Source: an uncultured bacterium (GTDB lineage Bacteria > Planctomycetota > UBA1135). From it: a stretch of DNA of 64,000 nt. The notes beneath the pieces are model-generated. The model searched no databases, had not been told where the DNA came from, and saw only the letters and a program-made list of their open reading frames with translations. Made by a program: the position numbers and the translations under genes. How positions within the stretch are numbered: position 1 is the first letter of the stretch; every line of letters starts with the position of its first letter. Below, one piece after another: positions 1 to 64,000 of this stretch. Location of the stretch: NCBI GenBank assembly GCA_937919925.1, contig CALFOT010000110.1, forward strand, positions 62,001 to 126,000, written 5' to 3'.

Positions 1-1
1 A

Positions 2-100
2 CCCTTGTTGCGCATGAACATTGAATCCGACCAAAAAGATCAAATGGTTGCCATGACCAAACGGGTGATTGAGATTCTTGGTGTAGAACCTATAGCTTAA
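2..100 (+). CDS. C-terminal end of an unidentified protein (5' end outside window)
   Basis: The window opens inside a frame of 32 sense codons ending in TAA, one base before the arginase start. The tail contains LRMNIESDQKDQM followed by an amphipathic helix. This loosely resembles the C-terminus of class I/II PLP-dependent transferases, but it is far too short to assign. Strand and 1-nt spacing suggest it belongs to the same operon as the arginase and mcsB genes. Confidence 0.5.
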   Translation, partial: PLLRMNIESDQKDQMVAMTKRVIEILGVEPIA

Positions 101-101
101 A

Positions 102-1037
102 ATGAGTAGCTTCAAAGAACGGCCAGTGCGCATCATCGGGGTGCCGTTGGATTTGGGCGCCAGTCGTCGCGGCACGGATCTTGGTCCTGGTGCCTTAAGG
201 GTGGCTGGAGTCGGCAAGAGGCTGCGTGAGATTGGCTTCGAAGTGCAACGCGAAGAAGATGTATTTGTACCTGCCATGGAAACTCGCGCTTCTTTTGGTA
301 ATCCTCGCGCCCGTTTTCACGATGAAATTTTGCAGGTTTGTGAAGACCTCGCAGATGTCGTCAAACGTGCCCTTGATGAGGGTGCCACTCCTTTGGTGTT
401 TGGTGGCGATCATTCCATTGGGATGGGCACGGTAGCCGGTGTGGCGGGGCATTTTCGCGCCACCCAGCAGAAAATTGGATTAGTTTGGTTCGATGCCCAT
501 GGGGATATGAATGTGCCCTCCAGTTCTCCCAGCGGCAATATCCATGGAATGCCTTTGGCTCATGTTATTGGCCATTTGGGTGGGGTCGATGCCGCCCTTT
601 CGAACATTGGTGGCTTCCGCAACAAAGTCGCAGTAGACAATGTAGCTTTGGTGGGCTTGCGTGATATCGATCGCGAGGAAGCGCGCATCATTCGCGAGTC
701 AGGGATTCACACCTGGACCATGCGCGATATTGATGAGAAGGGTATGCCTAGGGTCACCGCTGAGATCCTCGAAGTCGTGAACCATGGCACCGCCGGCTTT
801 CATCTGAGTTTTGATGTCGACGGTCTGGATCCCTCCGTGGTTGCGGGAGTGGGCACGCCGGTTCCTGGTGGTGTGGGTTTTCGCGAAGCGCACCTCATGT
901 TGGAGCTAATGGCGGATACTGGTTTGATGACTTCGATGGAAATCGCCGAATTGAACCCCTTACTTGATAATTGCAATGCCGGCGCCCAAAACATGCTGCA
1001 TTTGATTTGTAGCGCCTTCGGGAAATCGATTCTGTAA
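102..1037 (+). CDS. rocF: Arginase (ureohydrolase family)
   Basis: This cytoplasmic enzyme should hydrolyse L-arginine to ornithine and urea at a binuclear manganese site. All metal-ligand motifs of the ureohydrolase fold are visible: GGDHS (residues 101-105, His104), WFDAHGDMN (129-137, Asp131, His133, Asp135) and SFDVDGLDP (236-244, Asp238, Asp240). GTPVPGG follows at 251-257 and the conserved EIAELNP at 280-286. Length (311 aa) is normal for bacterial arginases; agmatinase or formimidoylglutamase are less likely alternatives because the spacing fits the RocF type. Its TAA stop shares one base with the ATG of mcsB, so the two are probably translated together. Confidence 0.9.
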   Translation: MSSFKERPVRIIGVPLDLGASRRGTDLGPGALRVAGVGKRLREIGFEVQREEDVFVPAMETRASFGNPRARFHDEILQVCEDLADVVKRALDEGATPLVFGGDHSIGMGTVAGVAGHFRATQQKIGLVWFDAHGDMNVPSSSPSGNIHGMPLAHVIGHLGGVDAALSNIGGFRNKVAVDNVALVGLRDIDREEARIIRESGIHTWTMRDIDEKGMPRVTAEILEVVNHGTAGFHLSFDVDGLDPSVVAGVGTPVPGGVGFREAHLMLELMADTGLMTSMEIAELNPLLDNCNAGAQNMLHLICSAFGKSIL

Positions 1038-2113
1038 TGGATCCGCGCTTGCGCAAGCTCGTTGATACCGCACCAGGGTGGTTGCAACCGGGTGGCCCGT
1101 GTAGTGATGTGGTGGTGGCGTCGCGTGTTCGTTTGGCTCGCAATGTTGCTGGGTTGGCTTTTCCGCAACGCCTGGACCACCAGCGCGCAGATGATTTAAC
1201 CGCCGCCGCCGCCGATTGCCTGCGCCGCTCCAAGCTCGAGGGTGAGGTGCTGGAACCGCGATCTCTTAGCCGTGCCGATGCCGATTTTATTGTGGAACGC
1301 AGTTTGGCCACCCGCGATCTGATGATGGCCAAGCGCCCAACCCAGGTGTTTTTCTGTAGCCTGGGCCTCCATGGGGTGATGGTGAATGAAGAGGACCATT
1401 TCCGCATTCAAGGCCTCGCACCGGGCCTAGACTTGAATTTAGCTTTCGAGCGCGCGCAACGGTTGGAACGACGCTTACGCGAAAGTTTTGAATTTGCGGT
1501 AAGTGAACGCTTCGGCTTTCTCACTTCTTGCCCTACCAATACTGGCTCAGGTATGCGTGCTAGCTTAATGCTACATCTGCCTGCTCTAGCCCGCGGCAAA
1601 GCACCGATGCAGCGCGCTCTGCAAGCCGCACGGGTAGCCTCTTTGGCCGTGCGTGGCGTACATGGGGAAGGCAGTTTTGCTTTGGGCCATTACTACCAAT
1701 TCAGTAATCAACGCACCATGGGCGTGAGTGCTCAGCAACAATTAAAAACCGTCACTGAATTTGGGATGGAAGTGACTGGCTATGAGCGCGAAACGCGTAA
1801 GCAGTTTTGTGACGACCCCCATGCCAAGCAAATTCTGTGCGAAGATTTGCAAAAAGCCATTGATTTAGTGAGCACCGCGGAAAGCTTAACCACCGCCCAG
1901 GCCTTGGATGCCCTGAGTACTTTACGTTTGGGGGCTTTGCTGGAGTTGACTGGTGAGTTGGGTTTTGCGTGTGCGGCAGATCATCTGTTACGGTTAAGCT
2001 TTCAGTTGCAGCCAGGTCACCTGCAAGCGCGCACCGGCACCGAAATGACTCCTGAACAACGCGATGTAGCCCGCGCAGCGCTGCTGAAGGTAGAGCTTGG
2101 CTTTGCCACATAA
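1037..2113 (+). CDS. mcsB: Protein arginine kinase McsB
   Basis: McsB phosphorylates arginine side chains of proteins. In Firmicutes the mark directs damaged proteins to ClpCP. The ATP:guanido phosphotransferase signatures are intact: SRVRLARN (29-36), NEEDHFRIQ (117-125) and the nucleotide loop CPTNTGSGMRAS (165-176, Cys165). The C-terminal RDxxRA motif (342-347), which binds phospho-arginine allosterically in characterised McsB, is kept, arguing for the protein kinase and not a metabolite guanidino kinase. No mcsA, ctsR or clpC lies next to it here. The start overlaps the arginase stop (TAATG), and 358 aa is the usual family size. Confidence 0.9.
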   Translation: MDPRLRKLVDTAPGWLQPGGPCSDVVVASRVRLARNVAGLAFPQRLDHQRADDLTAAAADCLRRSKLEGEVLEPRSLSRADADFIVERSLATRDLMMAKRPTQVFFCSLGLHGVMVNEEDHFRIQGLAPGLDLNLAFERAQRLERRLRESFEFAVSERFGFLTSCPTNTGSGMRASLMLHLPALARGKAPMQRALQAARVASLAVRGVHGEGSFALGHYYQFSNQRTMGVSAQQQLKTVTEFGMEVTGYERETRKQFCDDPHAKQILCEDLQKAIDLVSTAESLTTAQALDALSTLRLGALLELTGELGFACAADHLLRLSFQLQPGHLQARTGTEMTPEQRDVARAALLKVELGFAT

Positions 2114-2159
2114 TGTTTATTCGCCCTGCTGTTTTCCATCCTTGGCCTAGTGCAGTTTA

Positions 2160-3575
2160 ATGCAGGTCCCTCATCAGCCGTTGCAGCAGCCTACCGCACC
2201 CTCCGTGGGTTCGGCAACCAATCGGCAGCCCGCGCCTCTCCCTGGGCCAACATTATTTCGCGGCGGCCGTCTTTTTGACGGTACGACTTTTCTAGCCGCC
2301 ACTGATTTGCTTACCACGGAAGATGGTCAAATTGCTGCGCTTGGCAACGGTTTGGAACTTGCCGCTGGCACCCAATTGGTGGAGCTGCATGGCCGCTGGT
2401 TGTTGCCAGGATTGGTGGATTGTCATGTCCATTTCCGCGAGCCTGGTTTGGAATATAAAGAGGGCTATGCCACTGGTTCCAGCGGCGCTCTGCATGGCGG
2501 TGTCACCACGGTTTGTGAAATCCAAAACAATCCACCGTTGATGAGTCGTCCAGAAGTTTTGCTGGCCAAACTCCAGAATCTGCGCGGGATTTCACGCGTA
2601 GATTACGCTCCTTACGGGTCTTTGGTGGAAAGCAGTCTCCCACACCTGGCAGAGCTCGGCATGTTGTGCCCGGCGGTCAAAGTTTTCCTCGGTGGCAGCA
2701 CTGGCTCCGGCGGCATTGGCAGCGAAGAAAATATGCGGCGCTGGTTTTCTGCAGCAGCAGCAGCGGGATTGAAGGTAGTGGCCCACTGTGAAGACGACGC
2801 CCTCATGGAAGCTGCCAGTGCTGCCATCGCCGATGACCCGCAGCGCAACACCCGCCACGATTTACACCGCACCGTGGCTGCCGAGGTACAAAGTATTCGC
2901 GATGCCATACGCGTAGCCATTGAGGTTGGCCTGGATTTGCATATTTTCCACGTTAGCACTGTAGAGGGCGCACAACTGGTGGCCAACGCTGCAGCTGCGG
3001 GACATCCGATTTCCTGCTCCACGGGTACGCAGTATTTGTTGGTCACGGCAGAAATGGCACATGCTGCCAAACAGAATCGCTTCAAAGTAAATCCTTCCAT
3101 CAAGTCGGCCGAAAATCGGTCGGGATTAGGCAAGATGGTCATGGAAGGGCGTATTTCGGTGATTGGCACCGATCACGCTCCGCACCCCTTGGCGCATAAA
3201 GACCGGCCCTACAAAAAGGCACCCTCCGGATTCCCGTCCATCGATTTGTTACTGCCGATGATTTTTGCGGCAGCAGACTTCAACCAATCCGATCCATCGC
3301 CATTTTTGCATGCGGTTACCGCTGGCCCCGCACGCGAGTTTCTGCTCGCCGGCAAGGGCTGTCTGGAAGTGGGCGCCGACGCCGATTTAGTGGTTGTCGA
3401 TCCCAATATTCGCCGCGTGGTGGATGAGCGCGCACTCCTTTCGCGTTCCGGCTGGAGCCCCTTTCATGGATTTGAATTGCGCGGGTTTCCGCAAATTGTG
3501 TTTTTGCGCGGCATGAAAGTTTTTGAAAACGGCGCCGTGGTGGGAGAGCCCCACGGACAGCCGTTGTTCGCTTAG
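2160..3575 (+). CDS. pyrC: Dihydroorotase (type I, multifunctional-like)
   Basis: Zinc amidohydrolase that interconverts carbamoyl-aspartate and dihydroorotate in pyrimidine synthesis. Visible motifs are the HVHFREPG metal site (89-96), a HCED segment after the carbamylated-lysine region, and GTDHAPH (336-342) with the catalytic Asp338. The amidohydrolase composite domain starts around residue 32. The first 30 residues are Pro/Gln/Ser-rich and may be dispensable or reflect a start that is too early; I see no better in-frame start with a ribosome site. Allantoinase or hydantoinase is possible from fold alone, but HxHFREPG favours dihydroorotase. Its TAG stop overlaps the convergent antiporter stop. 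Confidence 0.87.
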   Translation: MQVPHQPLQQPTAPSVGSATNRQPAPLPGPTLFRGGRLFDGTTFLAATDLLTTEDGQIAALGNGLELAAGTQLVELHGRWLLPGLVDCHVHFREPGLEYKEGYATGSSGALHGGVTTVCEIQNNPPLMSRPEVLLAKLQNLRGISRVDYAPYGSLVESSLPHLAELGMLCPAVKVFLGGSTGSGGIGSEENMRRWFSAAAAAGLKVVAHCEDDALMEAASAAIADDPQRNTRHDLHRTVAAEVQSIRDAIRVAIEVGLDLHIFHVSTVEGAQLVANAAAAGHPISCSTGTQYLLVTAEMAHAAKQNRFKVNPSIKSAENRSGLGKMVMEGRISVIGTDHAPHPLAHKDRPYKKAPSGFPSIDLLLPMIFAAADFNQSDPSPFLHAVTAGPAREFLLAGKGCLEVGADADLVVVDPNIRRVVDERALLSRSGWSPFHGFELRGFPQIVFLRGMKVFENGAVVGEPHGQPLFA

Positions 3576-5584
3576 TGCACGGCCACTTGTGCGGCGCGTG
3601 GATTCCGTCCGACAAAGCGCACAATCAGAATCAGCAACAGGGCGCCAATACCAAGGCATACGAAGGGGTTGGCACCCCACAGTGCCACTGGTAAATAAGC
3701 CGCGCAAATCGCCACGAATGCGGTGACCAGAGCGTAGGGCGCCTGGGTGCGTACATGTTCTATATGTTTGCAGCGCGATGCCGTCGAACTTAATACCGTG
3801 GTATCGGAGATGGGCGAACAGTGATCGCCGAAAATAGCGCCTTCCAATACGGCACCAATCGAGAGGATCAGCAATTGGTGGCCACCCAGGGCGGATTGCT
3901 CTCCCAGTTGGTAGGCTAGTAAAACAACGTTGGGCTGGAGAATCGCCATCGTTGTCCATGAGCTTCCTGTTGCGAATGCAATGAAGCAGGCTGTGATGAA
4001 CAAAATAATGGGGAGCCACTGCGGCGACATCAAATCCTGGAACAGCACTACCAAATAGTTCGCGGTGCCCACTTCGTCGCAAACCTTGCCAATGCTCCAG
4101 GCCAAAATCAGCACCAATACCGCATCTTTGAACAGCGCCTTGGCGCCACTGCTGCCTGCTTTGATGATTTCTTGAGCCGAGAGCAAGCGTTGCCAGAGAG
4201 CCATGAATGCAGCGAGGATTAGCGCTGCAAGGGAGCCCATAAAAATGGCTTTGGTGCTATCCGATGCACCTAGAACCGCGCGTAACCAAGTGCCGCCACC
4301 GGCCTGCATGGATTCCATCGCGCTGACGTCACCGCTGGCTGCCAATGCATGGACGGCTTGTGCGCCATACCAATAAATCAACGCAGCTGTACCGAAAATC
4401 ATCACCAGCAACGGCAACACACCATTGCGTGCGCGTGCCTTCACCCCAGGTTTTGCCTCTAAGCGTTGGTCATCAATCGCAGAGGCATCGACGCCATCTC
4501 CATCCTCATCGGAGCCAGCCGCGGCGCGTTCGGCGGCCAACATAGGACCGAAATCGCGTTGCAGCCAAATGATGGCCGCAACCATCATAATGGCAAATAG
4601 ACAATAAAAGCGATAGGGAATGGTTTCCAGGAACAGTCCATAACCATCCGAGGCTTTCATCCCAACCGTAGGTAGTTGCGGTGCGAAAGTACTGATTTGG
4701 TAAGCAACCCAAGTGGAAAGTAACGCCACACCAGCAACCGGTGCGGCCGTACTATCCACAATATAAGCGAGCTTGGCACGCGAGATTTTCTGGCGATCGA
4801 ACAACGGCCCGCAGGAGTTGCCAACCACAATGGTGTTGGCGTAGTCATCGAAGAAAATGGCAAGGCCAAGGAAATAAGCCACGGCTTGCACGCTCCGCGA
4901 GCTGTGTGCGAACTTCACCAAACGAAACACCATGCCATCAATGCCGCCCATGCGCGTAATGATGGCCACGGTGGAGGAAAGAAGAATGACAAAACCGAGA
5001 ATGTAAAGGTGGAACGAATCGGACAGGATTTGAACCCACAAAATATCGTGAAAGAGCAAGATCAAAAAATCCGTAACCCCACCGCTCCCCGCAACTGCAA
5101 TTCCCACCCCCAATAAAACTCCACAGCTCAAAGACAACAAAGTACGGCGGGTTAAAAACGCCAATAAAATGGCCAGCAAGGGTGGCAACAAGGCCCAGCG
5201 ACTACCAAGACGTGTGGTGATGGAAGGGGTTTCTACATCGCCATCCTGCCAAATTTCCAAGCGCGAACTAGTAAAGCGCACTGCCAAGCGCGTCACTTCC
5301 TCGCCTGTTCCGAAGCGCAGTGAAAATTCACCGCTGCTGGCATCAAAGGGAATTTCCACATCAAGAGATAAACGCGTGGCAGACCGCAGGGCGTCGCGAT
5401 GCAAATCGATTTCGTCGGCAGCGCTCGGCCAATGTACGTTTAGCGTGCCAGCTAGAGGAAAATCAGCGGCGGCGAGTTTTGCTTGGACCGCTTGAGCGCG
5501 CAATTGCTGATGGTTAGCCTGCATGAAAAACAAGGGCAGGCACAGCAGCGCGAAGACAGCAGTGAAGAGGAGGCGGGCTCTCAT
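3572..5584 (-). CDS. NhaC-family Na+/H+ antiporter with N-terminal extracytoplasmic domain
   Basis: Predicted inner-membrane cation/proton antiporter of 670 aa. Residues 1-25 form a signal-anchor-like segment, and residues about 30-130 are a soluble, beta-rich, probably extracytoplasmic domain. From about 133 there is a bundle of roughly a dozen hydrophobic helices. The conserved FFDDYANTIVVGNSCGP loop and the late GDHCSPISDTTVLSS segment are typical of NhaC-type carriers. A charged cytoplasmic loop rich in Asp/Glu and Arg/Lys lies near residues 345-390. Exact substrate (Na+, or an organic acid/amine as in some family members) cannot be read. A TAGGAT box lies 9 nt before the ATG. Confidence 0.85.
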   Translation of the reverse strand: MRARLLFTAVFALLCLPLFFMQANHQQLRAQAVQAKLAAADFPLAGTLNVHWPSAADEIDLHRDALRSATRLSLDVEIPFDASSGEFSLRFGTGEEVTRLAVRFTSSRLEIWQDGDVETPSITTRLGSRWALLPPLLAILLAFLTRRTLLSLSCGVLLGVGIAVAGSGGVTDFLILLFHDILWVQILSDSFHLYILGFVILLSSTVAIITRMGGIDGMVFRLVKFAHSSRSVQAVAYFLGLAIFFDDYANTIVVGNSCGPLFDRQKISRAKLAYIVDSTAAPVAGVALLSTWVAYQISTFAPQLPTVGMKASDGYGLFLETIPYRFYCLFAIMMVAAIIWLQRDFGPMLAAERAAAGSDEDGDGVDASAIDDQRLEAKPGVKARARNGVLPLLVMIFGTAALIYWYGAQAVHALAASGDVSAMESMQAGGGTWLRAVLGASDSTKAIFMGSLAALILAAFMALWQRLLSAQEIIKAGSSGAKALFKDAVLVLILAWSIGKVCDEVGTANYLVVLFQDLMSPQWLPIILFITACFIAFATGSSWTTMAILQPNVVLLAYQLGEQSALGGHQLLILSIGAVLEGAIFGDHCSPISDTTVLSSTASRCKHIEHVRTQAPYALVTAFVAICAAYLPVALWGANPFVCLGIGALLLILIVRFVGRNPRAAQVAVH

Positions 5585-5672
5585 GGCAGCGCCATCCTAG
5601 AGGAGCGCGCCTGCCCCTGGAGCCAGCCCTCTAGCGACGCTATCCTGAAGGGGATTGCGCTGAACCTTGCTC

Positions 5673-6179
5673 ATGGAATTTGCTCTCCAAGTTGTCCTGC
5701 TCGTTGTGGTCTGTCTCTTGCTCGCCGTGGTTATCGGCTTGTTGTGGATGCAACGTGGGCGTTTGGTTGTCATTGAGCAGAAGCTGCGGGAACTTGGAAC
5801 TTTGGCTTTTTTACCTGATCGGGTGCAGGCTTTGGCCAAAGAACTCGAGGCCCTGGCCGTGGATGATGTGCGTGCCGAACTGGAGCAACTGCATAAAGAC
5901 CTAGTGCGCCTCGAAGATTTGGTAGCAGCACCACGGGTTTCGGCCGCCGCCCCGGCTTCACGCAGTCAAATCGTGCGTGCTTTAGTCACGCGTCATTTAC
6001 GCGAAGAGGGGTATTTGTCGGTTGCCATCGATGATGCAGCATCCGCACTCGACGCAGATCCGGCGCAGGCGAAAATCTCGGCTTTGCGCAATGGGGTGCA
6101 GGTACATGGCCATGTGCAAGTCGTCGGCGACACCATTGGCGCGGTGGTCCTGGATCCTTCCTACACTTCTTTTCCCTAA
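5673..6179 (+). CDS. Membrane-anchored coiled-coil protein, unknown function
   Basis: I do not recognise this 168-aa protein. It begins with one transmembrane helix (about residues 5-26), followed by a charged Leu/Glu-rich region (30-85) that should form a coiled coil. After a short Ala/Pro/Ser linker comes a C-terminal part of about 75 residues with VTRHLREEGYLSVAI and a terminal VVLDPSY segment. I start it at ATG 5673; a TTG six bases upstream is in frame but less likely. It sits divergently from the antiporter and 18 nt before AsnRS, so it may share a transcript with asnS. Confidence 0.7.
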   Translation: MEFALQVVLLVVVCLLLAVVIGLLWMQRGRLVVIEQKLRELGTLAFLPDRVQALAKELEALAVDDVRAELEQLHKDLVRLEDLVAAPRVSAAAPASRSQIVRALVTRHLREEGYLSVAIDDAASALDADPAQAKISALRNGVQVHGHVQVVGDTIGAVVLDPSYTSFP

Positions 6180-6197
6180 ACTTTGGCTGCTACTTTC

Positions 6198-7493
6198 ATG
6201 GTCCGCGTTAACCAATTAAAATCTCACGACGGTGAGTCCGTCACTCTGAAAGGCTGGCTATATAGCAAGCGTGGCAAGGGCAAAATGCTGTTCCTGCTGG
6301 TGCGTGATGGGAGTGGTATTTGCCAATGCATTGTGGCCCGCGATGCGGTTTCCGAGGAGACCTTTGTGGCTGCAAACAGCCTCACCCAAGAGTCATCCTT
6401 GATTCTGCATGGCGTCGTCAAGCTTGATGAACGCGCCCCGGGAGGCGTGGAAATCGTGGCAACGGATTTACAAGTGGTGCAAATAGCCGAGCCCTATCCG
6501 ATTACGCCCAAAGAGCATGGATCCGCTTTTTTGATGGATCGCCGCCACTTGTGGTTACGCAGTAAGCGCCAAATGGCACTGTTACGTTTGCGTCACCGCA
6601 TTGCCAAATCGTTTCGTGATTTTCTCGATAACGACGGCTTCTATTGTGTGGATTCGCCCATCTTCACGCCGAATGCCTGTGAGGGAACTTCTACGTTATT
6701 TGAAACGAAGTATTTCGACGAAACTGCTTTTCTCACCCAATCCGGACAGCTGTATGCCGAAGCCAGCGCGATGGCCTTAGGCAAGGTTTATTGCTTTGGT
6801 CCAACTTTCCGCGCCGAGAAATCCAAAACACGCCGCCATCTGACCGAGTTTTGGATGTTGGAGCCGGAAATTGCTTATGCCAATTTGGAAGATGTTTGTG
6901 ACACCGCTGAGAATATGTTGCGCTACACCCTGCGCCAAGTGCTCGCCCACAACCAACAAGATTTGGCCGACTTAGAGCGTGATCCCGCTTTGCTTGAGGG
7001 TTGGGATTGTGATTTTCCGCGCCTGGCGTACGATGACGCCGCCAAGTTGCTGCTGCAATGGCAAGCCGCTGGGCTTTATGAATCCGACTTTAAACCGGGG
7101 GATGATTTAGGCGCTCCCGATGAAACCATGCTCGGAGAGCATTTTGGTTGCCCGGTGATGGTTACCCATTGGCCAGCCGCGGTGAAGGCTTTTTACATGA
7201 AGCAAGATGATTCTGGCCACGCGCTGGGGGTAGATATTATTGCACCCACGGCGGGGGAGATTGTGGGCGGCGCGGTGCGGGAAGAGAACTTGGAAGTGCT
7301 CAAGCAGCGCATCCAAGACCACGATTTACCGATGCAAGCCTTTGAGTGGTACTTGGATTTGCGCCGCTTTGGTAGCTGCCCGCATGGCGGTTTTGGAATC
7401 GGCCTGGAACGCACGGTTTCGTGGATATCTGGGGTAGAGCATGTACGCGAATGCATTCCCTTCCCACGTACCCTCAACCGCCTGACACCCTAA
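6198..7493 (+). CDS. asnS: Asparaginyl-tRNA synthetase
   Basis: Class IIb synthetase charging tRNA-Asn with asparagine. The N-terminal OB-fold anticodon domain ([20 protein letters not shown]) is followed by the catalytic core: motif 2 with [21 protein letters not shown] and motif 3 [13 protein letters not shown]. The C-terminus [12 protein letters not shown] is typical of AsnRS and argues against AspRS or LysRS. I use ATG 6198 (431 aa); a TTG at 6183 would add five residues. Its presence means the cell can form Asn-tRNA directly, which bears on the AspRS at 51052. Confidence 0.92.
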
Positions 7494-7615
7494 AAACAAG
7501 AGATGTTTGGCTGTATTATGGATAAAATCTAGAGTTTCAATTTGGGCCGTTTTTTTCCAGTACACAAAGCTATTTCCTGTTATCTGTGTATGGGCGGATG
7601 AATCAAGTTTGCCCT

Positions 7616-7633
7616 AGCCCAAGTTTATGGGCT
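7616..7633 (+). promoter_or_regulatory. Short hairpin in the leader of secreted paralogue 1
   Basis: AGCCCA and TGGGCT form a perfect 6-bp stem with a 6-nt loop, ending 34 nt before the ATG at 7667. The downstream leader is rich in C and T and has no Shine-Dalgarno sequence. Similar small stems precede three of the other four paralogues. Function is unknown. Confidence 0.35.
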
Positions 7634-7666
7634 TTGTACCCCTCACTCTCCTCTAACCCCAATCTC

Positions 7667-9118
7667 ATGAAACCGATTCTTGCAATCCTCGCGGCCGTGG
7701 CCGTGGCTGGCAGCTTGTCAGCTCAAACAACTTTCTACAGTGAAGATTTCACAACCTTCACGTGGACCCCTACCAACCTGAACGGGGCTATTAGCCAAGG
7801 TTGGATTCACGATACCGTAGGCTTGCGTGCATGGCACGAAGACGAGTCCGGCGGACACACCGCTGAAAACCGTCTTGTAGGCCCAGGTTTTGACCTCTCT
7901 GCTGTTAGCGCGGCTCACCTGCACTTGAGTGGCAACACGAATTTCGCCACTTATCTTGCCAACAACCCAGCAGGGTATGCCGATGGTATTACCAACGTAG
8001 AAATCAGCACCGATGGTGGATTGACCTGGAGCATGGTCTGGACCGATACCAGTCTCACCAGCAACACGCCGTTTACTGCAGATGTTGATATCTCCATTTT
8101 TACCGGTGCGGGTATGAGCAACGTGCAGCTCGGCTTCTACTACTACGGGACCTTCGCTCACGAAGCTTGGTTGGATAACATTTTGGTCAATGATGATCCA
8201 AGCGGTCCTCCACCTCCTCCACCTCCTCCAGTTTCTTGGACTGTGAACCTGCCTACTACTTTCGACGCAACTTCGTACACGAACGATTTTGATGTTGCAG
8301 CAGGAACCGTTCCTAGCAACATGGCCATGACCAACATCGATACTTTGACCGGCCTTGCCGATGTCGAAGCATGGGCAAACGTTGGCCAACTGGCTGCTTG
8401 CATCATTCCTAACTCTGGCCTGTTCAACCTGGAAATGGGTTTGGATCCACTTTCCACCAACTACCACAACGTGCGTAATGCCATGGTTCTTGGCTTGAAC
8501 GGTGGTGGCTCGAATGACCTCTCCCTGGATTTCATGGGCTACAACGCTGGTGAAGAAACCATGGACTTTGATGGTGTTTGGGTTTCGGCCGATGGCTTAG
8601 GTTGGTACAAAGTTTCGGGCGCATGGAATGTTGAACTTCCTTCCCTGAGCGTTTGGACTCCCGTTGTAGGCATGGATCTCACTGGCACTCCAGTAGACAC
8701 CTCCGGTGACTTCTACCTGATGTTTGGCCAAGAGGATAATTTCCCTTACAACTACCTTGACGGCATTGGCATCGATGACATTTCGGTGGCAAGCCTTACG
8801 GGTGGCGGTCTGGTTTACTCCACTGGCGGTCTGGTCGCCAATGCCAACGCAACTCTGACCATCACGGGTGCAACTCCAGGTGGAAATGTACTCATCGGTT
8901 ACTCGCTAACTGGTGCTGGCCCAACCAACACTCCGTTCGGTCCTGTAGACATGAGCAACCCAATCACCCAATTGCCAGTTTTGACTGCGAGTGGTTCCGG
9001 TGTTGCATCCATGACTACCATGGTTCCAGCGCGGGCGACTGGTTTCACCGTCTACACCCAGGCCGCAGATCTCAGCACCTCCACGCTGACGAACTCGCTC
9101 GCCGAAGTGGTGCTCTAA
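7667..9118 (+). CDS. Secreted multidomain beta protein, paralogue 1 (longest)
   Basis: Exported protein of 483 aa. The start is ATG 7667 because it gives a clean signal peptide (MKPILAILAAVAVAG, cleavage likely after SAQ); an upstream in-frame start would destroy it. Domain 1 (about 22-180) is a jelly-roll-like module with HEDESGGHT, an Asp-box-like STDGGLTW and a closing WLDNI segment, resembling MAM or choice-of-anchor-J modules. A run of nine-odd prolines links to a second beta domain (about 200-385) absent from the paralogues. A C-terminal Ig-like domain of about 100 residues is shared with copies 2 and 3. No sorting signal or catalytic motif is evident. Confidence 0.8.
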   Translation: MKPILAILAAVAVAGSLSAQTTFYSEDFTTFTWTPTNLNGAISQGWIHDTVGLRAWHEDESGGHTAENRLVGPGFDLSAVSAAHLHLSGNTNFATYLANNPAGYADGITNVEISTDGGLTWSMVWTDTSLTSNTPFTADVDISIFTGAGMSNVQLGFYYYGTFAHEAWLDNILVNDDPSGPPPPPPPPVSWTVNLPTTFDATSYTNDFDVAAGTVPSNMAMTNIDTLTGLADVEAWANVGQLAACIIPNSGLFNLEMGLDPLSTNYHNVRNAMVLGLNGGGSNDLSLDFMGYNAGEETMDFDGVWVSADGLGWYKVSGAWNVELPSLSVWTPVVGMDLTGTPVDTSGDFYLMFGQEDNFPYNYLDGIGIDDISVASLTGGGLVYSTGGLVANANATLTITGATPGGNVLIGYSLTGAGPTNTPFGPVDMSNPITQLPVLTASGSGVASMTTMVPARATGFTVYTQAADLSTSTLTNSLAEVVL

Positions 9119-9136
9119 GGATTTTTCCTTAACCAC

Positions 9137-9178
9137 AGCGGCCTTCTTCCTTCACGGGGGGGAGGCCGCTATTTTTTT
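9137..9178 (+). terminator. Rho-independent terminator after paralogue 1
   Basis: AGCGGCCT (9137-9144) pairs with AGGCCGCT (9163-9170), followed by seven T. It lies 18 nt after the stop codon. Confidence 0.85.
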
Positions 9179-9224
9179 GCATTTTCACTAGAAAAGTCCA
9201 AATTCTCCGCCAACTGCTCCAAAA

Positions 9225-9234
9225 TTGTGATATT
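9225..9234 (+). promoter_or_regulatory. TTGTGATATT motif upstream of paralogue 2
   Basis: The 10-mer TTGTGATATT, preceded by an A/T run, lies 82 nt before the ATG of paralogue 2. The same 10-mer lies 71 nt before paralogue 3 (10259-10268). It may be part of a promoter or operator. Confidence 0.35.
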
Positions 9235-9268
9235 TTCCTGTAACGAATGAATTCAACATTCGCAATCT

Positions 9269-9284
9269 GCCCGTAGTTTCGGGC
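9269..9284 (+). promoter_or_regulatory. Short hairpin in the leader of secreted paralogue 2
   Basis: GCCCG and CGGGC form a 5-bp stem with loop TAGTTT, ending 22 nt before the ATG, followed by a C/T-rich tract without a Shine-Dalgarno site. Confidence 0.35.
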
Positions 9285-9306
9285 CTTTCCTCCTTTTACC
9301 TACCCC

Positions 9307-9834
9307 ATGAAAACCATTCTCTCCCTCGCTGCTGTAATTGCCCTTGCAGGCTCGGCCTCCTCCCAGGTCCTCTCTGAGGACTTTTCAACTGGCGTACCAC
9401 CTACAGGTTGGGTGCACGTCAACAACAACGCCGGCCTATCTGTAGGTTGGATTTTTGATTCCCTCTTTAGCCGTGCATGGTCCGAAGATGAATATGGCGT
9501 TGGTACTGCAGATAACACCCTCGTGAGCCCAGTGTTCAGCTTGGCCGGTGTTTCTTCCACCACCCTCACTTTCGATTCCCAACTCGGCTGGGGTGCTTAC
9601 TTGGCAGTGAATGGCAGTGGCGATGGTCACAACACCATGGAAATCAGCTCTGACGGTGGTCTTACTTGGACCGTCGCTTGGGACGATGTTTCTCCTGGTT
9701 CTGGATCCTACCCAGGCATCAGCGTAGACCTGTCGGCCTTTGATGGTATGGCTGGCTTGCAGCTCGGCATTCACTTCTACGGCACCTACGCTCAAGAGTG
9801 GTGGGTAGATAACGTAGTGATTGATGGTGGCGGT
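9307..9834 (+). repeat. N-terminal repeat block, copy in paralogue 2
   Basis: This 528-nt block aligns without insertions or deletions to 12337-12864 in paralogue 5, with scattered substitutions. It covers signal peptide and jelly-roll domain. Confidence 0.8.
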
Positions 9835-10149
9835 GCTGGTCTTGTTTACAGCACATCCGGTCTCGTCGGTGGCGCTTCGGCTACCCTGACCGTTTCTGGT
9901 GCAACCGCTGGTGGCGGCGTTTTGATCGGCTACTCGCTGACTGGTGCTGGCCCAACCAACACTCCGTTCGGTCCTGTCGACATGAGCAACCCAATCACCC
10001 AATTGCCAGTCTTGACTGCTGATGGTGCCGGTGTTGCATCCATGACGACCATGGTCCCAGGGCGGGCAACTGGTTTCACTGTCTACACCCAAGCCGCAGA
10101 TCTCACCAGCTCCACGCTGACGAACTCGCTTGCCGAAGTAGTCCTCTAA
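9307..10149 (+). CDS. Secreted beta protein, paralogue 2
   Basis: 280-aa exported protein of unknown function: signal peptide (MKTILSLAAVIALAGSASSQ), jelly-roll-like domain (about 21-175) with a DGGLTW Asp-box-like turn and the closing QEWWVDNVVIDGG, then the C-terminal Ig-like domain (about 178-280). It is a chimera: positions 9307-9834 align without gaps to paralogue 5, while from 9836 onward it is identical to paralogue 3, including stop codon and terminator arm. The start is fixed by the signal peptide; there is no Shine-Dalgarno site. Confidence 0.8.
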   Translation: MKTILSLAAVIALAGSASSQVLSEDFSTGVPPTGWVHVNNNAGLSVGWIFDSLFSRAWSEDEYGVGTADNTLVSPVFSLAGVSSTTLTFDSQLGWGAYLAVNGSGDGHNTMEISSDGGLTWTVAWDDVSPGSGSYPGISVDLSAFDGMAGLQLGIHFYGTYAQEWWVDNVVIDGGGAGLVYSTSGLVGGASATLTVSGATAGGGVLIGYSLTGAGPTNTPFGPVDMSNPITQLPVLTADGAGVASMTTMVPGRATGFTVYTQAADLTSSTLTNSLAEVVL

Positions 10150-10182
10150 GGCTCTAGCCTTTGCTCGAACGGCCTTCTTCCT
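9836..10182 (+). repeat. 347-nt identical repeat, copy 1
   Basis: Read by eye, this block has no mismatch to 10868-11214 (constant offset 1032). It covers the C-terminal domain, the stop codon and the left arm of the terminator. Confidence 0.92.
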
Positions 10183-10209
10183 CACGGAGGGAGGCCGTTC
10201 TTTTGTTTT
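10167..10209 (+). terminator. Rho-independent terminator after paralogue 2
   Basis: GAACGGCCT (10167-10175) pairs with AGGCCGTTC (10192-10200), with a T-rich tail TTTTGTTTT. Confidence 0.85.
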
Positions 10210-10258
10210 GTGCCTGAGGTAGTCCCCATTGCACATATTTTCTTTTTCTCTCTCAAAT

Positions 10259-10268
10259 TTGTGATATT
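10259..10268 (+). promoter_or_regulatory. TTGTGATATT motif upstream of paralogue 3
   Basis: Second copy of the 10-mer also found upstream of paralogue 2, again 70-80 nt before the start codon, in otherwise different intergenic sequence. Confidence 0.35.
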
Positions 10269-10278
10269 CTTGATTTAG

Positions 10279-10296
10279 GCGGAATAAGATTCCCGC
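10279..10296 (+). promoter_or_regulatory. Short hairpin in the leader of secreted paralogue 3
   Basis: GCGGAAT (10279-10285) pairs with ATTCCCGC (10289-10296) with one bulged C, ending 33 nt before the ATG. The following leader is C/T-rich with no Shine-Dalgarno site. Confidence 0.3.
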
Positions 10297-10329
10297 ACCC
10301 CTGACCCACCCTCCATTTTTTTGCACTCC

Positions 10330-11181
10330 ATGAAAACCATTCTCTCCCTTGTTGCTGTAGCGGCTCTTGCCGGCTCAGCCTCTTCCCAAGTCCTCTCCGA
10401 AGACTTCTCCTCTGGCGTTCCACCTACAGGTTGGGTTCAGGTCGTCAACCCAGGCGGCTCTGGCGTCGGCTGGATTTTGGATTCCATCGGTGGCCGCGCC
10501 TGGCACGAAGACGAATACCTTGGCGGTCTCTTCTCGGATAACACTTTGGTTAGCCCAGCTTTCAGCTTGGCTGGCATTACCAGCTCCACGTTGACTTTCG
10601 ATACGGAGACCTACTACAGCTCTTACCTCGCCAATAACCCTTTGGGCTATGGTGATGGCATTTCCAACATGGAAATCAGCACCGATGGCGGTGCGACTTG
10701 GACTGTCGTGTGGACCGATACCGCTGTGGTGGATAATAATTACATCACCGAAGTGGTCGATATCTCTGCTTTCGACGGCGCTGCAAGCGTTCAAGTTGGA
10801 ATTCACTTCTTTGGTACCTACGCGCAAGAGTGGTGGGTGGATAACGTAGTGGTTGATGGTGGCGGTTCTGGTCTTGTTTACAGCACATCCGGTCTCGTCG
10901 GTGGCGCTTCGGCTACCCTGACCGTTTCTGGTGCAACCGCTGGTGGCGGCGTTTTGATCGGCTACTCGCTGACTGGTGCTGGCCCAACCAACACTCCGTT
11001 CGGTCCTGTCGACATGAGCAACCCAATCACCCAATTGCCAGTCTTGACTGCTGATGGTGCCGGTGTTGCATCCATGACGACCATGGTCCCAGGGCGGGCA
11101 ACTGGTTTCACTGTCTACACCCAAGCCGCAGATCTCACCAGCTCCACGCTGACGAACTCGCTTGCCGAAGTAGTCCTCTAA
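10330..11181 (+). CDS. Secreted beta protein, paralogue 3
   Basis: 283-aa exported protein with the same layout as paralogue 2: signal peptide (MKTILSLVAVAALAGSASSQ), jelly-roll-like domain with STDGGATW and QEWWVDNVVVDGG, and the C-terminal Ig-like domain. ATG 10330 is chosen over an in-frame start nine bases upstream because it leaves a standard signal peptide. The N-terminal module is distinct from paralogue 2 in its loops (for example YLANNPLGYGDG, which resembles paralogues 1 and 4), but the DNA of the C-terminal module is identical to that of paralogue 2. Confidence 0.8.
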   Translation: MKTILSLVAVAALAGSASSQVLSEDFSSGVPPTGWVQVVNPGGSGVGWILDSIGGRAWHEDEYLGGLFSDNTLVSPAFSLAGITSSTLTFDTETYYSSYLANNPLGYGDGISNMEISTDGGATWTVVWTDTAVVDNNYITEVVDISAFDGAASVQVGIHFFGTYAQEWWVDNVVVDGGGSGLVYSTSGLVGGASATLTVSGATAGGGVLIGYSLTGAGPTNTPFGPVDMSNPITQLPVLTADGAGVASMTTMVPGRATGFTVYTQAADLTSSTLTNSLAEVVL

Positions 11182-11214
11182 GGCTCTAGCCTTTGCTCGA
11201 ACGGCCTTCTTCCT
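10868..11214 (+). repeat. 347-nt identical repeat, copy 2
   Basis: Identical by eye to 9836-10182, ending inside the terminator stem. Flanking sequence diverges at once on both sides. Confidence 0.92.
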
Positions 11215-11239
11215 TATGGAAGAAGGCCGTTCTTTTTTT
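11199..11239 (+). terminator. Rho-independent terminator after paralogue 3
   Basis: A perfect 15-bp stem (11199-11213 with 11218-11232) around a TTAT loop, followed by seven T. This is the strongest terminator of the array. Confidence 0.92.
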
Positions 11240-11289
11240 AACCGGGTTTCTCCACGACCTCCGGGATTTCCTGGTAAGTTTAAAGAGTC

Positions 11290-12141
11290 ATGAAATCCCT
11301 CTGCTCCCTTGTTGCCGTCTTCGCCCTCGCCAGCGCAGCCACTGCCCAGATTCTTTCGGAAGATTTTTCCACTGGTGTGCCCCCAGTTGGCTGGATTCAT
11401 GTCAACCATAATGGTGCTGGCGTGGGTTGGATTCCAGATGGTGCTGGCCGTGCCTGGCACGAAGATGAGAGTGGACTCACTTCCGACAACCACCTAGTGA
11501 GCCCAATCTTTGATCTTACTGGTGTGTTAGGCGCCACGCTCACCTTCGATGGTGAAACCAACTGGGCCACCTATTTGGCGAATAACCCCGGCAGCGTGGG
11601 GAATGGCATTTCGAATATGGAAATCACCACCGATGGCGGCCTCAGCTGGACCATGGTTTGGACTGATACTTCCATCGCCAACGGAACTTACAGCCCTTGC
11701 GTCAACTTGAGCGCTTTCGATGGCCTGAACAACGTGCAACTTGGTATTCACTTTTTTGGCACTTATGCACAAGAGTGGTGGGTGGACAACCTGGTGATTG
11801 ACGGTGGTGGCTGTGGCGGCAGCGGTGGGCCGATGACCTACACCCTCGTGGGCCTCATCGGTGGAGGGACCGCAACGGCAACGTTGACGGGCGCCACTCC
11901 ACTTGGCCACGTGTTGATCGGCTATTCCCTTGCTGGTGCCGGACCTACGATGACTGCTTACGGCTTGGTGGATATGAGTACTCCGATTATCGCTTTGCCC
12001 ATGCAGACGGCTGATTTTTTCGGCGGCATCACTTTGACACTCGCGGTACCTGTGCGCGCTTCGGGACATGTGGTTTACACGCAAGCGGTGGATTTAAGCT
12101 CCTCTTTCTTATCTCCTTCGATTGCAGAATCCATCCTTTAG
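11290..12141 (+). CDS. Secreted beta protein, paralogue 4
   Basis: 283-aa exported protein: signal peptide (MKSLCSLVAVFALASAATAQ), jelly-roll-like domain with TTDGGLSW and QEWWVDNLVIDGG, a Cys/Gly linker (GGCGGSGG), and a C-terminal Ig-like domain diverged from that of copies 1-3. The N-terminal loops (YLANNPGSVGNG, MVWTDTS) resemble copies 1 and 3. It starts 51 nt after the preceding terminator, so any promoter must lie in or just after that terminator. No function can be assigned. Confidence 0.8.
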   Translation: MKSLCSLVAVFALASAATAQILSEDFSTGVPPVGWIHVNHNGAGVGWIPDGAGRAWHEDESGLTSDNHLVSPIFDLTGVLGATLTFDGETNWATYLANNPGSVGNGISNMEITTDGGLSWTMVWTDTSIANGTYSPCVNLSAFDGLNNVQLGIHFFGTYAQEWWVDNLVIDGGGCGGSGGPMTYTLVGLIGGGTATATLTGATPLGHVLIGYSLAGAGPTMTAYGLVDMSTPIIALPMQTADFFGGITLTLAVPVRASGHVVYTQAVDLSSSFLSPSIAESIL

Positions 12142-12160
12142 CAGCGCTAGAGCCTGCTTA

Positions 12161-12193
12161 AACCTTTCCCAAAGGGCCCTTGGGAGAGGTTTT
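12161..12193 (+). terminator. Probable terminator after paralogue 4
   Basis: AACCTTTCCCA (12161-12171) pairs with TGGGAGAGGTT (12181-12191) with one wobble, around AAGGGCCCT; a short TTTT follows. Confidence 0.7.
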
Positions 12194-12281
12194 ATTTGAT
12201 GGTATTGGACTAGCTTCATGGTGCGCAAAAAAATTCGCTACAATTCCATCTACAATGCGATTTCCTGGTATCTTTAACTGT

Positions 12282-12294
12282 CGAGGCTCCCTCG
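12282..12294 (+). promoter_or_regulatory. Short hairpin in the leader of secreted paralogue 5
   Basis: CGAGG-CTC-CCTCG forms a 5-bp stem with a 3-nt loop, 42 nt before the ATG. A CTACAAT box, a possible -10 element, lies at about 12249-12255. The leader lacks a Shine-Dalgarno site. Confidence 0.3.
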
Positions 12295-12336
12295 CACTCA
12301 CACCCTGGATTTGACTCCCACAACCAGATACTCCCC

Positions 12337-12864
12337 ATGAAACCAATTCTATTTTTGGCTGCTGCAGTAATTCTTGCAGGCTCGGCTTCTTCCCAGGTCC
12401 TCTCGGAAGACTTCTCCTCTGGCGTACCACCTACAGGTTGGGCGCACGTCAACAATAACGCCGGCCTATCGGTAGGTTGGATTTTTGATTCCGTCGGTGG
12501 CCGTGCATGGTCCGAAGATGAATCCGGCGTTGGTACTGCAGATAACACCCTCGTGAGCCCAGTGTTCAGCTTGGCCGGTGTTTCTTCCACCACCCTCACT
12601 TTCGATTCCGAACTTGGCTGGGGTGCCTACCTGGCAGTGAATGGCAGTGGCGATGGTCACAACACCATGGAAATTAGCTCTGACGGTGGTCTTACATGGA
12701 CCGTCGCTTGGGACGATGTTTCGCCTGGTTCTGGTGTGTACCCAGGCATGAGTGTTGACCTGTCTGCTTTTGATGGTATGGCCGGCTTGCAGCTTGGCAT
12801 TCACTTCTTTGGCACCTACGCTCAAGAATGGTGGGTGGATAACGTTGTGATTGATGGTGGCGGT
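12337..12864 (+). repeat. N-terminal repeat block, copy in paralogue 5
   Basis: Gap-free counterpart (offset 3030) of 9307-9834. Similarity stops at the domain boundary. Confidence 0.8.
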
Positions 12865-13182
12865 GGCAGTAGCTTCACCCTCGCTATTGCAGGTTTGGCT
12901 TACGGCGGTACTGCAACCGTCAGCATTGATGGTGCAACTCCTGGTGGTGATGTCCTGATTGGCTACTCCTTTGCCAATGCCGGCCCAACTTCTACTCCTT
13001 ACGGAATGGTGGATCTCGGTGGACGCATCTCAACCTTGCCAATGCAAGTTGCTGATCCAGCCGGTTCGATTACGATTGTGTCTGGAGTCCCTGTTCGGGT
13101 TGGTCCTCACACTCTCTATGCGCAAGCTGTAGACATCACTTCTGGGGTGTTGAGCAACTCTATCGCTGAGCCGGTACTGTAA
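12337..13182 (+). CDS. Secreted beta protein, paralogue 5
   Basis: 281-aa exported protein: signal peptide (MKPILFLAAAVILAGSASSQ), a jelly-roll-like domain almost the same as that of paralogue 2, and a C-terminal Ig-like domain (from about residue 177) of a different subtype (AGLAYGGTATVSIDGATPG). It therefore shares one half with paralogue 2 and differs in the other. Its last 23 bases overlap the end of the convergent HEAT-like gene, and its likely terminator lies inside that gene. Confidence 0.8.
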   Translation: MKPILFLAAAVILAGSASSQVLSEDFSSGVPPTGWAHVNNNAGLSVGWIFDSVGGRAWSEDESGVGTADNTLVSPVFSLAGVSSTTLTFDSELGWGAYLAVNGSGDGHNTMEISSDGGLTWTVAWDDVSPGSGVYPGMSVDLSAFDGMAGLQLGIHFFGTYAQEWWVDNVVIDGGGGSSFTLAIAGLAYGGTATVSIDGATPGGDVLIGYSFANAGPTSTPYGMVDLGGRISTLPMQVADPAGSITIVSGVPVRVGPHTLYAQAVDITSGVLSNSIAEPVL

Positions 13183-13990
13183 GAAATAAAGCCGCATGAT
13201 TGCGGAATAACTCGAAGCTGGCAGCGGCATGGTCGCTGCCAGCTTTCTTTAATTTCAGCAGCGCTTGCCAAGTTGTGGGTGCCTGGATTTGGCTGGAATC
13301 GGTTGTGCAGTTTTGAATCACTTCATGGAGTGCGGCGAGCTGCTGCACTTGTATTTGCCAAGCAGCATTCGGCTCGAAGTTGGTTTTTTCCAAGTGATGA
13401 CGCGCAAGCAAATCCTGCACCGCCAAGAATAGGATGCGTTTGGGAAGCTCATAGCGGCCCGAGCGCGGCCAGTCAGCCACAACGGTGTTTGCATCCGCTG
13501 CGGTGCCTGCAAGCAGCATGAGATAGGCTGTCGGCCAGGCTGAAAGACAATCGGCATCGAGCAGACGCGCGATGGCGGCCGCCCGCACCGGCAGAGTGCG
13601 GCGGTGGTCGCGCGCAATCCAGGCCAGGAGGGGCAGAGCTTCGTTGGCGGGAGTGGCCGGCGCGAGCAGGCAGGCCAGGCAGCGTGCCTCTTGGAAATCG
13701 AGTGCCGCACGTCTCCATAAAGCACGCCCGAGGGTGGAATCACTGGCAACGCCGGCGCTCAAAACCGCTGCAAGACGCACTTCCCAGTCGCTGCCGTTTT
13801 GAATCAACAAGCTGAGGGCAAAACGCTGAGGTTCCGTCTTGGCCACAAGGGCTAGGATTTGCTGGTCGGTCCAGGTTTGGGTGGCTGCAAGAGTTTGAAT
13901 TGCGGCGCGGTAGTGGAGATCTTCCGCGGAGCTTGGCGCCGGTGTAGGTGGCAACAAAGTGACAATTTGAATGAGGAGTGCAAGCAACAC
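13160..13990 (-). CDS. Exported alpha-helical repeat (HEAT-like) protein
   Basis: 276-aa protein of unknown function. The GTG start gives a short hydrophobic N-terminus (LLALLIQIVTLLPP) that could be a signal peptide or anchor. The rest is Ala/Leu-rich helix pairs (such as WEVRLAAVLSAGV and RTLPVRAAAIARLLDADC) in the style of HEAT repeats. It resembles in style the larger protein at 15293. The 3' end overlaps paralogue 5 by 23 bases, tail to tail, and the coding sequence carries the hairpin at 13215-13245. The start is uncertain, as GTG and TTG candidates are adjacent. Confidence 0.65.
   Translation of the reverse strand: MLLALLIQIVTLLPPTPAPSSAEDLHYRAAIQTLAATQTWTDQQILALVAKTEPQRFALSLLIQNGSDWEVRLAAVLSAGVASDSTLGRALWRRAALDFQEARCLACLLAPATPANEALPLLAWIARDHRRTLPVRAAAIARLLDADCLSAWPTAYLMLLAGTAADANTVVADWPRSGRYELPKRILFLAVQDLLARHHLEKTNFEPNAAWQIQVQQLAALHEVIQNCTTDSSQIQAPTTWQALLKLKKAGSDHAAASFELFRNHAALFLTVPAQR
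13215..13248 (+). terminator. Probable terminator of paralogue 5, inside the antisense gene
   Basis: AAGCTGGCAGCG (13215-13226) pairs perfectly with CGCTGCCAGCTT (13234-13245) around GCATGGT, followed by TCTTT. It lies 32 nt after the paralogue 5 stop, within the 3' part of the convergent HEAT-like coding sequence. Confidence 0.7.
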
Positions 13991-14042
13991 AGCCGCAGTT
14001 TAGCAACAGGTGAAATTGCAGCGCAAGAGTGTGTGCCTATTG

Positions 14043-15254
14043 ATGGTGCCACCGTCATCTTGGCAAATGATCTGTACCACACTTGCACTCCTGTTGCTAC
14101 AAGGCGCTCCGCCGCCTGTGTATGCCATCGCCTCCACCACTTCTGATTCACGCTTGCCGCAAGATACGATTTGCCGTGATGAAGAACTTTTCCGTCGTGA
14201 TTACAATGATTCCTGGCCGCGGGTGATGGTTACCCAGCAAACTTGGATGAGTTTTTTAGGTGATATGGATAGCGACGGGCTCTTTGATTTCCCTGCTGGC
14301 ATTGATGCGGTTGCTTTAGCTGCGCCCGATTCCACTACCACGCCTACCTTGATGGATTTATGGTTTTCATCAGATCAAGATTTTCTCGGCTTTCAAGATG
14401 GTGATATTTTGCATCTCTCACCCATGGGTGGGGTAGAGGTCATCTACAGCGAAGCGGATCTGTACAACCTGTTGCAACCAACATCCGGCGCGATAGATAT
14501 CGATGCCTTGCATTTTATGGAGAACAAAGTTGTGCGCCTGTCGCTCGCCAATAACTTGACCGGCACGATTCTTGGAGACCTGCAAGACGGTGATATTCTG
14601 GATTGGACCCCGGAGGCCAACATCATCACCGTCGTGGCCACCGAAGCAGATGTCCAAGCGTGGGTCAATCACGCCACCGGAGGTACTGCTGCCATCGGCG
14701 ATGTGAAAGCGTTATCGATGTTACCGAACTCCATGGTCATGGCCTTCACCGTACAAGCACCCACAGCCATCGATGCGAGTGTTTTTAGCAACGAAAATGG
14801 TGGTAGCTTGATTCCTGGTTGGGAGGAGAATGATTGGTCCTTTCAACAAAGCAGTGAATTGGATGCGCTCTGTTTTGTGCCGGCAACCTTAGGCCAGCCG
14901 CTAGTGTTATCCACGGATGTGGCTTATGTGCAGCCCGGAGCACCGATTCAGCTGCGCATGCATCACGCTACCCCCGGTGCTCCTCTACAGGGCATGGTGG
15001 GCACGACTTTCAGTATCCGCTCGCAATTCCTTGGGCAAGCTGGAATCAGCGTGGTGAATCCTTACCAGGGCTTTTCTCGCACTTGGCCAGCACGGAACCA
15101 GCCGCCCCTCATTGCTGACAGTTCCGGCAGCGCCTCTTATGACGCCATGCTGCCCAATTTACCTCCGGGTGCCACTTCGCTGACCTTGTGGTGCCAGGCT
15201 GCGGATCCAACAGGCCAGGGTTGGAGCACACCCATCGTTTTGCGATTGGAGTAA
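14043..15254 (+). CDS. Secreted protein with planctomycete-type C-terminal domain
   Basis: About 403 aa, exported. In-frame ATGs at 14010, 14043 and 14067 all precede a hydrophobic stretch (MICTTLALLLLQ) that ends near PPPVYA; I choose 14043 and cannot settle it. The mature part has LGDMDSDGLFDFPAGIDA, then two ~80-residue repeats each built around LQDGDIL or FQDGDIL and an EADxxxW/L segment. The last 100 residues (HHATPGAP to the end) look like a diverged version of the Ig-like C-terminal domain of the tandem paralogues. Divergent from the HEAT-like gene. Confidence 0.7.
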   Translation: MVPPSSWQMICTTLALLLLQGAPPPVYAIASTTSDSRLPQDTICRDEELFRRDYNDSWPRVMVTQQTWMSFLGDMDSDGLFDFPAGIDAVALAAPDSTTTPTLMDLWFSSDQDFLGFQDGDILHLSPMGGVEVIYSEADLYNLLQPTSGAIDIDALHFMENKVVRLSLANNLTGTILGDLQDGDILDWTPEANIITVVATEADVQAWVNHATGGTAAIGDVKALSMLPNSMVMAFTVQAPTAIDASVFSNENGGSLIPGWEENDWSFQQSSELDALCFVPATLGQPLVLSTDVAYVQPGAPIQLRMHHATPGAPLQGMVGTTFSIRSQFLGQAGISVVNPYQGFSRTWPARNQPPLIADSSGSASYDAMLPNLPPGATSLTLWCQAADPTGQGWSTPIVLRLE

Positions 15255-15292
15255 TCACCCTCGTATAGGGTATGCTGGGTGGGAGGAAATCC

Positions 15293-16705
15293 ATGCTTCT
15301 TCCCACCCTTATTCTTGCTCTCGGTTTTGTTACTCAAGAGCCTTCCAACCAACTGCAACGAGCATTGGTTTCTGAAGAGGCCGATGTGCGCTACGCCGCC
15401 GCCTTAGAGCTGGCTGCGGGCGACCAAGAAGCAGAAAAATGGCTGTTGCGCGCTGCTGGGAATGGTACGCCAGAAGAACGCCGTACTTTGTTGCTTGCGG
15501 CGGCCTTAATGGGTACGCAATCCTCTTTCGATTTGATCGAAAAAGCAGCACGCAAGAAAGGCCGCAAACCTGATCAAGAACGTGCATACGCATTGGTTTT
15601 ATACGGTTCGCTGCACCCCGCTGCGGGCTTGGATGCAAAGAAGGATTGGGCCCGCACGGCGAGCGATTTTGAGCGTGGGTGTTTACTTGCTGGCTTGTTG
15701 TCGCAGCCAGCTCGCCTGGCCGATCCAGAGTGGAAAAAATTAGTCACGAAGAAAAAAACTCCCGGCCTGCTGGAAATCTATGATCTGGCCGCGATGCTGC
15801 GTGGAGAAGTGTGGCCAGACACTCCGGAAAGTAGCGCCGAGATTGGAGCAAGACTCCTAACCACCCACATTCCTGGGGTAGAGGGGGTTGCGATTCAGTC
15901 TCTAGAACACTTCCGTAAGTTGGAGTTTCCGCAGTTGTGGTCCGTCGGAGCTCGTCATGTTCCCGCCCGCGAGCTCTCCGATTTGAAAGGCCAAGCTCTG
16001 GTTGGCGATCGTATTGCCCTCGTGTTAAGCCTTTATGAAGTCGAGACCAAGGATCGCCAAGAGTTGTTTGATCATTTCCGCACCCGTGTCATCGGTAAGC
16101 GCGAGGCCGCATGGTTGTGGGGGGCTGCAGGTGAGCTGGGGCTTAGCCTTCCAACCGTCCCGCCCACAGAAAAACTGGAAGATGCTTATGTTGCTGGGAT
16201 ATTGAGTTTAGCTTGCCAAGATTTTTCTAGCGCAACCTTCGCCACTCAGCCTTATTTGCAACAAGCACGTGAAGCCTTTCAGTCGAGTTCCAATTTTGAG
16301 CGGCGGTGGCCTGCGGCGGCGTTGATGGCCCTGGGTGGCAAGCCCGAGGATCAAGAGATTTTAAAAGCAGCATTTTTGATCGCCTCAGGCAGTGAGCGTC
16401 AACGCCTGCAACCCATCTGGAAATTAGCCAGCCGTTCTTTGGGGTCGGAACGACACTCCTGGTTGCGCAGCTGGAGCCGTGATCTTGGAGCAGGGTGGAT
16501 TGGCTTCCTGGATAAGGAGGGACCGCGTTGGGTTGCTTTCCAATTGGCCGGCGGCACCGTGGGTGCCGAAGGTCGCTTGGAAATCGCAACGTCTTATCCG
16601 GGCTTGCAGTTGGTGCCCCGTGATTACGCCGGCGATCAAGTGCTGTATCGCGATTTGGCCGTGTTGTTGCTAGACGGCGTTTATCGTTGGGGACTCGGGA
16701 AGTAG
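15293..16705 (+). CDS. Exported HEAT-repeat-like protein
   Basis: 470-aa protein of unknown function. ATG 15293 is chosen over 15272 because GGGAGGA sits 6 nt before it, one of the few clear Shine-Dalgarno sites here, and because it opens a signal peptide (MLLPTLILALGFVTQ). The body is alpha-helical with repeated units such as EADVRYAAALELAAGD and EERRTLLLAAALMG, typical of HEAT-like scaffolds. No enzyme motif is seen. It ends seven bases before the convergent MocA-like gene. It is probably a periplasmic or surface adaptor, distantly like the protein at 13160. Confidence 0.7.
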   Translation: MLLPTLILALGFVTQEPSNQLQRALVSEEADVRYAAALELAAGDQEAEKWLLRAAGNGTPEERRTLLLAAALMGTQSSFDLIEKAARKKGRKPDQERAYALVLYGSLHPAAGLDAKKDWARTASDFERGCLLAGLLSQPARLADPEWKKLVTKKKTPGLLEIYDLAAMLRGEVWPDTPESSAEIGARLLTTHIPGVEGVAIQSLEHFRKLEFPQLWSVGARHVPARELSDLKGQALVGDRIALVLSLYEVETKDRQELFDHFRTRVIGKREAAWLWGAAGELGLSLPTVPPTEKLEDAYVAGILSLACQDFSSATFATQPYLQQAREAFQSSSNFERRWPAAALMALGGKPEDQEILKAAFLIASGSERQRLQPIWKLASRSLGSERHSWLRSWSRDLGAGWIGFLDKEGPRWVAFQLAGGTVGAEGRLEIATSYPGLQLVPRDYAGDQVLYRDLAVLLLDGVYRWGLGK

Positions 16706-16712
16706 ATCTTCC

Positions 16713-17336
16713 TTAGAGTAGAGATTCCAACAATTCGAGCTGCTCGCGGGTGTCGACATCCAGGAACGGTCCCGGGTCGCCGCGACGCACCACATTGAGC
16801 AAACGGTCACGATTGAAATGCACGATACTGCGTAAGGATTCTTCCGCGCGGAGTTGCAGCACTTCAGGCACCACCTCGGCACCCAGCAAAAGAGGGTGTC
16901 CACCTTTGCCGCCCGGCGTCATCAAACGCGCCACGCATTGTTGCGGTGTGGTTTGTTGCGCCCAGGCTTGCAGCAGCTGCAAAACCGCAGCTGCACTAAG
17001 TAGCGGAATATCGCAGGGATGAATCATGACTGCGCGTCCGGGTTGCAACGCTGCAAGACCGCAGTGCATGCTGCTGTTGCGTCCACCATCAGGATGCGGA
17101 TTGGCAATTACCATTTGCGCCCCGCAGCCACCACGAGCTTCCAAAATTGCCAGCTGCTCTGCGCGGACCACAACCACGACCTGTTCGCAGCCCCCTGTTT
17201 GCAAGGCGGAAACCAGGCGCGGCAACATCCAGATACCCTTTAGTTCCAGTAGCGCTTTCGGCAAACCAAGTCGACGACCGGCACCCGCGGCCAGCAGAAT
17301 GGCGTCACAAGGAGGCATGGAGATGGGCAAATGCAT
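16713..17336 (-). CDS. MocA/MobA-like nucleotidyltransferase
   Basis: 207-aa NTP transferase. It has the nucleotide-binding signature LLAAGAGRRLGLPKALLE (15-32), the NPHPDGGRNSS segment, a metal-binding-type PCDIPLL (106-112) and GGKGGHPLLL, the order found in molybdopterin cytidylyl- and guanylyltransferases. The likely role is molybdenum-cofactor maturation, but sugar-nucleotide or other GT-A nucleotidyltransferases cannot be excluded. Its ATG overlaps by one base the TGA of the desulfurase-like gene upstream, so they should be cotranslated. Confidence 0.75.
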   Translation of the reverse strand: MHLPISMPPCDAILLAAGAGRRLGLPKALLELKGIWMLPRLVSALQTGGCEQVVVVVRAEQLAILEARGGCGAQMVIANPHPDGGRNSSMHCGLAALQPGRAVMIHPCDIPLLSAAAVLQLLQAWAQQTTPQQCVARLMTPGGKGGHPLLLGAEVVPEVLQLRAEESLRSIVHFNRDRLLNVVRRGDPGPFLDVDTREQLELLESLL

Positions 17337-18475
17337 CAGGAGAGGGCGTTGCTGGCTGCGCTGAGAGTTTGGCGCACGTATTCAAAATCGGCTTCGCTGG
17401 CATCCATTGGGGGGCTCAAACGCAGAATGGAATCGTGGATGCCAAGAGCGGGCAAGGCAAATGCAGCGCACATCGAACCGGCGCGGACTTGCACACCCGC
17501 AGAGGCCAAAAACGCTGCAAGGATTTCGGCCGCAATGGTTTGGTGGTGCAGCGCCAAAATTGGTAAGCGTTGCTGCCAATCCAGGCCAGCCGTCGGCAAC
17601 ACGTCCCAACCCTTTTGTTGACGACACCAAATTTCCAGGGCGGCCATTTTTTTCCGAATCGGTTCTAATAACGGGGGGTTCGCGGCCAGCCAATCAAGAG
17701 CCGCACCTAGGCCGTAGATGCCGGGATAATTGGATGTGCCGGCTTCCAAGTGAGCGGGCAGCGCCTCCGGCATTTCGAGTTCGCCACTGAAACTGCCAGT
17801 ACCGCCGCATAGAAAGGACTTTGGCTTTTGCCCTTCGCCCACAAACAGCAAACCAATCCCGCGCGGGCCACGCAAATTTTTGTGTCCGGCAAGTGCTGCA
17901 TAAGCCACACCGAGATCGTCAAGGTGGATAGGCAAAACGCCGCCGCCTTGGGATAAATCCAGAATTACCTGCACTCCGCAAGCCCGAGCTATGGCGCAGG
18001 CTTGCGCATAGGGCTGGATGATACCAAGGGTATTGCTGGCCACACTCAGGGCAAAGGTGGAGTAGCAACCCTTGCCCAATTCCATTTGTAAGGCGGATAA
18101 ATCCAGTAAGCCCTGCGGGGTGGATGCGAGGCTCACCAAACTGACGCCGCGATGGCGCGCAGCATGCAGTGGGCGCAACAAAGAGTTGTGTTCGAAAGAA
18201 GTCGTGAGGACTTGGGTGTGATCGGCAATGCCACAATGAATCGCTAGGTTCAAGCCGTAGGTTGCGCCAGGCGTGAAGATCACGCGTTCGGGCGTGTTCA
18301 GGCCGAACATCGTTGCGGCCCTAGCGCGGATAGCAAAGAATCGTTCGGCGGCGGATTGGCCACCCGTGCCGCGGTCGCCGGGTAACACATGTAGCCCCGT
18401 AACCATGGCCTCCATGACGCCAGGTGCAGGGTTGGCGCAAGTTGCAGCACGGTTCCAATTGATCTGCGGTAACAT
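17336..18475 (-). CDS. Class V aminotransferase / cysteine-desulfurase-like enzyme
   Basis: 379-aa PLP enzyme of the NifS/SufS fold. ATG 18475 (MLPQINWNRAAT) gives the normal N-terminus; a longer frame would run into moeB. Seen: FTPGATYGLN (PLP-phosphate loop), SFEHNS, LDLSQGGGVLPI in place of the usual DxAQ, the Schiff-base lysine in AGHKNLRGPRGIG, and a mobile-loop cysteine in RAGSMCAAF, which supports persulfide chemistry. With the MoeB-like E1 enzyme and MocA-like protein it fits a sulfur-transfer or molybdopterin cassette. A selenocysteine lyase or other class V lyase is an alternative. Confidence 0.78.
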   Translation of the reverse strand: MLPQINWNRAATCANPAPGVMEAMVTGLHVLPGDRGTGGQSAAERFFAIRARAATMFGLNTPERVIFTPGATYGLNLAIHCGIADHTQVLTTSFEHNSLLRPLHAARHRGVSLVSLASTPQGLLDLSALQMELGKGCYSTFALSVASNTLGIIQPYAQACAIARACGVQVILDLSQGGGVLPIHLDDLGVAYAALAGHKNLRGPRGIGLLFVGEGQKPKSFLCGGTGSFSGELEMPEALPAHLEAGTSNYPGIYGLGAALDWLAANPPLLEPIRKKMAALEIWCRQQKGWDVLPTAGLDWQQRLPILALHHQTIAAEILAAFLASAGVQVRAGSMCAAFALPALGIHDSILRLSPPMDASEADFEYVRQTLSAASNALS

Positions 18476-18485
18476 GCTGCAAAGT

Positions 18486-19505
18486 CTACGCGCCGACGGT
18501 TTCCGCAACCACCGAGCGCGCACGCGCCACATCTCCGGTACCCCGTACCAAAATATGGCCATCGAGGAAAATCAGCACATCCAATTCCTCGGCACGGAAA
18601 CGTAAAAAGCGTGCGCTGCAGTGTAAATCGGTCACCGTGCCGCGCAGTTTTTGGGCCACTATTTCCAGATTCACACCAGCGCCCAATCCAGGCAGTTGCA
18701 CCGCATCGCCAGAACAAAGAACTTGCGCAGCGGCGGCGCCCTGTTGGCCGTACAGCCACGCATAATCAGCCTGGCCGCAACATTGGCAAGTGGGGTCTTT
18801 GCTGGCGTGAAGAAACTGCATCTGCCCGCTCCAAACATCCAGATAGCGGAATCCGGCGGCCACTTCCGAAATTTTGCCAGCGAGAATTTTTAGGGCTTCG
18901 GCAGCAGCCCAGCCAGCAATCACAGCAACGGCTGGGCCGAGCACGCCGGCGCTACGGCAAGTTGGGGTGGTGGAAGCATCAGGGGGTTCCGGCCAGGTGC
19001 AGCGCAAACATGGGCCGCCTGGAACGATGGTGCCAAGCATGCCGTGCGTGCTCACTACTCCGGCGTAAACATAAGGTTTGCGTTTGGCGACGGCATAATC
19101 ATTCAGCAAATAACGCGTGGCGAAATTATCCGTGCCATCCAATATCAAATCGACGTCGGCAAGGAGTTGGTGGATATTCGCCGCGGTCAAATCGACGGCG
19201 AAAGGTTCCAGCTTAATCTCTGAGTTCACCTGGGCTAAACGTTCCGCCGCAGCTTCCGCTTTGGGGCGCACAGCCAAAGCATCGGCTTCGGTATAGAGCA
19301 CTTGGCGCTGTAGATTCGAAGTTTCCACGACATCGCGGTCGAGTAACAACAAGCGGCCCACTCCAGCGCGGGCTAATAAATCAGCCCCCACCGAACCCAA
19401 AGCTCCCAGCCCGATGACGGCAACGGTGGCCGCGCCGAGGGCTTGTTGGCCATCAGGGCCAATCTGCGCCAGACGTTGCTGGCGTGAGTAGCGTGCTTCG
19501 CTCAT
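18486..19505 (-). CDS. MoeB/ThiF-family adenylyltransferase (E1-like)
   Basis: 339-aa enzyme that should adenylate the C-terminus of a ubiquitin-like sulfur carrier (MoaD or ThiS). Motifs: nucleotide fold VIGLGALGSVGADLLARAGVG, LDRDVVETSNLQRQ with the arginine finger, DGTDNFATRYLLND, zinc pairs CLRC and CQCC, and a likely catalytic cysteine in TCRSAGVLGP. The last 70 residues add a small alpha/beta domain (LRFRAEEL...DGHILVRGT) known from some MoeB-like proteins. ATG 19505 is used; the open frame extends upstream only because it reads antisense-free tRNA sequence. No MoaD or ThiS is nearby. Confidence 0.85.
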   Translation of the reverse strand: MSEARYSRQQRLAQIGPDGQQALGAATVAVIGLGALGSVGADLLARAGVGRLLLLDRDVVETSNLQRQVLYTEADALAVRPKAEAAAERLAQVNSEIKLEPFAVDLTAANIHQLLADVDLILDGTDNFATRYLLNDYAVAKRKPYVYAGVVSTHGMLGTIVPGGPCLRCTWPEPPDASTTPTCRSAGVLGPAVAVIAGWAAAEALKILAGKISEVAAGFRYLDVWSGQMQFLHASKDPTCQCCGQADYAWLYGQQGAAAAQVLCSGDAVQLPGLGAGVNLEIVAQKLRGTVTDLHCSARFLRFRAEELDVLIFLDGHILVRGTGDVARARSVVAETVGA

Positions 19506-19522
19506 CACGGCAGGGAAGGTGG

Positions 19523-19604
19523 TGCGAGAGGGGGGACTTGAACCCCCACGTCCGAAGACACTAGATCCTAAATCTAGCGCGTCTGCCAATTCCGCCACAC
19601 TCGC
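19523..19604 (-). tRNA. tRNA-Leu (anticodon UAG)
   Basis: Class II tRNA: acceptor GCGAGTG/CTCTCGC with one U-U mismatch, anticodon stem CTAGA/TCTAG around TTTAGGA (anticodon TAG), variable arm GTC-TTCG-GAC and a 5-bp T stem. CCA is encoded at 19520-19522. Confidence 0.95.
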
Positions 19605-19615
19605 AAGTTCGCTGG

Positions 19616-19690
19616 GGTGGGCAACGGGGCTCGAACCCGCGACCTTCGGTACCACAAACCGATGCTCTAACCAACTGAGCTACGCCCACC
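19616..19690 (-). tRNA. tRNA-His (anticodon GUG)
   Basis: Cloverleaf with anticodon loop TTGTGGT. G-1 is encoded (19690) opposite C73, the identity pair of tRNA-His. CCA is encoded at 19613-19615. Confidence 0.95.
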
Positions 19691-19738
19691 ATACAGCGAG
19701 CCGCAAAGTTTACCGCGCCGGGGTCAGCTTGGAAAGCC

Positions 19739-20644
19739 TTAGCCGACCAGGATTTCGTCGCCGTTGGCCAGGACGAAGGCCTGAAACAGCTCCGCCAGGC
19801 GCGTGGTGACTGGGCCAGGCAGTTGATTGCCAATGGAACGGCCGTCAATCGCCATGACCGACGCCAACTCACCCATGGTGCCGGTGCAGAAAACCTCATC
19901 GGCCGCGAAGAACTCGGTGCGCGACAAGTCTGCCTCATGCACTTCTATGCCGTTGGTTGTGCAAATCTCGAGCACGGTTTCGCGGGTGACGCCTTCCGGA
20001 CACGCTTTGGTGAAGGGGGTGTACACGACGCCAGCTTTGACCATGAAAATGTGGGTAGCGTTGGTTTCGGCCACGAAGCCATGCGGATCAAGCATAAGTG
20101 CGTCATCGGCACCGTAGGCGTTGGCCTCAATCTTGGCCAGAATGGACTGGATCAAATTGCTGTGATGAATTTTCGGATCCATCATGTCCGGTGCAAAACG
20201 GCGCACGCTGCTGGTTGCCAGAGTGAGGCCCGCTTTGTCGTAAACGGGGGCCTTCCATTCGGCCAACACAATCAAAGTTGGGCCGCTGGTATTTAAGCGT
20301 GGATCCATGCCCGAAGTAATCTTCACTCCGCGCGTTAAAGTCAGGCGAATATGGCAGCCATCGACCATGCCATTGGCTTCCAGGGTGCGACGGATTTCAT
20401 CGCGCATTTTTTCCTTGCTCGGCACAATTTTAAAATCTAACGCCTTGGCCGACTTGAGCAAGCGGTCCAAGTGGCGTTCCAGTTTGAAAATGCGGCCGTC
20501 ATAAAGGCGTAACCCTTCCCATACGGCATCGCCACCCTGTACCGCGGAATCAAATGGGCTGATCCCTGCGACATCGCGGTGGAGGAGTTCACCATTGATG
20601 TTGATCAACAGATCGCGGTTGCGTTCATCAAAGACTTGCAGCAT
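19739..20644 (-). CDS. ilvE: Branched-chain aminotransferase (class IV)
   Basis: 301-aa PLP enzyme for the last step of valine, leucine and isoleucine synthesis. Fold-type IV features are seen: GDAVWEGLRLYDGRIFKLE near the N-terminus, the Schiff-base lysine in MDPKIHHSNLIQ, a conserved AETNATHIF segment, GVTRETVLE and the C-terminal GTMGELASV. D-amino-acid transaminase and aminodeoxychorismate lyase share the fold, but the first segment and the length favour IlvE. The gene sits between tRNA-Arg upstream and tRNA-His downstream, so processing of a mixed transcript is likely. Confidence 0.85.
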   Translation of the reverse strand: MLQVFDERNRDLLININGELLHRDVAGISPFDSAVQGGDAVWEGLRLYDGRIFKLERHLDRLLKSAKALDFKIVPSKEKMRDEIRRTLEANGMVDGCHIRLTLTRGVKITSGMDPRLNTSGPTLIVLAEWKAPVYDKAGLTLATSSVRRFAPDMMDPKIHHSNLIQSILAKIEANAYGADDALMLDPHGFVAETNATHIFMVKAGVVYTPFTKACPEGVTRETVLEICTTNGIEVHEADLSRTEFFAADEVFCTGTMGELASVMAIDGRSIGNQLPGPVTTRLAELFQAFVLANGDEILVG

Positions 20645-20670
20645 GGAACTAACTGGGTGAGGAGGAGTGG

Positions 20671-20744
20671 CGCGCCCGGAAGGATTCGAACCCTCGACCG
20701 TCGCATTAGAAGTGCGATGCTCTATCCAGCTGAGCTACGGGCGC
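20671..20744 (-). tRNA. tRNA-Arg (anticodon UCU)
   Basis: Acceptor GCGCCCG/CGGGCGC, D stem GCTC/GAGC, anticodon stem TCGCA/TGCGA around CTTCTAA (anticodon TCT), and a full T arm. CCA is encoded at 20668-20670. Confidence 0.95.
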
Positions 20745-20817
20745 TACCGAGATGGGTGGGGCATGTTACCTCGTCTGAGTTGAGGGTGAAAATCCTTTCA
20801 GACTCACGCAGTTTTTT

Positions 20818-22746
20818 TTATTCCTTTCCGTCGTCATCCCCGCCGGTGTAACCAAGCTCATGACTCATGCCTTGTTGCGCAGCACTCGCGCGCGCATTGC
20901 CATCGTGCCGGTCACGCGCTAAGGCAGCAGCGACTTCCCCTGCCAAAACTTCGGCGGCGGCAACTCCAAGATTTTGGGTTTCCGTGGGATCCGTAGCCAG
21001 ATTGAAGAAACCAAAAAAATCGGTTTGGTGTTCGGGTGATTGCTTTTTCGCCCACCTACCCATCCACTTCTGTGAGCCTTCGCGTAGCGCGATGTATTCA
21101 TCGTCGACAGCAATACGGACGCCTTCACTCTCTTGCAACGCGCCGCGCACGATCAGGGCGGTGCCTTGGAGCTGTGCGGCATCCTGGTCAAAATACAAGC
21201 CACACAGCGCTAACAAGGTTGGGTAGACATCGAGTAATTGCACATCATGCTGAAAGCGGGCGTCGGCGGGAACCCCTGGTCCAGTAATCAAAAAGGGCAC
21301 ATGGATGAGCTCGGAGTACAAACTATTGCCGTGCTTCATCAAACCATGTTCGCCAAAGTGCTCCCCGTGATCTCCTGTCAGCAAAACGATCGTGGGGCGC
21401 CCCGACTCTTGCACCCGTTGGAGGATCAAACCAACTTGAGAATCGATGAAAGCTACCTCCTCAAGATAGGCTTGATGGAAGTAGTGCACCGAAGCTTCCG
21501 CGGCTGCAATTCTTGCCGCATCACCAGACTGCAATTCTTTCTGCAACAGAATGGCGGCATCGCCGAGTAAACCATTGTTTGGGTCTACAGGAAGATAATC
21601 TGGTAGAGGAGGTAGCTGACTGGTGAGGGAACCTGCAAAGGGGGCGATGGTGCCGTATGGATCATGCGGATCCATATAGTGCAAAAAGAAAAAGTAGGGG
21701 CGTGGATCTAAGAGAAGGCTATCGAAGAGATGATTGGCTAACTGGTTGGTGCGTTGTGCGCGCCCTTTTTCATAATTGCCTTTGCTGTTGCGGTAGCCGC
21801 GGAACAAAGGTTGATCGACGAGTTTGATCAGAGTGCCGTTGGGTAGCAGCGCATCAAGCCAACTGCGGCCCGTGAATCCCTGCACAAATTGACGTAATCG
21901 CCCGCGCAAAGGTACATCGGAATCATCGTAGACTTCGAAGCCTTTACCGAAACCAATATCGCCGGAAAGTAATCCATTGGAGATGACCCCGGCGGTGTGA
22001 TATCCCGCATCGAGGAAGTGTTGAGAAATCCACGGCTGGTTGGCAGGAACCGGGTCGAAGTTACTGCGCACGCCATGGGTCAGGCTATCTTGCCCAGTGA
22101 GCATGGTGAGGTGGCTAGGCAGGGTAAGGCCAGAACTGGAATGGGCAAAGGACGCTGAAGCGCCGGCGCGGCGCATGGCATCAAACGTTGGCAAGGAGTA
22201 ACCATCTGGACGTGGGCCGTTGAGGGCGTCGGCGCGCAGGGTGTCGATGGAGATTAACAGGACGTCAGGTTTTTCAACGGGGACGGAATCACTGCGTTGT
22301 GGGAAAATCCGCACGACTTCGGGGCGCCCGTCGCTCGAGCCAAGCATCAAGGACTCCACGAAACACAAAATCGCAAGCACCGGCACCAGCGCAACAAGCT
22401 TGGCGGCGGATACGGAGGCAGCGATGCGGAGGATGCTGAACGTACCAAGAAGCAAGGTGATGAGGGCAGCAAGCCATATCGAGAGGCTGGCGTCGGCTAA
22501 GAACGGCGCGCAACCCACTAAAATGCCGGCGAGCAGTGGGCCTAAGGTGCGTGACTCTCCCTGGCGCGCGGCAGGCACCAGCAGCAGCGCAGCTAAAGGT
22601 AGCGCTCCTATACATGCGCCAAGCCAAGCAACGCTGAACGCGCGGGGAATATCGAAACCAGAAAAGCCCAGCAAAGCATCCGCCAAAGCAGCGAGCGCGC
22701 AGCCTGCCCCGAGAAACCAAATACAGGTGAAGAACGAGGTTCTCAT
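20818..22746 (-). CDS. Membrane-anchored sulfatase/phosphotransferase-fold protein
   Basis: 642 aa. Residues 1-135 hold about five transmembrane helices; the rest is an alkaline-phosphatase-superfamily domain on the outside. The metal site begins at DVLLISIDTLRAD (161-173) and ends with TGDHGEHFGEHG. The nucleophile position reads LTLPSHLTMLTG (207-218): threonine 208 stands where sulfatases have the Cys or Ser converted to formylglycine, and His212 replaces the usual Arg. It is therefore unlikely to be a classical sulfatase; phosphodiesterase or phosphoethanolamine/phosphoglycerol-transferase chemistry fits better. Substrate unknown. Confidence 0.75.
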   Translation of the reverse strand: MRTSFFTCIWFLGAGCALAALADALLGFSGFDIPRAFSVAWLGACIGALPLAALLLVPAARQGESRTLGPLLAGILVGCAPFLADASLSIWLAALITLLLGTFSILRIAASVSAAKLVALVPVLAILCFVESLMLGSSDGRPEVVRIFPQRSDSVPVEKPDVLLISIDTLRADALNGPRPDGYSLPTFDAMRRAGASASFAHSSSGLTLPSHLTMLTGQDSLTHGVRSNFDPVPANQPWISQHFLDAGYHTAGVISNGLLSGDIGFGKGFEVYDDSDVPLRGRLRQFVQGFTGRSWLDALLPNGTLIKLVDQPLFRGYRNSKGNYEKGRAQRTNQLANHLFDSLLLDPRPYFFFLHYMDPHDPYGTIAPFAGSLTSQLPPLPDYLPVDPNNGLLGDAAILLQKELQSGDAARIAAAEASVHYFHQAYLEEVAFIDSQVGLILQRVQESGRPTIVLLTGDHGEHFGEHGLMKHGNSLYSELIHVPFLITGPGVPADARFQHDVQLLDVYPTLLALCGLYFDQDAAQLQGTALIVRGALQESEGVRIAVDDEYIALREGSQKWMGRWAKKQSPEHQTDFFGFFNLATDPTETQNLGVAAAEVLAGEVAAALARDRHDGNARASAAQQGMSHELGYTGGDDDGKE

Positions 22747-22849
22747 GGACCAACTTTATCAGATCTTGCTGCGGATTGTTTTGCCGCGGTGGCCCCGGAT
22801 GATGCCGTTAGGAATTCTCCGAGCACAGCGCTGCTAAACTCCGCCACAG

Positions 22850-24910
22850 ATGAGGAGCGCATTTCCCTTGCCGATGGCGCTACGCCTCGCGGTGGCTTTT
22901 ACGGCGCACCTATCCGCGGGGTGCCTTGGATACTATCTCACCAGTCAGCACCATTTTGTTGGGCTTGGTTGGCCGGCAATTGGGGTTGGTTCGGTGCTGG
23001 TGGTGTGTTGGGGGCGCAGTATCTGGCTGGCCTTGTTCGCCAGTAGTTGCGTTTTGCACTTGTGGTTCCAGGGTGCATTCGCGAGCCGCAGTGTTTTGTT
23101 TCTAGCCGCCGACCTTTCTGAAATCATGTTCGCGAGCCTGATCCTGAACTGGCGCTGTTCGTGGCAGCTTGGTTTTTACAGTATCCGACAGCTTCATCGA
23201 ATTCTTCTCGCAGGTGTGGTTGCGCCGCTGTTTGGCGTGATTTTTTGGAAGTGGGGTTACGGCTTTTCCCCTGCTTCCGACCTTAGTTCGTCAGGATTTT
23301 TTTCTTCCAGTGTCCTTCTTTGGATGCGCTCGGCAACGGGGTTTTTTGCGCTTGCTCCAGCATTGCTCGGCTGGCTCACACCCCCGGACTATTTTCTGGG
23401 TCCGGGCAAACGGGAAAGTGTCCTTGTGAGCGGCGTATTCACCACCCTTTGTGTGTTCGCATTTTCGGCATGGATCACTCCTGCTCCACACCCATTTTGG
23501 TTTGCTTTGCTCCCAGTGGTCGTGCTGTTTTGGAGCGCAGCGCGATGCGGAATTTTCCTGACTACCCATTTGGCCTTGATGCTATTGGGTGCCGCCACAT
23601 TAGCGGCAGTCGGTGGCCGAGCCCTGTTTGCGCAAGTTGTGGACAACCAACAGATTGCAACTGCTTGGCTGGTTCTGAATCTTTTTGCTCTTTGCGCGGT
23701 GAGTTTGGCGGTGATAGCTTCGCGGGTAACGCTAGCAGTGGAAAAAGGGAAAACGGCAAGCGGAAGACTCGACAGTATTGCCGGGGTTTTACCGCAGATG
23801 GTTTGTTACTACGACATCAACCTGGTGCGGCGCTACACCAATGCGGCCTATCAAAGTGCATTTGGAGGGGTTGAGAGCTTACAGCCCATGGCCCTGCAAG
23901 ATTTAGTGAGCCCAGCGGTACTCGAACAATCTTTGCCTCATTGCCAAGCAGCCTTGCGCGGTGCAAAAGTGCGATTTATGGAAAAAATCTTTCTCGCAGA
24001 TGGCCAACTCCATTCCCTCGACCGCATTTTGCTGCCTGATTTCTCTTCCAACGGCGACACCTGCGGGTTCTTCTCGGTGGCCACGGACATGACCGATTTT
24101 TTACAAGCACAGGAGGAACGTCTGGCTTTGGAGACCCAGATTTTGCAAACGCAAAAACTTGAGAGTTTGAGTAAATTGGCCGGGCGCTTGGCACACGAGT
24201 TTAACAATCGTCTTTTTGGCATGTTGGGGCACGCCGATATCGCAATGCATGCTTTACCTGCAGACCACACTGCTTTGCCGGCATTGCACAAGATCCTCGA
24301 AATTGGCCGCGAAGCGTCTGAATTATGCGCACAAATGTTCGCCTTCTCAGGGCACACGAACGGCAAAAAAATACCTGTGGATGTCGAAGCCATCGTTGTA
24401 GAAATGACTAAGTTGATGGAGTTATCGCTGCCCAAGGAAGTACGCCTGTTCACTACCTTTGCTACCGATCTCCCCAAGGTGTTGGTGGATGAAGCGCAGT
24501 TGCGTCAGGCCTTGATGAACCTTGTGCAAAACGCTGCAGAAGCCGCGCTTGGTCAACCATGTGAAGTGGAAATTCAAGTCCATGTGCAACAGCGGGGTGC
24601 CGTTGATTTTCATGAATCATTCCTTCGCAGCAATGACGCGCACCAAACGCTAGTCGTGATTTCGGTCCACGATAACGGCGACGGCATCGATCCTGAGGTG
24701 TTGCCACGAATTTTTGACCCGTTTTTTTCCACCCGCAGCGGCTCACGGGGATTAGGGTTGTCCGGGGTTTTGGGAATTATTTATGGCCACCAAGGAGCTC
24801 TACTCGTTCATTCCAAAAGGGGAGAGGGCACTGGCATTTCCCTGTATTTCCCTGTCGATTCGAGTCTAATTCCAACTGCGCCGGAAGCTTATTTGGAGGC
24901 TCGCCAATGA
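22850..24910 (+). CDS. MASE1-type membrane histidine kinase
   Basis: 686-aa sensor kinase. Residues about 10-290 contain eight or so transmembrane helices in a MASE1-like integral sensor. A PAS-like domain (about 300-420, with LPQMVCYYDINLVRRYTNAA) follows. The kinase core has phospho-acceptor His449 in LAHEFNNR, N box LMNLVQNAAEAA, G1 HDNGDGI, F box IFDPFFSTR and G2 GLGLSGVLGII, all intact. It ends without a receiver, and no response regulator lies nearby, so its partner is encoded elsewhere. Its stop overlaps the GIY-YIG start by four bases. Confidence 0.85.
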   Translation: MRSAFPLPMALRLAVAFTAHLSAGCLGYYLTSQHHFVGLGWPAIGVGSVLVVCWGRSIWLALFASSCVLHLWFQGAFASRSVLFLAADLSEIMFASLILNWRCSWQLGFYSIRQLHRILLAGVVAPLFGVIFWKWGYGFSPASDLSSSGFFSSSVLLWMRSATGFFALAPALLGWLTPPDYFLGPGKRESVLVSGVFTTLCVFAFSAWITPAPHPFWFALLPVVVLFWSAARCGIFLTTHLALMLLGAATLAAVGGRALFAQVVDNQQIATAWLVLNLFALCAVSLAVIASRVTLAVEKGKTASGRLDSIAGVLPQMVCYYDINLVRRYTNAAYQSAFGGVESLQPMALQDLVSPAVLEQSLPHCQAALRGAKVRFMEKIFLADGQLHSLDRILLPDFSSNGDTCGFFSVATDMTDFLQAQEERLALETQILQTQKLESLSKLAGRLAHEFNNRLFGMLGHADIAMHALPADHTALPALHKILEIGREASELCAQMFAFSGHTNGKKIPVDVEAIVVEMTKLMELSLPKEVRLFTTFATDLPKVLVDEAQLRQALMNLVQNAAEAALGQPCEVEIQVHVQQRGAVDFHESFLRSNDAHQTLVVISVHDNGDGIDPEVLPRIFDPFFSTRSGSRGLGLSGVLGIIYGHQGALLVHSKRGEGTGISLYFPVDSSLIPTAPEAYLEARQ

Positions 24911-25167
24911 CTTCAGAATGGCATCTGTACCTTTTGCTATCTAGTGATGGCAAAAGAACCTACGTCGGTGTAACCATGGATTTAAAGCGCCGCCTAGAAC
25001 AGCATAATGGTGTCCACCCTGGAGGTGCCAAAAACACCCGAGGAGGGCGCCCTTGGAGCTTGCTTCATAGCCGTGGCGGATTCCCCAACCGGAGTGCTGC
25101 GCAGAGCGCTGAGGCCACCTTAAAACGGCTTATTGGCGATAAACGGGTTGATTATTTTGAATCATGA
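24907..25167 (+). CDS. Small GIY-YIG domain protein
   Basis: 86-aa protein consisting of only a GIY-YIG nuclease domain: WHLYLLLSSDGKRTYVGVT holds degenerate GIY and YVG elements, followed by RRLEQHN and the final SAEATLKRLIGD. It resembles the SLX1/YhbQ/UvrC N-terminal type; the usual Arg is present in LKRRLEQHN and the acidic residue in SAEATLK. ATGA overlap with the histidine kinase implies cotranslation. The role may be DNA repair or junction cleavage; a dead domain is possible. Confidence 0.75.
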   Translation: MTSEWHLYLLLSSDGKRTYVGVTMDLKRRLEQHNGVHPGGAKNTRGGRPWSLLHSRGGFPNRSAAQSAEATLKRLIGDKRVDYFES

Positions 25168-25193
25168 AAATCATAATCAGTGGATTTTCCGCG

Positions 25194-25236
25194 AGTTTAG
25201 GGCGTTTTTGACCCGGTTTTTGTTGTAGTTTAGGGC
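25194..25236 (+). promoter_or_regulatory. Paired AGTTTAGGGC direct repeats
   Basis: AGTTTAGGGC occurs at 25194-25203 and again at 25227-25236, start to start 33 bp, about three helical turns. A TTGACC box (25208-25213) lies between them. They precede the secreted-protein gene by about 100 bases and could be an operator around a promoter. Confidence 0.35.
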
Positions 25237-25335
25237 ACTGGTTAAATCTCGGTTTCCCCCTGGATGGTTCTCGAGTCCCTGCCAACCTTCCAATACGGCT
25301 CTTCCTTTGCCGTTTCACGCTAGCTCCTCAAAATC

Positions 25336-26553
25336 ATGAAGACCCGTTTCCTCCTCCCCGCTGTGCTCGTTAGCGGCTCCCTTGTCGCTTTCCTTGGGCA
25401 TGGCCTCCAAGCCAACCCAAACTCCGCTGCTTTGGCCCTGACACCAGACGTGATTGTTGGTGATATTCATGACCACATGGTGCATGGCACTGCTGGCGGT
25501 CAAACTTCCTATAGCTTTGGCTCGACTTCTTGCAACATTGGTAATGAGGTTTTGAACTGGGTTTCTTGGAACAATCAGCACCCAGTGATCGCAGGAAATA
25601 TCTACCGTCTGAAGGATGGGCGTTTTGAGCAACTAGGCTTGAACTGGTTGAAGCACGGTTTCACGGCGCTCAACGGCACTCTTTGTGGCTCATGCCAGAA
25701 CACTGGTGGCTCCACCTTGGGTATCGGTTGCTCGGATCCTTACAGCGCCTACTTGAATGGTTTCCGCAGTTACCTAGGCCCGCGCTCCGAGGTGAATTCC
25801 TACAACGGATACTACCCGTATCCACCAATCCTCAACCCTTCCTACTCGGGTGAGCTTGCACGTCGCATTATCGTAGACAATGCGGATGTGGATCCTAGTC
25901 AGAACGCTGGCGCTCGTTACTTCGCTGAAATCCAATACATGACTGCCGACGATAACGCAGAAATTGGTAACGGTTCGAACAACGTCAGCTGGCGTGAAAT
26001 CTCTTTTTCAGGCTCGAACGCGCCCTTTAACGTGAACTTTGTTGGTTCGACGGTACGTGAGGAGTCGGCGATTATGGCTTGGCAGCTCATCGATCCGAAT
26101 GTGATGATTTCTGAAGTTCAACTACCGAACGACGGCAGTGTGTTTGTGGCATCACGCACCACGGTGAAGCCAGGTGGCGGTTACGCTTACGATTACACGG
26201 TATACAACCGTGATTGTAATCGCAGCGTGCGGGCATTCTTAGTGCCTTTGACCGGTAACGAAACGCTCTCCAACAAGATGTTCACCGATGTGGATTACCA
26301 CAGTGGCGAACCTTACGTCAACACAGATTGGCAAGCCTACGAAGGCCTTTTTCCTGGTCGTTCGCAAAAAATTCAGGCTTGGTACGGTGGCACTTTTGGC
26401 GCCAACCCAAACAACAACGCTTTGCGTTGGAGCACTGCTTACAGCATGCACTTTGATTCGGATACCTCTGGGGTTTTGGGTCAGGTTGCTCTCGTGCCCT
26501 TTAAGCCAGGCACGGGTAAGATTTTCTACGCAAACGCTGTGATTCCTCAGTAG
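25336..26553 (+). CDS. Secreted protein of a planctomycete-type family, unknown function
   Basis: 405 aa with a signal peptide (LLPAVLVSGSLVAFL, cleavage probably after LQA). The mature part contains GTTSCNIG-like SFGSTSCNIGNEVLNW, the segment RHPVIA-like QHPVIAGNIYRLKDG, a Cys-rich LCGSCQNTGG, and GCSDPYSAYLNG. From memory these mark a family repeatedly seen in planctomycete secretomes with no assigned role. It is rich in Asn, Tyr and Gly, as a secreted beta protein would be. A strong terminator follows. It is probably monocistronic. Confidence 0.75.
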   Translation: MKTRFLLPAVLVSGSLVAFLGHGLQANPNSAALALTPDVIVGDIHDHMVHGTAGGQTSYSFGSTSCNIGNEVLNWVSWNNQHPVIAGNIYRLKDGRFEQLGLNWLKHGFTALNGTLCGSCQNTGGSTLGIGCSDPYSAYLNGFRSYLGPRSEVNSYNGYYPYPPILNPSYSGELARRIIVDNADVDPSQNAGARYFAEIQYMTADDNAEIGNGSNNVSWREISFSGSNAPFNVNFVGSTVREESAIMAWQLIDPNVMISEVQLPNDGSVFVASRTTVKPGGGYAYDYTVYNRDCNRSVRAFLVPLTGNETLSNKMFTDVDYHSGEPYVNTDWQAYEGLFPGRSQKIQAWYGGTFGANPNNNALRWSTAYSMHFDSDTSGVLGQVALVPFKPGTGKIFYANAVIPQ

Positions 26554-26574
26554 GAATTGGCCTCTTTGTAAACA

Positions 26575-26610
26575 GAGGGACTGGCCTGCGGGCGAGTCCC
26601 TCCTTCTTTT
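26575..26610 (+). terminator. Rho-independent terminator after the 405-aa secreted protein
   Basis: GAGGGACT (26575-26582) pairs with AGTCCCTC (26595-26602), followed by CTTCTTTTT, 22 nt past the stop. Confidence 0.85.
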
Positions 26611-26625
26611 TGCCCTAGCTTGGCT

Positions 26626-28209
26626 ATGCGCCACATCATGAAAAAAGCTCCCTCGCGTTTCGGTAAACGCCGCGCTGTAGTGCTGGTGGCGGTGCAGTTG
26701 CTGTTGATTGGACACGTAGTGTGGTGGCTTGCAAGTGGCAACACTATCACTCCTTTAGAACCTTCGGAAGGCATGAGCTTTGCCAAAGAAGGCGTAGTCA
26801 ATGCTGGCCTGATCTTGTTGAGTGTTGCAGTTCTGGCCACTTTGATTTTTGGACGCTACTTCTGTGGTTGGGGTTGTCATCTGTTATTGCTACAAGACTT
26901 CTGTCGTTGGCTGTTGCTGCGTGTTGGAATTCGGCCTCGGCCTTTTCGTTCGCGATTGCTTCGCCTGATTCCGATTGTCGCTTTTTTATATATGTTTTTG
27001 TGGCCCATACTCGTGCGCCTTTTTTTGGGGAACTCTGCTCCGGCGCTGACTCTACAGCTCACCACCAATTCATTTTGGGCCACTTTCCCTGGTCCTCTTG
27101 AATCGATTCTTACTTTAGTTGTAGCTGGATTTGTGGTCGTATATCTTCTTGGTTCGAAAGCCTACTGCACTTACGCTTGTCCATATGGGGCCATTCTAGG
27201 CGCGGTAGATAACTTTGCAGTCGGTCGTATCCGCGTGAATGATGCTTGCCAACAGTGCGGCAAGTGCACCGCAGCCTGTAGTTCCGATGTACGCGTCCAT
27301 GAAGAAGTACGGGATTTCGGTGCGGTGATCGACCCCAATTGTATGAAGACTATGGATTGCATCGCTGCCTGCCCCAATGATGCTTTATCCTTTGGATTCG
27401 GCAAACCTGCTGCTTTCCTTAAACAACGCGCGGAGGGTCGTAAGTCGCAGATTGGCGTACCGACTTGGCCGGAAGAATGGTTACTCCTGGGTGCTTATGC
27501 ATTCGGATTTTTTGCCACCCATTCCCTATATGGCCGCTTCCCATTTTTGCTCGCCCTTGGCTTCGGCATGATGGCTGCCTTTGGCGCTCTCACTCTCAAA
27601 CGCTTGTTGCAACGCCGCGATTTGAGTTTTTTAGGCCAACATCTGAAACGCAAAAATGTTTTCACCCCACGGGGTTGGGTGTATGTCTTGTTGATCGTTT
27701 GCGGAACCGGTCTGTTCGGACACTCCCTGTGGATTCAAACCCACCGCTGGCGCCGTGACTCAGCCTTTGCGGCCACCAATTTTCACCGTAGCTTATGGTT
27801 ACGCGGTGATTTTTCCGCTGAAACAATTTCCGACGAAGCAAACGCAGCTATGGACCATGCTGTTGCAGAAGCTGTTTGGTTAAATGCTCATGGTTTGGTA
27901 CGCGAAGATCTCAACCTATTTGTGATCGGTTGGAACGATCTTTTTGACGGTTCCTTGGATGGCTTCGAGACCAGAATGTTGGAAATTTTGGTTCACCGCC
28001 CCAATTTTGGTGAAGTCCAGATGCAGTACGCGTATTTCTTGATGAACTTGCAGCGTTTTCATGATGCCCGCCTGCAACTCGATGCGGTGTCGCCGCGGGA
28101 TCCGCGTTACCTCGATGCGCAGCACTCGGCGATCGCCCTGCAGCAACGTTTGGGTAACGAGGAAGATGCAACCCAGCGTGCCGCAGCTCTCGAAGCTTTG
28201 GGCTTCTAG
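26626..28209 (+). CDS. NapH/CcoG-like membrane ferredoxin with C-terminal helical-repeat extension
   Basis: About 527 aa (ATG 26626; ATG 26638 is also possible). The N-terminal half has several transmembrane helices and two Cys clusters typical of NapH/CcoG/RdxA proteins (FCGWGCH with a following Cys, and CTYACPYG). Two ferredoxin 4Fe-4S motifs follow: CQQCGKCTAAC and CMKTMDCIAACP. After two more helices the last 170 residues are soluble and look like tetratricopeptide-type helices (MDHAVAEAVWLNAHG, MLEILVHRPNFGEVQ). It likely carries electrons across or along the membrane; the partner oxidoreductase is not in the window. Confidence 0.82.
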   Translation: MRHIMKKAPSRFGKRRAVVLVAVQLLLIGHVVWWLASGNTITPLEPSEGMSFAKEGVVNAGLILLSVAVLATLIFGRYFCGWGCHLLLLQDFCRWLLLRVGIRPRPFRSRLLRLIPIVAFLYMFLWPILVRLFLGNSAPALTLQLTTNSFWATFPGPLESILTLVVAGFVVVYLLGSKAYCTYACPYGAILGAVDNFAVGRIRVNDACQQCGKCTAACSSDVRVHEEVRDFGAVIDPNCMKTMDCIAACPNDALSFGFGKPAAFLKQRAEGRKSQIGVPTWPEEWLLLGAYAFGFFATHSLYGRFPFLLALGFGMMAAFGALTLKRLLQRRDLSFLGQHLKRKNVFTPRGWVYVLLIVCGTGLFGHSLWIQTHRWRRDSAFAATNFHRSLWLRGDFSAETISDEANAAMDHAVAEAVWLNAHGLVREDLNLFVIGWNDLFDGSLDGFETRMLEILVHRPNFGEVQMQYAYFLMNLQRFHDARLQLDAVSPRDPRYLDAQHSAIALQQRLGNEEDATQRAAALEALGF

Positions 28210-28250
28210 AGCTTCCCGCGCACTTGGTGGTGAAGGTAGAATCGTGCGCA

Positions 28251-30872
28251 ATGAGCGCCAAGAACCCCGTAGAAACCTTTCGTAGCGATTACTGCGCACC
28301 CGATTTCCGGATCGATTCTGTGGAATTGGATTTTCAGCTAGGCGTGGAGAATACCCAGGTCACCGCGCGCCTGCAAATGCAGCGTACCGTTGCCGGTAGC
28401 AGCATGCCGCTGCAACTCCATGGCGAGGATCTTGAACTTCGCAGTGTGGCCATCGATGGCCAAGAGTTGCCTTCCAATGCATTTCAAAATAACGCGGAGG
28501 GGCTTACCGTCCCCAACCTTGGCGATTGTTTTCTACTCCAAACCCGTGTGAGTATTCGCCCACAAGACAATACGCAACTATCGGGACTCTACAGCTCCGG
28601 CTCTATGTATTGCACACAATGTGAAGCAGAAGGATTTCGGCGCATCACCTATTTCCTGGATCGTCCCGATGTCATGGCTACTTTCAAGGTGCGCATAGAA
28701 GCCGACCGTAAAGCCTTCCCAGTATTGTTAAGTAACGGCAACTTGATCGATTCCGGCGCAGCGCCAAATAACCGCCATTTTGCTGTCTGGCACGATCCTT
28801 TTAAGAAGCCGTCCTATTTGTTCGCTCTTGTTGCGGGCGATTTAGGTTCGATTAGCGATAGCTTTACAACCTCAAGTGGCCGCCAAGTCGCGTTGCATAT
28901 TTATTCCGAACATCGCAATCACGATCAACTTGATTACGCCATGTTGTCGTTGCAGCATTCCATGAGCTGGGATGAAAAAGTGTTTGGCTTGGAGTACGAT
29001 TTGGATATTTTCAACATCGTTGCAGTTGGTGATTTCAACATGGGCGCGATGGAAAATAAGAGTCTCAATATTTTTAACACCGCCTATGTGTTGGCACGCC
29101 CAGATATTTCCACGGACGGCGATTACGAGGGGATTCAAGGCGTGATTGGTCATGAGTATTTCCACAACTGGACTGGCAATCGTGTAACTTGTCGTGACTG
29201 GTTCCAGCTCACTTTAAAAGAAGGATTAACTGTTTTCCGTGATCAACAGTTCTCCGCAGCTATGGGGTCCTCTGCAGTCAAACGTATTGAAGATGTCAAA
29301 ACCCTGCGTGCTGTGCAATTCCGTGAAGACAGCGGGCCCATGGCACATCCCATCCGCCCAGATTCCTATATCGCCATGGATAACTTTTATACCTCCACGG
29401 TCTACAACAAAGGTGCCGAAGTGATTCGTATGTATCACACTTTGTTGGGGGCGAAAGGCTTCCGCCAAGGCATGGATTTGTATTTTGAGCGCCATGATGG
29501 TCAGGCAGTCAGTTGCGATGATTTCCGTGCCGCAATGGCCGATGCAAACGATTATGACCTCAATCAATTTGAGCGTTGGTATTTGCAGGCTGGCACTCCG
29601 GTAATTCATGCCCAAGGCGTTTGGGATGCAGCTCTTGCTACTTATACGCTGAAGTTGCAGCAAAGTTGTGCCGCCACTCCTGGTCAGGAACAGAAACTTC
29701 CATTTCACATTCCGGTTGCCGTCGGCCTGCTAGATCAAGCTGGTCTAGAGATTGCCGCAACCCGCGTGTTGGAATTGAAACAGCAAGCGCAGCAGTTTGT
29801 GTTTGAGAACATTACCGTCCAGCCGGTGGCCTCCATTTTGCGTGGCTTCTCTGCCCCGGTGCGTTTAGAAGTGGAACAAAGTGATGCGGAGTTAGCGCTG
29901 CTGTTTGCCTACGACACGGATAGTTTCAATCGTTGGGAAGCAGGACAACGTTTCGCCACCCGTGTCATTCTTGAATTAGTTCGTGAGGTTCAATTGGGTA
30001 ACACCCCACAAGTTCCTGAGAATTTATTGCAAGCATTCCGCTGTGTTTTGGAAGATGAGGGGCTTGACCATTCACTGAAGTCCTATGCGTTGCGGTTGCC
30101 CGATGAAATTACTCTCGGCGCTGCGATGGATGTGATTGATCCTGACAGCTTGCATGAAGCCCGAGAACTGTGCGTGCGGGCGATTGCCACAGCCCTGCGT
30201 CCACGCTTGGAACAGCTCTATCAAACATTGAAAGATGGCGCCCCATACCAGCCTGAGGCCGCAGCGATTGGCAAACGCCGGATGCGTAATCTGTGCCTCG
30301 GTTATCTCTGTGCTCTGGAAGAAGAAAGCACCACAAGCCTTGCAGAAGCGCAGTATCAAACTGCCACCAACATGACCGACAAAATGGCCGCGGTGGTGTG
30401 TTTGACCGCCTACGATGTGCCGGCGCGCCGCCGCGTGCTGGATGATTTCTACAGCACTTACCAAGAAGAAGCCTTAGTGGTAGATAAGTGGCTGATGGTG
30501 CAGGCAAGTTCCCCAGGCACAAAAACTCTGCAGGATGTCATTGGGTTGCTCAATCACCCCGCTTTCGACATTAAAAACCCGAACAAAGTCCGTTCCTTAA
30601 TCCGTACTTTCTCCGGCAACCAACTGATTTTCCATCAAGCCGATGGCGCTGGTTACCGCTTTGTTGCGGATCAGGTAATCGCCCTCGATGCCATCAACCC
30701 ACAGATTGCGGCACGCATCGTTGTGGCGTTTGCCCAATGGCAACGCTTTGATGAGTCCCGACAACAGCAAATGCTGGCGCAGTTGGTACGGATTTCAGAA
30801 GTGCAGGCTTTGTCGCAAGATTGTGCCGAGATCGTGGCGCGTAGCCTCAAGGCTGCCCACGTCGCGCGTTAG
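28251..30872 (+). CDS. pepN: Aminopeptidase N (M1 family, PepN type)
   Basis: 873-aa zinc aminopeptidase that trims N-terminal residues from peptides. GAMENK (substrate N-terminus recognition) and HEYFHNWTGN with the downstream KEGLTVFRDQ supply the HExxH-x18-E zinc site. Length and C-terminal helical domain match the gammaproteobacterial PepN subfamily. I start at ATG 28251; a TTG 27 bases upstream is in frame. TAGAAT lies 8 nt before the ATG. It ends 15 nt before purD. Confidence 0.92.
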   Translation: MSAKNPVETFRSDYCAPDFRIDSVELDFQLGVENTQVTARLQMQRTVAGSSMPLQLHGEDLELRSVAIDGQELPSNAFQNNAEGLTVPNLGDCFLLQTRVSIRPQDNTQLSGLYSSGSMYCTQCEAEGFRRITYFLDRPDVMATFKVRIEADRKAFPVLLSNGNLIDSGAAPNNRHFAVWHDPFKKPSYLFALVAGDLGSISDSFTTSSGRQVALHIYSEHRNHDQLDYAMLSLQHSMSWDEKVFGLEYDLDIFNIVAVGDFNMGAMENKSLNIFNTAYVLARPDISTDGDYEGIQGVIGHEYFHNWTGNRVTCRDWFQLTLKEGLTVFRDQQFSAAMGSSAVKRIEDVKTLRAVQFREDSGPMAHPIRPDSYIAMDNFYTSTVYNKGAEVIRMYHTLLGAKGFRQGMDLYFERHDGQAVSCDDFRAAMADANDYDLNQFERWYLQAGTPVIHAQGVWDAALATYTLKLQQSCAATPGQEQKLPFHIPVAVGLLDQAGLEIAATRVLELKQQAQQFVFENITVQPVASILRGFSAPVRLEVEQSDAELALLFAYDTDSFNRWEAGQRFATRVILELVREVQLGNTPQVPENLLQAFRCVLEDEGLDHSLKSYALRLPDEITLGAAMDVIDPDSLHEARELCVRAIATALRPRLEQLYQTLKDGAPYQPEAAAIGKRRMRNLCLGYLCALEEESTTSLAEAQYQTATNMTDKMAAVVCLTAYDVPARRRVLDDFYSTYQEEALVVDKWLMVQASSPGTKTLQDVIGLLNHPAFDIKNPNKVRSLIRTFSGNQLIFHQADGAGYRFVADQVIALDAINPQIAARIVVAFAQWQRFDESRQQQMLAQLVRISEVQALSQDCAEIVARSLKAAHVAR

Positions 30873-30887
30873 AATACAAGCTGAATC

Positions 30888-32180
30888 ATGCGCATCCTCC
30901 TCGTCGGATCTGGGGCTCGGGAACATTCCCTTGCCTGGAAAATTGCCAGTTCCAAACTGGTCGAAACTTTGTGGACGGCACCGGGCAACCCTGGCACCGC
31001 CACACTCGGTACAAACGTTGCGCTGGAGGTGGAAGACACTCCCGGGATAGTTGCTTTCGCCAAACGCAATCAAGTTGATTTGGTGGTCGTCGGCCCGGAA
31101 GGCCCCTTGGTGGGTGGTTTGGTGGATGCCCTCGCGGTGGCAGGTATTGGCGCTTTTGGTCCACGCCAAGGTGCCGCCGAGCTGGAAGGTTCCAAGGCCT
31201 GGTGTAAGGAAGTGTTGGTGCGTCACCGTATACCAACCGGTTCGTTTCGTTCTTTCCGCGCCATCAATCAAGCCGTGTCTTTCTTGGAAAGTGGTGCGCG
31301 TTATCCCCTGGTGGTGAAAGCCTCCGGCTTGGCTGCTGGCAAAGGAGTGATCATTTGCGAAGATGTAGCTACCGCCGTCAAAGCCACCCGCGATATGCTG
31401 GAAGGTGGTCGCTTTGGTGCCGCCGGCAGCACCGTCGTCGTGGAGGAATTTTTGACCGGGCCCGAAGCCTCGGCTTTCTGCCTGACGGATGGCCGCACTT
31501 TTGTGCCGCTGGAGACTTGCCAGGATCACAAAACTTTGTTGGATGGTAACCAAGGCCCCAACACCGGCGGCATGGGTGCGGTGAGCCCGAACCCAGAAAT
31601 TAGCGAACGCACTTCCGTGTTGATTGAGCGCCAAGTGTTATTGCCCACCTTGCATGGCATGGTGCGTGAAGGCCATCCCTTTCAGGGAGTCCTGTTCGCC
31701 GGCCTCATCCTGACTTCTGGGGGGCCGAAAGTGTTGGAGTACAACGTGCGTTTTGGCGATCCAGAATGCCAGGTATTGATGATGCGTTTTGCCAGTGATT
31801 TAGTCCCTTATTTGAAAGCTTGCAGCGATGGCACGCTCGATCAATTGGAAGCACCGCAATGGGACCGACGCCCAGCTTGTTGTGTGGTTTTGGCTTCAGG
31901 TGGATACCCGGATAAATACGCCAAGGGCCTCCCAATCAGTGGTTTAGACCAAATCACGCCGAGCGACGATTTACAAGTCTTCCACGCCGGCACCAAAGAA
32001 GTCAACGGCGTGGTGGTCACTGCAGGCGGCCGCGTACTCACGATTACCGCACTCGGTGAAACCATGGGGGAAGCGCGCAAACGCGCTTACGCTGCTGCTG
32101 CATTGATTGATTTTGAAGGCAAAACCATGCGTACGGATATTGGCTTCGCCGCGGAGCAGGCCATGGAGCCCATGCGATGA
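30888..32180 (+). CDS. purD: Phosphoribosylamine--glycine ligase
   Basis: 430-aa ATP-grasp enzyme, second step of purine synthesis. The N-terminal ILLVGSGAREHSLAWK is the GARS signature. The ATP-grasp core shows VVKASGLAAGKGV, VVEEFLTGPEAS, the TGGMGAVSP loop and FGDPECQVLM. Length is normal. Other pur genes in the window (purQ, purL) are on the opposite strand 2 kb away, so they are not cotranscribed. Its stop overlaps the Fur-family start by four bases (ATGA). Confidence 0.95.
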   Translation: MRILLVGSGAREHSLAWKIASSKLVETLWTAPGNPGTATLGTNVALEVEDTPGIVAFAKRNQVDLVVVGPEGPLVGGLVDALAVAGIGAFGPRQGAAELEGSKAWCKEVLVRHRIPTGSFRSFRAINQAVSFLESGARYPLVVKASGLAAGKGVIICEDVATAVKATRDMLEGGRFGAAGSTVVVEEFLTGPEASAFCLTDGRTFVPLETCQDHKTLLDGNQGPNTGGMGAVSPNPEISERTSVLIERQVLLPTLHGMVREGHPFQGVLFAGLILTSGGPKVLEYNVRFGDPECQVLMMRFASDLVPYLKACSDGTLDQLEAPQWDRRPACCVVLASGGYPDKYAKGLPISGLDQITPSDDLQVFHAGTKEVNGVVVTAGGRVLTITALGETMGEARKRAYAAAALIDFEGKTMRTDIGFAAEQAMEPMR

Positions 32181-32638
32181 AACCAGATGAGGCCTTGACC
32201 AATTTTGAGGCTTTTTTACGTGGCAAAGGGTTGCGCATGACTGCACCTCGGCGCGGCATATTGTTAGCAGCGTGGAGTTCCCACGACCACTTCTCGGCGG
32301 AAGCCATGTTTGAGCAGGTCAGTGGCTTAAATCTGGGCGCTTCCCGGGCCACGGTTTACCGGACACTATCGCTGCTCGTGGAAGCTGGCTTTTTATCGTC
32401 GATGAACAATGGTCGCGGCACCATGCTCTATGAACACTGTCTTGGCCATGAGCATCATGACCACATGATCTGTCGCGCCTGTGGAAAAATTGAAGAGTTC
32501 CACAGTGAACAGATTGAACGCCTGCAAGAAGAATATGCCGCCAAGGTAGGCTTCACTTTGGCGGCTCACACCTTGCGCCTGGAAGGCTACTGTGCGCAGT
32601 GTACTGCGTTGGGCCTAGCTGCCAGTCACACCAGCTAG
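32177..32638 (+). CDS. Fur-family metalloregulator
   Basis: 153-aa DNA-binding regulator. The winged helix covers 1-90 (recognition part GASRATVYRTLSLLVEAGFL). The metal/dimerisation part shows GHEHHDHMICRACGKIEEF and a C-terminal CAQC, giving the two CxxC structural-zinc pairs and the His-rich sensing site. Fur, Zur and PerR cannot be told apart by eye. The ATGA overlap with purD is unusual for a metalloregulator, so its expression may follow purD. Confidence 0.88.
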   Translation: MKPDEALTNFEAFLRGKGLRMTAPRRGILLAAWSSHDHFSAEAMFEQVSGLNLGASRATVYRTLSLLVEAGFLSSMNNGRGTMLYEHCLGHEHHDHMICRACGKIEEFHSEQIERLQEEYAAKVGFTLAAHTLRLEGYCAQCTALGLAASHTS

Positions 32639-32654
32639 GCGGGCGAAACAGCGC

Positions 32655-33059
32655 TTATTTGAAGCGACTACTGATGTCTTCGGCAACCAGCTGAGCGAGA
32701 TCCGCCCGGCCACGCAGGCCAAGTTCTGCCGCGTAGACCTTCAAGGTTGCAAACTCCGGAGTCTCCGGCATCAGCATAATCTGTACCGAGACATTGGACT
32801 TGTCTTCAAAGAACTCAATGCGCATGGAGCCAGGAGTGGCCGTGAAATCTTTGGCGTTGGGCCGTGCTTCCACAGTGCTTTTGGCAACCATGTAGAGTTC
32901 ATTGGCCGAGGCGTGGACAATCATCTGCCCACGGTCGTTGGTGAAATCATCGTAAGTCCAGACTCCTACTACGGCACCGACACCCACCAATACGATGGGG
33001 GCGGCACAAGAAGCAGCGAAGAACAAGGACAGGAGAATGAGGATGCGAGGTGTTTTCAT
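32655..33059 (-). CDS. Small lipoprotein, DUF3568-like
   Basis: 134-aa lipoprotein. ATG 33059 yields a signal peptide ending in the lipobox FAASC (Cys18), followed by a Gly/Val-rich membrane-like stretch. The remaining part, with SANELYMVAKSTVE and KVYAAELGLRG, resembles small DUF3568-type lipoproteins, whose role is unknown. It lies 10 nt downstream of the ChaN-like gene on the same strand and is likely cotranscribed with it. Confidence 0.72.
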   Translation of the reverse strand: MKTPRILILLSLFFAASCAAPIVLVGVGAVVGVWTYDDFTNDRGQMIVHASANELYMVAKSTVEARPNAKDFTATPGSMRIEFFEDKSNVSVQIMLMPETPEFATLKVYAAELGLRGRADLAQLVAEDISSRFK

Positions 33060-33069
33060 GGCTTGCCGG

Positions 33070-34497
33070 TTAGGCAACCCGGATTGTAGCGGTGAGCGCA
33101 CCCCAATCGAAGTCTTCCCTGCCAAGGTCTAGGAAATTCCCAATATTGCCAGCGGTCAATGCCCCAGAGCGCACCAATCTGGCAGCGGCAATCTGCCCCC
33201 AGTAACGTTCTAGGAGTACCTCCATATCTGCCGCCAAATTTTGCTGGCTGACGGCATGGAGTGTCAGTGCGCTGGCTGCGCGGAGCATCTCCTGACGCGC
33301 CGGTTGATTGCGCCGCTGGGGCCACAAAGAATCCATCAAGCCCGGGAGTGCGGTTGTGCGTAGGAATGGATTCACCAAGAATGCGCACAAAAAGCGGAAA
33401 CTATTGCGTCTTAAGGAACTGCGAAAGCTCACTTCCGCTGCCAGCGGGCTATCACAAATCAAACTATGCGCTGCACCTTGAATGAGGTCGCTTAAATCGA
33501 GTTTCAACGGTGACCAGACCAGCGGTTTGCACGGATGAAAAATAGTCTGAAGCGGTGGAAAATCCAGCTCAAAGGCTGCCGCACGGTGACGCGGTAAAGC
33601 AGCATGAAATTCTGCCCAACAAGCCTTGGGCAAAACGGTGAGACGACTACTCGGAGGTGCAAACCCAAAAGTCGTGGCAAATAAACCTGCCGCACTTTCG
33701 CACAGATGCTCCGCAGCTTCCGCCAACATTTCGTCATCGGTGTCGGCTAGATCTTGGTGAAGATTGGCCCATAGACTGAGCGGCGGGGTTTGTAACCACA
33801 CCCAGTGCTGGCAAGTCGTGCGAAAAGTACGATCTTGGGGGTTGGCACCCAAGCGTTCCCAAACCGGTTCGGGTGATTGGTGGATGACCATAGCCTCTAT
33901 GCCGCTAGCCGCTAGCCGAGCGGGAAGGTGATGGGGTGCAAGGTGCCAATCACCAAAATGAAAAATCGCGCGGCTCGGCAGTTCTTGGCGCTGAATGCGT
34001 TGCCAAAGCTGGGCGGCCACGGTATCGCGACGGTGAACATCGCCCTCCACCCACGCACCCATGATCACCGCGCCGCGTTGTGCCAACAGTTCCAGGGCTG
34101 GACGATAGGCCTCGCAAAGCCGTTGCCCCGTGACCAGCATGATCTCCTTGTCACCTAAAGCCTCCTGGGCCGTGAGCGTGGTATGCAAGGGCAATAATTC
34201 CAACACCAAAACTAAGGGCTCATGCGGCGGAAGAGCTTGGATGATGGCCGCTAAGCCCGTGCGCGAACGTTCAAGCGGATGGTAATCCGAAACAACCAGC
34301 AACTGAGCGCGGCGCACAGCACGGTGCAATTCCTCAACAGTGGTTCCGGTGAGGGGGGCCTGTAAATCTTGTAACCAATGCTGACGGTAGGCTTGTAAAT
34401 GCTCTGGAACCGGCGGAACGGCGCTCGACCACGTCCTACGCAATCGTCGCTCAAAGCCAGCCATCAAGCTTGCCAGATTATCCGGGTTGTTCGCCAC
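33070..34497 (-). CDS. ChaN-like (haem-binding uptake/TIKI-fold) protein
   Basis: 475 aa from a GTG start. The segment LLVVSDYHPLERSRTGLAAI (68-87), the acidic VLVLELLP and the later IFHFGDWHLAPHHLPARL match the ChaN-like fold, which includes haem-binding and possible hydrolase members. The usual metal-type residues (Asp/His in the first and last motif) are present. The C-terminal 200 residues are not recognised and may be helical. No signal peptide is seen. A role in iron or haem handling would fit the Fur-family neighbour, but that is inference. Confidence 0.65.
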   Translation of the reverse strand: MANNPDNLASLMAGFERRLRRTWSSAVPPVPEHLQAYRQHWLQDLQAPLTGTTVEELHRAVRRAQLLVVSDYHPLERSRTGLAAIIQALPPHEPLVLVLELLPLHTTLTAQEALGDKEIMLVTGQRLCEAYRPALELLAQRGAVIMGAWVEGDVHRRDTVAAQLWQRIQRQELPSRAIFHFGDWHLAPHHLPARLAASGIEAMVIHQSPEPVWERLGANPQDRTFRTTCQHWVWLQTPPLSLWANLHQDLADTDDEMLAEAAEHLCESAAGLFATTFGFAPPSSRLTVLPKACWAEFHAALPRHRAAAFELDFPPLQTIFHPCKPLVWSPLKLDLSDLIQGAAHSLICDSPLAAEVSFRSSLRRNSFRFLCAFLVNPFLRTTALPGLMDSLWPQRRNQPARQEMLRAASALTLHAVSQQNLAADMEVLLERYWGQIAAARLVRSGALTAGNIGNFLDLGREDFDWGALTATIRVA

Positions 34498-34552
34498 CTA
34501 CCCTTTTTCGGCTGCAAAGAGATGCAGCTGAAATCACCTCGCGAACTCAGCC

Positions 34553-35335
34553 TTAGGAAGTCACATTCGCCAGATAAGGTGCCACCAACCCGCGGAAGAA
34601 GGCGACGCCTTCCTGGCCCGTGCCCCAAGCACCTGCACCGCGATCGGGCAAATGCAGGGCGGAAAGATTGCGCTCGGGGTGGGGCATTAAGCCGAGAATA
34701 CGACCACTCGGTGAAATCAAACCTGCAATGGCTCCAATGCTGCCACTTGGGCAATCCGGCCACTCGGAAGTAGGGGTGCCGTCGGCGCGACAATAGCGCA
34801 ACGCAATCGCATTCGCCGCTTCCAAGCGCGCAACATCATGTTGCCCATCGGCAAGTACGATTTGCCCCTCCGCATGAGCCGAAGGGGCCGGCAGGATACT
34901 GCCAACGGGGAGGACGTGTCCAAGTGCCGGTGCCACTAACAAACGCGACCAGCGACATTCAAAGCGATGACTAAAATTCCATGTGAGGGAAATTTTGACG
35001 CCTTCCACGCGCGGTAATAACGCGGATTTCACCAAGGCCTGAAAGCCGTTGCAGACCCCAAAGATACTGCCACCACGGGCATGGAGTTCCTCCAATTCCG
35101 TGGCCAAGAAGCGCGCGATTTCTAAGCCTAGAATGCGGCCGGCACCGAGGTCGTCGCCATAAGTGAAGCCGCCTGGAATGGCGAACAGTTCACAGTCGCG
35201 GATGGCCGCCGGATTTTCGATGAGCTCACGGATGTGCATAACTTTCACACTGGCCCCCGCTAGCTCGAAGGCATAGCGTAGCTCGCGATCACAGTTGATG
35301 CCGGAAGTGAAGAGTTGCAGGACGCGAGGTTTCAT
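34553..35335 (-). CDS. purQ: FGAM synthase glutaminase subunit
   Basis: 260-aa class I glutamine amidotransferase supplying ammonia to PurL for formylglycinamidine ribonucleotide synthesis. Seen: FAIPGGFTYGDDLGAGRI, nucleophile Cys in GVCNGFQ, and the HPE of LMPHPERN completing the triad. Slightly longer than Bacillus PurQ (227 aa). The ATG overlaps the purL stop by four bases, which fits equimolar synthesis. Confidence 0.93.
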   Translation of the reverse strand: MKPRVLQLFTSGINCDRELRYAFELAGASVKVMHIRELIENPAAIRDCELFAIPGGFTYGDDLGAGRILGLEIARFLATELEELHARGGSIFGVCNGFQALVKSALLPRVEGVKISLTWNFSHRFECRWSRLLVAPALGHVLPVGSILPAPSAHAEGQIVLADGQHDVARLEAANAIALRYCRADGTPTSEWPDCPSGSIGAIAGLISPSGRILGLMPHPERNLSALHLPDRGAGAWGTGQEGVAFFRGLVAPYLANVTS

Positions 35336-38232
35336 GCCTGGACGCAGTTTGCGCTACGGAGGGTGGCGGAGTCGAGCGATAACAGGGGAGTGGTGCCATT
35401 GCGCAGTTCAAGCTGTCCGCCAACTTGGACGACACCCACTGCGGCCCACGGGAGGGTGCGAAAAAGACCACTAAAATGCTCCAGTTGCTCGGCGTGAACT
35501 TCCACCAGGAAGCGTGTAGGGGTTTCCGCGTAGAGACGGGCAACAGCGCTGACGGTATCACTTGCGGGGATGCGGGCGAGATCGATGTTGGCTCCCAGGC
35601 CAGAGCTGCCAATCACCATTTCAGCTGCGGCAACGGCCAATCCGCCTTCGCTGAGATCATGACAAGCTGCCACACAACCTTGCGTGATTGCGGCATGAAG
35701 CGCTGCGAATACGCTTGGAGCTGTTTCAAAACAGGGCCGCGGCACCCGCGAATCTTCCAGCGCAAACATATCAGCTGCGACACTGCCACCGCCGTCGTTA
35801 GTTGTGATTCCAACCACCACCAAATGATTGCCGGCTTTTTGCAATGGAGTACCCACGGTGCGTTCGCAATCCTCAACAATGCTCACCGCCGTACACAGCA
35901 AAGTAGGGGGGATGGATTTTTCTTCACCATGCACGCGGTATTCGTTGTTCAAAGAATCTTTGCCGCTAACAAACGGTGTGCCGTAGGCAATCGCAGCATC
36001 GCGACAAGCTTCCGCAGCGAGCACCATCGAACCAAAGCGATCCGGCTTACGGCAATCTCCCCAACAGAAATTATCAATGATGGCGGTGCGGTGCGGATTG
36101 CCACCCGCAGCCACGGTGTTGCGAATCGCTTCATCGATAGCGTTGGCGGTGGCCGCATAAGGATCGAGTTCAGCCATGCGCGGATAAATACCGCAGCCTA
36201 TGGCGACGCCTTGCGGCAAGTCCAAACGTGGCTTCACTACAGAGCCATCTCCAGGCCCGTGCCCATGTTCCCCTTGATAGGGCTTCAACACCGTGCCGCC
36301 CTGCACCTCATGATCGTACTGGCGAACCACCCACTCCTTACTTGCTACCGACGGGTGGCCAAGGATGCGTGGCAGCAACAGCGTGTGATCCACCAACAGC
36401 GGCCACTGCGTTGCATTTTGCGGCGCGGCGCTGGCTATTGCGCTGCGACACGGCTGCGGGACACCGCCATGCATAAAGTCCATGGGCATGTCACAAACCA
36501 CTTCGCCAAACCAACGCAAAATCAAGCGACCATGATTGGCGAAAGTGCCCAGTACGGTAAGCTCTACATCGGCGGTGGAACAAAGCTGTTGCAGTTCCAC
36601 AAGCTTGGATGGGGGAATAGCGGCCACCATGCGCTCTTGCGCTTCTGAGATCCAAATCTCCCAGTAAGACAAACCAGCGTACTTCAACGGCGCGGATTCT
36701 AAATCGACTTCGGCACCAAGCTCTTCACCCATTTCGCCAACAGCGGAGCTAAAACCACCCGCGCCACAGTCGGTAACTGCGGTGAACAGATCACGGTCGC
36801 GGGCCACCAGCAACACATCGAGAACTTTTTTCTCGGTAATCGGATCCCCAATTTGCACCGCGGCTGCATCGATCGATTCCGAATCTTCATGCAGAGCTTC
36901 GGAACTAAATGTAGCTCCGTGGATGCCATCTCGGCCAGTGCGTCCGCCAAAGGCAACAATCAAATCACCTGGACGTGCCGCCTTTTCTACGTATTTACGT
37001 GGAATTTCGCCGAGCGAACCAGCGAACACCAAAGGGTTCGCCACATAACCAGGATGACGAATCACGGTGCCTGCCACGGTCGGGATGCCCATCCGATTGC
37101 CATAATCGCGCACCCCCGCAACCACACCCTCAAGAATGCGATTCGGGTGCATCGTGCCAGGCGGTAAATCGGCATCTTTCATGTCGGCCAAGCCCACACA
37201 GAAAACATCGGTGGAAGCAAACGGGCGCGCGCCCAAGCCGGTGCCAAGAATGTCACGGATCACCCCGCCAATACCGGTGCCAGAACCACCGTATGGGTCC
37301 AAGGCACTGGGGTGGTTATGCGTTTCGACTTTAATCGCAATGCCAATTTCATCGGTCATCGCAATGACCCCGGCATTGTCTTTGAACACGCTCCAACACC
37401 AATCAGGCGACAATTTTTGGGTGGCGTAAAAAACGGTTTCCTTAAGCAGGTTTTGGTACTGACGCGCAGCAACGACCACGCCATCGCCATCGAGTTGCTC
37501 AAAAGCTACCGGCCCAGTGAGCGTTTTGTGCTTGCAGTGCTCGGACCAGGTTTGCGCCAATGTTTCCAACTCCACATCACTCGGCTCGCGTCCTTGTGCC
37601 ACAAAGAAATCTTGAATCGCCAGCATTTCTTCGGCCGACAGCGCCAGTGACATCGCCCTGGAAATGGCGGACAAGGCTTCCACATCCAAATTTCTGAGCG
37701 GGATATCGCGACGTTTTGTAGTGCGTGGAACCGCCGTAGGGTGTAGACCCAAAGCCTGATTACCGAGAAAAGCCTCTTCAATGGTGGGGTTGCCCAGCGC
37801 GCGTGCCCCTACCTCCAAGAGTAAGGCGCTATCGATGGCGCCCAAGCAGCGATAGGACCGATAAGTTTCGATATGGGCGCCCTCAGGGAGCGCGATGTTC
37901 AACAACTGCAGGGCGCGTGCGGTGGAATGGGCTTCTGGGTCAGAAACACCGGCCATACGGCGAATAAGCAGGCTTTTTCCACCATCTGCCTCGACCGCAC
38001 CGGGAGCCACAATACGCGCAGTTTCATTGACGGGATCCGCGAGCAGCGTCGACACCATCACCTCCACTTGCGCACGTTCCAGGCTGCCGGGTAATAAGAA
38101 GCCACGGCCGACGCGAATGGTGTCGTTTAGGGGGAGGCCACGCGCCGCCAGTGCTGCCACGGCAGCAGCGCCGAGGGGGTCAAAACGGCTGGATTCCAAT
38201 TCCAGCTCCACTCGCCAGGCTGTTGAGTTCAT
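35332..38232 (-). CDS. purL: FGAM synthase large subunit with fused N-terminal PurS-like domains
   Basis: 966 aa, against about 740 for the small bacterial PurL. Residues 1-80 and about 95-165 look like two PurS-type units (RVELELESSRFDPLG and HIETYRSYRCLGAIDS), followed by the PurL linker and AIRS-type synthase core (TWSEHCKHKT with the catalytic His, ETHNHPSALDPYGGSGTGIGG, DCGAGGFSSA). No separate purS is seen, as expected if it is fused. With PurQ it converts FGAR to FGAM. A TAGAAT box lies on the coding strand at 38270-38265, upstream of the ATG. Confidence 0.92.
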   Translation of the reverse strand: MNSTAWRVELELESSRFDPLGAAAVAALAARGLPLNDTIRVGRGFLLPGSLERAQVEVMVSTLLADPVNETARIVAPGAVEADGGKSLLIRRMAGVSDPEAHSTARALQLLNIALPEGAHIETYRSYRCLGAIDSALLLEVGARALGNPTIEEAFLGNQALGLHPTAVPRTTKRRDIPLRNLDVEALSAISRAMSLALSAEEMLAIQDFFVAQGREPSDVELETLAQTWSEHCKHKTLTGPVAFEQLDGDGVVVAARQYQNLLKETVFYATQKLSPDWCWSVFKDNAGVIAMTDEIGIAIKVETHNHPSALDPYGGSGTGIGGVIRDILGTGLGARPFASTDVFCVGLADMKDADLPPGTMHPNRILEGVVAGVRDYGNRMGIPTVAGTVIRHPGYVANPLVFAGSLGEIPRKYVEKAARPGDLIVAFGGRTGRDGIHGATFSSEALHEDSESIDAAAVQIGDPITEKKVLDVLLVARDRDLFTAVTDCGAGGFSSAVGEMGEELGAEVDLESAPLKYAGLSYWEIWISEAQERMVAAIPPSKLVELQQLCSTADVELTVLGTFANHGRLILRWFGEVVCDMPMDFMHGGVPQPCRSAIASAAPQNATQWPLLVDHTLLLPRILGHPSVASKEWVVRQYDHEVQGGTVLKPYQGEHGHGPGDGSVVKPRLDLPQGVAIGCGIYPRMAELDPYAATANAIDEAIRNTVAAGGNPHRTAIIDNFCWGDCRKPDRFGSMVLAAEACRDAAIAYGTPFVSGKDSLNNEYRVHGEEKSIPPTLLCTAVSIVEDCERTVGTPLQKAGNHLVVVGITTNDGGGSVAADMFALEDSRVPRPCFETAPSVFAALHAAITQGCVAACHDLSEGGLAVAAAEMVIGSSGLGANIDLARIPASDTVSAVARLYAETPTRFLVEVHAEQLEHFSGLFRTLPWAAVGVVQVGGQLELRNGTTPLLSLDSATLRSANCVQA

Positions 38233-38264
38233 TTGTAGGGTGGGTTTTATCCCGAAGTGCGGTT

Positions 38265-38270
38265 ATTCTA
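38265..38270 (-). promoter_or_regulatory. TAGAAT -10-like box upstream of purL
   Basis: On the minus strand TAGAAT stands 32 nt before the purL ATG. The same hexamer recurs upstream of rpmI, efp, purD and pepN. No convincing -35 is visible. Confidence 0.35.
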
Positions 38271-38313
38271 GAGTGTCACAGGTGGTGGAACCACGACTGT
38301 CCTGTTGCATTCC

Positions 38314-39444
38314 ATGGTCAAGAAAAAGAAAGCCTCGCCTGTTGGCCCAGCCGCCTTGCCATTTGAGGCTCCGATCAATGATGTTCGGACTCGTCTGGCA
38401 GAGTTAGAAGAGCTGGCGCAAAAGACCACCCATGACCTTTCGGAAGAGCTTCTGTTCTACCGCGAGCGCCTGCAGCGGCTCACCGCAGAAATCTACGCGG
38501 ATCTTACGGCTTGGAATCGGGTGCAACTTGCACGTCACCCAGACCGCCCGCTGACCTCAGACTATATCGAGTTGTTGTGCGAAAATTGGATTGAGCTGCA
38601 TGGCGATGGAGTCTTTGGCGACGACCGCGCCATGGTCACGGGCCTTGCCACTATTTTGGGGCGCAAGATTATGTTGGTCGGCCACCGCAAAGGACGTGAT
38701 ACCAAAGATCGCTTGGCCTGCAATTTCGGTTCCGCACACCCGGAAGGATATCGCAAGGCATTGCGCAAAATGCGGCTTGCGGAGCGCATGGGGCTGCCCA
38801 TCGTGTGTTTGGTGAATACCCCTGGAGCCTATCCTGGAGTGGCGGCAGAGGAACGCGGTCAAGCGCGCGCCATCGCGGAAAATATTTTCGAAATGTTTGC
38901 TCTCAAGGTTCCCATCATCGTGATGGTGATTGGCGAAGGAGGTTCCGGCGGCGCCCTTGGTGTTGGCATCGGCGACCGCGTCGGCATGATGGAAAACTCT
39001 TGGTATTCCGTCATCACTCCGGAAGGTTGCGCGTCAATCTTGTGGCGCAGCGCGGAAGGTAAAGAAAAAGCCGCCGAAGCCTTGAAGTTGACGGGGCCAA
39101 GTTTATTGAAATTGGGAATAGTCGACAAAGTTGTGGCCGAACCTACCGGTGGAGCGCACAACCACAAGGAAGAGGCTGTGCACCTAGTGGGTAAACAAAT
39201 TGCTGCTTGGCTGGATGAACTTTGCGCCTTGAGCACGGCAGAACTGCTGCGCCAACGTGATTTCAAATTCCGTCACATTGCCAAAGCAGAGGCTGTGATC
39301 TACGCAGCGGTGACCCCTCCAGCTGCAAAGAATCTTGCCACTGGCGATTTGCAAGCGAGCAAAGTGGATCCAATCCAGGTAGATCCACCGCGTAGTGCCG
39401 CCCAAAATCCTAGCCCCAACCCCGCCGAACGCCGGAAAAGGTAA
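38314..39444 (+). CDS. accA: Acetyl-CoA carboxylase carboxyltransferase subunit alpha
   Basis: 376-aa subunit of the enzyme making malonyl-CoA for fatty-acid synthesis. Crotonase-fold motifs are clear: ELHGDGVFGDDRAMVTG, GHRKGRDTKD, TPGAYPGVAAEERGQ and GEGGSGGALGVG. ATG 38314 is used over an upstream TTG. The C-terminal 50 residues beyond the E. coli length are Pro/Ala-rich. It is divergent from purL. The beta subunit (accD) is not in the window. Confidence 0.93.
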   Translation: MVKKKKASPVGPAALPFEAPINDVRTRLAELEELAQKTTHDLSEELLFYRERLQRLTAEIYADLTAWNRVQLARHPDRPLTSDYIELLCENWIELHGDGVFGDDRAMVTGLATILGRKIMLVGHRKGRDTKDRLACNFGSAHPEGYRKALRKMRLAERMGLPIVCLVNTPGAYPGVAAEERGQARAIAENIFEMFALKVPIIVMVIGEGGSGGALGVGIGDRVGMMENSWYSVITPEGCASILWRSAEGKEKAAEALKLTGPSLLKLGIVDKVVAEPTGGAHNHKEEAVHLVGKQIAAWLDELCALSTAELLRQRDFKFRHIAKAEAVIYAAVTPPAAKNLATGDLQASKVDPIQVDPPRSAAQNPSPNPAERRKR

Positions 39445-39531
39445 TTTTTTGAGAGGATTGCGGAGAATTTGGGTGATTTTCCGTGAATATCCCCAACATC
39501 GAGTAGGCTAAGGCGTAAATTTGTTCGAACC

Positions 39532-40173
39532 ATGTCTGCTCCAGCCTTCCGTCTAGTCCCGTCCGTTTCTGAAGAAGCCCCCAGTGCTGTTGGTGCTTGG
39601 GCCGATTTGAGCGATGAAGAACTTTTCGCCCTGACTTGCGAAGGCGAGCGCGAGGCCTTTCACTTGCTGGTAGAACGCTACGAGGGCAAGGCCATTCACA
39701 CCGCACGCTCCATCGTGGGCAGCTACGAAACCGCCCGCGAGGTTGCTCAAGATGCATTTTTGAAAGTCTACGCGGCTCGCGAGCGTTTTGATCAGAAGCG
39801 GGCTTTCCGCACCTGGTTCTACCGCATTCTGCGCAACCAGGCCGTAGACCGGGTACGCCGTACTGCCGCCGGAACCCCAGGTGGCACCGTAGAGTTAATG
39901 GGGGATTGGAATGCCTCCGAAACCACTCCAGCGCACGGCGCCTCTGAAATAGAGCGCAAACAGTTAGTGCGCCAAATTCTCGACGCCCTACCCCACCAGT
40001 TTCGTGAAGTTTTGATTTTACGAGACCTTGAAAGTCTAAGTTGTGCTGATATCGGCGAGCGAGTCAGCGCTACCCCCGGAACCGTGCGCTGGCGCCTCCA
40101 CCACGCGCGCAAACTTTTTCGTGATCAATGGGAACGCACTCTTGGTCGTGAAGAAGGAGGAGATCTCCTATGA
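39532..40173 (+). CDS. ECF-type RNA polymerase sigma factor
   Basis: 213 aa with only sigma regions 2 and 4. Region 2: EREAFHLLVERYEG, VAQDAFLKVYAARERFD and FRTWFYRILRNQAVD; region 4: LPHQFREVLILRDLESLSCADIG with the helix-turn-helix TPGTVRWRLHHARK. The stop overlaps by four bases the anti-sigma factor start, and the pair is followed by the HtrA-like gene. It likely responds to an envelope signal. Confidence 0.9.
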   Translation: MSAPAFRLVPSVSEEAPSAVGAWADLSDEELFALTCEGEREAFHLLVERYEGKAIHTARSIVGSYETAREVAQDAFLKVYAARERFDQKRAFRTWFYRILRNQAVDRVRRTAAGTPGGTVELMGDWNASETTPAHGASEIERKQLVRQILDALPHQFREVLILRDLESLSCADIGERVSATPGTVRWRLHHARKLFRDQWERTLGREEGGDLL

Positions 40174-40733
40174 ATTGTCGCGAAGCCTCCATCCAAATTT
40201 CTCTACACGTCGGCGACGATTTGCCGCAAGTGGAAGTCCCCATGCTTGAGGAGCACCTCGAGCACTGCGCCGTTTGCCAAGTGGAATACGAAAGCTATGC
40301 CTCCGCACGCGATGCTCTGCAGTTGTTGCAAGGAGAACTCGTGGCCAGCACTACCTTGTGGGGTGACTTAGAAGCGCAACTTGATACCGTTGCTCCTGCT
40401 TTGGGCTCCGGCCGCAACTGGGCTCGTCGTCCCCTCTGGACGGCTCTGGCTGCTGTTTTGCTACTTGCGGTTTCGGCGCAGTTTTGGTTTCCTACTCGGC
40501 ACACTCTTGAAAATGCCGTGAACTCGGGCAATGCTGCTATGCAGGATCTCAACGTCGGCCTGGGTTTGCCGGATGTTGGCCCCAAGGCTTTGGTCGAAGA
40601 TGGGCCTCAAAGTGAACAAGCTCCCTACGAGGATATTTTCGAAATCTTAAAGGGTCCTGGAGAGCAAACTTTAAGTGAGGATGATCTTCAAAACCCAATG
40701 ATTGCTGCTCCTGCCTCGCGCCGCTCCTTCTGA
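40170..40733 (+). CDS. Zinc-finger anti-sigma factor, single-pass membrane
   Basis: 187 aa. The N-terminus has the ZAS-type zinc motif with Cys3 and His29-x3-Cys33-x2-Cys36 (EEHLEHCAVC). A transmembrane helix spans about 88-106. The outer part is Gly/Asp/Glu-rich, without a recognised sensor domain. It should hold the sigma factor at the membrane until released. Overlap ATGA with the sigma gene ensures matched synthesis. Confidence 0.82.
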   Translation: MNCREASIQISLHVGDDLPQVEVPMLEEHLEHCAVCQVEYESYASARDALQLLQGELVASTTLWGDLEAQLDTVAPALGSGRNWARRPLWTALAAVLLLAVSAQFWFPTRHTLENAVNSGNAAMQDLNVGLGLPDVGPKALVEDGPQSEQAPYEDIFEILKGPGEQTLSEDDLQNPMIAAPASRRSF

Positions 40734-40763
40734 GAAAACTAAGCCGGCGCTAAGCTGGTAAAG

Positions 40764-41939
40764 ATGCTCTGGCCACTCCTCCTGCCTATTTTTCTTCAGC
40801 AGCCGGATCCACCGAGCCTTCCGGCGGCCAAACCTGTGTCCCCACAGGTGGAAATAGAGGTTGTGGAGGCGCCCTCTCCTCTTGTTGGCGCAAAGCACAC
40901 TATTCTTAGAGTTTCCGGTTCCACTCTCTCAACGCTGATCCCCAGCGGCGGCCTGGCAGGTTTAGAGCTTGAAATGTCAAGTTTATACCGGCGGCTACGC
41001 TCATCTTCGGTGGAGGTTACGATTCAGTTCGTAAATGATGCGGAAGAACCACGCTTGCTCATCACATCCGGCGTCATTCTTGACAATTTTGGATTGTTCG
41101 TTGTGCCGGTGGTGTGGCAAGGACTACCACGTGGGTCGGAAAAGGAAAAAATCACCGTTTATCGCACCGATGGTCAAATGTTTCAGGCCGAATTGGTTGC
41201 CTGGAATGTAGATTATGGCATTTCGCTTTTGCGCGCGAAAGAACTTCGCGGGCTCGCACCGGAGTTCGGTCACGGCCTGTGGATGGAAGAAGGATCGGTC
41301 ACAATTGGATTAGGCCATCCCTTTGGACTGCCGAATTCGATGAGTCTTGGGTTTGTCACTGGTCGTCAACGTGGTATCGGTTCTGCAGGGGGCCTGTTGC
41401 AAATCACGAACCCGGTCAACATCGGCGACCGGGGTGGCTTACTTGCAAATCGGCATGGCCAAGTGGTGGCCATGATGCTCATATCTCTCGCCGATGCCGC
41501 GCGCGAGGCGGAAGAAAACCTAAAGTTATATGTTGCCGAATTTGGGAACGATTCCGTGGAGGGTGCAAAGCAAGCCCAAGGTATTTCTTTCGCACTGCCG
41601 GTGGAAAAAATATTCTCTATTTTCCCTGAGCAATTTAAAAGGAACGCAATTCCTTCACGAGTCTTTGGGGTCCTGGTAGAAAACCAAATCTTGGTGATTG
41701 AAAACCCTGGCCAAGAACCTTGTCACACCTGGGCTGTCGTGGTGAAGGGTTTGATGCCGCAATCTCCAGCAGAAGTGAGTGGCCTGATGCCTGGCGACGT
41801 GGTGTTGAGTCTAGGCGGGCTTGCAACCCCATCGTCACATCAGCTTGGAGTGGCGATTATTTCTGCGCCACAGTCCACCACCATTGTGGTGCAACGCGGT
41901 GGGAAAGAACTGGAATTGCCGCTAGAGTTTGACCTCTAA
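40764..41939 (+). CDS. HtrA-like protein without catalytic triad (pseudoprotease + PDZ)
   Basis: 391 aa: short N-terminal signal, trypsin-like domain (about 85-285) and a PDZ domain (about 300-390, GLMPQSPAEVSGLMPGDVV). The fold landmarks GLGHPFGLPNSMSLGFVTG are typical of HtrA, but by-eye alignment puts Val near 115 where the catalytic His is expected, Gly152 at the Asp and Ile220 plus an insertion (NPVNIGDRGG for NPGNSGGP) at the Ser. Proteolysis is thus unlikely; peptide sensing or chaperoning is possible. It follows the sigma/anti-sigma pair by 30 nt. Confidence 0.75.
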   Translation: MLWPLLLPIFLQQPDPPSLPAAKPVSPQVEIEVVEAPSPLVGAKHTILRVSGSTLSTLIPSGGLAGLELEMSSLYRRLRSSSVEVTIQFVNDAEEPRLLITSGVILDNFGLFVVPVVWQGLPRGSEKEKITVYRTDGQMFQAELVAWNVDYGISLLRAKELRGLAPEFGHGLWMEEGSVTIGLGHPFGLPNSMSLGFVTGRQRGIGSAGGLLQITNPVNIGDRGGLLANRHGQVVAMMLISLADAAREAEENLKLYVAEFGNDSVEGAKQAQGISFALPVEKIFSIFPEQFKRNAIPSRVFGVLVENQILVIENPGQEPCHTWAVVVKGLMPQSPAEVSGLMPGDVVLSLGGLATPSSHQLGVAIISAPQSTTIVVQRGGKELELPLEFDL

Positions 41940-41955
41940 AACGGGGGCTAGGAAC

Positions 41956-42963
41956 TTATTCGCGTTTTGCTTGCAGGGCGTCAGACTCGGAGATGATGTC
42001 GAGTGCTTTCTGAACTTGAGCAGCATCAAACTCCAAATCGGTGATTGCGATGAATTCGCGCATGTCTTTTGCGGCCTCAGAGAGACGTCCACGTTCGTAG
42101 CGGCATAAGGCCCGCGAGTGCAGTGCCGGAGCTGAATTAGGGACCAAGCCCAGAATCGTGGTGTATTCAAACTCTTCCGCTTGGAAGGCTTCATTTTTCT
42201 GGTGCAAGCCTGCAACTAAAAAATGAATCGCAACTTCGCGCTTGATATCGCCATTGAGGACGCGCCGCACATATTCTTCCTGGCTAATCGCCAGACGTGC
42301 ATCGGTGAGGAGCAAACGGTTATTGTACTTGCGTGATGCTTGCAGCAGTTCGATGGCCTTTTGCAAAGGTAGCAAGGCTTCTGCGGTGTTACCCAGCAAG
42401 GCGTTGACCTGGCCACTCATTTCTAAGGCGTTCAGGTCTTCTGGGGTGGACAAGAGAACGGAATCCAGCAGAGTGTCGGCACTATAAAAGTGCATTTTCG
42501 CTTTGCTTTTTTGCTCTTCAAAACCCGCAAGTTGCTGCGTCTGAATCTTTTCATCTTCATCAGGGTATTTCAGACTGGATGCTTTCGATTCTTCCGCTAC
42601 GCCAAGCAACATCGAGCCATAGCGAAAATGCCACTCAGCCATTGCGAAATCGGCCTTGTAATTCTGGAGTTCCTCTTGAGCGACTTCCAGATAATGCAGA
42701 GCATGCGAAACCTCCGTGAGGTCGCGGTGCAATAACAAGGCGCGGCCTGCGACTAAATTGAGGCCGCCATGATCAGGTTCAATTTCGAGGCCACGACGAG
42801 CTTGCTGATAAGCTTGGGTGTAGCGCCCAGAGTTATAATAAATGGTAGCCCGCTCAAAATAATCCTCCTTTTGCGACTGGAGGTTTTCTTCTTCAGGGCT
42901 CGCGCCACAAGCCCCGAGGGCGGGGAGCAGCAACAGCAGCAGGGCGGGGCGTTTCCAATCCAT
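41956..42963 (-). CDS. TPR-containing lipoprotein
   Basis: 335 aa. The signal peptide ends in a lipobox LGAC (Cys19), so it is likely anchored in a membrane. Residues 35-330 form helix pairs with TPR character (FERATIYYNSGRYTQAYQQA, LLGNTAEALLPLQKAIELL, ALCRYERGRLSEAAKDM). No enzyme motif is seen; it is probably an assembly or secretion adaptor. CATAAT lies 8 nt before the ATG. It ends 16 nt after the HtrA-like gene, convergent. Confidence 0.78.
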   Translation of the reverse strand: MDWKRPALLLLLLPALGACGASPEEENLQSQKEDYFERATIYYNSGRYTQAYQQARRGLEIEPDHGGLNLVAGRALLLHRDLTEVSHALHYLEVAQEELQNYKADFAMAEWHFRYGSMLLGVAEESKASSLKYPDEDEKIQTQQLAGFEEQKSKAKMHFYSADTLLDSVLLSTPEDLNALEMSGQVNALLGNTAEALLPLQKAIELLQASRKYNNRLLLTDARLAISQEEYVRRVLNGDIKREVAIHFLVAGLHQKNEAFQAEEFEYTTILGLVPNSAPALHSRALCRYERGRLSEAAKDMREFIAITDLEFDAAQVQKALDIISESDALQAKRE

Positions 42964-43043
42964 CGTTTTCTATTATGCGGCAGGGGCGGCCCTGTGGGGA
43001 GGGCAATACCAGCATCGCAGCTGATATGCCCCCAAGCTAACGG

Positions 43044-43496
43044 TTATTCTGCGTCCCAGAGCCAGGGCGACGTAATCAAATCCCAATCTTCGGTTCCTTC
43101 CGGGAAAAAGATTCCAAGTTCCCGAGCAGCGCTTTCAGCACTATCGGAACCATGAATCAAGTTGTAGGACTTGGAACAACCAAAGTCACCACGAATGGTG
43201 CCGGCATCGGCTTCAATACCAAAAGTTTTCCCCATCAAACGACGCGCAACAGCGATGGCGTCGGGCCCGCGTAAGGCCAACGCAACGATCGGGGAGCAGG
43301 TCATAAAGCTCACTAGGCCAGGGTAAAAGGGCCTTTCGACGTGCTCTGCGTAGTGTTTGGCAGCAATTTCCTGGGACATGCGCATAAGGCGCATGCCAAC
43401 GAGTTGCAGGCCTTTTTCCTCGAAACGAGTGAGGATGCGGCCAACTAGGCCACGGTGAAGGGCGTCTGGCTTAAGCAGGAGTAGGGTCGTTTCCAT
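43044..43496 (-). CDS. ndk: Nucleoside diphosphate kinase
   Basis: 150-aa enzyme balancing NTP pools. Seen: TLLLLKPDALHRGLVGRIL, YAEHVERPFYPGLV, GATxP-like ALALRGPDAI and the active-site His in NLIHGSDS. ATG 43496 gives the normal N-terminus; a longer frame adds 25 unrelated residues. The final PEGTEDWD is unremarkable. Divergent from the ATPase operon. Confidence 0.94.
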   Translation of the reverse strand: METTLLLLKPDALHRGLVGRILTRFEEKGLQLVGMRLMRMSQEIAAKHYAEHVERPFYPGLVSFMTCSPIVALALRGPDAIAVARRLMGKTFGIEADAGTIRGDFGCSKSYNLIHGSDSAESAARELGIFFPEGTEDWDLITSPWLWDAE

Positions 43497-43625
43497 GGTT
43501 AGAATCTGGGTTTCGAGGATGACAAGCGCAGGAGGATAGGCGTTTTCGGCAAACTTTGCTAGTTTCTCCATTGATGAAGCCCAGGATGCTTCTAAACTAT
43601 CGCCGATTGACGCTTCTACCCCCCG

Positions 43626-43964
43626 ATGTCTTTGGGGATGAGCGTAGCTCTTTTGGCCTTTTTAAAGAGAATCGTGTCGAAAAACCACTTTTCCGAGCCT
43701 GAAAATAAAGCCCCTGGCGTCCGTCAGCTAAATGACTATGCACGCTTTTCAGGCATTGGTTTCGAGTTCTGCGCCTCAGTTGGCCTCATTGGCTGGCTGG
43801 GTTGGTTGTTAGATCGTTGGACTGGCCTCGCGGACAGTTTCCCGGTTTTTCTGCTGTTAGGTGTGTTCCTGGGCTTAGCTCTTGGCATCTATCGACTGCA
43901 ATTGAAGCTTGCTGCTCCTCCCGCCGAAACAGATTCCACGGAACCGGAAGACGAAAAGTCATGA
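43626..43964 (+). CDS. atpZ: AtpZ/AtpI-family F-ATPase accessory membrane protein
   Basis: 112 aa with two transmembrane helices (about 42-62 and 70-92; FCASVGLIGWLGWLLDRWTG and FPVFLLLGVFLGLALGIYR). This is the AtpZ/AtpI pattern at the head of F-ATPase operons. In some Bacillus it helps c-ring assembly and Mg2+ uptake. An alternative start at ATG 43638 removes four residues. The stop overlaps the next gene by four bases. Confidence 0.8.
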   Translation: MSLGMSVALLAFLKRIVSKNHFSEPENKAPGVRQLNDYARFSGIGFEFCASVGLIGWLGWLLDRWTGLADSFPVFLLLGVFLGLALGIYRLQLKLAAPPAETDSTEPEDEKS

Positions 43965-44311
43965 AGGCAATCTTGGCCTTGATGGTGCTCGCACTCCCAA
44001 CCTTGTGGTTCTTTCCTGCGCAATGGCAACTTGCCGTGGCTGTAGGATGGATCCCGATGATGGCTTTGGAAGCCATCTTATTGCGGTGGCGAAGCGTCCA
44101 CATGCAGCGTGAAGGTGGCGGAACAGATTTGCTTCTGCTCATCACCTTTGGATTCCTCGGTCGACTTCTCTTTCTCGTAATCGGTGCCCTCCTCGGCGCC
44201 AAAGCGAATCTCTACCCTGAGGGCCCTTTCATGGCTTCCTGCCTCGCCGCTTTGGTGGTTGGGGAAGCCCTCTCCTTGACGGCTCTGGCGCGCGCGAACC
44301 GTCCACATTAG
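43961..44311 (+). CDS. AtpI-like membrane protein
   Basis: 116 aa with about four hydrophobic segments (MKAILALMVLALPTLWFF, then GWIPMMALEAILL, LLLITFGFLGRLLFLV, CLAALVVGEALSLTALA). It sits exactly where subunit I or other small accessory proteins lie between atpZ and atpB. The start is ATG 43961 because of the ATGA overlap with atpZ; the longer frame upstream is spurious. The assignment rests mainly on position. Confidence 0.6.
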   Translation: MKAILALMVLALPTLWFFPAQWQLAVAVGWIPMMALEAILLRWRSVHMQREGGGTDLLLLITFGFLGRLLFLVIGALLGAKANLYPEGPFMASCLAALVVGEALSLTALARANRPH

Positions 44312-44354
44312 GTATAGCTTTTTTAGCCTGCCGACTGCACCTCACCATCCTGAC

Positions 44355-45200
44355 GTGATTTCGTCCACCTTCAACACACTCGTGAACTCCCTGGCTGCTT
44401 CTGGCGGCGAGGAAGGTAGTGGCGGCAACCCCTTTGACCACTTGTTCCCGCACGTGGTTCCTCAGGAAAGCTTCCATGGTTATCACTTGCCAACTTTGTT
44501 GGGTATGCAGGTTTGGGATATCCAAATCTTTCAGGTGCTTTCGATTGTGATGATTTTTGTCGTTTTTGCGCGCGTCCGTAGCGTGATCGTGAACCAGGGG
44601 AATGGTCGCGTTTCGAAAGTGATGGCAGGGTGGGTTGCCTGGTTACGCGATGAAGTGGTTTATCCAAGCTTGGGCAAAGAAAATGGCAAGCGTTTGCTGC
44701 CACTCTTCCTGGCAGTTTTCTTCTTTATCACTTTCATGAACCTGTTCGGCTTAGTGCCTTATGGGCTTACCGCCACAGCGAGTGTCTATACCACTGCAGG
44801 CCTAGCAGCGATTACCCTGGTGGTGATGTTGGTGGGTGGCATGATGGCGCAGGGGCCGTTGAAATTCTGGCTAAACTTGGTGCCGAAAGGGGTTCCCGCT
44901 GCGCTCTGGCCATTGTTATTTATCTTGGAGGTAGCTGGTTTGGTCATCAAACCATTTGCCTTGACTATGCGTTTGATGGCGAACATGACTGGAGGCCACT
45001 TGGTCGTCTTGTCTTTCCTCGGCCTGATGTTTTTCTTTGGGCAGAGCAGTACGACGGTTGGCTGGACGGTTTCCCCGTTTGTAGTCGGCATGTCCGTATT
45101 CATGATGATCATCGAGGGCTTCGTCGCCCTTTTGCAAGCTTATGTCTTCACCCTGTTGTCGGTGATTTTCGTCGGCATGTGCTTGCATCCTGACCACTAA
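44355..45200 (+). CDS. atpB: F0F1 ATP synthase subunit a
   Basis: 281-aa membrane stator subunit forming the proton half-channels. A GTG start (44355) is needed since no ATG lies nearby in frame. Six helices are visible; the essential arginine is in FALTMRLMANMTGGH. The C-terminal FVALLQAYVFTLLSVIFVG is typical. The N-terminal part holds a Ser/Gly/Glu-rich segment followed by HVVPQESFHGYHLP. Confidence 0.92.
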   Translation: MISSTFNTLVNSLAASGGEEGSGGNPFDHLFPHVVPQESFHGYHLPTLLGMQVWDIQIFQVLSIVMIFVVFARVRSVIVNQGNGRVSKVMAGWVAWLRDEVVYPSLGKENGKRLLPLFLAVFFFITFMNLFGLVPYGLTATASVYTTAGLAAITLVVMLVGGMMAQGPLKFWLNLVPKGVPAALWPLLFILEVAGLVIKPFALTMRLMANMTGGHLVVLSFLGLMFFFGQSSTTVGWTVSPFVVGMSVFMMIIEGFVALLQAYVFTLLSVIFVGMCLHPDH

Positions 45201-45227
45201 CGAATCCACTTCCAAAACTAACTAGAG

Positions 45228-45515
45228 ATGTTCGACCTTCTCCTTCAAGAGCCGCTAACTGAGGAAGCCCTCAAGCAAGCTGTTACCCTTGCGCAAGCCG
45301 CAAACGATCACGGCGTTGCCGCAATCGGTGCTGGCCTCGCAGTCATTGGTGCCGGTATCGGTATCGGTCTTATCGGTGGTAAAGCCGGTGAAGCCATTGC
45401 CCGCCAGCCAGAATCAACCGCAGACATCAAGAGTAACGCCATCGTTTTGGCTGCTCTCGTTGAAGGTGCAACTTTCTTCGCGATCGTTGTTGGCCTGCTT
45501 TTCGCGCTCAAGTAA
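45228..45515 (+). CDS. atpE: F0F1 ATP synthase subunit c
   Basis: 95-aa rotor-ring subunit: about 30 N-terminal residues, TM1 with the glycine pattern GAGIGIGLIGGKAGEA, loop RQPE (60-63 region), TM2 with ion-carrying Glu79 in LVEGATFF. The sodium-type residues (Gln in TM1 and Ser after Glu, as in Ilyobacter) are replaced by Ile and Gly, so the ring is predicted to carry protons. The N-terminal LTEEALKQAVTLAQAAND is longer than usual and could be a targeting or amphipathic stretch. Confidence 0.93.
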   Translation: MFDLLLQEPLTEEALKQAVTLAQAANDHGVAAIGAGLAVIGAGIGIGLIGGKAGEAIARQPESTADIKSNAIVLAALVEGATFFAIVVGLLFALK

Positions 45516-45532
45516 ACCCTTTCGGGAAGTGT

Positions 45533-45559
45533 GCGTCTTGCCTCATTTGGGCAAGGCGC
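45533..45559 (+). promoter_or_regulatory. Intercistronic hairpin between atpE and atpF
   Basis: A 10-bp stem (45533-45542 with 45550-45559, one G-U) with a 7-nt loop and no T tract. It may protect or process mRNA so that subunit c is made in excess, as needed for the ring. Confidence 0.55.
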
Positions 45560-45578
45560 AGGGTCCCGATTCTGAACC

Positions 45579-46121
45579 ATGTTCAACCTCCTTTTGATCC
45601 CATTGCCAAGTGGCGGCGGAAACGGGCTTGATCGCCTGCTTGAAGTCGGCGCGAGCAGTTTCTTCTGGACGCCGCTGATTTTCCTGCTCACCCTTCCATT
45701 TTTGTGGAAGTTTGTGTTCGGGCCAATCACCAAGGCTCTGGAAGAGCGTGAGGATAATTCACGGAGCGCTGCAGCTGCTGCTGAAGCGGCTCGTGAAGAA
45801 ACCGAGCGTATGAAGGCTGCGATTCAGGAAGATCTCGATGCGGCGCGGCGTGAAGCTGCAAAGCAGGTAGCAGAGGCGAAAACCCGTGCTGCTGAACGCG
45901 AGAAGGAACTGATGGCGGCCGCCAAGGAAGAAGCTGAAAAGGAGCGTTCACGCGCTCAAGCGGAAATTGCACAAGCACTCAACAGTGCGCGTGAAGTTTT
46001 ACGCAAGGAAGCTGTCCAACTTGGTATTGACATTGCGGCTCAAGTCATCAAGCGCGAATTCTCTGACGAGGACCAACAGCGTTTGGTAACTGATTTCCAG
46101 AGCCAAGCAAACCGCAACTAA
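45579..46121 (+). CDS. atpF: F0F1 ATP synthase subunit b
   Basis: 180-aa peripheral stalk: one helix at about 28-48 (FWTPLIFLLTLPFLWKFVFG) and then a long charged coiled coil (60-155) of Ala/Glu/Lys/Arg. Only one b gene is present, so the stalk is probably a homodimer. It ends one base before atpH. Confidence 0.9.
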   Translation: MFNLLLIPLPSGGGNGLDRLLEVGASSFFWTPLIFLLTLPFLWKFVFGPITKALEEREDNSRSAAAAAEAAREETERMKAAIQEDLDAARREAAKQVAEAKTRAAEREKELMAAAKEEAEKERSRAQAEIAQALNSAREVLRKEAVQLGIDIAAQVIKREFSDEDQQRLVTDFQSQANRN

Positions 46122-46122
46122 C

Positions 46123-46677
46123 ATGTCCGCAAATCACGTTTCGTCTGCTGCTCGTCGCTACAGTCGCGCCCTTTTTGAGGTCGCTCTGGAGCAAGGGTCG
46201 CTCGATGCCGTGCGTGCCGATATGAAGCTGCTCGGAACTGTCCTTGCGGAATCCTCCATAGCTTCTGCTCTGGCGGACCCGCGTATGGATGACCGCCAAA
46301 AGCGTGCCATGCTCGATAAAGCATTCCAGGCTTATCTTCACGACCACACGCGCTTTTTGCTCGGTGTTTTGGAGAAGCGCACGCGCTTGGCTTTGCTGGT
46401 GGAAATCCCTGCCGCATTCGAGGAACTGCTGGATGACCATGAAGGTCGGCTGCGCGGGGAACTCGAATCTGCCCGTCCGTTAAGCGATGAGAATCGCGCA
46501 CGTATTGAGGCAGTTTTATCTGATAAAACAGGTAAAAAAGTCTCCTTAGAAACCACGGTCGACGAGACTCTACTCGGCGGCATTCGGGTCACACTCGATG
46601 GTACTCGCTACGACGGCACCGCCAAGGGCCGCCTCGACGGTCTTCGTCAACGTTTAGAGAATGTGGAGCTCCGCTGA
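46123..46677 (+). CDS. atpH: F0F1 ATP synthase subunit delta
   Basis: 184-aa stator subunit joining b to alpha. The N-terminal helix bundle starts with ARRYSRALFEVALEQGSLD, and the C-terminal part has the hallmark ETTVDETLLGGIRVTLDGTR. Length and position are normal. Confidence 0.92.
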   Translation: MSANHVSSAARRYSRALFEVALEQGSLDAVRADMKLLGTVLAESSIASALADPRMDDRQKRAMLDKAFQAYLHDHTRFLLGVLEKRTRLALLVEIPAAFEELLDDHEGRLRGELESARPLSDENRARIEAVLSDKTGKKVSLETTVDETLLGGIRVTLDGTRYDGTAKGRLDGLRQRLENVELR

Positions 46678-46704
46678 GCTGCCAAGATTCAATCGCAATA
46701 AAGA

Positions 46705-48279
46705 ATGGAACTTAAACCATCTGAAGTAACTTCGGTTCTCAAGCAAGAGATCGAAAGTTTCCAGGCAGGCTCTTCGACCGAACAGGTCGGGCAGGTTCTG
46801 CAAGTGGGCGACGGTGTCGCGCGCGTTTATGGCCTTGACAACTGCATGATGTCAGAGCTGATTGAGTTCGCCGGAGGTGCAATGGGCATGGCCCTAAACC
46901 TTGAGGCGGATAACGTCGGCTGTGTGCTGCTCGGTGATGCGGCTTCCGTTAAGGAAGGCGATCTCGTGAAGTGCACCGGGCGCATCATTTCGGTTCCAAC
47001 GGGTGACCAGTTGCTTGGCCGTGTGGTCAATGCACTGGGTGTACCGGTGGATGGCAAAGGGCCAGTCAAAACTACCGATGCCGATTTGCGGCCGATTGAG
47101 CAGGAAGCTCCTTCGGTGGTGGAGCGCGAGCCGGTGTCGGAACCGATGGCCACCGGCCTCAAGGCGATTGATGCGATGATCCCAGTGGGTCGCGGGCAAC
47201 GCGAATTGCTGATTGGTGACCGTCAAACTGGTAAGACTGCCATCGCAATCGATGCCATCATCAACCAGAAGTTCACTGGCGGGGGAGACCCTGCCAATGA
47301 GGAGCAAGTCCTCTGCGTGTACGTCGCGATTGGTCAAAAACAATCCACCGTGGTGGATGTGCAGCGCAAACTTGATGCTGCCGGCGCTTCGCCTTACACC
47401 ATCATTGTGAATGCCTCGGCTTCGGAAGAAGCTTCGATGCAGTTCATCGCTCCCTATTCAGGCACAGCTATGGCAGAGCGTTTTCGCGACGCCGGCCGCC
47501 ATGTTTTGATTATCTACGATGACCTCACGAAACAGGCTTATGCCTACCGTCAAGTGATGTTGCTACTGCGTCGTCCTCCAGGCCGCGAGGCTTACCCAGG
47601 CGATGTTTTCAACCTGCACTCACGCTTGTTGGAACGCTCCGCAAAGGTTGCCAAAAACGCCCCGGACATCAACCCGAAGAAATACTCGAAAGGTGGCGGT
47701 TCGATTACGGCCCTGCCGATTATCGAGACTCAAGAGGGGGATGTATCGGCTTACATTCCAACCAACGTAATTTCGATTACCGATGGTCAGATTTTCCTTG
47801 AGTCCGACTTGTTCTACTCCGGCGTGCGCCCAGCAGTCAACGTTGGAATTTCAGTTTCGCGTGTAGGCGGTGCTGCTCAAACGCCAGCGATGAAAAAGGT
47901 TGCCGGTGGTTTGCGCATCAACCTCGCCCAATACCGGGAACTGGAAGCTTTCGCGCAGTTCGGATCCGATTTGGATTCCGCCACGCAACAGGCACTCACC
48001 CGCGGCGCACGCTTGGTAGAGCTTCTGAAGCAAGGCCAATACCGTCCAATGGAAAACGCTGACCAAATCGTTTCCATTTTTGCAGGCACCGCCGGCAAGC
48101 TTGATAGCGTTGACGTCAAGCAGGTGGTGGAGTTCGCCGAAGGCTTCATCGAGTTCATGAAGTCCAACCATGCAGAAATCATGGTGGACCTGAATAAGTG
48201 GAGCACTAAGTGGACGGAGGAACTGGCAGCATCGGTTGGTGCTGCTTGCGATACATTCAAAGCCCAATTTGTCGCCTAA
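46705..48279 (+). CDS. atpA: F0F1 ATP synthase subunit alpha
   Basis: 524-aa non-catalytic nucleotide-binding subunit. Walker A GDRQTGKT, then [12 protein letters not shown], the alpha-type [16 protein letters not shown] and the alpha/beta signature near PALPIIETQ-like [18 protein letters not shown]. Length is typical. Confidence 0.96.
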
Positions 48280-48294
48280 TAAGACAATCTAACC

Positions 48295-50621
<2,327 letters not shown>

Positions 50622-50638
50622 ACTTTGGCAGAATCGGA

Positions 50639-51055
50639 ATGAGTACTCCCTCTACTTTGCTAACTTTGCGCATCGTCTCCCCAGAGGAGACGGTCTTTGA
50701 TGCTGAGGTGAAATCGGTGCAAGTACCGGGGGAAGATGGCCTTTTCGGGGTGCTCCCGCGTCACGCAACCATGGTTTCCAACACCGACAGCGGTTTGCTG
50801 CGGGCAGTAGGGGCACAGGGTGAGATCATTGAATATGTGATTCACGGGGGTTTCTGCGAGGTGCGTGATAATGTCGTCACGGTGCTTTCTCGTTCGGCAG
50901 AGAAGGCCGAAGAAATCGATTTGGACCGCGCCCGAAAGGCCGCCAGCCGCGCCCTCGAGATTTTGCAGAGCGATATGGCGGAGATGGATTTCGCGCGCGC
51001 GAGTGCTGCATTGCGACGCGCCATGATTCGCGAAAAGTTGGCCCGCAAACGATGA
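50639..51055 (+). CDS. atpC: F0F1 ATP synthase subunit epsilon
   Basis: 138 aa: N-terminal beta sandwich (LRIVSPEETVFDAEVKSVQVPG, LPRHATMVS) and a two-helix C-terminal inhibitor domain (EEIDLDRARKAASRALEIL). Its stop overlaps aspS by four bases, linking the ATPase operon to the translation genes. Confidence 0.93.
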   Translation: MSTPSTLLTLRIVSPEETVFDAEVKSVQVPGEDGLFGVLPRHATMVSNTDSGLLRAVGAQGEIIEYVIHGGFCEVRDNVVTVLSRSAEKAEEIDLDRARKAASRALEILQSDMAEMDFARASAALRRAMIREKLARKR

Positions 51056-52893
51056 ACGGCGCCACCGCCATGCGTTCGCATACCTGCGGTGAGCTACGTG
51101 CGAAAGACATTGGATCAGAAGTGCTCCTCTCTGGTTGGGTGGCAAACCGTCGCGATCACGGTCCGGTGCGCTTTGTCGATTTGCGTGATCGCTATGGCAT
51201 CATTCAGTTAATCGCCGAACAGGACGCTTCACCAGCTGGCATGGAGGGCTTAAATGGTCTTCACCCCGAAGATGTGATTCAGGTACGCGGTACCGTACGG
51301 AGGCGCGCGGCAGGACAGCACAACGCCGAGCGCCCCACTGGCGAGGTCGAAGTGATGGTGGCTGCCGTCGAAAAAATTTCCGCGGCAGTACGTTTGCCGT
51401 TTGAAATTGCCGATTACATTGACGTGCCGGAGGAAATGCGCTTGCGTTTTCGCTACTTGGATATGCGTCGCTCGCCGTTGCAAGAACGGATGAAGTTACG
51501 CACCCAAGCAAATCATGCTTTCCGTTGTGCGCTCGTTGCAGAAGGTTTCTACGAAATCGAAACCCCAATGCTCACGCGTAGTACCCCCGAGGGCGCGCGC
51601 GATTATCTGGTTCCGAGTCGCATGCGCCTTGGCTCTTGGTATGCCTTGCCGCAGTCACCGCAGTTGTTCAAGCAATTGAGCATGGTCGGTGGCATGGACA
51701 AGTATTTCCAAATTGCACGCTGTATGCGCGATGAAGACTTACGCGCAGACCGTCAGCCCGAGTTCACCCAGCTCGATATGGAAATGTCTTTTGTCGATGA
51801 AGAAGATGTTTTTGCGCTGGTGGAGCGGGTGATGTCCGCTGTTTATCTGGCCATCAACGGGCAAGCGCTGGCGCTACCGCTGCAACGCATGTCGTTTACG
51901 GAATCCGTACGCCGTTTCGCTACCGATAAGCCTGATTTACGCAACCCACTGGAGGTCGTCGATTTGGCCAGCGAAGGTTGCCATCTAGGCTTTAGCTTAT
52001 TCAACGATGTGCTTCACAAGGGTGGCTGGGTGCGTGGAATTCGTGTGCCCGGCGGCGGTTCGCTTTCACGCAAACAAATTGATTCCATTGAAACCGCCGC
52101 GAAAGATGCCGGTGCCGGTGGGGCAGCTTGGTGTAAAGTTGCGGAAGAAGGCCCCAGTGGTCCTTTGTCGCGCTTTCTAAAAGTTGCAGAAGGTGAAACC
52201 CCGATCGATTGCCCAGTCAAAATTGGTGGACTTTCTCGGGGCGGAGCGGATTTCCTAAAAGCACTCGAAGCTCTACCAGGCGACTTGGTTGTGACCATCG
52301 CCGATGCACCGCGCCGCGCGCTGACGGCCTTGGATGCCGTGCGCAATAAAGCTGGCCAGCTGATGGATTTCATCCAGGGCCCGGACCGCTTGTTGTGGAT
52401 TACGGAGTTTCCACTTTTCGAAGAAACGGAAGCCGGTGGCTACCATCCTGCCCATCACCCCTTCACCTGTCCGGTGATGGAAGATCTGCCAGCACTGCTT
52501 GCTGGAGAGAAGGCCTCAATTCGATCGCGCGCTTATGATTTGGTTTTAAATGGCGTCGAGCTGGGTTCTGGATCCGTGCGTATCCACGATCGCGACCTGC
52601 AGAAAACTATTTTCGCAGCGATTGGCCTGAGCGAAGAGGTTGCCAATGAGCGCTTCTCATTTTTGCTCGAAGCTTTCCGTTACGGCGTTCCTCCGCATGC
52701 TGGTTTTGCCATTGGCTTAGACCGTTTGTACGCACTCCTCTTCGGCGCCGACACCATTCGGGATGTCATTGCGTTCCCGAAGACTGCCACCGCGAGTTGC
52801 CCCTTAACTGGAGCGCCGTCGGTGGTCGATGACCATCAGATGGAGGAACTGGGACTTTCCCAACGCACTCCAGCCCCTTTGAACGAGGCATAA
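51052..52893 (+). CDS. aspS: Aspartyl-tRNA synthetase (probably non-discriminating type)
   Basis: 613-aa class II synthetase of the bacterial type with a GAD insertion (about 300-415). N-terminal anticodon domain SGWVANRRDHGPVRFVDLRD, motif 2 RCMRDEDLRADRQPEFTQLD, motif 3 GFAIGLDRLYALLFG. His36 in RRDHG and Gly88 in RRAAG are, by comparison with characterised bacterial AspRS, the residues of non-discriminating enzymes that also charge tRNA-Asn. AsnRS is nevertheless present at 6198. ATG 51070 is an alternative start. Confidence 0.93.
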   Translation: MNGATAMRSHTCGELRAKDIGSEVLLSGWVANRRDHGPVRFVDLRDRYGIIQLIAEQDASPAGMEGLNGLHPEDVIQVRGTVRRRAAGQHNAERPTGEVEVMVAAVEKISAAVRLPFEIADYIDVPEEMRLRFRYLDMRRSPLQERMKLRTQANHAFRCALVAEGFYEIETPMLTRSTPEGARDYLVPSRMRLGSWYALPQSPQLFKQLSMVGGMDKYFQIARCMRDEDLRADRQPEFTQLDMEMSFVDEEDVFALVERVMSAVYLAINGQALALPLQRMSFTESVRRFATDKPDLRNPLEVVDLASEGCHLGFSLFNDVLHKGGWVRGIRVPGGGSLSRKQIDSIETAAKDAGAGGAAWCKVAEEGPSGPLSRFLKVAEGETPIDCPVKIGGLSRGGADFLKALEALPGDLVVTIADAPRRALTALDAVRNKAGQLMDFIQGPDRLLWITEFPLFEETEAGGYHPAHHPFTCPVMEDLPALLAGEKASIRSRAYDLVLNGVELGSGSVRIHDRDLQKTIFAAIGLSEEVANERFSFLLEAFRYGVPPHAGFAIGLDRLYALLFGADTIRDVIAFPKTATASCPLTGAPSVVDDHQMEELGLSQRTPAPLNEA

Positions 52894-52895
52894 CC

Positions 52896-53669
52896 ATAGG
52901 AACATCAAAACGTTACTCAGCTCCTGAGAAGGAGAAATACCGGATAAACCGACGGATTCGAATCCGCGAAGTTTTCCTAATCGATGAACATGGCACGCAA
53001 ATCGGCCCAACGTCCATTCAAGTGGCGTTGAAGCAAGCGGAAGCAGCTGGGCTTGACCTAGTAGAAGTCGCCCCGAACTCGCGTCCGCCGGTATGCAAGA
53101 TTCTCGATTACGGTCGGTTCAAGTATGAACAAAAGAAAAAGACCAAGGGTAAACCGAAGTCCACATCTTCTGTTTTGAAAGAAGTACGGGTGCGCCCCAA
53201 AATTGATGTCCATGACTTGGAAATCAAGATCCGCAAGGCACGCGAGTTTCTAGAGGCTGGGCACAAGGTACAAGTCACTTGCTTGTTTCGCGGCCGGGAA
53301 ATGGCTTATCAAAGCATTGGCCGTGCGGTCATGCTGAAAGTTGCCAAAGAGCTCGAGGACATTGCGCGGGTAGAGCGTGATCCCCGCATGGAAGGCCGCC
53401 GCATGAATTTAATGATGGGTAAGCGCACCACGCCGTTGGTTCGTTCCAGTGAAACTCCAGAAGAGCAGAGCCCCAAAGCCACCGTGGCTATGCCGGTGAC
53501 GCACCAGGAGGATTTTGCCGATTTACCCGCTATTCCGGCCAAACCTAGGGAACCCAAAGCCGCCGTGGAGCCGGAGATTCATGAAGTCGAGCCTCCAGAG
53601 GCCAGCCAAGAGGGCAATCCGGAGGCCATTGAGGCCAATCCAGAGGCTACTCCTGAGAAGCCCGCATAA
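52896..53669 (+). CDS. infC: Translation initiation factor IF-3 (probable AUA start), with acidic C-terminal tail
   Basis: 257 aa if started at AUA 52896, preceded by GAGG at the right distance (7 nt). The frame then reads IGTSKRYSAPEKEKYRINRRIR, the basic N-terminus expected of IF-3; standard start codons appear only after the first conserved strand. Domain signatures follow: IGPTSIQVALKQAEAAGLDLV, APNSRPPVCKILDYGRFKYE, and the C-domain REMAYQSIGRAVMLKVAKEL. AUA 52944, with AAGGAG 9 nt upstream, is the alternative start. About 75 Glu/Pro/Ala-rich residues follow the normal C-terminus. Confidence 0.85.
   Translation: MGTSKRYSAPEKEKYRINRRIRIREVFLIDEHGTQIGPTSIQVALKQAEAAGLDLVEVAPNSRPPVCKILDYGRFKYEQKKKTKGKPKSTSSVLKEVRVRPKIDVHDLEIKIRKAREFLEAGHKVQVTCLFRGREMAYQSIGRAVMLKVAKELEDIARVERDPRMEGRRMNLMMGKRTTPLVRSSETPEEQSPKATVAMPVTHQEDFADLPAIPAKPREPKAAVEPEIHEVEPPEASQEGNPEAIEANPEATPEKPA
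52921..52934 (+). promoter_or_regulatory. CTCCT-GAGA-AGGAG hairpin at the infC start region
   Basis: A perfect 5-bp stem closed by a GNRA-type loop (GAGA) masks an AGGAG site. If translation starts at AUA 52944 this would sequester its ribosome site; if at 52896 the hairpin lies within the coding region. Confidence 0.4.
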
Positions 53670-53677
53670 GGCAACTC

Positions 53678-53705
53678 TTGACCCACGCCGCTGATGCATT
53701 AGAAT
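53678..53705 (+). promoter_or_regulatory. Probable sigma-70-type promoter upstream of rpmI
   Basis: TTGACC (53678-53683), 16-nt spacer, TAGAAT (53700-53705): each hexamer matches the consensus in five of six positions. It lies between infC and rpmI and would give rpmI-rplT-pheST independent expression. Confidence 0.65.
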
Positions 53706-53751
53706 ACGCGGCCCATTTTCCCCACTTGGCCCTAAGACACAGGAGGATACT

Positions 53752-53946
53752 GTGCCCAAGCAGAAAACTAAAAAAGCTGTCTCAAAAAGATTCCGACTTA
53801 CCAAAAACGGTAAAGTCATGCGCCGTCACCAAATGACGGGGCACTTCATGTGCGCAAAGTCGTCCAAGCGGCGGCGTAACTTGCGACGGGTCGCAGTTGT
53901 TCCTGGCGGAATTGCTAAGAATCTCGCCAAACTCCTTCAAAATTGA
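53752..53946 (+). CDS. rpmI: 50S ribosomal protein L35
   Basis: 64 aa, very basic. GTG start with a strong AGGAGG site five bases before it. KTKKAVSKRFRLTKNGKVMRR and KSSKRRRNLRR are diagnostic. Usual infC-rpmI-rplT order. Confidence 0.95.
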   Translation: MPKQKTKKAVSKRFRLTKNGKVMRRHQMTGHFMCAKSSKRRRNLRRVAVVPGGIAKNLAKLLQN

Positions 53947-53957
53947 GGTAATTAGGA

Positions 53958-54317
53958 ATGACCAGAGCTCGTAACGTAGTACCTCGCGTCCGTCGTCGTA
54001 AGCGCCTTATGCGCCGTGCGAAAGGATTTTGGGGCGGTCGTCACCGTTTGTTGCGCACAGTCAAAGAGACTTTGTTGCGCGCCGGTAACTTCGCCTACCG
54101 CGATCGTAAAAACCGCAAACGTGAGTTTCGCAAATTGTGGGTGCAGCGCATCAACGCTGCTGCGCGCATGAACGGCATGAATTACAGTCGTCTGATGAAT
54201 GGCATGAATAAGGCCGATATCCAGATTGACCGCAAAGCTTTGTCTGAGCTTGCTTTCCACGATCCAGCTGCATTCCGGGCGATTGTGCAAAAGGCTCAAG
54301 CTGCACTCGCTGCATAA
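53958..54317 (+). CDS. rplT: 50S ribosomal protein L20
   Basis: 119 aa. MTRARNVVPRVRRRKRLMRRAKGFWG, RKNRKREFRKLWVQRINAAAR and MNGMNKADIQIDRKALSELA are all typical. In other bacteria L20 represses its own operon by binding the leader. Confidence 0.95.
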   Translation: MTRARNVVPRVRRRKRLMRRAKGFWGGRHRLLRTVKETLLRAGNFAYRDRKNRKREFRKLWVQRINAAARMNGMNYSRLMNGMNKADIQIDRKALSELAFHDPAAFRAIVQKAQAALAA

Positions 54318-54328
54318 GTTGGCCACCG

Positions 54329-55366
54329 ATGCGTGACCGTCTCGAAGCACTTTGCCGCGACGGAATCGCTGCGGTTTCTGAAGCCAAAAGCGCCGACGCC
54401 CTACAGGAGGTTGAAATCCACCTGCTAGGGCGCAACGGTGCGCTCACTGCCCTGTTGAAAGGTTTGGGCAAACTCTCTGCCGCAGAACGTCCTGCAGCTG
54501 GCAAATTGGCGAATGAGGTCAAGCAAGCCCTGCAACAAGCCGTTGAAGAGGGCCGTTGTAGCCTTGCCCAAGCGGAACTGGCGCAAGACCTGTCAGGTGT
54601 GGGGATGGATCCAACTCTACCCGGTTCGGATTTGCCTTCCGGAGGGGTTCACCCGGTTATGGCAGTGGCTCGCGAACTGGAGGATCTGTTCAGCTCGATG
54701 GGTTATGTGGTGTGGGACGGACCTGAAATCGAAACAGAAGCTCACAACTTTGACGATCTCAACATCCCCACAGACCATCCGGCACGGGAATCGCACGACA
54801 CGATTTGGATGCAGGATCACGGCACCAGTGGGCGTCTGTGCTTGCGCACCCACACATCGCCGGTGCAAATCCGCGCGCTGCAGAAATTCGGTGCACCGCT
54901 GCGTGTGATTGCTCCTGGTCGGGTGTTTCGTCAAGAAGCGCAGGATGCTACTCACGAACACACTTTTCATCAGATGGAGGGTCTAGTCGTGGACAAAGGC
55001 ATTGGAGTACCCCATATGCTTCACGCCATGAACAGCATGCTCGAGGGTGTCTTTGGCCGCCAGTTGGAAACGCGTTTGCGGCCCGGATTTTTTCCATTTG
55101 TAGAGCCTGGTTTTGAGCTGGATGCGCGTTGCCCCTTTTGCAAAGAAGGTTGTAAGGTGTGCAAAGGTTCCACTTGGATTGAACTGATGCCGGGTGGCTT
55201 GGTGCATCCACATGTGCTGCTTTCGGCGGGTTTAGATCCGCAAGTTTATAGTGGTTTTGCCTTTGGCTTAGGCCTCTCACGCATGGCCATGTTACGTTAT
55301 GGCATCCATGACATTCGTTGGATGATGAGCGGCGATTTACGTTTCCTCGAACAGTTTCCAGCATGA
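54329..55366 (+). CDS. pheS: Phenylalanyl-tRNA synthetase alpha subunit
   Basis: 345-aa catalytic class II subunit. N-terminal coiled coil, then MGYVVWDGPEIETEAHNFDDL, motif 2 VIAPGRVFRQEAQDATHEHTFHQMEG and motif 3 GFAFGLGLSRMAMLRYGI. The ATGA overlap with pheT supports equimolar alpha2beta2 assembly. Confidence 0.95.
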   Translation: MRDRLEALCRDGIAAVSEAKSADALQEVEIHLLGRNGALTALLKGLGKLSAAERPAAGKLANEVKQALQQAVEEGRCSLAQAELAQDLSGVGMDPTLPGSDLPSGGVHPVMAVARELEDLFSSMGYVVWDGPEIETEAHNFDDLNIPTDHPARESHDTIWMQDHGTSGRLCLRTHTSPVQIRALQKFGAPLRVIAPGRVFRQEAQDATHEHTFHQMEGLVVDKGIGVPHMLHAMNSMLEGVFGRQLETRLRPGFFPFVEPGFELDARCPFCKEGCKVCKGSTWIELMPGGLVHPHVLLSAGLDPQVYSGFAFGLGLSRMAMLRYGIHDIRWMMSGDLRFLEQFPA

Positions 55367-57783
55367 AAATTTCGCTCAACTGGATCGGTGATTACGTCGA
55401 TATCGCCGACTACTCTGCAGCTCAAATTGCGGAACTACTTTCGATGCACACTGCCGAGGTGGAGGGCATCGAAATTTTTGGCGAAAACATTCAAGATGTG
55501 GTGGTGGGGCATGTGTTGCAATGTGGGCCACACCCCGCTGCCGATAAGCTATCGCTAACTTCGGTTGATTTTGGTGGCGCGATGCCGGTTGCAGTGGTGT
55601 GTGGGGCAGCCAATGTCCGCCAAGGCCTCAAGGTGGCATTTGCGCCGGTTGGAAGCTGTTTGCCAGGCGACTTGAAGATCAAAAAAGCGCAGTTGCGTGG
55701 AGAAGAATCGTGCGGCATGATTTGTTCCGAGAAGGAACTCGAAATGAGTGACCAGCACGCAGGCATTATGGAGCTGGCTGCAGACGCGCCCGTTGGTAAG
55801 CGCTTAATTGATTATCTAGGTGTGCTGGATTCCGTCTTGGAGATTGATAATAAGTCTCTTACCCACCGCCCTGATTTGTGGGGGCACTATGGATTCGCTC
55901 GTGAGCTAGCGGCGATTCTGAAGCGCAAGTTGGCGCCTATGCCCCTTGCTGTGGACTGGCCTAAGGTGGAAGGTAATTGGAGTTTGAAACTCACCGATCG
56001 CTCTGGCTGCCCGCAGTATGGTGCCGTGGAAGTGGATCTTGGCGGAACGCCAGGAATGGCTCCATTGTGGATGCAAAATCGTCTGCGCGCAGTGGGCCAA
56101 CGTTGTGTGAATGACGTGGTCGATCTCAGCAATTACGTATTGTTTGATCTGGGCCAACCTACCCACGCTTTTGATGCCAGCACTTTACGCAGTAACAAGA
56201 TCGAAGTGCGTGCCGCCAAAGAAGGTGAGATGTTCACAACCTTAGACGGCCTCGAGCGCCAATTGATTGCTGATGATTTGGTCATTGCCGATGGAGAACG
56301 CGCTGTGGCACTCGCCGGCGTCATGGGGGGGGCCGCAACGGAAGTCAGTGCCACCACGACTCGTATTTTGTTGGAATCAGCCGTGTTTCACCCGACGCGG
56401 ATCCGCCGTACTGCTCAGCGATTGGCCTTACGCAGCGAGGCAAGTACGCGCTTCGAGAAATCACTCGATCCTCAGTACACGGAACAAGCCACAGCGCGTT
56501 TCTGCCACTTGCTCGTGCAAATCCGCCCCCAGGCAACCCTGGTAGCGGCTCCTCAAGTGGCCGGTCATGCGAGTGCCCCAGCCATGGAATTGCAGCTAGA
56601 CCCCAGACGTACTGCTGAGTTATTGGGGCTTGATCTGCAGCGTGAAACCATTTGTGAGATTTTGGAATCGCTAGGCTTTGGTGTCAGCAATCAAGGGCAA
56701 CTTGTGAACGTTACTGTGCCAAGTTGGCGAGCTACCAAAGATGTCACCTTAGCCATCGATTTGGTTGAGGAAGTCGGCCGCATATTTGGCTACGACCGCA
56801 TTCAGGCAAGGCCGCTCACAGCACCTATTCAAGTCCCCGTGCAACAACCGCTGCGCTTGCTCGCACGCCGACTTACTCAGCGCTTAGTCCAAACTCACGG
56901 CGCTTTTGAAACGCAGTCTTATTCCTTTCTGGATCAGTGTTGGTCCACGCGCCTCGGGCTGGATGCGCAAAGTTTTGTCGGTGTGGCAAACCCCGTGTTA
57001 GCCGAAGCGACGCTGATGCGTCGCGATCCAATCCCTACGCTGTTGGAGCAGGCTCTCGGTAATTTGCGCGAATATCCGAGCGGACGTTTGTGTGAAGCTG
57101 CCAAAGGTTATGAGCCTGTTCCGGGCCAGTTGGAACCCCTTGAGCGCCGTTGGTTGGCCTTATTGGAGTGGGGAAGCCAAGATGGGCCGCGCGAGGGCAA
57201 AGACAGCATATTTGGGCATTTGCGGGGTATTGCCAACGATTTGTTGCGTAGCTTGAATTTACTACCCCAACTCCGCATTCATCCAATCGACAGCGATACT
57301 CCCATACCTGCTTGGGCTCATCCGGTGCAAAGTTTGGTGTACAGCGTGGGCGCACAACAGCTGGGTTGGAGTGGCCGCATCCACCCAGGGTTGCAGCGCG
57401 AGCTCGGCTTTGAGCGTGCGGACGTTGGAGTACTGCTACTGGATCTGGATGCTATCCTTAGGGTGCCGACTCAGAATGAAACCATTTTTCAGACTCCCTA
57501 CAAATTTCCAGGGATTAAAGTCGACATCGCGATGGCTCTGCCGGTGGCCGTACGCTACGATTCTGTGGTGGCTGCCATCCACCAAAGGGGCGGCAAGTAC
57601 CTTGCGGATTTGGAGTTGTTTGATGTCTACTCCGGGCCTGGTGTGGAAGAAGGGCAACGTAGTTTGGCATTCCGCAGTTTGTTGCGATCGCCAGACAAAA
57701 CCTTGAGCGACAAGGAGGAGCGCAAGTTCCTGCAGAATATGGAGGAGCTCGCCGTCGAGTTAGGCGGAAACCTCCGTAGCTAA
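55363..57783 (+). CDS. pheT: Phenylalanyl-tRNA synthetase beta subunit
   Basis: 806 aa from ATG 55363, chosen for the pheS overlap and because the N-terminal MKISLNWIGDYVDI is canonical. Domains in order: tRNA-binding EMAP-type domain (about 40-150), B3/B4 editing domain, B5, class II-like core and C-terminal FDX-ACB domain (ends with FRSLLRSPDKTLSDKE). Length is normal. Confidence 0.94.
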   Translation: MKISLNWIGDYVDIADYSAAQIAELLSMHTAEVEGIEIFGENIQDVVVGHVLQCGPHPAADKLSLTSVDFGGAMPVAVVCGAANVRQGLKVAFAPVGSCLPGDLKIKKAQLRGEESCGMICSEKELEMSDQHAGIMELAADAPVGKRLIDYLGVLDSVLEIDNKSLTHRPDLWGHYGFARELAAILKRKLAPMPLAVDWPKVEGNWSLKLTDRSGCPQYGAVEVDLGGTPGMAPLWMQNRLRAVGQRCVNDVVDLSNYVLFDLGQPTHAFDASTLRSNKIEVRAAKEGEMFTTLDGLERQLIADDLVIADGERAVALAGVMGGAATEVSATTTRILLESAVFHPTRIRRTAQRLALRSEASTRFEKSLDPQYTEQATARFCHLLVQIRPQATLVAAPQVAGHASAPAMELQLDPRRTAELLGLDLQRETICEILESLGFGVSNQGQLVNVTVPSWRATKDVTLAIDLVEEVGRIFGYDRIQARPLTAPIQVPVQQPLRLLARRLTQRLVQTHGAFETQSYSFLDQCWSTRLGLDAQSFVGVANPVLAEATLMRRDPIPTLLEQALGNLREYPSGRLCEAAKGYEPVPGQLEPLERRWLALLEWGSQDGPREGKDSIFGHLRGIANDLLRSLNLLPQLRIHPIDSDTPIPAWAHPVQSLVYSVGAQQLGWSGRIHPGLQRELGFERADVGVLLLDLDAILRVPTQNETIFQTPYKFPGIKVDIAMALPVAVRYDSVVAAIHQRGGKYLADLELFDVYSGPGVEEGQRSLAFRSLLRSPDKTLSDKEERKFLQNMEELAVELGGNLRS

Positions 57784-57849
57784 TCGACCGCGCATAGGGT
57801 ATTTTGACCAAGCTTTGCGGTTGCCCTCGCCGTTGGCGCCTACTACCTC

Positions 57850-59331
57850 ATGGACTACCTGCGCAAGAACTTCGACATCCTGTACATTGTGGTTCAGGTA
57901 TGGATTGATGGTTTTGTCACCATGCTGGCCTGCTTGGTTGGTTTCTGGGGGTTTTCTCATTTTATTCTGCCGTTTGATTCGCCTAACCTAGACAACTACC
58001 GGCAATTGTTTGTGCTGATTACTGGCACGGTTTTGGCTTGCTTTTGGACTTTTGGCTTATATCAGGGGCAGAAATCCATCCTCAATGTTGAGGAGTACCG
58101 AGGGATTTTTAAGGCCACTTCCATGGCTTTCTTGATTACGGCGTGCGCCATATTCTTGCTTCGCGGCGTTGACGGCTTACCCGACGAAGTGAAAGAGCAT
58201 TGGCTCTATAAGCTCGCCAACATTCCTTACTCCGTGTTGAAGCTCGACAGTACTGATCTATATTCGCGGCTGCTGTACTTCATGATGTTCCTTTGTATTT
58301 TCGTTTTCACGATTTTGCAAAGAGCCATTTCGTTCAACATCCTGTCCTCTTTTTATGCTCGTGGTATCGGCAATACCAACGTTGCTATTTTTGGAACGGG
58401 ACCGATGGCCCGACGTCTACAACAAAAACTAAAGTTGTTCCCAACCCTTGGTTACAGTTTCATTGGTTTTTTAGAAACCCGCGAAAAACTCGCCGCTGGT
58501 TTGACGGAAGCTTATGGCTTTCCGGTGCTTGGTCATGATTTTGAATTGGACCATTTGCGTGATCGTTTTGATTTGCGGCGCATTTTGATTGTCAAACCAG
58601 AGTATGAAGAAAACGAGTTGGTTAGCCTATGCAAGAAATTGGATAACTTCGGGATTCAGTACCAAGTGGTGCCGCGCTTGTATCACTTTTTCTCGCGCCG
58701 ATTCACCGTCGAAACAATTGATTCGCTGCCACTGATTACTCCGGTGCCCTTGCGTGGCAAGCCCGTCTATTCGGCAGTGAAGCGCTTCATGGATTTCGCC
58801 CTATCGGCCACGATGTTGCTGCTCACGCTACCCCTGACACTGCTGTTCGTTGCTCTGATCAAGCGCGAGTCGCCGGGGCCAGTATTTTTCACCCAAATCC
58901 GCCAGGGCGCCAATAATCGCTCGTTCCGCATGGTGAAATTTCGCACCATGTTTGCTGATATGTGTGGCGATGCCATCACACCACAAACTGGTCAAGACCC
59001 GCGCGTCACTCATATGGGCCGTTTTTTGCGCAAAACATCTCTCGACGAAATCCCGCAACTCTGGAATGTGTTGCGTGGTGATATGTCGATTGTAGGTCCA
59101 CGCCCGGAGATGCCTTTTATTGTTGAACAGTACAACGAGACGCAAATGTTGCGCCTTGATGTCAAACCTGGCATCACCGGTTTGTGGCAAGTATCAGAAG
59201 CCCGCAACGCCCCAATCCACGAGAACGTCGATTACGATTTGTACTACATTGAGAATCAATCTTTGTTCCTAGATTTAACCATTGCCAGCCTGACCGTAGC
59301 GACCATGCTGCGCTTGACCAGTACCCATTAA
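57850..59331 (+). CDS. Polyprenyl-phosphate sugar-1-phosphate transferase
   Basis: 493 aa of the WbaP/PglC type that loads the first sugar of an exopolysaccharide or O-antigen-like chain onto undecaprenyl phosphate. Four or five N-terminal helices, a CoA-binding-like fold (NVAIFGTGPMARRLQQKL), and a C-terminal catalytic domain with KRFMDFALSATMLLLTLPL, FRMVKFRTMFAD and the DEIPQLWNVLRGDMSIVGPR box. Overlaps the next gene by one base (TAATG). Confidence 0.9.
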   Translation: MDYLRKNFDILYIVVQVWIDGFVTMLACLVGFWGFSHFILPFDSPNLDNYRQLFVLITGTVLACFWTFGLYQGQKSILNVEEYRGIFKATSMAFLITACAIFLLRGVDGLPDEVKEHWLYKLANIPYSVLKLDSTDLYSRLLYFMMFLCIFVFTILQRAISFNILSSFYARGIGNTNVAIFGTGPMARRLQQKLKLFPTLGYSFIGFLETREKLAAGLTEAYGFPVLGHDFELDHLRDRFDLRRILIVKPEYEENELVSLCKKLDNFGIQYQVVPRLYHFFSRRFTVETIDSLPLITPVPLRGKPVYSAVKRFMDFALSATMLLLTLPLTLLFVALIKRESPGPVFFTQIRQGANNRSFRMVKFRTMFADMCGDAITPQTGQDPRVTHMGRFLRKTSLDEIPQLWNVLRGDMSIVGPRPEMPFIVEQYNETQMLRLDVKPGITGLWQVSEARNAPIHENVDYDLYYIENQSLFLDLTIASLTVATMLRLTSTH

Positions 59332-59837
59332 TGACCAACTCGGATCCGCCCGCACACGAACCGCCGTTTGATGTTGTCTCTGTACAAGAAGAGGACATGT
59401 ATCGCGGCCCTGATCGTCGTGATGCACCCACCAAACTGTTTTCAAAATTTACTTTCTCTGGTGGCCGCCGTCTCACTGGCGGGCGGCGGCCGGGAGAAAA
59501 TAGAGAAGTTTTCATCGATCGTTATCCACTCTGGACGTGGATCATGTTGACTATTTTTATCATCCTCAACCTACTGGATGCCCATTTCACTTTAATTTAC
59601 CTGCAGCGGGGTGGCGAGGAGGCCAATCCTGTAGCGGTACGCTTGCTGTCTGCGGGAATGGGCACTTTCATCGGCGTGAAAGCCTTTGGTGTGGGACTAG
59701 GTACGGCGGTTTTTTGTATGCTCAATAATTTCCGTAATGCGCGAATCGGGGTCATCATTTCGCTGGTGTTTTACCAGCTGCTACTTTTTTATCACATGTC
59801 ACTTTATTTTGGTTGGGCCGGCAACGTAAGTTCCTAG
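59331..59837 (+). CDS. Small DUF5658-like membrane protein with charged N-terminus
   Basis: 168 aa. The first 65 residues are hydrophilic, with PDRRDAP and two GGRR repeats (SGGRRLTGGRRPGENR). Three hydrophobic helices follow, including LNLLDAHFTLIYLQRGGEEANPVA, resembling DUF5658 proteins. Function unknown; translational coupling to the sugar transferase suggests a role in surface-polymer synthesis. Confidence 0.65.
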   Translation: MTNSDPPAHEPPFDVVSVQEEDMYRGPDRRDAPTKLFSKFTFSGGRRLTGGRRPGENREVFIDRYPLWTWIMLTIFIILNLLDAHFTLIYLQRGGEEANPVAVRLLSAGMGTFIGVKAFGVGLGTAVFCMLNNFRNARIGVIISLVFYQLLLFYHMSLYFGWAGNVSS

Positions 59838-59849
59838 CGAAAAAATTCG

Positions 59850-60146
59850 TTACGCCGGATCTGGAGGCGCGCCACGGAAACGCGAAATCGCCGATACAAG
59901 AGTTGCTATAGGCACGAATTCAGTCATGGGTAAGGTAAGATAGATGGCCGCAAGACTGGCAAAAACGAACTTACCCACAGTGCCGAACTGGTAGATTGAT
60001 GCCATCCACCAACCCACAATCAATCCTATAAACCAGCCAAAATAGATTCCAAACGGTCCAAAGGTGGCGAGATCAAGAGTATCGAGCAAGATGCCACCAC
60101 CAAGTGGCCCAAGCATGCGATAGAATTTAAGTAGCGTGTTCTTCAT
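59850..60146 (-). CDS. Small hypothetical membrane protein
   Basis: 98 aa with two or three hydrophobic segments (FGIYFGWFIGLIVGWWMASIY and FVFASLAAIYLTLPMTEF). Not recognised. It lies 22 nt downstream of the receiver/pseudokinase gene on the same strand and may share its transcript. Confidence 0.6.
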   Translation of the reverse strand: MKNTLLKFYRMLGPLGGGILLDTLDLATFGPFGIYFGWFIGLIVGWWMASIYQFGTVGKFVFASLAAIYLTLPMTEFVPIATLVSAISRFRGAPPDPA

Positions 60147-60168
60147 CTGGATGGTGTTGCAAAAACAC

Positions 60169-61146
60169 TTACCAGCGAACGCCTAAAACGCTAGGAATAT
60201 TGCTGTGAGTCACTTCCACCACAGCTTGTGCGGCAATACGTCGGCATAAGCGCTGGAACAAATCCTGCAAATAGGGCGGCGGCGGCATAGGATGTTGCGG
60301 CGCACCGGCAAGAGGTTCTTGGCGCCAAAGAATTTCACAATGCCCATCCACTTGTTGGACGCACAGTAGCAAGCGACCACCACTACCAAAGCGTTGCAAA
60401 AGTAAAAAAGCTGATTGCATGGCGGCGCGTAGATAACGCACATCGGCTTCAATGCGCAGGCCAGATACGACTTCAACTTCGACCTCCAAGCCGGCACGCG
60501 CGGCGTACTGCACCAATTCATCGGCAATATTCTTGAGGTCGTAAGAATCCGGGTGTGGATGTAACTCCGCGGCAGCAAGGTGGAGAAATTCCAGTTGCGC
60601 CGACAGTTGCGATGCCGCCTCAAGAGCGGGACTCACCAAAGCAGAAATGTTTTCATTCCCCTGGTTGCCAAGCAATTGCAAATATCCCGAAATACTCGTG
60701 AGTGGATCACGCAAGCCTTCCACCAATCCATCGAGGAATTCTTGAGGGAAAGCCCCAGGAGGACTGTGGTTGGCTTGGATCCTACGGAATGCTTGCGCGA
60801 TGCCCTGTGGAGTCCAGGGTTTGGGTAGGGCGGCCGTCTTCGCACGATCCAAGAGTTGTTCAAAACCAGCTAAACCACGATCCCCAACCAGCAAAATTAA
60901 CCACACATGCGCACGACTCACCAGGCTCGCGGCAATGACGCGTAAATCCCCGAGTGACATTTGGTCGGTATCGACCAGCACGCCGGCCAAATTGGCTTGG
61001 GCGCCTTCGCGCAACCATTCGGTTAAATCGAAACTCCTCTGGTGAATACGGCAATCTCCACAACCAGACCTGATTACGGCGGAGAGGCCAACGTCATCTT
61101 CTGGTGTCAGCAGTAAGACCGTAGAGGGGAGTTGAGGTGCGGTCAC
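60169..61146 (-). CDS. Receiver-like domain fused to a histidine-kinase core lacking the histidine
   Basis: 325 aa, GTG start. Residues about 8-125 have receiver-like features (LVDTDQMSLGD with Asp59 and LPKPW with Lys109). Residues 135-190 look like HisKA (FLDGLVEGLRDPLTSISGY) but Glu143 stands where the phospho-accepting His should be. The C-terminal part is a diverged ATPase fold in which I find no N box or glycine-rich G boxes. It is probably a signalling adaptor or phosphate sink without kinase activity. Confidence 0.65.
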   Translation of the reverse strand: MTAPQLPSTVLLLTPEDDVGLSAVIRSGCGDCRIHQRSFDLTEWLREGAQANLAGVLVDTDQMSLGDLRVIAASLVSRAHVWLILLVGDRGLAGFEQLLDRAKTAALPKPWTPQGIAQAFRRIQANHSPPGAFPQEFLDGLVEGLRDPLTSISGYLQLLGNQGNENISALVSPALEAASQLSAQLEFLHLAAAELHPHPDSYDLKNIADELVQYAARAGLEVEVEVVSGLRIEADVRYLRAAMQSAFLLLQRFGSGGRLLLCVQQVDGHCEILWRQEPLAGAPQHPMPPPPYLQDLFQRLCRRIAAQAVVEVTHSNIPSVLGVRW

Positions 61147-61165
61147 GTTTCCTAGGATGATGCTA

Positions 61166-61759
61166 TCAAGACGCGGGGGCTAACTCGACTGAATGACGCA
61201 AAATCCATGGCACCGCTTCGGCTAGGTGCGCGCAAAACAAATCGGGCTCTTTGCCAAGTTCGGCCAGCTTTTGACGTGAATCGCGGCCTTTGCCAGTACC
61301 CACCAGGACCGAAGGCATGTCCTTGGCGGCAAACGCCTGCAAATCACGGAGATCATCGCCAACTCCAACACTGCGCTCCCAATCAATACCAAAGTCTTCC
61401 GCGGCCCGGTCCAGCAAGCCGCCTTGGGGTTTGCGGCAACGGCAGCGGCGGCGTTCCGGGGCCACGCCGACGCCAGGATGGTGCGGGCAGTGGTAGTAGC
61501 CATCAATGCGGACGCCAAATCCCTGCAGGACTTCATCCATGCGCAGCTGAATCTCCAGAAGTTTGCCTTCATCGAGGAGGCCACGTGCTACACCGGATTG
61601 ATTGGAGACCACGATTAATTGCAAGCCCTTGCGCTGCAAAGTGGCCAATGCTTGGGCCACCCCTGGCAGCAATTCGGTCTGTGCAACCGAGGCTAAATAG
61701 GGGACTTCGCGCAAAATGGTGCCGTCGCGATCGAGGAAAACTGTCGGACGGGCATGCAT
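61166..61759 (-). CDS. gmhB: HAD-family heptose-bisphosphate phosphatase-like enzyme
   Basis: 197 aa. VFLDRDGTILREVPYL (catalytic Asp pair), VVSNQSGVARG, and a CxH/CRCRK-type zinc loop (CPHHPGVG then RCRCRKPQGG) match GmhB, which removes the 7-phosphate from heptose bisphosphate for lipopolysaccharide core synthesis. Histidinol-phosphate phosphatase has the same build and remains possible. TAGGAT lies 6 nt before the ATG. Confidence 0.8.
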   Translation of the reverse strand: MHARPTVFLDRDGTILREVPYLASVAQTELLPGVAQALATLQRKGLQLIVVSNQSGVARGLLDEGKLLEIQLRMDEVLQGFGVRIDGYYHCPHHPGVGVAPERRRCRCRKPQGGLLDRAAEDFGIDWERSVGVGDDLRDLQAFAAKDMPSVLVGTGKGRDSRQKLAELGKEPDLFCAHLAEAVPWILRHSVELAPAS

Positions 61760-61779
61760 AGCGTTATCCTAACGACTTC

Positions 61780-62571
61780 ATGAATGAAAGAAAATACGAA
61801 AGAGCCTTGGAGGAACTTCGGGCGGGTACCGAGGATCCGTGGATGGTGTTGAAGATCATGGGTGAATTTGTGGAAGGGTTTGACACCATGCGTAGTGTTG
61901 GCCCCGGCGTCACAATCTTCGGCTCCGCGCGCACCAAAGAAGGCTCCCCGCATTACGAGATGGGCCGCCATGTTGCTGGGGAGCTAGCTCGGCGTGGTTA
62001 CACCGTGATTACCGGTGGAGGTCCTGGCGCCATGGAGGCTGCGAACCGTGGGGCTCAGGAGGCGGGGGGCCAATCGATTGGCTTGAACATCGATTTGCCG
62101 ATGGAGCAAACACCCAACCCTTATCAAGACGTGGAACTGAACTTCCGCTACTTCTTTGCGCGTAAGGTCTGCTTCGCAAAATACGCACTGGGGTACGTGG
62201 TGCTTCCAGGTGGTTTTGGCACCATGGATGAATTTTTTGAAGCGCTGACTTTAATCCAAACCAAGAAAATGAAGGATTTCCCCATTGTCCTAATGGGTAT
62301 TGAATATTGGAGCGGGTTGGTAGATTGGATAAAAAGTTCGATGGTGGCCGAAGGCACGATTTCCGCCAATGATCCGGAAATGTTCTACCTCACGGATGAT
62401 CCCGCTGAAGCCGCGGCTGTCATCCACCGCGCATTGGAAGAAGGTTCACACATTCGACCAGAATGGCGCGGTCCAATGGCCGATGCACGCAAACAAGCTG
62501 CGCGCATCAACGCCACCAAAAGGATTCAGCAACGCAGTGCAAATCACAAAGGCAAGCACAAGCCCGAGTAA
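61780..62571 (+). CDS. LOG-family protein (cytokinin riboside phosphoribohydrolase fold)
   Basis: 263 aa. Rossmann-like fold with VTIFGSARTKEG, TGGGPGAMEAANRGA and the hallmark PGGFGTMDEFFE. Related proteins hydrolyse nucleotide 5'-monophosphates (AMP and cytokinin forms) or PpnN-like substrates. The C-terminal 40 residues are basic. Stops immediately against the efp stop codon. Confidence 0.85.
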   Translation: MNERKYERALEELRAGTEDPWMVLKIMGEFVEGFDTMRSVGPGVTIFGSARTKEGSPHYEMGRHVAGELARRGYTVITGGGPGAMEAANRGAQEAGGQSIGLNIDLPMEQTPNPYQDVELNFRYFFARKVCFAKYALGYVVLPGGFGTMDEFFEALTLIQTKKMKDFPIVLMGIEYWSGLVDWIKSSMVAEGTISANDPEMFYLTDDPAEAAAVIHRALEEGSHIRPEWRGPMADARKQAARINATKRIQQRSANHKGKHKPE

Positions 62572-63153
62572 TTAGGCGAGGTCTTCTTCTTTAGCGCGCG
62601 AAAGAAACTCGCCAGTTTCGGTGCTGATTTTGATGAATTCATTCGCAGTGATGTAGCCAGGTACACGCACCTCTAAACCAGTCTCACAAACCGCACCTTT
62701 CTTTTCAGCCGTTGCGGTATCGCCCTTAGCGGAAACTTCTGCCTCTGTAACTTTCAAAATTACCGCAGTGGGTAGATCAATGCTGATGGCGTGATCTTCA
62801 AAGAAGGTCAAAAGGATTGGCTGATTCTCACGCACAAACTGCATGGCTTCTGCAACCAAACCTGCGCCAAGGAAATACTGTTCATAGTTTTCAGAATCCA
62901 AAAAGACAAAAGAGTCACCATCTTTGTACAAGAAAGTACAGCCGCGTTTATCGAGGTGGGCGCGCTCCAAAGTCTCATCGGAGGTCATGCGCATTTGCTT
63001 CGTTTGGCCAGTTTGATGATGTTTGCACTTAATCTGGTTAAAGGAGCCCCCTTTTCCGGGCTTACGAAACTCATAATCGGTAACGACCCAAAGGGCGTTG
63101 TCGATGAGAAGGATTTGCCCTTTGCGGACCTGGTTTGCTTTGATGGTTGGCAT
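62572..63153 (-). CDS. efp: Translation elongation factor P
   Basis: 193 aa, three-domain. The modifiable loop reads KPGKGGSF with Lys34 (E. coli-type position), so a post-translational modification is expected but the modifying enzyme is not in the window. C-terminal VRVPGYITANEFIKIST is typical. TAGAAT lies 28 nt before the ATG on the minus strand. Confidence 0.93.
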   Translation of the reverse strand: MPTIKANQVRKGQILLIDNALWVVTDYEFRKPGKGGSFNQIKCKHHQTGQTKQMRMTSDETLERAHLDKRGCTFLYKDGDSFVFLDSENYEQYFLGAGLVAEAMQFVRENQPILLTFFEDHAISIDLPTAVILKVTEAEVSAKGDTATAEKKGAVCETGLEVRVPGYITANEFIKISTETGEFLSRAKEEDLA

Positions 63154-63181
63154 GGTTGGGTAGGCGCTACAACAGCCGCCT

Positions 63182-63187
63182 ATTCTA
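63182..63187 (-). promoter_or_regulatory. TAGAAT -10-like box upstream of efp
   Basis: Minus-strand TAGAAT 28 nt before the efp start, inside the 78-nt gap after rpoN. The -35 region is weak. Confidence 0.35.
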
Positions 63188-63231
63188 ACCTCGCGCGGCA
63201 GCGGGGAAAATCACGATTGCTGATAAGCGAA

Positions 63232-63999
63232 TCAGTGAGCGCGGCGCATGGTGCTAGATGGAATCTCCAGGGCCTGGCGATACTTGGTCACAGTCCTGCG
63301 TGCCACTTTGGTGCCATCCCGTTGGCGCAAAATTTTAACAATCTCTTCATCGGACAAAGGATGGCCTTTATCTTCCGCACCGACGATCCCCTTGATCCGT
63401 TCCTGAATCGAGACCCGCGAACGATGGCCACCCTTAGCGGTGCTTTGGCCACCCGAAAAGAAGCTTTTCAACGACATAATCCCCTGCGGAGTTTGTGCAT
63501 GTTTGCCACGAATCGCGCGCGAAACGGTACTGATATGCACGCCGACGGCATCGGCAACTTCTTGCATTTTCAAAGTCTGCATCCGCTCTGGACCGTGGAC
63601 CAGAAAATCACGTTGGCGAGTCACCAGTTCCTGCGAAATCTTGGTGAGTGTTTCGCGTCGTTGTTGCACAGCATCGAGAAACCAACGCGCCCGCTCGATT
63701 TTTTTCAATAAAAAAGCATGCAAGCGTTTATCGCCTTTGGCCCGCTCCAGCGCCTCTTGTGCCTTACGGGTTAAACGGACATCGGGGATACCATCCCGAA
63801 CCAAACGGATATCCAGTTGGCCATCCTCATTTTCCTCGATAATGACATCGGGGAATATCGTCTGATTATAATCTTGTTCAAAATCGCCCAAGGGGCGTGA
63901 ATCGAAATGGGCCAGCACTTCAATGGCCCGGCGCACTTCCTCTACCGTTAAATCCTCAGCTTTGGCAATCTGAGGAATACGATTGGCCAGCAAATCATC
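63232..63999 (-). CDS. rpoN: RNA polymerase sigma-54 factor (C-terminal part, 5' end outside window)
   Basis: At least 255 residues are visible, with the frame open to the window edge. The core-binding/helical region is followed by a DNA-binding helix-turn-helix (MQEVADAVGVHISTVSRAIRG) and the RpoN box ARRTVTKYRQAL. Its C-terminal SSTMRRAH is short and basic. Sigma-54 recognises GG/GC promoters and needs an activator. Only 78 nt separate it from efp downstream. Confidence 0.93.
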   Translation of the reverse strand, partial: DDLLANRIPQIAKAEDLTVEEVRRAIEVLAHFDSRPLGDFEQDYNQTIFPDVIIEENEDGQLDIRLVRDGIPDVRLTRKAQEALERAKGDKRLHAFLLKKIERARWFLDAVQQRRETLTKISQELVTRQRDFLVHGPERMQTLKMQEVADAVGVHISTVSRAIRGKHAQTPQGIMSLKSFFSGGQSTAKGGHRSRVSIQERIKGIVGAEDKGHPLSDEEIVKILRQRDGTKVARRTVTKYRQALEIPSSTMRRAH

Positions 64000-64000
64000 G

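Follow-up and report, generated by a model that had tools for sequence, protein, structure and literature searches.

A tandem array of five exported genes in this uncultured planctomycete consists of two-module mosaics, which we explain jointly, at a probability of roughly 0.6, by gene conversion and by a role of the shared C-terminal module in sorting, anchoring or secretion. The array is very probably an ordinary tandem family whose mosaics were produced by gene conversion: DNA tracts were copied between paralogues by conversion or an equivalent homologous recombination. The function of the C-terminal module (hereafter C-module) as a sorting or anchoring tag is probable, judging from its position and its range of passengers.

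All five genes lie on the forward strand of the window, the whole 64,000-nt stretch analyzed here (Table 1). By inspection, each of the five copies begins with a Sec-type signal peptide of the MKxILSLxAVxALAGSASSQ type, and a terminator hairpin of 13-15 bp stands directly 3' of every copy (5/5), in a scan that found 18 terminator-like sites vs 7.6 +/- 2.5 in shuffled sequence. An earlier note had described exported paralogues, each with its own terminator, and this holds for all five. The additional middle domain and proline linker that it ascribed to copy 1 are both present, and structure models support the jelly-roll-like N-terminal and Ig-like C-terminal modules that it proposed.

Table 1. 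Positions of the array genes, their terminators, borders and shared tracts (window coordinates), and examples of the second C-terminal module (locus coordinates)
Feature	Position	Strand	Description
asnS-like gene	6183-7493	+	asparaginyl-tRNA synthetase by inspection; upstream border of array, conserved in relatives
Copy 1	7667-9118	+	signal peptide, J domain, Pro8 linker 8207-8230, second beta-rich domain, C-module 8807-9118
Terminator hairpin, copy 1	9137-9170	+	terminator scan
Copy 2	9307-10149	+	choice_anch_J domain and C-module 9838-10149
N-half exact blocks, copy 2	9496-9579 and 9602-9644	+	common to copy 5 at +3030
Exact 347-nt tract, copy 2	9836-10182	+	identical to 10868-11214 of copy 3
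Terminator hairpin, copy 2	10167-10200	+	terminator scan
Copy 3	10330-11181	+	J domain and C-module 10870-11181
Exact 347-nt tract, copy 3	10868-11214	+	identical to 9836-10182 of copy 2
Terminator hairpin, copy 3	11199-11232	+	terminator scan
Copy 4	11290-12141	+	J domain and divergent C-module 11833-12141
Terminator hairpin, copy 4	12160-12192	+	terminator scan
Copy 5	12337-13182	+	choice_anch_J domain and second divergent C-module 12874-13182
Convergent gene	13160-13990	-	downstream border of array, conserved in relatives
Terminator hairpin, copy 5	13214-13246	+	terminator scan
f8 module examples	L142:2569-2943; L119:2602-2976; L121:2602-2976; L135:2572-2946		
f8 module examples	L139:1057-1431; L116:424-798	-	

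Between the asnS-like gene and the convergent gene, the other genomes compared carry one to three array genes (G001 and G002 two each, G003 and G004 one each, G005 at least two before its contig ends, and G006, from another genus, three), and the five copies of the window are the most seen among them. G004, G006 and a NIOZ-UU23 contig share the long architecture of copy 1, whose middle domain and proline linker were therefore inherited. Named close relatives of the source genome, among them isolates Ust_12 and Arabian9_MAG_16, place it in the Planctomycetota. The C-module of copy 5 groups with that of the last copy of G001 (support 99/90). The second array copy of G001 is disrupted (L067:9440-9970), with its N-part and C-module in different frames and part of the J domain missing.

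The N-terminal domains of copies 2 and 5 match the choice-of-anchor J model NF038128 (choice_anch_J) at 38.9 and 38.1 bits, above its curated cut-off of 30 bits. The same search of copies 1, 3 and 4 gave no match at E <= 1; their N-domains are clearly homologous to those of copies 2 and 5, and the structure model of copy 1 (mean pLDDT 73) matches the jelly-rolls of reelin, Eph receptors and MAM domains. Like the NF038128 family, the J domain of the array is a jelly-roll of the MAM/reelin type; unlike in that family, the C-terminal tail behind it differs from any known anchor. It lies directly upstream of the strictly C-terminal module, for which we infer an anchoring role.

The C-module is an Ig-like domain of ~103 residues, modeled as an all-beta sandwich to its very end (pLDDT 93). 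Foldseek against the PDB placed Ig-like neocarzinostatin-type folds nearest, and we do not claim homology to them at a best E of 1.8e-3. Sequence searches of Pfam and the PDB with the module returned no usable match, and none of 46 members matched any NCBIfam model at E <= 1. Its alignments show neither a transmembrane helix nor a lipobox nor any known sorting motif, and literature searches for C-terminal sorting in planctomycetes and for the Saltatorellus clade turned up nothing specific. Judged by these sequence comparisons, it is an undescribed tail domain with neither a Pfam nor an NCBIfam model.

This module is spread across the genome and is not special to the array, a context beyond the view of the earlier note. 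A profile search found 45 C-modules at E <= 0.001 (52 matches at E <= 1) in the window's own 2.9 Mb draft genome, and every one of the family genomes searched (25/25) has 24-115. Other genomes of the order have 0-6, apart from one with 15, and outside the family 13 of 196 genomes of the phylum have 1-8 (with at most 24 scored per genome). Another C-module, at L103:4001-4318, sits on a contig labeled Gemmatimonadetes and may reflect transfer or mis-binning. Two places downstream of the array, the forward-strand gene at 14064-15254 ends in a weakly C-module-like stretch (15096-15230; E 0.047, profile search) and may, from its sequence, represent a strongly diverged carrier.

Of 103 distinct ORFs, 102 have a C-module that ends no more than 3 residues from the stop codon (11 residues in the other one), and none contains it twice (0/103). 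Among the proteins that it caps are S8, M28 and M12B-type peptidases, cytochromes, plastocyanin, C-type lectins, GSDH proteins and a metallophosphatase. By a crude rule, 42 of 64 carriers have signal-like starts vs 39 of 175 control ORFs, and several carriers that fail the rule do show a hydrophobic start, but one that lacks a basic residue. A CotH kinase and lamin-tail-domain (CotH/LTD) protein of a relative (L100:1586-4294) also ends in the module, and CotH/LTD look-alikes of similar length (~900 residues) carry it in several relatives. In one carrier of the own genome (L014/L015, C41:39335-39642) the reading frame shifts within the module, which may mean a pseudogene or an assembly error.

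We propose a sorting role because the C-module occurs singly, at the very end of many unrelated exported proteins, as C-terminal sorting modules in general do. It would direct the adhesin-like J-domain proteins, along with many enzymes, to a common outer location, at the surface or in a matrix, and a putative machinery for the module would carry out this sorting. Neither export nor anchoring machinery was found; secretins occur in CTD-rich and in CTD-poor genomes.

Two known systems resemble this arrangement. As in PEP-CTERM/EpsH (Haft 2006, PMC1569441), a lineage-restricted, many-copy and strictly C-terminal module sits on diverse signal-peptide proteins, most of them encoded as single-gene units; unlike the PEP-CTERM tail, the C-module is a folded domain of ~103 residues with no PEP motif, transmembrane helix or basic tail. 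The sequence does not support identity with PEP-CTERM or GlyGly-CTERM, since the module is all-beta to its end, matches no NCBIfam model and has no such tail. Cargo domains of type IX secretion (CTD, TIGR04183 type) are likewise Ig-like, C-terminal and single within each protein, on a varied exported cargo, and the C-module, like them, also stands behind jelly-roll adhesin domains. It departs from them in that the 46 members searched match no NCBIfam model, the T9SS CTD model included (0/46 at E <= 1), so that the sequence does not support assignment to that class. A search for SprA was silent in all 25 genomes (0/25) and equally so in the control genomes.

A second module appears to occupy the same position in a neighboring family, f8. 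We compared GSDH proteins, since the cytochrome/ethylbenzene-dehydrogenase passenger was too rare outside the genus for comparison. Among these GSDH proteins, which are family members and not proven orthologues, the C-module forms the end of 9 of 11 from family f1, whereas six from family f8 terminate in a different module of ~120 residues, with the ending (F)NxSNAlxVxFC. Of 14 f8 genomes searched, 10 carry from 61 to at least 135 copies of this f8 module and four carry 0-1; the ten f1 genomes searched also have 0-1, and the f2, f4, f5, f6 and f7 genomes searched have none; the two module types are thus complementary in genomic distribution. No NCBIfam model matched it, and its sole Pfam match was of one member at E 0.0065. 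We do not claim common ancestry of the f1 and f8 modules, for which hhalign gave a probability of 31%. Both are presumably lineage-specific sorting or anchoring modules. Somewhat short of even odds, we would extend this tentatively to the order's Planctomycetota as a whole: clade-specific folded C-terminal sorting modules (the f1 type homogenized by genome-wide conversion, another in most f8 genomes) would be carried by shared kinds of passenger, and each type would depend on its own, as yet undiscovered, system for export or anchoring.

The C-module could instead be an Ig-like domain with no more than a structural or adhesive role, for matrix binding, self-association or as a stability cap, spread by ordinary shuffling and duplication. 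Its predicted Ig-like fold, the adhesin-like jelly-rolls that partner it in the array and the lack of any sorting machinery found all agree with this, and we counted the sporadic C-modules outside the family against a sorting role. Usual adhesive Ig domains behave otherwise, however: the C-module is never internal or repeated in the 103 ORFs. A structural domain also sits poorly with passengers such as enzymes, cytochromes and plastocyanins, and with its replacement by another C-terminal module on the f8 GSDH proteins. We regard a purely structural role as possible though doubtful.

The mosaic structure of the array is clearest in copy 2. Its N half is 91% identical to that of copy 5 in amino acids and 90% in nucleotides, whereas their C halves are 54% identical in nucleotides; against copy 3, its N half is ~68% and its C-module 100% identical in nucleotides. 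At fourfold sites, copies 2 and 3 differ at 0 of 78 in the C-module vs 32 of 64 in the N half. The exact 347-nt tract that they share holds the glycine linker, the C-module, the stop codon and the left arm of the terminator, and extends to 362 nt with one mismatch; the flanks and the right arms of the terminators differ. A max-chi-square test on copy 2 placed a break at 9792-9798 (permutation p <= 1e-4), near the domain boundary, with 133 of 151 informative sites copy-5-like to its left and 148 of 149 copy-3-like to its right. Identities and break thus agree with the earlier claim that copy 2 joins an N half of the copy-5 kind to a C half of the copy-3 kind.

Module trees built separately are in strong conflict. 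The N-module data reject grouping copies 2 and 3 (AU p = 4e-6) and copies 1, 2 and 3 (AU p = 7e-7), and the C-module data reject the N-module grouping of copy 1 (AU p = 2e-11), so the congruence that would have told against the earlier note was itself rejected. By its C-module, copy 1 groups with copies 2 and 3 (83% identity in nucleotides). The different C-terminal subtype that had been assigned to copies 4 and 5 is indeed divergent from copies 1-3 but is not one subtype, as these two C-modules are only ~56% identical to each other and copy 4 is equally far from copies 1-3.

Comparison of silent sites argues for gene conversion. In three orthologous pairs, fourfold sites of the N and C parts diverge equally (p 0.6, 0.18 and 0.08), whereas between paralogues silent changes are depleted in the C-module alone (copies 2 and 3, p 3e-14; copies 1 and 3, p 1e-6; the array of the relative G002, p 5e-4). 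The array of the relative G006 has no excess of C-module identity (p 0.85 and 0.56), which indicates that conversion is episodic. For six of seven C-modules whose N-part has an orthologue, a paralogue within the same genome is closer than the module of that orthologue. The broken carrier on C41 (own genome) and its N-part orthologue on C37 (G001) bear C-modules of different subtypes, and the pattern is repeated at 83-93% identity among other genes and in G002. The C-module evolves in concert also between unlinked genes, and conversion would keep a shared C-terminal tag uniform while its passengers diverge.

The earlier note had read the array as modular shuffling to vary surface proteins. Analysis supports this only in part: exported two-module mosaics with conflicting trees stood up, while variation as their purpose, in the form proposed, did not, since the C-module appears to be homogenized. 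A system in which conversion among the array copies, and with unlinked donors, generates antigenic or surface diversity would account for the new combinations of N and C halves and for a copy number of one to five between species, and a similar rearrangement is found in Porphyromonas gingivalis, whose gingipain/HagA adhesin modules vary between strains (PMC5266723). Unlike those modules, the C-module of the array is homogenized among unlinked genes of one genome; conversion appears to homogenize a module common to ~45 proteins across the genome, so that its diversity is reduced and not raised. Neither silent cassettes nor a single expression site was seen in the array, where every copy is equipped with a start and a terminator of its own. 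We consider such a variation system unlikely.

An assembly artefact, by consensus collapse of repeats or chimeric joining, is a concern in a 138-contig metagenome-assembled draft, in which a 347-nt repeat is difficult for short reads, and collapse may have slightly inflated the identity of the tract. As the main cause we rejected it as very improbable: the two direct copies have unique flanks that leave a single linear path, their terminator right arms differ, and collapse could not cause the pattern seen at 83-93% identity in other genes and in G002. Differential selection, with C-modules kept alike by strong constraint and the tree conflict being noise, would fit the conservation of the module's protein sequence between genomes but is scarcely credible and was rejected, given the silent sites of copies 2 and 3, the orthologous pairs that lack an N/C contrast at such sites, and an identity that continues beyond the stop codon and reaches into the terminator.

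Gene conversion here provides a clean case, with a silent-site control from orthologues, of a shared C-terminal module held uniform while its passengers diverge. If the module is a tag, its carriers (~45 here and 24-115 in relatives) would list the exported inventory of a little-known lineage, and the search for its export machinery would become a direct problem of phylogenetic profiling, as it was for PEP-CTERM.
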